Of a DNA stretch of 34,408 bases, positions 1 through 34,408 are shown one piece after another. The number at the start of each line of letters is the position of its first letter. The first letter of the stretch is position 1. The translations under genes and the position numbers were made by a program. Source of the DNA: Calditrichota bacterium (lineage in GTDB: Bacteria; Electryoneota; AABM5-125-24; Hatepunaeales; Hatepunaeaceae); the NCBI GenBank assembly GCA_016867835.1, contig VGIQ01000017.1, positions 1-34,408 on the forward strand, read 5' to 3'. The notes beneath the pieces were generated by a model that was not told the DNA's origin, searched no databases, and saw only the letters and a list, made by a program, of their open reading frames with translations.

Positions 1-1703
1 CCGGCATCGGTGCGTCGCTCGCAGGCGCCCGGACACTCGTCGCAATGAAGCACGTCGGAGTCAACGTCGCGCTCGACCCGCTGATGACCTTCGCCTATAC
101 CGGCGCCGTCGGCGGATTCGTCCTCGTCTCGGCTGACGACCCGGCTATGCACTCCTCCCAAAATGAGCAGGACAACCGCATCCTGGCACGGTTCGCCAAG
201 ATTCCGATGCTGGAGCCGTCCGATTCGGCCGAAGCGCATGATATGGTGCGGTTTGCCTTCGACCTGTCGGAAGAATATCAGACGCCGGTGATGCTGCGGG
301 TGACGACGCGAATTTCCCATGCCAAGGGGATCGTAACCCTCTCGCCGTGGCCCGATTCTAAGGAATCGACCGGCTTCAAGCGCGACATCTCGCGCTTCGT
401 GATGGTGCCGCAATATGCCCGGCCGCGCCATACAGCGGTCGAAGAGAGGCTTACCCTGCTTAAGAACCTCTCCGAGAGGTCGCCGCTCAACTTTGTGGAC
501 TGGCCCGAAGGAGCGCCTGGATCTCCGGGCCGGAGACCGCTGGGCGTCGTAACCGGCGGGATTGCCTTTGCCCATGTCCGGGAGGTTCTTCCCGATGTGC
601 CGGTCTTCAAGATCGGATTCTCCAACCCGCTGCCCATAGAGGCTATCCGGGCGTTTGCGGTTTCATTTGAACGGCTCATCGTAGTCGAGGAACTTGAGCC
701 GTTCTATGAGGAGCAACTTCGCGCTGCCGGGATAGATTGTGAAGGGAAACGGTTCTTTCCGCTCGAGGGCGAGTTGGATCCCGATGTGGTGCGGGAAGGG
801 TTCTTAAAGGCAGTGGGAAGAACAAAGGAGGAGATTGGGGAAAGGAAGGAAGAAATCGGAATCGAAGGGAACGGGCATATCGAGGTGCTGCCGCGACCGC
901 CGGTGCTTTGTGCCGGATGCCCGCACCGGCCGGTCTTCAATGCGCTGAAGAAACTGAAGGCGGACGTTTTCGGCGACATCGGTTGCTACACGCTCGGCGC
1001 CCTCGCACCGCTTAAAGCTCTCCACGCCTGCGTCTGCATGGGGGCGTCGGTCGGCATGGCCGCCGGCGTTGGAGCCGTCGGGGGGTCGAAACGCCCCGTC
1101 GTCGGAGTCATTGGCGACTCGACCTTCCTCCATAGCGGCATCACCGGGCTCCTCGACGCGGTCTATAACAAGGCGCCGCTGACGCTCCTGATACTCGATA
1201 ATCGCATCACCGCAATGACCGGCGGACAACAGCATCCCGGGTCGGGGATAACGCTCCAGGGCACACCGACGATCCAGGTCAACTACGTCGAACTCTGCCG
1301 GGTGCTTGGTGTTCGGCACATCTACGAACTCGACGCCTACGACTATGAGAAGTCGATTGCCGTCATCAAGGAGGCGACGTCGCTTGGAGAGCCGGCGGTG
1401 GTCATCACCAACCGGCCCTGCATGCTTTATCCCGCCAAGCGAAAGTATGAGACCTTCCACGTCCTGACCGACGTCTGCAATGGCTGCGCGGCCTGCATCC
1501 GGATCGGCTGTCCCGCCATCGAGTTGATCGCCGAGACGACCGCCAAAGGTCTGCCCAAAGTGGCGATCAAGACGGCGGACTGCACCGGCTGCTCGCTCTG
1601 CCAGCAGGTTTGCCCGGTCGATGCGATTGTGACCGCGAACGGTGGTCGTCCGGTAGTGTTTGAGGGGGTAGAGGCTTTAGTTTGCAACGGCAACGCGATG
1701 TAG
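1..1703 (+). CDS. iorA: Indolepyruvate ferredoxin oxidoreductase, alpha subunit (5' end missing)
   Basis: The gene is open from base 3 and its true start lies upstream; the first ATG at 45 is internal, because the residues before it (GIGASLAGARTLVA) continue the family's conserved pyrimidine-domain sequence. IorA, with IorB, oxidatively decarboxylates aryl 2-oxoacids such as indolepyruvate to acyl-CoA, passing electrons to ferredoxin in the cytoplasm. Visible parts are the end of the N-terminal TPP-type domain, a middle domain, a C-terminal TPP-binding domain (GDIGCYT near 972, GDST near 1115, then an Asn in LDNRI near 1196), and two ferredoxin-type 4Fe-4S motifs at about 1476-1514 and 1581-1616. 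The expected domain order is intact to the stop. No iorB follows; the next gene is unrelated and has its own ribosome site, so iorB must be upstream or elsewhere. Assignment to this family is secure; the exact 2-oxoacid substrate is not. Confidence 0.93.
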   Translation, partial: GIGASLAGARTLVAMKHVGVNVALDPLMTFAYTGAVGGFVLVSADDPAMHSSQNEQDNRILARFAKIPMLEPSDSAEAHDMVRFAFDLSEEYQTPVMLRVTTRISHAKGIVTLSPWPDSKESTGFKRDISRFVMVPQYARPRHTAVEERLTLLKNLSERSPLNFVDWPEGAPGSPGRRPLGVVTGGIAFAHVREVLPDVPVFKIGFSNPLPIEAIRAFAVSFERLIVVEELEPFYEEQLRAAGIDCEGKRFFPLEGELDPDVVREGFLKAVGRTKEEIGERKEEIGIEGNGHIEVLPRPPVLCAGCPHRPVFNALKKLKADVFGDIGCYTLGALAPLKALHACVCMGASVGMAAGVGAVGGSKRPVVGVIGDSTFLHSGITGLLDAVYNKAPLTLLILDNRITAMTGGQQHPGSGITLQGTPTIQVNYVELCRVLGVRHIYELDAYDYEKSIAVIKEATSLGEPAVVITNRPCMLYPAKRKYETFHVLTDVCNGCAACIRIGCPAIELIAETTAKGLPKVAIKTADCTGCSLCQQVCPVDAIVTANGGRPVVFEGVEALVCNGNAM

Positions 1704-1781
1704 TCTATCTAATAGCATTGCCAACAGAAAGTTAGGGTGCCGCGTAGTTCTTCTTAGGGGGGCAACCCAAAGGAGGAATCT

Positions 1782-2213
1782 ATGCGCAAATATATACCTC
1801 TTGCCGGGCTGGTGCTCACGATCCTGGTGACTGGTTCGTCGGACGCCAAGGACACACCCAAAGCCGAGCCAACATTGTCCGCTTCAGTTCAAGGCGAGAA
1901 CGTCTGCCTCGGATGCGCACTGAAGAAGGACTTTGGAGCGCCTTCTCAATGTGCGGTTTACGGCCATAAGCATGCGCTGAAGGTCGAATCCGTAACAAGA
2001 GCGGATGGCAAGGCAGTCAAAGGCTGGAAAGGCCGAACGCTCCAGTATCTCGAGAATGACCGGAGTAAGACCCTCGTTTCCGGTGAGGCTGGAAATGGCA
2101 GGATGGAAGTCATGGGGACAATTTACACCGGAAGTCAGGTGGTCGCGGTGGAGTCCTTCAAGTCCCTTGGTGAGGGAATGGAGTCGAAGGAACACGAACA
2201 TATAGAGCACTGA
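1782..2213 (+). CDS. Small secreted Cys/His-containing protein of unknown function
   Basis: This 143-residue protein has an N-terminal signal peptide (basic MRK, hydrophobic stretch, likely cut after GSSDA near residue 22), so it should be exported to the periplasm or beyond. An ideal ribosome site, AGGAGG at 1771-1776 with a 5-base spacer, fixes the start. The mature part begins with a conserved-looking block containing VCLGCALKK, a third Cys (SQCAVYG) and a His pair (GHKHALKV), followed by a compact beta-rich segment and a charged tail ending EHEHIEH. The Cys and His positions would suit metal binding or a redox site, but this is inference; no named domain is recognised. The gene looks monocistronic: a strong hairpin terminator begins 34 bases after its stop. 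It could be a copper- or heme-related accessory protein, but nothing in the neighbours proves that. Confidence 0.72.
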   Translation: MRKYIPLAGLVLTILVTGSSDAKDTPKAEPTLSASVQGENVCLGCALKKDFGAPSQCAVYGHKHALKVESVTRADGKAVKGWKGRTLQYLENDRSKTLVSGEAGNGRMEVMGTIYTGSQVVAVESFKSLGEGMESKEHEHIEH

Positions 2214-2246
2214 CCGGCTTCATTATTGACGTCATGTCACATCCAA

Positions 2247-2287
2247 GAGTCCGCCGCTGCAACTCGAGCGGCGGACTCGCCATTTTT
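2247..2287 (+). terminator. Rho-independent terminator after the 143-residue secreted protein
   Basis: A perfect 12-bp stem (GAGTCCGCCGCT at 2247-2258, AGCGGCGGACTC at 2267-2278) encloses an 8-base loop and is followed after four bases by a run of five T (2283-2287). It sits between the secreted-protein gene and the DUF255 gene. A translation start at the TTG at 2226 would place this hairpin inside the next gene, so it argues for a start at 2295 or 2304. Confidence 0.85.
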
Positions 2288-2303
2288 GCCGAAGATGTCG
2301 CCT

Positions 2304-4247
2304 ATGAGTTCCCATTGGATTCGTCTCTATATGAGCGCAGCGTTTGCTGCACTGTCGGTATCAGCATGCTCGCAAATCAAATATCACTCCCAAGAAGCCA
2401 CCATCGCCACCCACCAGAACCGCCTCGCAGCGGCAAAGTCGCCCTATCTGCTCCAGCACTCCGGCAACCCTGTCGCCTGGTATGAGTGGGGTGAAGAGGC
2501 CTTTGCCAAAGCCGTAACCGAGGACAAGCCGATCTTCCTATCGATAGGCTATGCCGCCTGCCATTGGTGCCACGTAATGGAACGCGAGTCGTTCGAGAAT
2601 AAAGGCATCGCGGAGATCCTCAACCGGCATTTCATCGCGGTCAAAGTCGATCGCGAAGAGCGTCCCGACGTCGATGACATCTATATGACCGCGGTTCAGT
2701 TGATGACCGGCAGCGGCGGCTGGCCGCTCTCGGTCTTCCTTACGCCGGACCTTAAGCCTTTTTATAGCGGCACCTACTTCCCGCCGGAGGAGCGCTTGGG
2801 AAGACCCGGCTTCCGGCAGTTGCTCGAGGGCATCGCCCGGGTATGGAAGGAGAGACGGGCCGATGTCGAACGGTCGGGAGTTGAATTGGTGCAGGCGGTA
2901 GCAAATGTCTCAGCGCACCAGAGCCGGTCGGGTGATGTCGCAGCCGGCTTGTTCGATATTGCAGTTCGGGCTGTCGGCGGTGCTTTCGATTCACTGAACG
3001 GCGGTTTCGGCCCGGCTCCCAAGTTTCCTCCTACGGGGCAGATCGAACTCCTGCTGCGCGCGTTCAAGCGCACCTGCAATCGGGACTATCTTACGATGGC
3101 TGAGCGGACGCTTAAGGCGATGGCGTCGGGCGGGATCTTCGACCAGTTAGGGGGCGGCTTTGCACGTTACTCGACCGACGCCGCCTGGCGGGTGCCGCAC
3201 TTTGAAAAGATGCTCTACGATAATGCGCTCCTGACGCTCAACTACCTCGATGCCTTTCTCATTACGGGCGATGAGTTCTACGCTGCCATTGCACGCCGGA
3301 CACTCAATTGGGCGCTCACTGAATTGCGAGATCCAGCCGGGGGCTTTCACTCGTCGCTCGACGCCGATTCGGAAGGGCACGAGGGCCGGTTCTATATTTG
3401 GACCAGGCAGGAGGTCGATGCACTGCTTGGACCGGACGCCGCCGCGCTGATCGGTCTCGTCTATGATGTGAGCGATGAAGGCAACCTTGAGGGTGGGGCG
3501 TCGATCCTACGGATCGCGATGCCGGTGTCGGAGGCTGCGCTTAGGCTCAATCTCGATACAGGAGATGCTGCGCGGAGGGTTGAAGCAGCCCGCTCGAAAC
3601 TGCTCGCGGCGCGAAGCCGGCGGATTCGGCCGGCAACCGATGACAAAGTCCTGACTGACTGGAACGGTCTGATGATCGCGGCGTTGGCGCGGGCCGGCCG
3701 GGCATTAGGCGAAGAGGCCTATCTCACCGCGGCGACGGAGGCTGCCCGGTTTGTCAAAGAGCATTTAGACCAGGAAGGGAGTCTGCTGCACCGCTATCGC
3801 TCCGGCGAAGCGGGGATCGAGGGAATGCTCGAAGACTATGCCTACTTGATCTCTGGGTTGCTTGAACTCTACCGCGCCACCTTCGATGAGGAATGGATAG
3901 TCTGGGCGGAAGACCTGACAGGGAGAATGGTTACGAGATTTGGCGACGCCGACAAGGGGGGCTTCCTCCTCGCTGCCGAACGTCCCGATCTGGCGGTGCG
4001 TCAAAAGGCAGCGCGCGACGGAGCAACGCCCTCGGCGAATGCGCTGGCAGGGCAGGCGCTCCTCGAACTTCATCAACTTACCGGTAGGGAAGAGTACCGC
4101 CAGATCGCCGAAGCGACGGCGAAGGCTTTTGCCGGTTCATTGAGCAGCGATCCGGGCAGCCACAGCCGACTGGCGATCCTCTGCTCAGCGTTGACATCGC
4201 CGGCCATGCAGATAGCCGTTGCCGGTTCGACCGATGATCCGGAGTGA
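2304..4247 (+). CDS. DUF255/YyaL-type thioredoxin-domain protein with lipoprotein signal (main part)
   Basis: The product belongs to the YyaL/SPATA20-like family: an N-terminal thioredoxin-like domain (DUF255) followed by an alpha/alpha-barrel resembling glycosidase-type folds. The family signature is plain: ...[12 protein letters not shown]..., then CHWCHVME (Cys86 and Cys89 counted from 2304), and later [23 protein letters not shown] and [12 protein letters not shown]. The enzymatic role is not established for bacterial members. ATG 2304 (or 2295) is preferred over the longer TTG start because a terminator lies at 2247-2287. With this start the N terminus is a signal peptide ending in a lipobox-like VSAC, implying an exported lipoprotein, which is unusual because most relatives are thought to be cytoplasmic. 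The frame ends at 4247 before the conserved C terminus, which continues in the -1 frame at 4244-4450. Confidence 0.85.
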
Positions 4248-4450
4248 AAAGGCTGCTGGGCTTGATTAGGAGGCGTTACTTACCCGACGCGGTCGTGACG
4301 TGTGGTGTAGCGGGGACGTGCAAGGTCGCCTTGCTTGGAGGCAAAACGCCGGTGAACGGGCAGGCGGCGGTCTATCTCTGCCGCGACTTCACTTGCCGGG
4401 CGCCGGTTACTTCAATCGAAGCGCTCGAGGAGGAATTGGAGCGGTTTTGA
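4244..4450 (+). CDS. C-terminal segment of the DUF255/YyaL-type protein in a shifted frame
   Basis: These 68 residues are not an independent family. The segment ([11 protein letters not shown], then [24 protein letters not shown] and a short acidic helix) matches how complete YyaL-type proteins end: a basic RRRYLP helix followed by a KTPV..G..AY.CR.F.C..PV motif. The preceding frame stops at TGA 4245-4247 right where this piece is needed, and the two frames overlap as GTGA. One missing base just before the TGA would join them into a single protein of normal family length (about 710 residues). The explanations are a sequencing or assembly indel, a true frameshift mutation, or a split gene whose halves are made by translational coupling from the GTG at 4244. 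The sequence alone does not decide between them. Confidence 0.75.
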
Positions 4451-4564
4451 ATGCAAAAGGCCAATTGACTTTACGATGACTTCTCCCGACGAATCGAAAA
4501 GAGGTATATTGTTACCCTAATCCGGCGGTAAGTGTGCCGTCGGATGTCCCCAACCGGCGGCGGA

Positions 4565-4590
4565 GCGGTCAGATGAGGACATCTGACCGC
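4565..4590. repeat. Perfect 11-bp palindrome, hairpin family A copy 1
   Basis: The arms GCGGTCAGATG and CATCTGACCGC are perfectly complementary around a 4-base loop AGGA. There is no T-run after it, so it is a poor intrinsic terminator. Its GTCAG...CTGAC core resembles the hairpin at 12411-12442, which suggests a dispersed repeat. Confidence 0.7.
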
Positions 4591-4684
4591 ACAAATGGCT
4601 TCCGCCCCAGAGGTGAAAACAGCAAACGCCTATCGCTGGATCAGGGTTGTTAGTTTGTTAAAAGCGATTTGTCGCAAGTATGTG

Positions 4685-4756
4685 TCGGGCGGACGCCCTC
4701 GTCCGTTCGCATATCGACTCGCCATTACCCGCCGGACGAGGGCGTCCGGCGTGCAC
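4685..4756. repeat. REPIN-like paired palindrome, family B copy 1
   Basis: Two modules, CGGACGCCCTCGTCCG (4690-4705) and CGGACGAGGGCGTCCG (4733-4748), are each self-palindromic with a 6-bp stem and 4-base loop, and are exact reverse complements of each other across a 27-base spacer. The same core recurs at 20180-20254. The element ends 16 bases before the trigger factor start. Confidence 0.8.
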
Positions 4757-4772
4757 AAATCTGACTAAGTCA

Positions 4773-6116
4773 TTGAAAATCACCCAGGAGGTCTCCCCTG
4801 CACGGGAGATGACGCTCACTGTCGAAGTGCCGCCGGAGGAGACGGCTCCCCGGTTTGCCGAGGCCATTGAGAAATATCGCCGAACGGCATCGCTGCCCGG
4901 TTTTCGTCCCGGCAAGGCTCCACTCGACATGGTGAAGCGGCGTTACGGGCCGTCGATCATTGCCGACGCAGCCGACGATCTGGCGCGGGAGTTTCTGGAG
5001 CAGGCATTTAAGTCCGAGAAGATCGTGCCCGCCGGTCGGATCAGCCTCGACCTGAAATCCTATGGCGAAGATCGTCCGCTCACGGTAGTGGCGGTCTTCC
5101 CGCTTCCTCCGATAGTGCATCTCGTCCAGCACCGCGGCCTTAAGGTCGTCGTGAGCGAACCGGCCATCACCGAGACCGACATCGACCGGCAGATCGAACT
5201 GTTGCGAATCAAGAACGCCCACCTCCATTCCATCGACGGGCCGGCGCCGACGGAGGCAATCGTCGATGTCCGCTACCGGGAGGTCGATCCCTCCGGACTG
5301 CCGCTCCTGGGGCGACGCGATGAAGAGAAACAGATTGAGTTCGGCACCGACGCGCTCGGCATCGGATCGGACGAACAACTAATCGGCATCAAGACAGGTG
5401 AAGCGCGCACCATCCGGGTGCGGCGGGCGGGCGGAGGTATTGCGCCATCGCCGATGGTATCGCGTATATTGAGCCCTTCCGAAGCGGCAGGCCGAAGCGC
5501 TCCGGAGGACGGGTTCGTTACCCTCCGCGTCGAAGCCGTGGCAGTCGCGGTGCCGCACTTGCCGGAGGTTGACGAAGACCTCGCCCGGCAGGTCGATGAA
5601 CATCTCACCAGCGTCGAAGACCTGCGACATTATGTCCGCTCAATGTTACTTTCCTACGTCGGGCATCATATCCAGCACGAGTTTGAGGATGCAGTGATCG
5701 ACCAGTTGCTCGCCGCCAACCCGATCGACCTGCCGCGCGGCGTCGTCGAGTTCCGACTCGAGGAGATTGCGGAGGAAGCCAACGTCCCGCCGGGTGAGCA
5801 GTCCGCGTTTATCGAACGGCACCTTGAGGAAGCCAATCGCGACTATCGCTGGATGTTGTTGCAGAATGCAGTTGCCGACGCCGAGGGGATTACCGTCAGC
5901 GACGAAGAGGTCGAAGAGGAACTGCGCCGTATTTCCGAACAGACCGGTGAGTCCATCGAGGCGACGGCGCGGCGGTTCGGCGGCGAAGAGGGCCGGTCAA
6001 GGCTGCAGGGACGGATGTTTGAGCATCGCGTCATCTCGACCCTGGCACAACACGCTTCCATAGAGAAGCGGCCGCTTGGCCTCGATGAGTTTATGCGGCA
6101 ACACCGGGATCACTAA
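4773..6116 (+). CDS. tig: Trigger factor, ribosome-associated chaperone
   Basis: Trigger factor binds the ribosomal exit tunnel through L23 and shields nascent chains in the cytoplasm. The open frame extends to 4680, but that part crosses a palindromic repeat. Starting at TTG 4773 puts the ribosome-binding signature GFRPGK at residues 43-48, exactly the E. coli numbering, so this start is strongly favoured (447 residues; E. coli has 432). Domain order is N-terminal ribosome-binding domain (about 1-115), a middle FKBP-like domain (about 150-250), and the helical C-terminal chaperone domain. The FKBP part is degenerate: the usual PGFE-type active-site segment reads GSDEQLIG, and it has an unusual insert near 5440-5510, so prolyl isomerase activity is doubtful. 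It is not followed by clpP-clpX but by a small membrane protein and mnmG-rsmG, with short gaps suggesting cotranscription. Confidence 0.93.
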   Translation: MKITQEVSPAREMTLTVEVPPEETAPRFAEAIEKYRRTASLPGFRPGKAPLDMVKRRYGPSIIADAADDLAREFLEQAFKSEKIVPAGRISLDLKSYGEDRPLTVVAVFPLPPIVHLVQHRGLKVVVSEPAITETDIDRQIELLRIKNAHLHSIDGPAPTEAIVDVRYREVDPSGLPLLGRRDEEKQIEFGTDALGIGSDEQLIGIKTGEARTIRVRRAGGGIAPSPMVSRILSPSEAAGRSAPEDGFVTLRVEAVAVAVPHLPEVDEDLARQVDEHLTSVEDLRHYVRSMLLSYVGHHIQHEFEDAVIDQLLAANPIDLPRGVVEFRLEEIAEEANVPPGEQSAFIERHLEEANRDYRWMLLQNAVADAEGITVSDEEVEEELRRISEQTGESIEATARRFGGEEGRSRLQGRMFEHRVISTLAQHASIEKRPLGLDEFMRQHRDH

Positions 6117-6132
6117 GTCGGACGTTATATAA

Positions 6133-6324
6133 GTGAACACTCCCGACAATACCGAAAGCGCCCACGATCAAGCCGATAAGGCCTCGACCAGGCACCGCAA
6201 ACGACTTCCGAGATGGCTCGCCGGGATGGGCATCGGGACGCTGATCTTCTTTACCATCAAAGGAATCGTTACGACGAGTCTCATAGTTGGCGGAGGGTGG
6301 GCGGTCTTCAAGGGTTGTTTCTGA
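6133..6324 (+). CDS. Tiny single-pass membrane protein of unknown function
   Basis: The 63-residue product starts at a GTG (6133) 16 bases after the trigger factor stop. It has a polar, charged N-terminal half (residues 1-28, ending RHRKRLPRW) and one hydrophobic segment, about residues 29-57, ending WAVFKGCF. The basic patch before the membrane segment predicts the N terminus in the cytoplasm. It sits between trigger factor and mnmG with gaps of 16 and 13 bases, and so is probably in the same transcript. No family is recognised, and no strong ribosome site is visible. Codon use is like its neighbours and the frame stops just before the mnmG start, both in favour of a real gene. It could be a small membrane-tethering factor, but that is a guess. 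Confidence 0.55.
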
Positions 6325-6337
6325 AGTCCTGGGAACG

Positions 6338-8176
6338 GTGACCGACTGCGAAGTGATCGTTGTCGGTGGCGGGCACGCCGGGTGTGAAGCGGCTGCTGCG
6401 GCGGCTCGCACCGGAGCCCGGACGCTGCTCGTAACCGGCGATCTGAATGCGCTTGGGCGAATGTCGTGCAACCCGGCTATCGGCGGAATCGCCAAGGGCC
6501 ATCTGGTGCGCGAGATCGATGCCTGCGGAGGAGTAATGCCGGTGGTTACGGACCGGACGGCGATCCAGTTCCGGGTCTTGAACCGGTCGAAGGGTCCGGC
6601 GGTCTGGTCGCCGCGAGCCCAATGCGATCGCTCGCTCTACGCCTCCGAAATGCGTTTAGCGATGGAGTCCTGTCCGGGAATCACCCTGATAGCCAACATG
6701 GTTACCGCGCCTCTCGTCGAAGATGGCCGGGTCCTGGGGGTCGTTTTTGCGGATGGGCGGATAGTCCGGGCCGGAGCCGTCGTTCTGACGTGTGGGACCT
6801 TCCTCAACGGCCTGATGCATACCGGCGAGCGGCGTGAAGCCGGGGGACGGATCGGCGAGGCTCCGGTAACCGGTCTTACGGCAGCCCTGGTCGAACTGGG
6901 CTTCGAAACCGGACGGCTCAAGACTGGAACGCCACCCCGCCTCGACGGCCGCACCATAAACTACGACAGTATAGAAGAGCAGGCCGGTGATGACGAGCCG
7001 CTCTTCTTCCATCATGCCACCCGGTCGCCCCACCTTCCGCAGCGCCCTTGCTGGATCACCCATACGACAACCGCGTCGCACGACGCGCTCCGCTCGGGGC
7101 TCGACCGTTCGCCGCTCTATCGCGGTTGGATCGAAGGCCGGGGACCGCGGTATTGTCCTTCTATCGAAGACAAGATCGTCCGCTTTGCCGACAAGGAGAG
7201 TCACACGATCTTTCTCGAGCCGGAAGGCCTTGAAACGACCGAAATCTACCCCAACGGCTTCTCGACCAGTCTGCCCGAAGATGTCCAACTAAGGGCATTG
7301 CGGCTCATACCGGGGCTTGAGGAAGTTGAAATGACCCGTCCTGGCTACGCCGTCGAGTATGACTTCTTCCCGCCGCATCAACTCTATCCGACGCTGGAGA
7401 CGCGGCACGTCAAAGGCCTCTTCTTCGCAGGACAAATCAACGGAACCTCAGGCTATGAAGAAGCCGCGGCACAAGGTCTTGTCGCGGGAGCCAACGCAGC
7501 GCTCTATGCGATCCGGCGGGACGAACGGCTCACCTTTGGTAGAGAAGAAGCCTACATCGGCGTTCTGATCGACGACCTAATCACCCATTCGACCGACGAG
7601 CCTTACCGAATGTTCACGTCCCGTGCCGAGTTCAGGCTGCACTTGCGACTCGACAATGCGTTCGCCCGGCTTGGTGAAGTGGCGGCGGCGGTCGGTCTTG
7701 TCGGGAGCGAGCGGGTTGCGGCGCATCGGGCCGAAGAGGAGCAACTAATCCGGGCGCTGGAGTTCCTCCGCGACCGCCGGACTACAGTTGGCGGGGAGGC
7801 GATCACCCGCTTCGACTGGTTGAAGCGCCCCGGTGTTGCCTTGGGCGATGTCATTTCTGAGGTGCTAGACGAGTGGCATAGCGAAGTTGGCGATACGCTT
7901 GCGAAGGACGATTTTGTGCGTCGGGTCGAAGCCGAGGTTAAGTATGAGGGGTATTTGAAGCGTCAGGCGCTGCGGGCGAGCGAGTTGATGCGGAGCCGGG
8001 AGCGCGTCATCCCTGAGGCGCTCGACTATGACGCCATCAAGGGGCTATCCTCTGAAGGCAGGGAGAAACTTTTACGCATTCGGCCGGTTGATTTCGGGCA
8101 GGCGGCGAACATCGGCGGAGTAACCCCGGCGGACCTGGCTTTGCTGTTGGTGCACCTGAAGCGGCAGACGGCCTGA
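6338..8176 (+). CDS. mnmG: tRNA uridine-5-carboxymethylaminomethyl modification enzyme MnmG (GidA)
   Basis: MnmG, with the GTPase MnmE, uses FAD and methylene-tetrahydrofolate to modify U34 in the wobble position of several tRNAs. The FAD-binding motif [12 protein letters not shown] is at the N terminus, and both family signatures are present: [12 protein letters not shown] near 7143 and [16 protein letters not shown] near 7432. GTG 6338 gives 612 residues beginning [15 protein letters not shown], which fits the family (E. coli 629); the frame is open further upstream to 6287, but that would overlap the small membrane gene. The C-terminal helical domain used to bind MnmE and tRNA is complete (YEGYLKRQ..., then [20 protein letters not shown]). 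rsmG follows after 107 bases, the classic gidA-gidB pairing, though the parAB genes often found next are absent. Confidence 0.96.
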
Positions 8177-8283
8177 GGTGATACAGATCACAAGTTTCTA
8201 ACAAGTTCCTCACAGCGCTGTTGACAAGGTGTGAACAAGTGCGGATGCGACTGAGTTACTCTTTGATAATGCGTTAATTAAAG

Positions 8284-8880
8284 ATGGTATTCACAGGCCG
8301 GGACGATGTTGATAACATGCTGAACCGGTATCGGGCGCGACTCTTGGCAGAGAATCTCCGGCAGAACCTCATCTCCCGCAGCGGATCGCCGGAACTGGCA
8401 GACAGATTGATCGCCGGGTCGCTCCTGCCGGTCAGGATCATCCCCGAAATCGTCGCATCGCCTTTGCTTGACATCGGCAGCGGAGGCGGACTGCCCGGGA
8501 TACCGTTAAAGATCGTCCGCCCGAACCTGGAGGTGACGCTCCTCGATGCGAAACGCTCGAAGACGCTGTTTCTGAAACGTGTGGTGCGGGAGTTGGGACT
8601 GGAAGGAGTCGATGTGGTCTGGAACCGTGTCGAGTCGTTTGCTCAGGAGGCCCGGAATAAGGACGCTTTCAGGACGGTTGTTTCCCGTGCCGTTGGCGAT
8701 TGGCCGTCGCTGCTGACAGCGTCTGGCACACTGCTTGCGAATGGTGGACACCTGATCCTGTGGTGCACGCCGGAGATGACGATTCCGGATCACTCCGACG
8801 AGCGGATCGAAATGGCGGGCGTGTTTAGCAGTAAGGAGCCGGTTCGCCTCGCGGTATGGATTAAGCACGGCACCAACTGA
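8284..8880 (+). CDS. rsmG: 16S rRNA (guanine-527-N7) methyltransferase RsmG (GidB)
   Basis: RsmG methylates G527 of 16S rRNA using S-adenosylmethionine; loss of it in other bacteria gives low-level streptomycin resistance. The S-adenosylmethionine-binding motif LLDIGSGGGLPGIPLKI is clear, followed by VTLLDAKRSKTLFLKRVVRELGL and a later FRTVVSRAV motif, all typical of the family. At 198 residues it is near normal length (about 205-240), a little short at the N terminus. The start at ATG 8284 follows AATTAAAG without a strong Shine-Dalgarno. A TTGACA at 8221 and a GATAAT at 8265 lie upstream but are badly spaced relative to each other, so transcription may come from mnmG. Confidence 0.95.
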   Translation: MVFTGRDDVDNMLNRYRARLLAENLRQNLISRSGSPELADRLIAGSLLPVRIIPEIVASPLLDIGSGGGLPGIPLKIVRPNLEVTLLDAKRSKTLFLKRVVRELGLEGVDVVWNRVESFAQEARNKDAFRTVVSRAVGDWPSLLTASGTLLANGGHLILWCTPEMTIPDHSDERIEMAGVFSSKEPVRLAVWIKHGTN

Positions 8881-8916
8881 ACTCTGGCAAGGCCCAGAGA
8901 TGGCAAGTTCGTTGAA

Positions 8917-11202
8917 ATGACCTTTAAGCGCTTCATACATATCCTGAAACTGCACTCGCCGGCCAACATCGCGCGGGTGATGTTTCGACGCCAGACTCGC
9001 TGCCCGATTGTTAGTGCACTGCTCTTCCTCGGGGCGTTCTTCGCACCGGTCAAGGCGGCGTTGATCTCCGGGCGGGTGCTGGACGGTCTTACGGGGGCGC
9101 CGCTGGAAGGCGCACACATTGCGCTGGAAGGCGGTGAGGTCTTCGCGTCGGATGGGGAGGGCCGATTCTATGTGGCAAGCCTTCCACCGGGCGAGGTCGT
9201 TCTGGATGTGAGTTATGTCGGATACCTTCCGGATCGAAGACGCGTTGCCTTCAATGCGGTGGGTGATACCGCGCAGGTTGAATTGCGCCTTTATCCACAG
9301 GCGGTTGCGCTGAGCGACGTCGTCTATACCGCAACGCGAACTTTCAAAACCTTGAAGTCGGTTCCGGTAGCAACCGAACTCATTACCCGCCGGGACTTTG
9401 AACGTCGCGGAGCGCTGACTGCCGCGGACGCGCTGGACGCCGAGATCGGCTACGAGGTCCGAAGCGACTTCTCAGGTCGCGGTGTCATGCTGCAGGGCGC
9501 CGATCCGGACAAGGTGCTCATCCTCGTCGATGGCAACCGCGTCATCGGGCGGGTTAACGGGTCGATTGACCTCGAGCAGATTGCCCTTTCCAACGTCAAG
9601 CAGATTGAGGTCGTCAAGGGCGCAGTCTCGACGCTCTACGGGAGCGAAGCGATCGGCGGGGTGATCAACGTCATCACCGCTGCGCCTGAAGACGGGCTGA
9701 ATATTCGGTTCGACGGGTCGGGCGGCGCGCGACTGGGGCGCACCCGGGGCTCACCGCCGAATCCCAATCTTGCTTCCGGAGTCACCCTCGGCAGCCGCAT
9801 CGGGCAGCTCGACTGGTCCGGGTCACTCCGCTATAGTCACACCGGCTTGATCGACCTCAATCCTATTACCCCCCATACCGACGGCACCGACGAGTCGGAC
9901 CGTCTCACCGGCGACCTTCGCCTTAGATACCCACTTGGCAATATCGTTCAACTGACCCTCACCGGCCGCGGCTTCGACGAAGAGAAGACGTGGGTCGAAG
10001 ATGGCGGACTGATTACGCTACCGATTAGTTTCGACGACCGGGAGGTCAACCGGCAGAGTGGTCTCGCGGCGGAAGTCCTTTGCCAGCCGTCGCCGGAGGA
10101 GCGTTACAGCGTCAAGGTCTATCGCAGCGACAACCATCACCGGTGGGAAAAGTGGACCCAGCCGCAGTGGGGAACGCCCTTCGTGCGGGACTTCAGCGAA
10201 GGCAACGAGGACTATTCGGAAGCCTCGTTCCAATTGACGAAGCCGATTGCGGGCAAACACCTGATGACCTTGGGCGGCGACCTCTATCAGTGGGATATCA
10301 AGTCGGATGCCTCCCTGGGAGGCTTACGGTCGCCTTTTGCGGGAAGTCTGACCGCGTGGAATCTCTTTGCGCAGGACGAGTGGCGCGTCGGTTTGGGCTG
10401 GACGCTGCTGCCGGGAATGCGCTATGAGAACCATGAGATCTACGGGGGCAACTGGAGTCCGCGGCTTTCGGCGATGCTCGAACTGCGCGACGACCTGCGC
10501 CTTAGAGCCTCAGTCGGACAGGGCTACCGGGCGCCCTCCTCGAAGGAACTCTATTTCGTCTTCAATCACGCCTCAGCCGGTTATATCGTCTATGGCAACC
10601 GCGACCTGAGACCGGAGCGATCGACCAATGTCAACTTTTCGCTCGAGCACAACTATCGCAACTCGTCGGTGGCGCGGATCACCTTCTTTGCCAACTGGAT
10701 GCGCAATCTGATCGATTTTGAGCCGATTGGGGTGAGCGAAGACTACTACACCGGCATCTTCAGGTATAACAACATCTATTCCTCGTGGGTAAAGGGGGTT
10801 GAGGTCGAACGCGGCTTCATTCCCTTGCGGGGAGTCGAAGCCCGCATCGCTTATTCCTACACCATAAGCCGGAATGACTCGACCGGATCGCCGCTGGTTG
10901 GTCGGCCGATGCATGCGGGCCGGTTCGACCTGACCCGTCAAGCCGGAGACTGGACGGTCAAAGTTTGGGGCCGTTATACCAGCCGCTCGATGTTTCAGGA
11001 TATATACGAAACCGACGCCCAACAATCCGATGAGTGGGCGCCCGCCTCACAAGTCTGGAATCTGGCTCTGACCCGTCGGGTTGGAGCCGGCCTATCCTTC
11101 TTCCTCAAAGTGGAGAACCTGCTCGACCGCACCGATTCCCGCTACGGCCCACGCGATGGCCGGGTGGTGACGGTTGGTCAGAGTTGGACGCTCCGCGAAT
11201 AG
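8917..11202 (+). CDS. TonB-dependent outer-membrane receptor, probably for heme
   Basis: The 761-residue protein is a TonB-dependent transporter that would import a large ligand across the outer membrane using energy from TonB-ExbBD. The N terminus is long; ATG 8980 is an alternative start that places the signal peptide (FRRQTRCPIVSALLFLGAFFAPVKA) at the very beginning. After cleavage comes a carboxypeptidase-regulatory-like beta domain (about residues 49-125: ISGRVLDGLTGAPLEGAHI...), a linker with a possible TonB box (SDVVYTATR), a plug domain (about 140-255, containing LILVDGNRVIG and VKQIEVVKGAVSTLYGSEAIGGVINVIT), and a 22-strand-type barrel with a YRAPSSKELYF motif. The next gene is a HmuY-like lipoprotein, so the pair resembles HmuR-HmuY heme uptake; heme as ligand is inferred from that context. 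A cobalamin or siderophore ligand cannot be excluded. Confidence 0.9.
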   Translation: MTFKRFIHILKLHSPANIARVMFRRQTRCPIVSALLFLGAFFAPVKAALISGRVLDGLTGAPLEGAHIALEGGEVFASDGEGRFYVASLPPGEVVLDVSYVGYLPDRRRVAFNAVGDTAQVELRLYPQAVALSDVVYTATRTFKTLKSVPVATELITRRDFERRGALTAADALDAEIGYEVRSDFSGRGVMLQGADPDKVLILVDGNRVIGRVNGSIDLEQIALSNVKQIEVVKGAVSTLYGSEAIGGVINVITAAPEDGLNIRFDGSGGARLGRTRGSPPNPNLASGVTLGSRIGQLDWSGSLRYSHTGLIDLNPITPHTDGTDESDRLTGDLRLRYPLGNIVQLTLTGRGFDEEKTWVEDGGLITLPISFDDREVNRQSGLAAEVLCQPSPEERYSVKVYRSDNHHRWEKWTQPQWGTPFVRDFSEGNEDYSEASFQLTKPIAGKHLMTLGGDLYQWDIKSDASLGGLRSPFAGSLTAWNLFAQDEWRVGLGWTLLPGMRYENHEIYGGNWSPRLSAMLELRDDLRLRASVGQGYRAPSSKELYFVFNHASAGYIVYGNRDLRPERSTNVNFSLEHNYRNSSVARITFFANWMRNLIDFEPIGVSEDYYTGIFRYNNIYSSWVKGVEVERGFIPLRGVEARIAYSYTISRNDSTGSPLVGRPMHAGRFDLTRQAGDWTVKVWGRYTSRSMFQDIYETDAQQSDEWAPASQVWNLALTRRVGAGLSFFLKVENLLDRTDSRYGPRDGRVVTVGQSWTLRE

Positions 11203-11225
11203 ACCTTCCCTTTTACGACCCTTCC

Positions 11226-11282
11226 AGGGCGAATTGAAACCCGCCCTCCGGGATGTTCATCGGGCGGGTGAAATCCGCCCTC
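11226..11282. repeat. Tandem hairpin repeat, family C copy 1
   Basis: Two similar modules in direct orientation, at 11226-11248 (GGGCG..TTGAAACCCGCCCTC) and 11261-11282 (GGGCGGGTGAAATCCGCCC), can each form a 5-6 bp stem around a GAAA-containing loop. Two similar modules recur at 13366-13434. The element separates the TonB receptor from the HmuY-like gene. Confidence 0.6.
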
Positions 11283-11319
11283 AAGGCACACAATCACAAC
11301 CCTCTTCAGGAGAAATGGT

Positions 11320-12387
11320 ATGCGCAATATCCTCATCGCGCTCGCACTCTCAGCGCTATTTTTCGCGGTCGGCTGCGAGAAGGACGACAGCACCGGTCCG
11401 ACCGGGCCGGGACCTTACACGCCGTCGGACTCGACCTGGTCCGACGGGTCGGGCGGTTACTACGTCCGGCTCAATGCCACCTCAAGCAGTTCCTTTCGTT
11501 ATTACGATCTCGCTAACCGGCAGGTGGTCAGCATTACCGATGCTGAAGCGCGCACCAACAACATCTGGACGTTCGCTTTTATGCGCTACAGCGGAAAGAC
11601 CAATGGCGGGGTGTCCGGCTCAAGCGATGTTCGGGCGGTCGATCTGGCCCGAATCGGGCATGCCGACAGTGTCAACTTCGATGCTGTAACCTCGGTGCCG
11701 GCAATCGACTCGAGCGCTTGGGAGAGCGACCGGACTTCCTACGCACTCGTTGACTGGTGGATCTACACCGGCCCGCCGGCGCATCAGATTCTGCCTTCGC
11801 GCAAGGTCTATGTCCTGAAGACCGCCGGGGGAAAGTATGCCAAGATGACGATCGACAGCATCAGCGACTACGGACGCAGCCACGTGGGGACTCTGGCGAT
11901 CAAATTCGTCTATCAGGCCGACGGGTCCGCGACTCTCTCCGGCCCGGCACGGTGGTCGAATCTCGACTGCTCGAGCGGCACGGCTTACTTTTCCTTTGCC
12001 ACCGGAGGCGCGGTAGCGATCGCCGATCCGATGACGTCGCTCGACTGGGACTTCCAGGTTTCCGGCTTCGACATCAAACTTAACTCGTCGCTCCATGGGC
12101 GGGGGCAGGCGGCGGTCTTCGCTCCCGATACGACCTTCGATGCGCTTCTGGCAGCGCCAATCGGTCCGCCTTATGCGAAGGACGGGGCGATATCGGTTTT
12201 CGGGTCGCTCGAGGTGAATCCGTGGTTCAACTACGGCGCGCAGCACGAGTTGATCTCGAAGAACCACGTCTATATCCTGCAGGCGTCGGGAGGAGTGCAC
12301 TACAAGGTGCAGATCACGAACTACTATCTGGTGGTGTCGGGGTCGCCGCAGTCGGCGTGGTTGACAATGCGGTTCAGGCGGCTATAG
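11320..12387 (+). CDS. Lipoprotein with two tandem HmuY-like heme-binding domains
   Basis: HmuY proteins are surface lipoproteins that take heme from host or environmental hemoproteins and hand it to a TonB receptor. This 355-residue protein has a signal peptide ending near GC (residue 19), consistent with lipidation, then a low-complexity linker. The first HmuY-like unit spans about residues 45-215: FRYYDLANRQVV, WTFAFMRYSGKTNGGVSG, and KVYVLKTAGGKYAKMTI. A second, more diverged unit spans about 220-355: AYFSFATGGAVAI, LDWDFQVSGFDIKLNSSL, HVYILQASGGVHYKVQITNY. Single-domain members are about 200 residues, so this looks like an internal duplication. AGGAG at 11308-11312 is a good ribosome site. 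It lies 117 bases after the TonB receptor gene in the same direction. HmuY family membership is fairly sure; the ligand is inferred. Confidence 0.82.
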   Translation: MRNILIALALSALFFAVGCEKDDSTGPTGPGPYTPSDSTWSDGSGGYYVRLNATSSSSFRYYDLANRQVVSITDAEARTNNIWTFAFMRYSGKTNGGVSGSSDVRAVDLARIGHADSVNFDAVTSVPAIDSSAWESDRTSYALVDWWIYTGPPAHQILPSRKVYVLKTAGGKYAKMTIDSISDYGRSHVGTLAIKFVYQADGSATLSGPARWSNLDCSSGTAYFSFATGGAVAIADPMTSLDWDFQVSGFDIKLNSSLHGRGQAAVFAPDTTFDALLAAPIGPPYAKDGAISVFGSLEVNPWFNYGAQHELISKNHVYILQASGGVHYKVQITNYYLVVSGSPQSAWLTMRFRRL

Positions 12388-12410
12388 GCTTGCTCTCTAT
12401 CGGACAGAAA

Positions 12411-12442
12411 TGTGGCGTCAGGTTGGGAGACCTGACGCCACA
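12411..12442. repeat. Perfect 13-bp palindrome, hairpin family A copy 2
   Basis: The arms TGTGGCGTCAGGT and ACCTGACGCCACA pair perfectly around the loop TGGGAG, 23 bases after the HmuY-like stop codon. There is no T-run afterwards. It could act as an mRNA 3'-end stabiliser or terminator, but its similarity to 4565-4590 suggests a dispersed element. Confidence 0.7.
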
Positions 12443-12464
12443 GCGCTTGAATCTCCAACGGCTA

Positions 12465-12493
12465 TTGCATTTCGTTCACCGCACATTATATTG
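12465..12493 (+). promoter_or_regulatory. Promoter of the zinc-ribbon membrane protein gene
   Basis: TTGCAT (12465-12470), a 16-base spacer and TATATT followed by G (12487-12493) form a sigma-A-like promoter about 80 bases before the GTG start at 12574. The same TTG-N19/20-TANNTTG layout occurs at four other gene starts in this window. Confidence 0.6.
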
Positions 12494-12573
12494 TCCTATT
12501 CTCCAGAATTGGGCAGCGCGTTCATGCTGCCGCTTCCGACCGGTCGTTCACCCTAACCCGGAGCCGCCACGCC

Positions 12574-13350
12574 GTGAGATGTCCCAATTGCAAAGGTTCC
12601 ATCTCGACCTATAACTTCATTAAGGAGAAGACCTGCCCCGCCTGCGGCGAGAAGTTGAAGAAGATGCCGACGCGGGAGCAATTGCGCGAGTTCTTCATCT
12701 GGTTCGCCGAGGACAAAGGCTACATCTTTTGGGCGATAGCCTACTGGATCACGGTCTGGGTGGTGTCGTTCTTCGAACTGGCGTTCGGTGAGGGGGTGCT
12801 CTTCGACTACATCACTGACCATAACTTCCGGTTTCTCTTTATGGCGGTCTGGTCGGGCTCGATGATCGACTATATCGCCAAGGCGAACGTGGAAGTTACG
12901 GCGGTGCGGAACAAATTCATCTTCCGGCCACCGAGATACTTACGCAACTATCGCCGCTGGACGGACATCTTCCTCGTTCTGGGGCTAATTGGCGCCGGCT
13001 ATCTGCAATATCGCTATCCCAACTACATTAGCCCGCTCGTCCTGTTCACGTTCATTCCGACCTTTATGGTTTGCCTCCTCTGGGCTATAATGGGCGTCTT
13101 TCTGACCGAGGACGATATGAACGACAAGCGCATCCGGTACTTCCTTGAGGAGATGCGGATCACCCGGGTGCGGAAGTATCAGCGGGCCGGAGCGATCTAC
13201 ATCGGAGGGCTCTTTCTGGCCGGGGTGCTCTACTACAATCTGGTGCGGATATCGGGGCTTTGGTTCTACATTTGGAACTCCCGGATCGTCTATGATACGG
13301 TGACCTTCTTCAACCAGTATTTCGGCTGGGTGAAGAAGTTCGCCCGGTAG
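12574..13350 (+). CDS. Zinc-ribbon multi-pass membrane protein of unknown function
   Basis: The 258-residue protein begins with a zinc-ribbon: Cys3-x2-Cys6 and Cys21-x2-Cys24 (CPNC...CPAC), a small cytoplasmic metal-binding knuckle. It continues with about five hydrophobic segments, near residues 47-68 (YIFWAIAYWITVWVVSFFEL), 83-95, 128-142, 150-174 and 206-225, so it is an integral inner-membrane protein. Many aromatic and basic residues flank the segments. No enzyme motif is recognised. The start GTG 12574 immediately precedes the first ribbon cysteine, so a later start is unlikely. It has its own promoter-like sequence at 12465-12493 and sits between the heme-uptake pair and the porin-cytochrome genes; a role with either is possible but unsupported. 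Confidence 0.75.
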   Translation: MRCPNCKGSISTYNFIKEKTCPACGEKLKKMPTREQLREFFIWFAEDKGYIFWAIAYWITVWVVSFFELAFGEGVLFDYITDHNFRFLFMAVWSGSMIDYIAKANVEVTAVRNKFIFRPPRYLRNYRRWTDIFLVLGLIGAGYLQYRYPNYISPLVLFTFIPTFMVCLLWAIMGVFLTEDDMNDKRIRYFLEEMRITRVRKYQRAGAIYIGGLFLAGVLYYNLVRISGLWFYIWNSRIVYDTVTFFNQYFGWVKKFAR

Positions 13351-13365
13351 AAGTATGTGAATTAT

Positions 13366-13434
13366 CGGGCGGGTTGAAACCCGCTCTCCAGACTTGTAGG
13401 ATAAACAAGGGGGCGGGTGTAAATCCGCCTTCTT
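13366..13434. repeat. Tandem hairpin repeat, family C copy 2
   Basis: The first module contains GCGGGTTGAAACCCGC (13369-13384), a near-perfect palindrome; the second (13410-13434) has GGCGG..TAAAT..CCGCC. They are in direct orientation and match the pair at 11226-11282. The rest of the 241-base gap up to 13592 shows nothing further that is clear. Confidence 0.6.
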
Positions 13435-13591
13435 GCGTTTTGGGCTTGCGTCAAATGACGCGCGGACGTTGCGCATCAGTGCCAAGCGGAGGGGCTATAC
13501 CTTGCAGTTGGCACTTGCAGGCGCTACGGCACTTGATTTGCGCACTCAGGCAGGATTCACGCTTCCCTCACGAGATGAGGAGATTTAGACT

Positions 13592-14788
13592 ATGCAGAAG
13601 ATGATCCTAACTGCTGCAATCTTCGCTATGCTCTTCGGAAAGCCGGTTGCTGCCGGGCCGCTGAATGGCGAACTGCGGACGACTTACTACACCTGGGAGG
13701 AACCGGGCGGCGCGTCACGGTTTCTCATGACGCAGTTTGCCGGTCTCAACTGGCAGGCTGCCGGCAGCCCGTGGTCCGCGGCTGCAGCAACCGAGATGCG
13801 CGACGGCAACAGCCCTTTGCCGGGTCGCGGCGACTCCCGTCTAATCGCGCTCAATCTTCGGCATCACAGAGGCGTTGTCGATGCGCGGCTGGGGCGGTTT
13901 GCGGCAGTTCGCGCCGGGGATGCCGGGAGTTTGACCGACGGCGCCGAAGTGCGGCTCGACCTGCAGGGCTATAATATGAGTTTGATCACCCTCTCCGGCG
14001 GGCGCGAAATCTACCCCCTCTATCGAAGCGAGACGTCGCAGATCCCGGAGCGGTATCGCGGCACGGTCGCCTTTGAGGGGTTGATGTTCGGGCGGCTCAA
14101 CTATCTGCTCGATCAGACGATGCGCTACCGGGACGGGGAGAACGACGACGCCGTAACGCGGCTGACGCTGCGCTGCCAAAGATATCGCGTCGGCTGGGAC
14201 TTGCGCGCAGCTCTCGACAACAACCAGTCCGACCTCCGCTCGGTGAGCGGCGGCATCCGGTTGATTCCGCATAAGGGCGCACTGGTCCGGGTTCGCTACA
14301 GTGAACGGCGCATCCGGCTCTATGAATCTACGCCGCTGAAGGAAATAGCCTACCAGCCGACTCGGGTAGCCGAGGCAACACTTGGGCACGACCTGCCGTG
14401 GGCGGATCTGGCGGTTCAAGTCGGATATGCCCGGAGGTTGCGGGAAGCCGGCGACGTCGATCGCGCGATGCTGGCCATCGTCCATCCAATGTGTGAAGCC
14501 GGAGCGCGGTGGCAGGCAGGAAGTGACCTTAACCAAATTGGCGGCTGGGTCGGCGCGGGAGGTGTGCTCGTCCCGGGCCGTCTCCGGTGGGGACTCGATC
14601 TCGATTTTGACCGTTTCGATTCGGCATGGGACGCCGAGCCGTCCGACAACTGGGCGAACAGTCTGCGGCTCGATTGGGTGGTCTGGCCCGACGCGGTTGT
14701 ATCGGGGGGCGTCGAGCATTATCGTGACCGGGAAGCCGCATCCGACATTCGCGGCCAGCTGGCTTTCAGAGTGAGGTTTGGCTTATGA
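13592..14788 (+). CDS. Outer-membrane beta-barrel, candidate porin of a porin-cytochrome conduit
   Basis: The 398-residue protein has a signal peptide (MQKMILTAAIFAMLFGKPVAA) and then a sequence rich in alternating polar/hydrophobic strands with frequent aromatic and Arg/Asp residues (LNGELRTTYYTWEE, DARLGRFAAVRAGD, LRLDWVVWPDAVVSGGVEHYRDRE, QLAFRVRFGL), as expected for an outer-membrane barrel. It has no heme motif. No named family is recognised by eye. Its stop overlaps the ATG of the multiheme cytochrome (ATGA at 14785-14788), so the two are translationally coupled. By analogy with known conduits, in which a barrel (MtrB, OmbB) encloses a periplasmic multiheme cytochrome to pass electrons through the outer membrane, this is the best candidate for the barrel. 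That role is inference from context. TGAGGAGA at 13576-13583 provides the ribosome site. Confidence 0.75.
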   Translation: MQKMILTAAIFAMLFGKPVAAGPLNGELRTTYYTWEEPGGASRFLMTQFAGLNWQAAGSPWSAAAATEMRDGNSPLPGRGDSRLIALNLRHHRGVVDARLGRFAAVRAGDAGSLTDGAEVRLDLQGYNMSLITLSGGREIYPLYRSETSQIPERYRGTVAFEGLMFGRLNYLLDQTMRYRDGENDDAVTRLTLRCQRYRVGWDLRAALDNNQSDLRSVSGGIRLIPHKGALVRVRYSERRIRLYESTPLKEIAYQPTRVAEATLGHDLPWADLAVQVGYARRLREAGDVDRAMLAIVHPMCEAGARWQAGSDLNQIGGWVGAGGVLVPGRLRWGLDLDFDRFDSAWDAEPSDNWANSLRLDWVVWPDAVVSGGVEHYRDREAASDIRGQLAFRVRFGL

Positions 14789-15663
14789 AACGACTCCTGT
14801 CACTTTGCGCCGGTATCGGGATGGTGGTATTACTCGTGCTACTGAACCGGACGACCCTCGGCAAGCCCGAAGCGCCGCCCGTCAAGGTCTTTCCGCATAA
14901 ATATCACGTCGAAGAGGTCGCACTTGAATGCGCCCACTGCCACGCATCGGTGGCGACATCGACCTCGGGCCTGGAGCGGTTGCTGCCGGACCGGTCGGTC
15001 TGTGCGGAGTGCCACGACGACGTGGCAGAGGTCTGGCCGGAAACGCGGCCACAAGCCGGTGCGTCCTACGCGGCGTTTTCGCACCAGGCGCATACGGAGG
15101 CAGCCGATTGTCAGACCTGTCATGCCGTGCAGGCCGGCCGCGAGCCGTCGGGTGCACCGTGGCCCAATATGCGCAGTTGCTATGACTGCCATCAGACGAA
15201 GCGCGTCAATCTAACGTGCGCTCAATGCCATCAGGGTGAATTACCGGCCAAGCCGGCCAGCCACAGATTCGACTGGACGGCGAATCACGGCGAGGCAGCG
15301 ACCTTCGACCCTGTCGATTGCGCGATGTGTCACCAGCAGCAGGCGCAGGACGACTGCGCAACATGCCATCAGGGTGCCGGGTTCGGCTCGCCGCATCCGC
15401 AGAAGTTCGTCCACAGCAAGGCTTTCACGCGCGCGGGCGGGTTCGCCAACTGCCAGTCGTGTCATGAGCCGGAGTCTTTTTGCTCGGCCTGTCACATGCA
15501 GAAAATGGTGCTGCCTTCCGACCATAGTCGTCCCGGCTGGGCGAAGACCGGCAGCGGCGGAGCCCACGTCCGCAAGGCGCAGTCGGACTTCGACCAGTGT
15601 GTGATATGCCACACCAGCACGGTGAAGCAGCCCTCCTGCTTTGCCGCCGGATGCCACCAGTAA
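14785..15663 (+). CDS. Periplasmic multiheme c-type cytochrome with 11 heme motifs
   Basis: In 292 residues there are ten CXXCH heme-attachment motifs (CAHCH, CAECH, CQTCH, CYDCH, CAQCH, CAMCH, CATCH, CQSCH, CSACH, CVICH) and one final CX4CH (CFAAGCH, at the C terminus). Extra histidines, such as FPHKYHVE, FSHQAH and ANHGEA, could supply distal ligands, giving bis-His hemes. The N terminus is a signal peptide or signal anchor (MKRLLSLCAGIGMVVLLVLLN), so it acts in the periplasm. Size and heme density are like the MtrA/DmsE-type decaheme cytochromes that thread an outer-membrane barrel, though close homology cannot be judged by eye. It is coupled to the upstream barrel gene by a 4-base overlap and followed by a lipoprotein cytochrome. 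It probably carries electrons from periplasmic donors to the outer membrane. Confidence 0.93.
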   Translation: MKRLLSLCAGIGMVVLLVLLNRTTLGKPEAPPVKVFPHKYHVEEVALECAHCHASVATSTSGLERLLPDRSVCAECHDDVAEVWPETRPQAGASYAAFSHQAHTEAADCQTCHAVQAGREPSGAPWPNMRSCYDCHQTKRVNLTCAQCHQGELPAKPASHRFDWTANHGEAATFDPVDCAMCHQQQAQDDCATCHQGAGFGSPHPQKFVHSKAFTRAGGFANCQSCHEPESFCSACHMQKMVLPSDHSRPGWAKTGSGGAHVRKAQSDFDQCVICHTSTVKQPSCFAAGCHQ

Positions 15664-15673
15664 GGAGATGACG

Positions 15674-16681
15674 ATGACGACAAGAGATGGTAAAGAGCGG
15701 GACGGAGCGGTTCGTCGCGCGGTCATTCTTCTTCCGGCGGCGATGCTCTGTCTGGGTCTGGCGCTCCTTTATGGCTGTTCGGAAGAGGCGGGCGGCCCGC
15801 TCCGGACGACTCACCCGGCCGGCTGGAGCGATCCGGGCAGTTCAAACTTTCACGGCAAGGCGGTGTTGGGCGATTTGCTGACGACGTCGCTGGCGGAAAT
15901 AGAGAGCAGGATTGCATCGTGCCGCAGTTGCCATGGGCCCGATTCGTCGGCGGGACAGAAGGCGACGGCTTGTTTTATCTGCCACGACCAGTTCCCCCAT
16001 CCGGCCGGCTGGGCGGGTGCCGGAGGCGAGAATCTTCACGCCAGTCACTTACGACGGACTAACTGGAACCTGACACGGTGCAAGGACTGCCACGGCAGCG
16101 ACTACAACCGCCTCACCTGGAAGATCGGAGATAGTCCGGCCAACTGCCGCACCTGTCATACCGGCAGCAGCGGCCCTGAGGGCTGCCGGGTCTGCCACGG
16201 CGGGACGTTCAATTCGGCGCCGCCGCCGGACCTGATCGGGCGGGAGGGGACCGAATTTGTTACCGTCGGCGCGCACCAGGCGCACCTGACCGACAATCGC
16301 ATTTCGAACCCGCTCGCCTGCTCGGCATGCCACAGTTTCGCCGGGTTTGCGAGTCAGGCGCACATCGACACCATCACACCGGGCGTCGCGGAGGTAACCT
16401 TTGGCGTCGCCGCGACCGACTCGGGGCGGACGACGCCGGTCTGGGACCGCAACGCCGGCACCTGCTCGTCGGTCTATTGCCATGGGTCTATCACCCGCAG
16501 CGACGGGATAATGCGGGACGGGATCGTCGCCGAGTGGACGCGGGTCGATGGATCCCAGCGCGCTTGCGGCACCTGCCATGCGATGCCGCCTCCCGATCCG
16601 CATCCGCCTCTCGCAACCTGCAACGTCTGCCATGTCTATGCGCAGACGACGCACGTCAACGGGACGATCGACATGCGGTGA
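15674..16681 (+). CDS. Multiheme c-type cytochrome lipoprotein with 9 heme motifs
   Basis: Start ATG 15674 is chosen because AAGGAG (15662-15667) lies 6 bases upstream; the frame is open from 15641. The 335-residue product has a basic N region, a hydrophobic stretch and a lipobox (LLYGC), so it should be a lipoprotein. It contains eight CXXCH motifs (CRSCH, CFICH, CKDCH, CRTCH, CRVCH, CSACH, CGTCH, CNVCH) and one CX4CH (CSSVYCH). The C-terminal third, CSSVYCHG...ACGTCHAMPP...CNVCH, matches the CxxxxCH/CXXCH domain pattern known from Geobacter outer-membrane cytochromes. It is immediately downstream of the barrel and periplasmic cytochrome genes, so it is the candidate cell-surface terminal of the conduit that reduces or oxidises extracellular acceptors such as minerals. 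Surface exposure is inferred. Confidence 0.92.
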   Translation: MTTRDGKERDGAVRRAVILLPAAMLCLGLALLYGCSEEAGGPLRTTHPAGWSDPGSSNFHGKAVLGDLLTTSLAEIESRIASCRSCHGPDSSAGQKATACFICHDQFPHPAGWAGAGGENLHASHLRRTNWNLTRCKDCHGSDYNRLTWKIGDSPANCRTCHTGSSGPEGCRVCHGGTFNSAPPPDLIGREGTEFVTVGAHQAHLTDNRISNPLACSACHSFAGFASQAHIDTITPGVAEVTFGVAATDSGRTTPVWDRNAGTCSSVYCHGSITRSDGIMRDGIVAEWTRVDGSQRACGTCHAMPPPDPHPPLATCNVCHVYAQTTHVNGTIDMR

Positions 16682-16706
16682 GGAGAGGGGATTTGGAATC
16701 GAGTAG

Positions 16707-16747
16707 AACGGGGTGCCCTAATGTGCAGGGCACCCCGTTGTTATTCT
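16707..16747. terminator. Intrinsic terminator between convergent genes
   Basis: A perfect 13-bp stem (AACGGGGTGCCCT at 16707-16719, AGGGCACCCCGTT at 16727-16739) with a 7-base loop is followed by TGTTATTCT on the plus strand. It lies 25 bases after the cytochrome operon stop and just past the stop of the minus-strand hydrolase gene, so it may serve both directions, though the minus-side tail is less T-rich. Confidence 0.85.
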
Positions 16748-16761
16748 GGAAGATAACCCGC

Positions 16762-17766
16762 CTACAGCCAGTCCGCGACGACCCGCGCAACCTCGGGATG
16801 GATCAGGTAGCCGAGTTCGGAGTGGGGATTCGACCGTCCGTGGGGAAACCCCTTGTGCCCAAACTCGAGACCGAGGTTATAGACCTTATGGTCGCTGATG
16901 GCGGCGGACATCCCTTTGTAGTCGTTCTTTACCTTGCCGTCATGGCTGACGTAGTCATCCTCGGCAAAGACGTTGACCCAGCGGTCGATGTTGGCTGGAT
17001 AGCGGCGCGGGCCGGTGAGATCGGCACCTTTTAGATGCCTCTTGCAAGTTTCGTCGCCGAGCGGCGAGCCGAGGGTGATCCAGAGCGAGATGCGCTTATG
17101 CGAGTAGTCAGTCGTCGTCAGGGTGCCGCGGTATTCGGAATAGTAGTTGAACTTCCAGAAGGTGTCGTAACTGATCAGCGTTCCGAGGCTGTGGGAGATG
17201 ACGCATATGTCGTCGCCGCGGTCCATGGCTGCGCGAAGCGGCGCGATCAACCGGCCCCGGACTTCGGTGCCAAAGCGGGAGTCGGACCTAAAGTAACGTT
17301 CCATATCGGGCGCGGCAAAGGTGATTAGCGGGCGTCCCAGTCCGATCGAGCCGAGCGCGGCGCCCAAAGTGTCGGCAAAGAACTCCCCCACCCCGGTCTG
17401 TCCCGGCAGTTTGCGATAATTGGAGCGGCTGAAGTCCGTTGCGGTGGGATAGGACCTCAAGAGATCGAGTTGCTTTTGCCGCTCTTCGGAGTCGTCGTAG
17501 GTGGACTGGCCGATATGGCTGTGCCAGTCCTTGCCGAATTCGAGATAGGCATTGCTCAGGTCGCCGTAATAGACGAACTGATCGAGTGCATCGGCACTCG
17601 CCCGACGCAGCGCGGCATCGAAAGCGGCGAGTTTGGCTGCGTGGCTTGGAGTGCCTTTCAGATCGCGGCCCAAGCCATGGCGAAGAGCCTGGATCCAGAG
17701 TGGCGCGAGTTTGTCCTTGGGTGGCTTGTAGTTGCGCCCGTGAATCAGGATAATAGTTTTAGCCAT
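16762..17766 (-). CDS. Alpha/beta-hydrolase-fold protein, putative lipase/esterase
   Basis: The 334-residue protein begins with MAKTIILIHGRN, the oxyanion-hole HG region of alpha/beta hydrolases. The nucleophile elbow is CVISHSLGTLISYD, with Ser193 in an S-H-S-L-G variant of GXSXG. Likely partners are Asp271 (NVFAEDDYVSH) and His315 (NPHSELGYL), an arrangement also seen in secreted-lipase-like and PGAP1-like hydrolases. There is no signal peptide, so it is probably cytoplasmic; the substrate is unknown. Its ATG overlaps the stop of the upstream LVIvd gene (TAATG at 17764-17768 on the minus strand), so the two are translationally coupled, which is odd for a cytoplasmic enzyme paired with a secreted propeller protein. 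Codon use matches the surroundings. Confidence 0.82.
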   Translation of the reverse strand: MAKTIILIHGRNYKPPKDKLAPLWIQALRHGLGRDLKGTPSHAAKLAAFDAALRRASADALDQFVYYGDLSNAYLEFGKDWHSHIGQSTYDDSEERQKQLDLLRSYPTATDFSRSNYRKLPGQTGVGEFFADTLGAALGSIGLGRPLITFAAPDMERYFRSDSRFGTEVRGRLIAPLRAAMDRGDDICVISHSLGTLISYDTFWKFNYYSEYRGTLTTTDYSHKRISLWITLGSPLGDETCKRHLKGADLTGPRRYPANIDRWVNVFAEDDYVSHDGKVKNDYKGMSAAISDHKVYNLGLEFGHKGFPHGRSNPHSELGYLIHPEVARVVADWL

Positions 17767-20021
17767 TACTTCTCCAGAATGACTTTATAGGCGCCGCTCC
17801 AGCGTGCCTGCAACGAACCTGCCTCGCCTGCCTCCACCTTCAACAGATAGCCCCCGGAAGAGGCTGCGCCATACAGAGGGGACATTTCGTGCCGCCCCGC
17901 CGGGAGGTCATTCAACCTATCCGACCAGACCTGCCGTCCTGTTGGATCATAGAGCACAATCCTCGCCCAGCCGGGTGAAGGGAGCGTAAAGCCGGCCCGG
18001 AGGGTGCCGTTGAAAGGGTTGGGGTAGGGCGGTGAGAAGATAAAGGCGCCGGGCAGGGGCGCCGGGTCGTCGTCATCAATGCCAAGGGGGTGAAACCTGC
18101 CGACCGCAAGGTCTTCGCGATCGGCGACGATCATCAGCCCCCCGGCAATGGCGATTTCCGTTGGCCAGGAAGCGGTTTGGAACCGGCCTTTCAGGGTCGG
18201 AGGGTTGAAGCCGTTCAGGCGAAGTATCCGGACGCCGCCGACACCATCCGAGACGAAGAGGAGCGAATCGGCGAGGGTCAGATAGGACGCCCAATCGGTC
18301 CGGACGCTCAATACGCGAGCGATGTTTTCCGGGTCGGAGGTGTTTAGCATGACGACGCCGTTGTCCCCGTCGGCGACGAAGACCTGGACGTCCCGGGCAA
18401 CGACGTCATAGGCATACTCGAAGCCGCGGTAGAGGCCCATTTCACCGGGCCAGATCGGCTCGCTCACATCAACAACATGCAATGCCAGGTCAACGTCGAT
18501 GTAGTATAGCAAACCGCCGCTAAGGGTCGCGGACGTGGCGTTCGCGTCGTTGATCCGGCCGGCCGGGAGCGGGCCCTCGGGGTCGGAAATGTCCCACAGT
18601 TCGATGCCGCCTTCATATCGGAACAGCGCGAGCAACATTGAATTGGGTTCGCAGGAAGCGATCATGTCGAAGTCGGCGTCGATCTGCGCGCTCCAGATAA
18701 GGGTCGGCTCGAGCGGTTCGGAAAGGCTATAGACGAGGATGTAGTCAATCGAATCGGCAAGGCTCCGGCCGAGGGCATAGAGGTAGTCTCCGACGCGCAC
18801 CAGGTCGGCGATGCTGTAGTCCGGGTCGAGACTCGCGGTGTCGGGCCGGGCGGGATCGCGCAGGTCGAGGGTGAGGAGTCCGGCATTGCCGCGCAATACA
18901 TAGGCAGCGTCGGGCGTTGCGGCAACTTCAAAGACGCCGTAGGGGGGCATAAAGCGAGCCGAGACTTCCGGTTGCAGCGGATCGCGGATGTCGTAGCAGG
19001 TGATGCCGCGGTATCCGTGCGCGGCATAGAGGTAGGTTCCGGTAATGGCGAGTCCTTCAGTGAACCGATCATCGCTCCAGACCAGTTCCGGCCCGTCGGG
19101 GTCGGTGATGTCGATGGCATGCAAGCCGTTAGTAGCGGCGGCATAGAGAGTCGTGCCGTAGAGTTCGACGTCGTCGATCCAGACGTCGCCAAAGTCTCTC
19201 CGGCCTCGAACGACGAAGGAATCCGGTCGGTCGAACGAAAAAAGCCAGATACCGGCTTGATAGGCTGCCAGCGCGAGGAAGTGATCCCGCACCGAGAGGT
19301 CGGTTATATATTCCTGAATGACCAACCGCCCGACGGCCCGGAATTGGCCGATGGTGCGAAGATCGGAGGCGATGACGCCGCCCGCATTGTTGTCGGCGAA
19401 CCAGACGAGAGTGTCATCGACGCATATCCGTCCGGTGAAAGGAGTCGGGCGGTGAAGACCGAGCGAAGTCGGCGCTGCGGGGTTCGAGACATCGAGCACC
19501 CGAATACCGTTGCCGTACTCAGCCAGATAAGCCCGGCTGCGGACAGTCTGAAGGTCATCGAGGAGATAAGGAACCGCGCTGCGTTCATTAGTGGACCGGA
19601 CCGCGCCCGGATCGCGCATATCGAAGGTGTAGAGACCCCACCGCCAGTCGGCAATGTAGGCATGGCCTGATTTGACGCCGACCTCATAGGCATCGTAAGG
19701 CGTTGCAGCGCGCGCAAGGAAGCGGATGTGGTGTGGGTCCGAGATATCGAAGACCTCCACGCCATAGTTGGTTGCGGCATAGAGCCGGTCGCCCTCGATA
19801 GCCAGGTCGAGGTAGTAGCCGGTCTGCAGGCAGGTCGAGAGGGAATCGACATTTTCACTCCAGGGCGCGGCGATGCGGGGAGTCACGGGCGAAGCGCGGT
19901 TGACGAGGGTTTCTCGGAACCGGTGGCGGTAGTCGGGATCGGGGCCTGAGGGTCGGGCAGTGGCTGCCGAAGCGCAAAGCGCTGCGACGATACCAGAGAG
20001 GAGGAGAATACGGCAGAGCAT
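17766..20021 (-). CDS. Secreted LVIvd-repeat beta-propeller protein with C-terminal sorting domain
   Basis: The 751-residue protein has a signal peptide (MLCRILLLSGIVAALCASAATA), then many repeats of the LVIvd type, each with a pattern like 'LYAATNYGVEVFDISDPHHIRFLARA' variants (GVxVxDxSDPxxPxxxG). These build beta-propellers that act as extracellular binding or adhesion scaffolds. The end (from about residue 665) is a type IX secretion-like sorting domain: PYPNPFNG, then FTLPSPGWARIVLYDPTGRQVW and GGYLLKVEAG. That domain implies export across the outer membrane and surface attachment in FCB bacteria. A promoter with TTG-N20-TAAGTTG lies 37 bases upstream. It is coupled to the hydrolase gene. 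The ligand is unknown; the two other sorting-domain proteins nearby (20321 and 24144) suggest a surface-protein neighbourhood. Confidence 0.88.
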   Translation of the reverse strand: MLCRILLLSGIVAALCASAATARPSGPDPDYRHRFRETLVNRASPVTPRIAAPWSENVDSLSTCLQTGYYLDLAIEGDRLYAATNYGVEVFDISDPHHIRFLARAATPYDAYEVGVKSGHAYIADWRWGLYTFDMRDPGAVRSTNERSAVPYLLDDLQTVRSRAYLAEYGNGIRVLDVSNPAAPTSLGLHRPTPFTGRICVDDTLVWFADNNAGGVIASDLRTIGQFRAVGRLVIQEYITDLSVRDHFLALAAYQAGIWLFSFDRPDSFVVRGRRDFGDVWIDDVELYGTTLYAAATNGLHAIDITDPDGPELVWSDDRFTEGLAITGTYLYAAHGYRGITCYDIRDPLQPEVSARFMPPYGVFEVAATPDAAYVLRGNAGLLTLDLRDPARPDTASLDPDYSIADLVRVGDYLYALGRSLADSIDYILVYSLSEPLEPTLIWSAQIDADFDMIASCEPNSMLLALFRYEGGIELWDISDPEGPLPAGRINDANATSATLSGGLLYYIDVDLALHVVDVSEPIWPGEMGLYRGFEYAYDVVARDVQVFVADGDNGVVMLNTSDPENIARVLSVRTDWASYLTLADSLLFVSDGVGGVRILRLNGFNPPTLKGRFQTASWPTEIAIAGGLMIVADREDLAVGRFHPLGIDDDDPAPLPGAFIFSPPYPNPFNGTLRAGFTLPSPGWARIVLYDPTGRQVWSDRLNDLPAGRHEMSPLYGAASSGGYLLKVEAGEAGSLQARWSGAYKVILEK

Positions 20022-20057
20022 AGAATCTCCAGCAGGGCAAGTCAGGAAGTTAAGTTA

Positions 20058-20087
20058 CAACTTAAGACCCGGCGGGGCTTCAGTCAA
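20058..20087 (-). promoter_or_regulatory. Promoter of the minus-strand LVIvd gene, overlapping a palindrome
   Basis: On the minus strand TTGACT (20082-20087), a 17-base spacer and TAAGTT followed by G (20058-20064) give a good promoter with a leader of about 36 bases. The -10 lies inside the inverted repeat TTAAGTT-AC-AACTTAA (20050-20065), which could be an operator for a repressor; that role is inference. Confidence 0.6.
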
Positions 20088-20128
20088 GCGATGTGTGCCA
20101 AAGTTGCGATGATTAGTGTCCGGCTCAA

Positions 20129-20158
20129 TTGACTGGAAGACTGCGAAAGGCTATCTTG
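20129..20158 (+). promoter_or_regulatory. Promoter of the 488-residue secreted protein gene
   Basis: TTGACT (20129-20134), a 17-base spacer and TATCTT followed by G (20152-20158) make a strong sigma-A-like promoter. The start codon is at 20321, so the transcribed leader contains the paired palindrome at 20180-20254. It is divergent from the minus-strand promoter at 20058-20087. Confidence 0.65.
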
Positions 20159-20179
20159 AGTCTGTTGAAACCTCGACTC

Positions 20180-20254
20180 GTGCACACCGGACGCCCTCGT
20201 CAGGTTTTGACATGGAGATGTAGTGCGTGCGGACGAGGGCGTCCGCACACCACA
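20180..20254. repeat. REPIN-like paired palindrome, family B copy 2
   Basis: Modules CGGACGCCCTCGTC (20188-20201) and CGGACGAGGGCGTCCG (20230-20245) are reverse complements across a 28-base spacer, with flanking GTGCAC/GTGC similarity. This is the same core as 4685-4756, with a different spacer. The left module's inner edge has drifted (CAGG instead of CCG). Confidence 0.8.
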
Positions 20255-20320
20255 TTATTACGACATGCCTTTTCAACTGACTCATCTGAAGCGACGAATG
20301 GTTCACCCGGAGACAGGCCG

Positions 20321-21787
20321 GTGAAAATATGTGCGGCGCTCCTGATTGCGGTGTCGGCTCTGGCGCAGATGCTGCCGGTCGAGGAGGTCTGGCGGATCGA
20401 CTTCGACGAGCCGGTTGCGTGCCTCGGGACGGTCTGGTCCGAGGAAGGCACGGTCAACGTTATGGTCGGACTGGATGACCGGGTGGTTCGCATTCGGGAC
20501 GGGGAGATAGTCTGGGCAAGCGAGCCGCGAGAAGGGCGCGTGATCGATGTGATCGCAGCCGATTTTGGCTTGGGGGAGGGCTGCGAGCCGGTGGTATTGC
20601 TCCACGTTCGGCGGGATAGAGACAACGCCCGCGACGACATCCTGCGCTACGGCAACTGGGAAGTCGAAGCGACCTCGGTCCGGACGATAGCGCGTTTCTA
20701 CATCGACCGCTTCGGTGCCGGCGGTGGGGGGGGCATTGCAGAGCGCATCTTTGCGCCGGCGCGCATCGACCCCGATCAGACCGAGAGTCTGGTCGTCCTC
20801 GTCTCGACCTACCGCCTCGATCTGCTGCAAGGTGGCGAATTCACCGAGCAATTATCGGGCTTTGCAGGACGATACGGTCTGCGCAGCGCGCAGTGGATCA
20901 ACGCCGTTGCGATCGGATCGCCGAGGGGGGTGGCTATAGGCGACGACGCGGTCAGCGTCCGGCGGATGATGGTGGTCGCCGGCTCGGAGTCTTATCACAG
21001 CACGAGCGGAGGAGTGCCTGAAGATCGCCGTGAACTAAGACTCGCAGCGATCGACAACTGGGTGGGAGCGCATCGTCTCCGGCGCGACGAGGCTAACGGT
21101 CCGGAGCAAATGCCCTTTGCAGCGCTGGCAGCGACCGGCACTTATGCTGAGCCGGGGATCATCTTCGGTCCCCGGGAGGGAGTTCTTGAGATCTTTGCTG
21201 CCGATAGTCTGCGTCGGTTAAATGCCCGGTTGATGCCAGTGGCCCAGGCGGACTTCGTCATCCCCATGACGAATAATGATGGCGACCGCCGGGAGCGACT
21301 ACTTCTTGCGGTATCGCGGGACGGCCTGGCAGCGCCTTATTCCCTGGAAGCCAACCGGTTCACGGCGATGGTCTATCAGCATGAACGCGACATCGTCGGA
21401 CTTACGATCGACGACTATGACGGTGACGGCGAAAGCGAAATCATAACCCTCACCGAACAGAGTCTTATCTTTGCCCGGCTCGGCGTATTGGCGGCGCCGA
21501 AAGCAGCGCAGCCTTCACTCCCTCCCACACAACCTACACTTACCTACTTTCCGAATCCCTTCAATGACGCACTTTCTATTGTTTATCACTTGCCTGGGGC
21601 AGGGTTATGGTCGCTTAGGCTGAGCGATCTGAAGGGCACGGAAGTTGCTTGTATCAAAGGTGGTTGGCTGCCCGCCGGTGACGGGCGGGGGATGCTTAAC
21701 GTCGGCGGGCTTCCCGCAGGCAATTACATTCTAACCCTGACCGGACCGGACGCACTCGCCGCAGGGATGGTGACCATAGTTAAATGA
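20321..21787 (+). CDS. Secreted protein with C-terminal sorting domain, VCBS/FG-GAP-like features
   Basis: The frame is open from 20129, but that stretch contains a promoter and a palindromic repeat. GTG 20321, with GGAG at 20309-20312, gives a proper signal peptide (MKICAALLIAVSALAQ) and 488 residues. The body is beta-rich and repeats a style like DFDEPVACLGTVWSEEGTVNVMVGLDDRVVRIRDGEIVW, and near residue 365 has DDYDGDGESEIITL, the calcium-binding DxDxDG loop found in FG-GAP/VCBS-type propellers. From about residue 407 there is a sorting domain: YFPNPFNDALSIVYHLPGAGLWSLRLSDLKG...LPAGNYILTLTG, suggesting type IX-like secretion to the surface. The function is unknown; it is probably an extracellular scaffold or sensor. 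It shares the intergenic region with the divergent LVIvd gene. Confidence 0.82.
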   Translation: MKICAALLIAVSALAQMLPVEEVWRIDFDEPVACLGTVWSEEGTVNVMVGLDDRVVRIRDGEIVWASEPREGRVIDVIAADFGLGEGCEPVVLLHVRRDRDNARDDILRYGNWEVEATSVRTIARFYIDRFGAGGGGGIAERIFAPARIDPDQTESLVVLVSTYRLDLLQGGEFTEQLSGFAGRYGLRSAQWINAVAIGSPRGVAIGDDAVSVRRMMVVAGSESYHSTSGGVPEDRRELRLAAIDNWVGAHRLRRDEANGPEQMPFAALAATGTYAEPGIIFGPREGVLEIFAADSLRRLNARLMPVAQADFVIPMTNNDGDRRERLLLAVSRDGLAAPYSLEANRFTAMVYQHERDIVGLTIDDYDGDGESEIITLTEQSLIFARLGVLAAPKAAQPSLPPTQPTLTYFPNPFNDALSIVYHLPGAGLWSLRLSDLKGTEVACIKGGWLPAGDGRGMLNVGGLPAGNYILTLTGPDALAAGMVTIVK

Positions 21788-21880
21788 ATAATGCAGATTG
21801 TGCAGCCTGTTGGCAGCACGTCTATGATATCGCTAGACGTTCTACACTATTGGGAGGTGCAGATTATTGTTGCCGTTCCT

Positions 21881-21954
21881 GGAGGGCGGACATTCCTGTC
21901 CGCCTTGATGAGAAGTTCCTATTAAGCAAGGGCGGACAAGAATGTCCACCCTCC
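21881..21954. repeat. REPIN-like paired palindrome, family D
   Basis: The left arm (21881-21904, beginning GGAGGGCGGACATTCC) and right arm (21931-21954, ending ATGTCCACCCTCC) are reverse complements at 22 of 24 positions across a 26-base spacer. The left arm itself contains the 8-bp hairpin GGCGGACA-TTCC-TGTCCGCC, and the right arm a near-copy, so each arm is a hairpin. Confidence 0.8.
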
Positions 21955-22011
21955 AAGTCAACACTTTTCTGCACTGTTTAATACATGACCCGGTCCAGAT
22001 TGCGATTCACA

Positions 22012-22104
22012 CTCTCCCTCCTGCTTGACGGGGGAGGTTAGGGGGGTTAGTTCGCTTTTCTGATTCCCCCCCCCAACGATCTCACCGCCAAGCGGGGGGA
22101 TGAG
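22012..22104. repeat. Diverged paired palindrome, family E
   Basis: The left module (22012-22047: CTCC..CTGCTTGACGGGGGAGG..GGGGGG) and the right module (22066-22104: CCCCCCCC..CGCCAAGCGGGGGGATGAG) are imperfect reverse complements sharing GCTTG-CGG cores and G-runs. The plan is like the other paired palindromes but more degraded. Long C and G runs make this stretch error-prone in sequencing. Confidence 0.6.
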
Positions 22105-22146
22105 TGAAAAACGATCTGCACACCTACAACATTCTGCACTCAGTCT

Positions 22147-23913
22147 ATGTCTCAACAACCGATACTCTTCAAGTCGTGGCGCGACCTGCCGGTGATGGCG
22201 GCGTCGCTGGGCAATACCAGCGTCAATAAGACCGGCGCCTGGCGCAATGTCGAGCCGCATCATGTCGAGCAGACGCCGCCCTGCACCTGGCGGTGTCCGG
22301 CCGGCAACGACGTGGTTGGATTCGTGACGCTCGTCGGGGCGGGGCAGTTCGAAGAAGCCTGGCGGGTGCTGGCGGCAACATCGCCCTTTCCGGGGACGTG
22401 CGGGCGGGTCTGCCCGCATCCGTGTGAGGTGGAGTGTAATCGCGGTGAGATGGGGGGCAAGATCAACATCCACGCGATTGAGCGGTTCCTTGGCGACCGG
22501 TTTCGCGAGCGGCCTCCGGCACTCAAGCGGGCGCCGGCGAGCGGGCGTAGTGTCGCCGTGATCGGGTCCGGTCCGGCAGGTCTTTCGGCGGCGTATCATC
22601 TGGCGTTGATGGGGCATGGCGTTACCGTTTTCGAAGCGCAACCGGTTGCCGGCGGGATGATGCGGGTCGGGATACCCGATTTTCGGCTTCCGCCTGAGGT
22701 GCTCGAGGCGGAAATTACCCGCATCGCTTCATTGGGAGTCGAGATCCGTACTGGGGTCCGGATCGGGAGCGACCTGCCCTTTTCCGATCTGATGGCGAAG
22801 TTCGATGCGGTCTTCGCGGCGACAGGACTCACCGTCAGCCGGCCGCTGGGAGCCAAGGGCGAAGATCGGGGTGGAGTGCTGTCGGGGACCGAAGTGCTGC
22901 GCCGGGTCAACCTTGGACTCGACCCGGAGACTGGCAGTCGGGTGTTGGTCGTCGGAGGCGGCAACACGGCCATCGACGTCGCGCGGTCGCTTCTTCGGAT
23001 GGGTCGCGACGTCCGCCTCCAGTATCGCCGGACGCGGGACGAAATGCCGGCCATTGCCGAGGAGATCGAGGAACTTCTTGCCGAAGGGATCGAGATCGAC
23101 TTCCTCGCAGCGCCGGTAGAGACCTGGCGGGAGGATGGGTGCCTGGTCGGAGCCTGGTCTATCCGGATGGCGCTTGGCGAACCCGACGCGTCGGGGCGGC
23201 GCAGTCCGAAGCCGATCCCCGGCAGCGAGTTCGCAGTGCCGTGCGACACCATCGTTACGGCCATCGGCGAGACCGCCGACCTGGCTTACCTTCCCGACGA
23301 CATTCTTGCAAAGACATCCTGGAACATCCCGGCGGACGAGTTGGGCCGGACGCCGGTGGATAAGTTGTTTGCTGGCGGCGATGCGGCGGATGGCGCCGGG
23401 ACCGTTACGGCCGCGATTGGATTCGGACGGCGGGCCGCTAATGGGATCGATGAGTATTTAAGGCACGGTGCGGCGGGTGTTGATAAGGCGATGGAATCGG
23501 ATACTGCGGATGCTACTACCCCCTCGCTGCGTAGTCGCGAGTCGAAGGTGATCCGGTTCGCGGATCTCAATCCAGCCTACTTCGAGTTCCGCCCGCGTGA
23601 AGAGCCGGACAGCCTGCCGGTGAGTGAAAGGACGCAATCATTCGACGAAGTGTGGGGCGGATTCGACGAAGCGGCGGCTATGCAAGAGGCGGGAAGATGC
23701 TTCAGTTGCGGTTCCTGCCCGGCGTGCGACAACTGCTACGTCTTCTGCCCCGACGTCGCGGTGCACCGGGCGTTCGGGGAGAACGCGCGGCCGGCTCCCT
23801 ACGACCTGATGCCGGGGGTGCTCTACTGGGTGGACTATGACTACTGTAAGGGCTGCGGTATCTGCGCGGCGGAGTGTCCGCGGGGGTGCATCGTGATGCG
23901 GCCGGTGAAGTGA
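22147..23913 (+). CDS. GltD-like FAD/NAD(P) oxidoreductase with C-terminal iron-sulfur ferredoxin domain
   Basis: The 588-residue cytoplasmic protein is built like the glutamate synthase small subunit and its relatives, which move electrons between NAD(P)H, flavin and Fe-S clusters. The N-terminal part has Cys46, Cys50, Cys85, Cys89, Cys93 and Cys97 for Fe-S clusters (CTWRCPAGND, CGRVCPHPCEVECNRG). FAD binding is GSGPAG (140-145) and NAD(P) binding GGGNTA (270-275). After the usual C-terminal TVTAAIGFGRRAANGIDEYL there is an extra ferredoxin-like tail (about 515-585): a Cys-dense block CFSCGSCPACDNCYVFCP and a classic CKGCGICAAECP 4Fe-4S motif. The tail resembles the delta subunit of pyruvate:ferredoxin oxidoreductases, so it may act as an NAD(P)H-ferredoxin oxidoreductase for an oxoacid oxidoreductase. 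It is monocistronic; no glutamate synthase large subunit is nearby. The partner is unknown. Confidence 0.88.
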   Translation: MSQQPILFKSWRDLPVMAASLGNTSVNKTGAWRNVEPHHVEQTPPCTWRCPAGNDVVGFVTLVGAGQFEEAWRVLAATSPFPGTCGRVCPHPCEVECNRGEMGGKINIHAIERFLGDRFRERPPALKRAPASGRSVAVIGSGPAGLSAAYHLALMGHGVTVFEAQPVAGGMMRVGIPDFRLPPEVLEAEITRIASLGVEIRTGVRIGSDLPFSDLMAKFDAVFAATGLTVSRPLGAKGEDRGGVLSGTEVLRRVNLGLDPETGSRVLVVGGGNTAIDVARSLLRMGRDVRLQYRRTRDEMPAIAEEIEELLAEGIEIDFLAAPVETWREDGCLVGAWSIRMALGEPDASGRRSPKPIPGSEFAVPCDTIVTAIGETADLAYLPDDILAKTSWNIPADELGRTPVDKLFAGGDAADGAGTVTAAIGFGRRAANGIDEYLRHGAAGVDKAMESDTADATTPSLRSRESKVIRFADLNPAYFEFRPREEPDSLPVSERTQSFDEVWGGFDEAAAMQEAGRCFSCGSCPACDNCYVFCPDVAVHRAFGENARPAPYDLMPGVLYWVDYDYCKGCGICAAECPRGCIVMRPVK

Positions 23914-23935
23914 GGGCAGTAGGAAGGGGGCGTGT

Positions 23936-23965
23936 TTGCAAGGTGATGGGATCGAGGCTATATTG
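23936..23965 (+). promoter_or_regulatory. Promoter of the second LVIvd gene
   Basis: TTGCAA (23936-23941), a 17-base spacer and TATATT followed by G (23959-23965) precede the start at 24144 by about 180 bases. The paired palindrome at 24024-24091 therefore lies in the transcribed leader, as at 20129-20321. Confidence 0.6.
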
Positions 23966-24023
23966 AGTTTAGTCATGAAGTCATAAGGCACAAAAGAGAG
24001 TCTTTGATTTTTCCGCATTGGTC

Positions 24024-24091
24024 GCTGTCACGTGCCTCACGTGACAGCACTTTAGGCACGAACCTGCCGTCACTTGAGGGCACGTGACGGC
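24024..24091. repeat. REPIN-like paired palindrome, family F
   Basis: The left module (24024-24048) is a perfect hairpin, GCTGTCACGTG-CCT-CACGTGACAGC. The right module (24066-24091) is GCCGTCAC....GTGACGGC around a 10-base loop. The two modules are imperfect reverse complements of each other across a 17-base spacer, the same plan as families B, D and G. Confidence 0.75.
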
Positions 24092-24143
24092 GACTCCCGG
24101 GCGCAGATCGATTAATTCAAAGAACTCATATGAGGTGATTGAG

Positions 24144-26321
24144 ATGGCGCAACTAACTCTACTCGTCGCGCTCTTGATGGCGGGGTTTGGCTCGTCCGCC
24201 TTCTCGCAACCGAATGTGGACATCCGGCAGGTGTCGCGGGTGCCGCTGCTGAATGTTGGACGGGCGTTGTCGAGTGCCCTGAGGGACAGCATACTCTATG
24301 TTGCCACATTCGATGCTTATCATCTGATCGACGTTAGCGACCCATCAACACCGGTGGCGCTGACTTCAATTCTACCGGGCGGGGAAAGTGTGCAAGTAGC
24401 AGGCAATCTTGCCCTGTTTAGTAACTTCAATCTCTATGACGTTACAAATCCTCGCAATCCAACTTATATTCGTTCTATTGGAAGGGCAGTGTCTTACCAT
24501 CCATACTTATTCACGGGAAATAGGGTGTATATCGGAGAAGATGAGCGCCTGGCGATTTATGCCTTCGATGAAAACTATGAACGTGAACTCATTGGCAGTA
24601 TTCCAGGCTATTTTGAGTCGATTTGTGTGTCTGACAATGGGATTTTGATTGCTCAAGCTTCCAATAGTGATTTGACCAGGTTCTATGATATTTCCGATAT
24701 TGAGAATATAGTTCTTGCGGATATAATTCATATAGTTGGGTGGTCGTTGCAGACATTAGGAAACGATTATTGGTTAGTAAGGTCTGAATCGGAATACTCA
24801 GACTTCAGATTCTTCTATTGCTTTGATCAAAGCAATCCCCGTGATGTAAGGCTCTCGGCGAGGATTCTGGCACCTTTTGGAACTTATAACTTTGTTGTCA
24901 GGGACACCCTAATATATGCAGTTTCCGGAGATGGCAATCTTCATGCTATCGGTATTTCGGACCCGGGACGTGAAAACCGACTTTCTTCAGTGCAATTGCC
25001 CATCTGGGGTGGACGTCCCGCTTTGACTGTTGGTGACGACCTCGCGGCCGTTAGCAATCAGACAGGGGTCTTTCTCATCGACGTTTCCGATCCCCGGAGA
25101 ATGGAATTGCGTAGTCGCATTAATAAATCTGGCAGAGGATTAGATATTGTCAAGACAGGCGAGATCTTAATTGTTCTCAACGCACCGTTCCTTCACACAA
25201 TTGGCATAGAGGATCCGTTGAATCCAACAGAACCGCACTTTTGTAACTTAGGCGGGCGTGGCGATGGTTTTGTTGGATTGGCTTCGGATGCAGATGGGAA
25301 TGTGTTTGTCGTAAGGGCAAGCACTCCAGATATCCGCTTCAGGCATTTATATTCAATTCGTTTTGATGACCCTCAGACCTATGAAATCCTCGATTCGCTC
25401 GCATTGCCGAATGAAGCGTCGCGCATCCGGATCGATAATGGAATTGCTTATATAACAGCAAAGTATAGCGTTGCAGTTTGCGACGTTCGGGAGCCTGACA
25501 ATCTTCGCCTTGTTTCCGAGCAGGATACTCGCTTCGGCAATTCGTCAAACATCCTGTTTCAACCCCGGGGTGGGATTGGATTTCTTGCCGAGACTTACGG
25601 ATATGCGGTCTATGACATATCAAACCCAGATGATTTCCGGATGATTGGAATGAATTTCGAGAATGCGCGCTATAGTGGTATCAATAGTTTCACATACCTT
25701 GTGCCGCTACTTTTGGTAGGGCGAGGACCAAGTGCTTACTGGCCCGGAATATACTGTTTAGACATTACAGATGTTGAGAACATGGTTCATATTGGCGGAG
25801 TGAGTGGGCCAGTTCACCAAATTGCTCCCGCAGGCAACCGAATTGTTGCAACGGCGGAGGATACCTCGGGAGTTCGGGTGTTTCATGTTACAGAGGAGGG
25901 GCAATTATGGCAGACGGGACGTTACAACACACCGGGCAGAGCGGAAGCCATTCTAGCAGATGGCAACTTGCTCTACGTTGCCGACCGGTATTCGGTGGAG
26001 ATACTGGACATTTCCGATGCGCAAAGAGTGCCGCAAGATGATCAATCCACCATCCCTTCGTTATGGGAGGTTTCTGCAGCATACCCGAATCCCTTTAATG
26101 GCACAACAGCGGTGACTATAACGCTTGCGAAGCCGTCCCTTGTCAGAATGAGAATGCTGGATGTTTCCGGCAAGTCGGTCATGAAATTGTGTGATGGTGC
26201 GCTTTCCGACGGTTCTCACCAGATAACGATACCGGCCAAAGGTCTATCCACTGGTGTCTATTTCATTGAGAGCCGCGTCGACGGGGCGAAGCATCTCCAG
26301 TCAGTGGTCTTGATGAGGTAG
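24144..26321 (+). CDS. Secreted LVIvd-repeat protein with C-terminal sorting domain, AT-rich body
   Basis: ATG 24144 (with AGGTGA upstream at 24133) gives 725 residues and a clear signal peptide (MAQLTLLVALLMAGFGSSAFS); the frame is open from 24084, but that part overlaps a hairpin repeat. The body repeats LVIvd-like units (YHLIDVSDPSTPVALTSI, LYDVTNPRNPTYIRSI, VFLIDVSDPRRMELRS, VAVCDVREPDNLRLVS, YAVYDISNPDDFRMIG), so it is a beta-propeller-type extracellular scaffold. The C terminus (from about residue 646) is a sorting domain, AYPNPFNGTTAVTITLAKPS...LSTGVYFIESRVDG. It is an architectural relative of the minus-strand gene at 17766-20021. Much of the repeat region is strikingly AT-rich compared with its neighbours (20 of 60 bases are G/C at 24721-24780), while the end is closer to normal, which may reflect acquisition of part of the gene. 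Confidence 0.87.
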   Translation: MAQLTLLVALLMAGFGSSAFSQPNVDIRQVSRVPLLNVGRALSSALRDSILYVATFDAYHLIDVSDPSTPVALTSILPGGESVQVAGNLALFSNFNLYDVTNPRNPTYIRSIGRAVSYHPYLFTGNRVYIGEDERLAIYAFDENYERELIGSIPGYFESICVSDNGILIAQASNSDLTRFYDISDIENIVLADIIHIVGWSLQTLGNDYWLVRSESEYSDFRFFYCFDQSNPRDVRLSARILAPFGTYNFVVRDTLIYAVSGDGNLHAIGISDPGRENRLSSVQLPIWGGRPALTVGDDLAAVSNQTGVFLIDVSDPRRMELRSRINKSGRGLDIVKTGEILIVLNAPFLHTIGIEDPLNPTEPHFCNLGGRGDGFVGLASDADGNVFVVRASTPDIRFRHLYSIRFDDPQTYEILDSLALPNEASRIRIDNGIAYITAKYSVAVCDVREPDNLRLVSEQDTRFGNSSNILFQPRGGIGFLAETYGYAVYDISNPDDFRMIGMNFENARYSGINSFTYLVPLLLVGRGPSAYWPGIYCLDITDVENMVHIGGVSGPVHQIAPAGNRIVATAEDTSGVRVFHVTEEGQLWQTGRYNTPGRAEAILADGNLLYVADRYSVEILDISDAQRVPQDDQSTIPSLWEVSAAYPNPFNGTTAVTITLAKPSLVRMRMLDVSGKSVMKLCDGALSDGSHQITIPAKGLSTGVYFIESRVDGAKHLQSVVLMR

Positions 26322-26414
26322 TGCGGGAATGCAGGATCAAGTCAGACTAAAAGTTTTAAGGCCGGTCCTGGCCGCAGTCTGGCATCAAGTTGGAATAGTT
26401 TGCATAGCAAAGGT

Positions 26415-26483
26415 GTCGTTCCCGCGCAGGAGGGAACCCAGCAAGGTCGATCTTGGCTGGAAGCCCGCCTTCGCGGGCAAGAC
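26415..26483. repeat. REPIN-like paired palindrome, family G (dRS3-like core)
   Basis: The left module (26415-26441: GTCGTTCCCGCGCAGGAGGG..CCCAG) and the right module (26457-26483: CTGGAAGCCCGCCTTCGCGGGC..GAC) are imperfect reverse complements, and the 15-base spacer is itself palindromic (CAAGGTCGATCTTG). The core resembles the widespread ATTCCCGCG..GGCGGGAATC repeats (dRS3-like). The rest of the 247-base gap shows nothing clear. Confidence 0.7.
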
Positions 26484-26568
26484 GATCTAAGCCTATTACG
26501 CTTATTTTCTCAAGCAGATACTGGTTCGCTTCGTCGCATCTTCCACTCTCCATACTTCTTACTCCCCT

Positions 26569-27513
26569 ATGCCGGCGTTCAAAGATCTCTCCCAGTCTGA
26601 AATCCTCGCCCTCGCCATCAGCCTCGAAGAGGAGGATGGCCGCATCCTCGAAGCGCTTGCCGATGCTATCGAAGCCGCCTACCCACAGCAGGCGGACGAG
26701 TTCCGCCGCATGCGCGCTGAGGAAGACGACCACCGCCATCGGCTGCTCGACATCTATCGCGCGAGATTCGGCGAGCACATTCCACTGATCCGGCGGCAGG
26801 ACGTCAAGGGCTTCGTAGCGCGAAAGCCGGTCTGGCTGATGAAGCCGCTCACGCTGGCCAGGGCCAAGCGTGAAGTAGAGTCGATGGAAGTTGAGACGCG
26901 ACGATTCTACGAAGCCGCTATCCGGCGCACCACCGACGCGGGCATCCGGCAACTCCTGGGCGACCTCGCTGAAGAGGAGCGACGTCACGCCGGGTTGGCT
27001 CAGCAGATCAGCCGGATGGAGGTCACACTGGACGAGAAGGCCGCATCGCACCGGCTCTTCGTTCTCCAGGTGATCCAGCCCGGACTTGCCGGACTAATGG
27101 ATGGAAGCGTTTCGACGCTGGCGCCGCTCTTTGCCGCTGCCTACGCTACGATGAACAGTTGGGAGACATTTCTCGTAGGGATGGCAGCCTCCATTGGAGC
27201 CGGGATATCGATGGGCTTTGCTGAAGCCCTCTCGGACGACGGTTCGATGACCGGCCGCGGCGCGCCCTGGATACGGGGCGTCATCTGCGGATTAATGACC
27301 ACCATCGGCGGGATAGGACATACCCTGCCGTTCCTGATTCCCGACGTCCATTTGGCGACGACCGTGGCGGTCGCAGTGGTGGTCGTCGAGTTAGGGGTCA
27401 TTGCGTGGGTGCGCAAGAAATATATGGAGACACCGCTCGGATCGGCTATCGTCCAGGTGGTGATCGGCGGGGCATTGGTCTTTGCCGCCGGGGTGCTGAT
27501 CGGTGGCGCATGA
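26569..27513 (+). CDS. mbfA: MbfA: ferritin-like domain fused to a VIT1-type iron transporter
   Basis: The 314-residue protein joins an erythrin-vacuolar-iron-transport (Erf) ferritin-like domain to a VIT1/CCC1 membrane domain. Such MbfA proteins export iron and protect against iron and peroxide stress in alphaproteobacteria. The four-helix part (about 1-145) carries diiron ligands: Glu20/Glu21, E52-x-x-H55, Glu107/Glu109 and E137-x-x-H140. The second part (about 165-314) has around five hydrophobic segments with the VIT1-like [15 protein letters not shown]...[17 protein letters not shown] block. The start ATG 26569 follows TCCCCT without a clear ribosome site. The LUD-domain gene begins 19 bases or less after its stop, so the two may be cotranscribed. 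Iron export is known for the family; in this organism it is inferred. Confidence 0.9.
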
Positions 27514-27532
27514 CGGAGGGGAGGTGCTGACG

Positions 27533-28084
27533 GTGATGGATCTGTCTCGCGAATCACTGCGGGAATTGTTCGAAGTGCGATGGCTGGCGGCGAATGGGGA
27601 AATCGTCCATCCATCCCAGGGGGGCGTTTCTTTCAAAGCGATAGCGGACTATGTTCTCCGCGAGGGGCTAACCCCTGTCGCGCTGTCGAGCCGGCTCGAG
27701 GTTGAATTCGAAAGCCGCCTTGCAGTATTGGGAGTACCGGTCATCGAGACCTCGCAAGGCGAAGGCTTGGAGTCAACCGCCGGGAGGATCGCCCGAGCCG
27801 CCTGCGGGATAACCCTCGTCGATGGGCTCATCGCGGAGACCGGCACCCTGATTTGCACCTCTGTTGGACCGGGCGACCGGCTGGTCGGGAGTCTGCCTCC
27901 GGTGCATCTTGCGATAGCATCAGGTGCGCCGCTCTATCCCGATCTTGCCGCCTATCTGGAAACTGCCGATTCCCACCTCAGTTACACCCTTATCACCGGC
28001 CCGTCGCGCACGGCAGACATCGAAAAGCAACTGGTCTTGGGGGCTCACGGGCCGCTCCGGGTGATTCTCTGGAACCCGTGGTGA
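27533..28084 (+). CDS. LUD-domain (LutC/YkgG-like) protein
   Basis: The LUD domain is shared by LutB/LutC-type proteins of L-lactate oxidation and related proteins of unknown role. The diagnostic block is DGLIAETGTLICTSVGPGDRLVGSLPPVHLAIA in the middle of the protein, followed by SYTLITGPSRTADIEKQLVLGAHGPLRVILW, the usual C-terminal ending. GTG 27533 (or ATG 27536) is preferred because GGAGG at 27520-27524 is correctly spaced; the frame is open from 27503, where it overlaps mbfA. From 27533 it has 183 residues, near the usual single-domain size. No lutA or lutB is in the window, so a role in lactate oxidation is not supported; the neighbour is an iron exporter. It is probably cytoplasmic. Confidence 0.88.
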   Translation: MMDLSRESLRELFEVRWLAANGEIVHPSQGGVSFKAIADYVLREGLTPVALSSRLEVEFESRLAVLGVPVIETSQGEGLESTAGRIARAACGITLVDGLIAETGTLICTSVGPGDRLVGSLPPVHLAIASGAPLYPDLAAYLETADSHLSYTLITGPSRTADIEKQLVLGAHGPLRVILWNPW

Positions 28085-28109
28085 GGAGACCGGGTTAGTT
28101 GTCTTCGGC

Positions 28110-28139
28110 TTGCCTTGATTGAGCCTGCCTGCTATATTG
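28110..28139 (+). promoter_or_regulatory. Promoter with almost no leader before the 417-residue lipoprotein
   Basis: TTGCCT (28110-28115), a 17-base spacer and TATATT followed by G (28133-28139) end only 7 bases before the ATG at 28147. Transcription from it would start at or next to the start codon, giving a leaderless or near-leaderless mRNA. There is no Shine-Dalgarno in front of this ATG, which fits. Confidence 0.6.
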
Positions 28140-28146
28140 ATAGACT

Positions 28147-29400
28147 ATGAGTCTCCCCAAGCAGGTTAGGTCTTTCCTCATCAGTGCGCCTCTCTATTCA
28201 TCTTTGGTCGTCCTGGCTGCGATCCTGTTGGTTGGTTGTGCCGATTCGGGCGGGCCTACGGGATCGGGAATCGGGGTGCCAAATGAGGGTCGTCCCGGGT
28301 CGGTCGAACTGTCGGTCGATACCTCTCGCTACTATCATATAGAAGGCGTCGGCACCGGTGGAAGTCCGCTCATCTATGCCGGATGGGAAGGGAACCTGAT
28401 ATCGCGAGCGCTCTTCAGATTCCTGCCGCCGGCGGCGCCTGACTCGACGGTGCGGATCGACTCGGCGAGGATTAATCTTGCCTGGAACGGCCTTTACGGC
28501 GATGGAGAGTTCCCGCTTCTGACCGCGAGCCTGCTCGACTATTACTGGATCGAGTCTCGGATGCCGGATGTCGACAGCCTGCCGCCGGGTGAGCGGCTGG
28601 GAGCGCTGTCGCCAGAGGTATCCGACTCAGGCCGGTGGGAGATTGCTCTACCGCTGGAAAGGGTTCGCGAATGGGTCGCCCGGAGCGACACCTCCCGTGC
28701 CGACAGCGGTTTGACGTTCTACATAGTGCCGCGAAGCGGCGGGCAGATGGTGCCGTTCTTTTCACGCAACAGCGCTACCGATACCCTCCGCCCGACACTC
28801 CATCTCTTTCGGACCGTCCGTGACAGCGCTCATCTTCCACCGCGCCAGGATACTTTGCGGCTAAGGGCGAGCGACGACCTTTACCTGATCGCCTATGACC
28901 GGCGACCGATGGAGCGGCCCGAACCGTCACTGGCGCCGGATCAGATCGTAGTCGCGAGCGGCGTAGTCTGGCGGACGGGATTGTATTTTGACATATCGTC
29001 TTTAACAGCCCGCACCGATTCTTTTCACGTAGTCGTCAACTGGGCAGCTCTCACCCTCTTCCGCGATCATAACTCACTAACACGATTTCCGGCTACGCGA
29101 TCGCTGCTGCCGGTCAGATTCACCGATGACCGCTGGAAGAGCGAATATCCCGACTCGGCCGGATGGGCTTCAATGGTGCTCTTGCCGACGGCTATCGACA
29201 CGACGCTCGACAGTTTGGTGCTCCCGGTTACTGCGGCGGTTCACCAGTGGGTGCAGACACCTTCGGGCAACTTTGGGCTGGAGTTGCGCTCCGGCATCGA
29301 AGGCGGAATGATCGAAGCGATGGCGTTCTACGGACGCGATGCAGACGATGTTGGGAGACGTCCCCGGCTAACGGTTCGATACACGGAGTATCGCCGGTGA
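28147..29400 (+). CDS. Outer-membrane lipoprotein, DNRLRE/DUF4270-like beta protein
   Basis: The 417-residue product has a signal peptide with lipobox LLVGC, so it is a lipoprotein. The mature part looks like DNRLRE-type or DUF4270-type beta modules: YHIEGVGTGG..LIYAGWEGNLISRALFRFLPPAAPDSTVRIDSARINLAWNG, with a second, weaker unit around residues 240-410 (RTGLYFDISSL..., VTAAVHQWVQTPSGNFGLELRSG). Such proteins are surface or periplasmic binding scaffolds; no catalytic motif is seen. It opens a unit of three overlapping genes: its TGA overlaps the GTG of the next gene (GTGA at 29397-29400). A barrel and a TPR lipoprotein follow, so the three probably form one envelope complex (inference). The family name is tentative. 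Confidence 0.75.
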   Translation: MSLPKQVRSFLISAPLYSSLVVLAAILLVGCADSGGPTGSGIGVPNEGRPGSVELSVDTSRYYHIEGVGTGGSPLIYAGWEGNLISRALFRFLPPAAPDSTVRIDSARINLAWNGLYGDGEFPLLTASLLDYYWIESRMPDVDSLPPGERLGALSPEVSDSGRWEIALPLERVREWVARSDTSRADSGLTFYIVPRSGGQMVPFFSRNSATDTLRPTLHLFRTVRDSAHLPPRQDTLRLRASDDLYLIAYDRRPMERPEPSLAPDQIVVASGVVWRTGLYFDISSLTARTDSFHVVVNWAALTLFRDHNSLTRFPATRSLLPVRFTDDRWKSEYPDSAGWASMVLLPTAIDTTLDSLVLPVTAAVHQWVQTPSGNFGLELRSGIEGGMIEAMAFYGRDADDVGRRPRLTVRYTEYRR

Positions 29401-30617
29401 AGCGCTTTCCACTTACTATCATAGCAGTTGTCCTTCTTGCCGTGTCGCAAGTGCAGGCCGACTCACCCCTGTCGGCGCTTGGCTACGGTCTCTATCAATC
29501 TGCCTCGGGAGCCCGCGACTATGGGGTAGGGACAGCAACCCTCGCCACACCCGATTCATTGACGGTATCGCCCTATGTGCCGGCAACGTGGGGCGGATAC
29601 CCGCATGCACGCTTCGGAGTCAATCTGAAGTGGGATCGCAACCGCGCCGAGGACGCTTTTGGGAGCGAACTGAGCGACCTCGCCGGGTTTGATGGAGCGG
29701 CTCTGGTGCTGCCATTGGGGAAGGAAGTCTATGGCGGCTTGAGCCTTGCGCCGATCACCCGGATGCACTACAAGATCCGGGCCGGGGGCAATGCCGGCTG
29801 GAGTCCTGCCGGGTTCCAGCGCGAAGGTCAGGGCGGGATTAGCCAGACGCTCGCGGCGGCGTCGTTCCAGGCGCCGAATGCGATCCGGGTCGGGGTCGGG
29901 GTTCGGTTGATCACCGGCAAGATCGAGCGGCTGAGCCGGGTGGACTATACCGGGGCTCCCACCGGGACCATACCCGCTTCATTCACTTTCAGCGACCGTT
30001 ACCGGGGGGTAGGCGGGCACCTGTCGGCCTTTCGCGATGTCGGGAATTGGACTGCTGCAATAGCGATTGATTCTCCGGTCGAACTCGACATCGAACGGCA
30101 ACTGGTCGTCAAGAACGGTTCGGCGGTGCAGTCCGACTCGACTTCGAAGCGGCCCTATAAGGCTTATCTGCCGTGGGGCTTGGCGTTCGGATATGGACGC
30201 CGCTGGGGTGGACATACCGTTGCGGCATCGATGGCGCTCCAGTTATGGGGTTCGACGGATGCCGAGCCGCAGTTCGACAGGGCTTTCTCGGATGGGCGCA
30301 AGTATGCGGTAGGCTGGGAGTGGAAGCCCGACTTTCGGCCGCTCGACCCGTTCTACCGGGGGTTGATCTATCGCGCCGGCGTCTATCGCGCCGAGGACTA
30401 CGCCCTCACCTCGGGCGGGTGGCAGGCGGTGCGCCATGTCGCAACCGGTGGAGTAGGAATCCCGTTTGCCGGAGGTCGGTCGCGGCTCGACCTCGCGGTC
30501 GAAGGCGGCATCGGCGGCGCGGATCGTTCCGACAGCGTCCGGGAGCGCTTCCTGACGCTTAAGGTCTCTTTTCATCATGCCGAACTCTGGTTTGTGCAAC
30601 GCAAGGGCCGACATTGA
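29397..30617 (+). CDS. Outer-membrane beta-barrel protein (FadL/PorV-like fold suspected)
   Basis: GTG 29397 overlaps the stop of the lipoprotein gene and gives a good signal peptide (MKRFPLTIIAVVLLAVSQVQA); the frame is open from 29163 but that part lies inside the previous gene. The 406-residue product then reads SPLSALGYGLYQSASGARDYGVGTATLATPDSLTVSPYVPATWGG, the 'small Gly/Ala then Asn/Pro' N-terminal pattern of FadL-like and PorV-like barrels, followed by alternating beta strands. It ends with LTLKVSFHHAELWFVQRKGRH, a strand followed by a basic tail as common in FCB outer-membrane proteins. It is the middle gene of a three-gene overlapping unit and could transport or tether a partner; the ligand is unknown. 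Its PorV-like role in type IX secretion is only a possibility. Confidence 0.75.
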   Translation: MKRFPLTIIAVVLLAVSQVQADSPLSALGYGLYQSASGARDYGVGTATLATPDSLTVSPYVPATWGGYPHARFGVNLKWDRNRAEDAFGSELSDLAGFDGAALVLPLGKEVYGGLSLAPITRMHYKIRAGGNAGWSPAGFQREGQGGISQTLAAASFQAPNAIRVGVGVRLITGKIERLSRVDYTGAPTGTIPASFTFSDRYRGVGGHLSAFRDVGNWTAAIAIDSPVELDIERQLVVKNGSAVQSDSTSKRPYKAYLPWGLAFGYGRRWGGHTVAASMALQLWGSTDAEPQFDRAFSDGRKYAVGWEWKPDFRPLDPFYRGLIYRAGVYRAEDYALTSGGWQAVRHVATGGVGIPFAGGRSRLDLAVEGGIGGADRSDSVRERFLTLKVSFHHAELWFVQRKGRH

Positions 30618-31942
30618 CCTCTAATCCGATCCTGAACCTCGTCATGCGGACTGTTAAGGCAGGTCCGGTGTTACTAATCCTATTGACGATCGCGCTGCTG
30701 CATTCCTGTGCGCCGCTTCCGCCGGTGGAGGAACTTCCCGACCGGTCGGCTCAGGTTGCGTCGCCGCAGGATACCCTTACTGCAGCAGAGCGTGACAGCA
30801 TCATCCTCGTGACGCGCTCGTTTGCGCACGAACGCTACAAGAATGGCGACTACGAGACGGCTCGCAAGCACTTCCTGACACTGCGATACTACGACCGGGA
30901 CCACAAGCAGAACTTCTACCGATATTGGGCAGACTGCTTCATCCGGGCCGGAATGCTCGACTCGGCGGTCTATGCCTTTGAAGAGGGAGTCAAGTATTTT
31001 CCGGAGGACGAGCATACCCGGGTTGCGCTGGCGATCATGTATCGCAATGAGCGACGTTACGATGAAGCTATAGCGCAGCAATCGGCGGCGGTGCGTCTGA
31101 AGCCCGACTCGCTTCGCTATTACCAGGACTTGGAAGCGATCTACGAGGCAGCCGAGCGGTGGGACGACGCTATTGCGACGTTGCAAAGCATGGTAAATCG
31201 CTGGCCGGACGACAAGGGGTTGCGCGAGCGGCTCACGAATCTAATACGGTCGCGTCGTTCGCCTGAGGAATACCTCGCCGAACTGAAGCGGTCGCTCGAA
31301 GCCGCGCCAGACGATCCCGAACTGCGGCTTCGCTATGCGACCGAACTTTCGTCTCAAGGGATGACGAAGGAAGCGACGGCGGAGATGGAGGAATATCTTA
31401 AGGCGAAGCCCGCCGACGCCGGAGTCTGGCGGCAGTTGGGGCATTCCCGGGCGGATCTTGGCGACTGGAACGGGGCGATTGCAGCACTTAGGAAGGCTCT
31501 CGATCTGGAGCCGAAGAACGCTTCCGATGCCATAGAAATCAGCCGCAACTACCTGGCATTGAATAATTGGTCCGAAGCGCGAAGGTGGGGAGCGCGAGCG
31601 CTCGACCTCGAGCCGGGCAATGGGGTTGCTCTGAACGCAATGGCGGAGGCATACTTTCGGTCGGCGGACGCGGCTTCGGGAGATAACATCAAGTTCAACG
31701 ACAAACTGGTCTTCGCCATTGCCTACGGGCTTTATCAACGTGCCGCGGTATCGGGTAATCCTCAAGCGCGATCCGATGGCGAACGCGGGATGCGGAGTTT
31801 GGTGCAGAGCGAACTGATCCCGTCGAAAGAGGATCGCTTCATGAGCAAAGCGAACCGGCCGACCGGGAAGGCCTACGACTGGATCGATCCCTCGTGGCCG
31901 GAAGTGCAGGCGCTCGACAAGTTCCTGAGCGGACTTGACTGA
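30614..31942 (+). CDS. TPR-repeat lipoprotein
   Basis: The 442-residue product has a signal peptide ending in a lipobox-like LLHSC, then tetratricopeptide repeats from about residue 75 to 350 (YKNGDYETARKHFLTLRYYDRD, MLDSAVYAFEEGVKYFPED, RRYDEAIAQQSAAVRLKPD, RWDDAIATLQSMVNRWPDD, GDWNGAIAALRKALDLEPKN, NWSEARRWGARALDLEPGN). TPR domains mediate protein-protein contact, so a periplasmic or surface assembly role is likely. The TTG at 30614 overlaps the previous stop (TTGA at 30614-30617); ATG 30644 is a possible alternative start and also fits the signal peptide. It closes the lipoprotein/barrel/TPR unit. No terminator is obvious after it. Confidence 0.82.
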   Translation: MTSNPILNLVMRTVKAGPVLLILLTIALLHSCAPLPPVEELPDRSAQVASPQDTLTAAERDSIILVTRSFAHERYKNGDYETARKHFLTLRYYDRDHKQNFYRYWADCFIRAGMLDSAVYAFEEGVKYFPEDEHTRVALAIMYRNERRYDEAIAQQSAAVRLKPDSLRYYQDLEAIYEAAERWDDAIATLQSMVNRWPDDKGLRERLTNLIRSRRSPEEYLAELKRSLEAAPDDPELRLRYATELSSQGMTKEATAEMEEYLKAKPADAGVWRQLGHSRADLGDWNGAIAALRKALDLEPKNASDAIEISRNYLALNNWSEARRWGARALDLEPGNGVALNAMAEAYFRSADAASGDNIKFNDKLVFAIAYGLYQRAAVSGNPQARSDGERGMRSLVQSELIPSKEDRFMSKANRPTGKAYDWIDPSWPEVQALDKFLSGLD

Positions 31943-32068
31943 GTGCAGAGTGCGGAATGCTGATTGCAGACAAGATGCTCGATTATGTCAGAGTGAAAGA
32001 GTGGCGGGATTCAGCATCAGCATGATTGTCACCATCATCATCAACAACAGATCATAACAAGGTTTGAT

Positions 32069-32518
32069 ATGCGGTTTGCGGTAGCATCGGACCATGCCGG
32101 CTTTGCGCTAAAGGAATTACTCAAGCAGCGCCTCTTTGAAGAGGGGCACGAGGTGGTCGATTACGGGACTACCAGTGAGCAGCCCTGCGACTACCCCGAC
32201 TTCGGGCGTCCGGCAGCCGAAGCGGTGGCGCGCGGCAACTGTGACCGGGGTTTGCTCGTCTGTGGCACCGGAATCGGGATGTCAATCGTCGCCAACAAGG
32301 TGCCGGGAGTTTATGCAGCGCTCTGCGCGTCGGGAGTTCAGGCTGAGTATGCCCGGCGGCATAACAACGCCAATGTGCTGGTGATGGGCGGCTGGCTGAC
32401 CGGGCGGCTGCAAGCCGAGGAGATCCTGACGCGGTTCCTCTCAACCGAGTTTGAAGGCGGCCGCCATGCCCGTCGGGTCGGGAAGATCAACGGGAACGGG
32501 AAGGGGGGAGGGGGGTAG
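32069..32518 (+). CDS. rpiB: Ribose-5-phosphate isomerase B
   Basis: RpiB interconverts ribulose-5-phosphate and ribose-5-phosphate in the pentose phosphate pathway in the cytoplasm. The family motifs are complete: SDHAGF near the N terminus, DYGT, the catalytic Cys65 in LLVCGTGIGMSIVANKVPGVYAALC, and RRHNNANVLVMGG with His98. It has 149 residues, normal for the family, plus a short Gly-rich tail (GNGKGGGG) read from a G-run that also serves as the ribosome site for the next gene. The start follows AAGG at about 32060. A short gene-free gap of 126 bases precedes it, with no clear promoter. Confidence 0.96.
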   Translation: MRFAVASDHAGFALKELLKQRLFEEGHEVVDYGTTSEQPCDYPDFGRPAAEAVARGNCDRGLLVCGTGIGMSIVANKVPGVYAALCASGVQAEYARRHNNANVLVMGGWLTGRLQAEEILTRFLSTEFEGGRHARRVGKINGNGKGGGG

Positions 32519-32520
32519 GG

Positions 32521-34408
32521 ATGGCTTCAAATCTTCCCATAAACATAGATGACTTGATCCGGCAAAGAACGGTTGAGCAACAGCGTGTCGAATACAAGGC
32601 AGTGTGGAACGAATGGACAGGGATATCAGTCATTCGTTCTATTTGCGCTTTTGCCAATGATCTTCATAATCTCAATGGCGGGTATATCATAATTGGCATT
32701 GAGGAAGAGGATGGGCTGCCTAAATTACCGCCCGTAGGAATTCCAACGAACGATATTGATAGAATACAGAGGGCGATTCGCCAAGGATGTATTCAGATTT
32801 CGCCGAACTACTTTCCAATTATATCGCCAGAGTCTTTTATGGGCAAGCATATTTTGGCAATATGGGCGCCCGCTGGAGACAATAGGCCATACGAAGCTCC
32901 CGACAAGGACCAACGTGGCAAAGTCTATTATATACGGCTGGCGAGCGAAACCATTGTGGCAAAAGGTGATATTAGACGTCAACTCCTCGAATCCGCAGCA
33001 AAGATTCCATTTGATGCCCGACGGAGTCTTACCGCAAATATGGATGATGTCTCCGGGCATTTACTTAAAGAGTTTCTTGATGACATAGGCAGCCACCTGA
33101 CGGAGGGTGATTATGCAGATGACGTGCTTTTTGAGAAATTACGCTTGAGTGTGAAAATAAATTCACACATGGTCCCCAGAAATGCTGGAGTATTGTTCTT
33201 TGCACGTGAACCACAAGCACATTTCCCAACTGCTATCATTGAGGTGGTTCAGTTTGGAGATGACGCAGGAGGAGATTTGATTGAAGAAAGGAGATTCGCA
33301 GGAACGCTCAAAGAACAACTGCTTGCATGTATCAGTTATCTTGAATCAATAGGTGGTGGAGTTACTATAAGAAAGAGAAGTGATCGACCTGAATCTGACC
33401 GCACCGTAGCCTATCCCTTTGAGGCAATTCGCGAAGCAGTTGTCAATGCGGTCTATCATCGGGGATATGATTCCAATTATGATCCCATAAAGGTATATCT
33501 CTATCCAAATAGGATGCAGATTACGAGTTACCCAGGGCCGGTTTCAGGACTTGAATTAAGTCATCTTAAGAGCGGTGACTTTCCAGCGCCTCCAGCACGC
33601 AATCGACTAATCGGCGAGATTCTAAAGGATCTACGTTTGGCGGAAATGCGAGGCACTGGTTTGCCCAAGATCAGCAGACGAATGCTTGAGAATGGCTCCC
33701 CAAGTCCGATTTTTGATTTCGACGAAAGTAGATTTTACTTTCGGATAATACTACCTGTTCACCCTACGTTCGGCGCTATTCTGGCTTCAAGAGAAGCCGC
33801 CAAGTTCTGGGCGCTTGGGGATCGGGATAATGCTATGAGAGTGTTGAGGCAGGCATTAGAGACCAATCCCGGGGTTGGCACAATTGCGGCTCAATTAGTT
33901 GAGTTCGCCTTAAGTATGCAGGAATGGGAGACAGTCAAGGAAGTATGGAATAACTTTCTTGAAGCAGGCAGGAAGAGTGACTTTTCAATAATAGCTTTGG
34001 CTGTCGCGCGCGCCCTTATTCATCAGGGAAAGGTATTGGAAGCGCGTAAGGTCTTAAATGCCATTCCGTCGGATAGGAGCCTAAGTGAAATGGTTGAAAG
34101 AGCCATTCTGCATCGGCAATCGGGCAACATCGAAGAAGCGCATCGGATTCTGTCCCAAGCCTATGAACAAAGACCAGATGATCCGAAGATTGTGCATGAG
34201 TATGCTCAGGCCAAGACAAGATTGGCAAGGAAGATAAGACCTACTTCGACCGGTTCAATTGAAACCAAGAAAAGAATAACACGAGAGGCGGTTGAATTGT
34301 TGCATAGAGCCATTGCTCTTGCGGATTCACCCGGTCGGCTCGCTTATTGCTGGTTTGATCTGGCAAAATCACTTGGCTGGTTGCGGGAGCCTGCCGCTGA
34401 GATAGAGG
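32521..34408 (+). CDS. AlbA_2 (Schlafen-type) / RecG-like ATPase / TPR protein, 3' end missing
   Basis: ATG 32521 lies 2 bases after the rpiB stop, and the frame stays open to the window edge (629 residues visible). The N-terminal part (about 1-130) is an AlbA_2/Schlafen AAA-4-type nucleic-acid domain: RVEYKAVWNEWTG, IRSICAFANDLHNLNGGYIIIGIEEEDG, KVYYIRLASETIVAKGD. About residues 290-405 match the HATPase_c_4 domain of RecG-like transcriptional regulators: YPFEAIREAVVNAVYHRGYD, ARNRLIGEILKDLRLAEMRGTGLPKISRRM. From about residue 420 there are TPR-like helical repeats (RDNAMRVLRQALETNPG, GNIEEAHRILSQAYEQRPDD). Codon use is notably more AT-rich (27 of 60 bases G/C at 33361-33420) than in rpiB, suggesting recent acquisition. 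AlbA_2 proteins occur in regulation and in anti-phage or toxin-related systems; which applies here is unknown. Confidence 0.85.
   Translation, partial: MASNLPINIDDLIRQRTVEQQRVEYKAVWNEWTGISVIRSICAFANDLHNLNGGYIIIGIEEEDGLPKLPPVGIPTNDIDRIQRAIRQGCIQISPNYFPIISPESFMGKHILAIWAPAGDNRPYEAPDKDQRGKVYYIRLASETIVAKGDIRRQLLESAAKIPFDARRSLTANMDDVSGHLLKEFLDDIGSHLTEGDYADDVLFEKLRLSVKINSHMVPRNAGVLFFAREPQAHFPTAIIEVVQFGDDAGGDLIEERRFAGTLKEQLLACISYLESIGGGVTIRKRSDRPESDRTVAYPFEAIREAVVNAVYHRGYDSNYDPIKVYLYPNRMQITSYPGPVSGLELSHLKSGDFPAPPARNRLIGEILKDLRLAEMRGTGLPKISRRMLENGSPSPIFDFDESRFYFRIILPVHPTFGAILASREAAKFWALGDRDNAMRVLRQALETNPGVGTIAAQLVEFALSMQEWETVKEVWNNFLEAGRKSDFSIIALAVARALIHQGKVLEARKVLNAIPSDRSLSEMVERAILHRQSGNIEEAHRILSQAYEQRPDDPKIVHEYAQAKTRLARKIRPTSTGSIETKKRITREAVELLHRAIALADSPGRLAYCWFDLAKSLGWLREPAAEIE

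What the first reader, a model, noticed from the sequence alone, without database searches (positions are those of the whole stretch)
13592..16681. Three-gene porin-cytochrome conduit candidate in a likely FCB bacterium
A barrel gene without heme motifs is translationally coupled (ATGA) to a periplasmic cytochrome with 11 heme motifs in 292 residues, followed 10 bases later by a lipoprotein cytochrome with 9 heme motifs. The order barrel, periplasmic multiheme, outer lipoprotein multiheme matches known porin-cytochrome conduits (ombB-omaB-omcB; compare MtrB-MtrA-MtrC), yet the host looks like a non-Proteobacterial FCB lineage and the barrel is not of a type I recognise. If correct, this is a minimal extracellular electron transfer module of about 20 hemes.
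Basis: partly seen in the sequence, partly recalled or inferred. Interest (0 to 1): 0.8.

Follow-up and report, generated by a model that had tools for sequence, protein, structure and literature searches.

The report
Distant Geobacter-type electron conduit operon
Three neighbouring genes in an uncultured bacterium (phylum Electryoneota) encode a predicted electrical feed-through in the outer membrane: a barrel protein, an 11-heme periplasmic cytochrome and a 9-heme surface cytochrome; it is a distant relative of the conduit Geobacter uses to breathe iron, so it is a new case of a known kind that turns out to be widespread in the FCB superphylum.

Summary
A 398-aa all-beta outer-membrane protein (13592-14788), an 11-heme periplasmic cytochrome (14785-15663, ATGA overlap) and a 9-heme lipoprotein cytochrome (15674-16681) form a tight cluster. 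The host is Candidatus Electryoneota (AABM5-125-24, FCB group). Barrel and cytochrome co-occur perfectly: 27 of 39 Electryoneota genomes have both, 12 neither, and gene order is kept.

Profile searches and profile-profile alignment tie it, over its full length, to ~405-aa porins of Desulfuromonadia that precede an 8-heme cytochrome and a further multiheme cytochrome: the OmbB-OmaB-OmcB (Pcc) layout. The 11-heme protein shares the core heme positions of that 8-heme protein and carries an inserted heme module. MtrB and MtrA membership is not met. The same barrel-cytochrome pair lies in genomes reached through Calditrichaeota and Bacteroidota records; the 14-heme, 400-aa version there matches the published Ignavibacterium album Pcc in size and heme number.

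It most likely carries respiratory electrons out across the outer membrane. Activity, direction and acceptor are inferred. The barrel model is low confidence (pLDDT 59), so enclosure of the cytochrome is untested. New member of a known kind.

The parts
13592..14788 (+). Porin-like outer-membrane beta-barrel (398 aa, signal peptide, no heme motif), distant OmbB family
   Evidence: Full-length profile match in 27/39 Electryoneota genomes; A2 profile hits ~405-aa Desulfuromonadia porins at up to E 9e-38; hhalign of the window trio against them, prob 97.7, E 1.9e-12, 371 columns, controls at most 0.5%; model all-beta with ~20 strands, pLDDT 59
14785..15663 (+). Periplasmic 11-heme c-type cytochrome (292 aa), OmaB-type core with an inserted N-terminal heme module; overlaps the barrel gene by ATGA
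   Evidence: shared heme columns with 8-heme Desulfuromonadia proteins; hhalign prob 99.3, E 3e-20
15674..16681 (+). Outer-membrane 9-heme lipoprotein cytochrome (335 aa, alternative start 15668); contains the CX4CH...CX2CH domain TIGR01904/PF09698
   Evidence: lipobox Cys and the CX4CH heme motif invariant in 17 relatives

Best explanation
The three genes encode a porin-cytochrome (Pcc) conduit of the OmbB-OmaB-OmcB kind. The barrel sits in the outer membrane. The 11-heme periplasmic cytochrome docks into or against it and brings electrons across. The 9-heme lipoprotein on the outer face passes them on to an extracellular acceptor (probably metal oxides or another redox partner). Electrons would come from the quinol pool through NapC/NirT-type multiheme inner-membrane cytochromes. 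Shown here: the genes, heme motifs, gene overlap, co-inheritance, homology of barrel and periplasmic cytochrome to Desulfuromonadia Pcc-type loci, and NapC/NirT-type partners in the genome. Inferred: the complex itself, outward direction, and the acceptor.
For: Gene order barrel, 11-12-heme, 9-heme lipoprotein is kept across Electryoneota, with 4-base overlaps between barrel and cytochrome in 15 of 25 loci. The same 27 of 39 genomes hold both barrel and cytochrome. The Electryoneota barrel profile finds porins in 137 of 195 Desulfuromonadia genomes. All 30 loci examined there continue with an 8- or 10-heme cytochrome, and the 8-heme ones with a further multiheme gene, as in ombB-omaB-omcB (layout in PMC4245776 and PMC6148476). 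Profile-profile alignment: barrel E 1.9e-12, cytochrome E 3e-20; reversed and TonB controls of the barrel fail. Seven heme positions are shared between window-type and 8-heme proteins. The genome has 15- and 18-heme proteins with NapC/NirT N-termini, and in relatives an 18-heme protein of that kind lies near the cluster. No full-length strong barrel match in 149 genomes of the Planctomycetota comparison.
Against: The window barrel alone scores only 9.6 bits (E 0.077; best shuffled control 3.6 bits) against the Desulfuromonadia profile; the link runs through its relatives. Heme-preserving shuffles of the cytochrome reach 26 bits against 32 for the real one, so cytochrome homology from the single sequence is weak. 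The barrel model has pLDDT 59 and a poorly modelled middle. No expression or redox data exist.
Confidence: 0.83

Rival explanations
1. It is a member of the MtrCAB/PioAB/MtoAB family carried by horizontal transfer.
For: Same three-part architecture; weak DmsE-family and MtrC-domain similarity in the cytochromes.
Against: No MtrB match in Pfam or in the PDB sequence searches; DmsE/MtrA model at 17.5 bits against a cut-off of 192; the barrel is 398 aa, and PMC4245776 describes Pcc porins as much smaller than MtrB. The barrel tree clusters mostly by phylum.
Confidence: 0.03
2. The barrel is an ordinary porin or substrate channel and the two cytochromes serve a periplasmic or surface reductase (for example of a soluble acceptor) rather than forming a trans-membrane wire.
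For: The low-confidence model resembles general porins and OprD/AlgE-type channels; no activity data.
Against: Perfect co-occurrence and gene overlap with the multiheme pair and homology to Pcc-type porins.
Confidence: 0.1
3. The conduit works inwards, taking up electrons from Fe(II) or a partner cell.
For: Related outer-membrane conduits are known in Fe(II) oxidisers (PMC6148476, PMC4245776); PMC10439189 reports iron-oxidation markers in some Electryoneota.
Against: NapC/NirT-type quinol dehydrogenases are encoded in the genome and near the cluster in relatives, which fits outward flow better; not decisive.
Confidence: 0.15

Closest known systems
OmbB-OmaB-OmcB porin-cytochrome (Pcc) complex of Geobacter/Desulfuromonadia
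   Same: Gene order, barrel size (~400 aa), barrel homology over the full length, shared periplasmic heme core, outer lipoprotein cytochrome
   Different: Periplasmic cytochrome has 11 hemes with an N-terminal heme insertion instead of 8; lacks the extra C-terminal heme of the 8-heme form; barrel very divergent; lipoprotein has 9 hemes
Ignavibacterium album Pcc (IALB_1839-1838-1837; PMC4245776)
   Same: FCB lineage; loci found here in the phylum of a Saprospiraceae record carry the same barrel family followed by a 14-heme ~400-aa cytochrome, which matches the published size and heme number of IALB_1838
   Different: Two more C-terminal hemes and an extra loop; the I. album sequence itself was not available to compare
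MtrCAB (Shewanella)
   Same: Works like: barrel, periplasmic multiheme, surface lipoprotein multiheme
   Different: No sequence match to MtrB or MtrA models; much smaller barrel
Geobacter ExtABCD/ExtEFG conduits (PMC6148476)
   Same: Barrel with 18-21 predicted strands and a 12-heme periplasmic cytochrome
   Different: Gene order differs (ExtA first; ExtE-ExtF-ExtG); sequence relation not tested by name

Membership tests
Pcc (OmbB-OmaB-OmcB type) | Porin-like outer-membrane protein without heme, homologous to the OmbB-type porin | tested here: met
   (against unnamed Desulfuromonadia Pcc-type loci, not against GSU2739 by accession); single-sequence score alone is weak
Pcc (OmbB-OmaB-OmcB type) | Barrel of 18-22 predicted strands | tested here: inconclusive
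   AlphaFold2 model shows 21 strand segments but pLDDT 59
Pcc (OmbB-OmaB-OmcB type) | Periplasmic multiheme cytochrome (5-14 hemes) adjacent to the porin | tested here: met
   11 hemes, 4-base overlap with the porin gene, OmaB-type core
Pcc (OmbB-OmaB-OmcB type) | Outer-membrane lipoprotein c-type cytochrome, often with atypical heme motifs | tested here: met
   9 hemes, lipobox Cys and CX4CH motif invariant in relatives; outer-membrane location itself is inferred
Pcc (OmbB-OmaB-OmcB type) | Transfers electrons across the outer membrane | not testable with these tools
   Needs an experiment
MtrCAB | MtrB/PioB-type barrel | tested here: not met
   No MtrB family match in Pfam or NCBIfam and no PDB sequence match
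MtrCAB | MtrA/DmsE decaheme cytochrome | tested here: not met
   TIGR03508 17.5 bits against a cut-off of 192.2; 11 hemes

The most novel reading that the evidence does not exclude
The OmbB-type conduit is an old, mainly vertically inherited trait of the FCB superphylum, with the 12-14-heme form ancestral there, so that extracellular electron transfer is a core but overlooked respiratory mode of these uncultured phyla and the Geobacter version is one branch of a wider family.
Probability: 0.3. Interest if true: 0.62.

Novelty: new member of a known kind. Interest (0 to 1): 0.42.

Why it matters
Standard family models miss this barrel, so conduits of this kind are probably under-counted in uncultured FCB phyla. 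The Electryoneota paper I checked (PMC10439189) discusses sulfur, oxygen and nitrogen respiration and does not mention extracellular electron transfer or porins. If the homology is right, a large share of Electryoneota and Calditrichaeota-related genomes carry a route to extracellular acceptors, and the shared heme core plus variable heme insertions give a natural series for studying how such wires are built.

Tried and rejected
MtrB/MtrA membership: rejected by Pfam, NCBIfam and PDB sequence searches. PF22678 (NrfB-like) in the genome: no match. A window-only protein search for the barrel made it look family-restricted (3 of 41 genomes); the profile search corrected this. The first genome-contig query alignment was too diverse to search with. 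Plasmid search gave nothing. Structure of the 11-heme cytochrome: pLDDT 50, not used. Fold search of the barrel gave only generic OM barrels with TM-scores of about 0.3-0.5, so it shows the fold class and nothing finer.

Full report
Observation. The barrel gene has no heme motif. The second gene overlaps it by ATGA and has 11 motifs, the last of the CX4CH type. The third starts 10 bases later at 15674, has 9 motifs including one CX4CH, and begins with a lipobox-like signal. Pfam and NCBIfam give no family for the barrel, Cytochrome_C7-type matches for the second and the Geobacter CxxxxCH/CxxCH domain (TIGR01904) for the third.

Host. The window's own genome was not among the named records, so the placement is by kinship ('same phylum', 'same family') in the genome collection.

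Conservation. The cytochrome is found in 27 of the 39 Electryoneota genomes held and the full-length or contig-split barrel in exactly the same 27. At the loci the order barrel, multiheme, second multiheme recurs. The barrel-cytochrome overlap is 4 bases in 15 of the 25 loci with a barrel on the same contig. The outer protein keeps an invariant lipobox Cys and an invariant CX4CH motif.

What the barrel is. The barrel profile A2 was searched in other groups reached through named loci. In the phylum of a Calditrichaeota record 52 of 82 genomes match, in the phylum of a Saprospiraceae record 63 of 396, in the phylum of an unnamed bacterium (G043) 34 of 200 and in the phylum of a Neomarinimicrobiota record 19 of 149. 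Some of these are partial or belong to longer barrels. In the phylum of a Planctomycetota record the best of 149 genomes is a partial match at 9e-10. In the first two groups all 55 loci examined have an A1-type multiheme cytochrome next to the barrel. In the class of a Desulfuromonadales record 137 of 195 genomes match, the best full-length at 9e-38. There the barrel is followed by an 8-heme ~235-aa or a 10-heme ~280-aa cytochrome, the 8-heme one by a further multiheme gene. This is the published ombB-omaB-omcB layout (PMC4245776, PMC6148476). Profile-profile alignment of the window's own clade (window, G005, G006) with those porins gives probability 97.7 and E 1.9e-12 over 371 columns; reversed profiles and the window's TonB receptor give at most 0.5 percent. 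The weak point is that the window barrel by itself scores only 9.6 bits.

The cytochrome. A joint alignment shows heme 1 and six C-terminal hemes shared by all 29 rows. Window-type proteins carry up to five extra hemes between them (the window has four), the 8-heme form has one extra at the C-terminus, and the 14-heme form two. The 8-heme Electryoneota proteins (L046, L049) lack four of the inserted hemes, which fits modular insertion or loss. Alignment of the first heme may be forced.

Structure. The barrel model is all-beta with 21 strand segments after a signal helix, but pLDDT is 59 and residues 177-289 are below 50. Foldseek returns OM porins at TM of about 0.3-0.5. This supports the fold class only.

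Tree. A quick tree of 68 barrels groups rows largely by source group. The window, G005 and G006 form a fully supported clade on a long branch. Its position is unsure, and G001 of the same family carries a different, typical copy.

Electron supply. The genome encodes 15- and 18-heme proteins with NapC/NirT-type N-termini (the 15-heme match is just under Pfam's cut-off). In several relatives an 18-heme protein of this kind lies upstream of the conduit cluster. This fits quinol oxidation feeding the conduit but is inference.

Verdict. A real, conserved Pcc-type conduit operon in Electryoneota: a divergent member of a known kind. The published Ignavibacteria Pcc clusters already place such conduits in the FCB group (PMC4245776, PMC7399161), which limits novelty; the breadth across FCB phyla and the barrel that family libraries miss are the added value.

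Noticed in passing
G000:C22 (L103 2340-9298); also L102, L104, L105, L106, L108, L111: A second conduit-like locus in the same genome and phylum: a 20-heme (~570 aa) and a 28-60-heme cytochrome next to a ~540-580-aa barrel with partial similarity to the A2 profile, plus a ferredoxin/FAD oxidoreductase and a ~290-aa membrane-type protein (not every locus shows all parts). In G000 the barrel is cut by the contig end.
   Followed up: partly
window 8917-12387: TonB-dependent receptor followed by an HmuY-family lipoprotein (Pfam PF14064, E 3.6e-29) upstream of the heme-rich cluster; possibly heme uptake.
   Followed up: no
G000:C10 (L219 5760-9662): Adjacent 15-heme and 18-heme proteins with NapC/NirT-type N-termini.
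   Followed up: partly
L032 2912-4843, L036 2926-4842 (coordinates in the orientation): 18-heme NapC/NirT-type cytochrome directly upstream of the conduit genes in relatives.
   Followed up: partly
L220 and L221 (G000:C12, G000:C40): Two loci with 5-heme cytochromes next to ~1000-aa and membrane-type proteins, resembling alternative complex III; by layout only.
   Followed up: no
L172-L185 (phylum of G043): Longer barrels (480-580 aa) with weak A2 similarity, each beside multiheme cytochromes.
   Followed up: no
L062 1290-10026: Run of six or more multiheme cytochromes in a contig titled Actinomycetes bacterium, without a recognised barrel.
   Followed up: no
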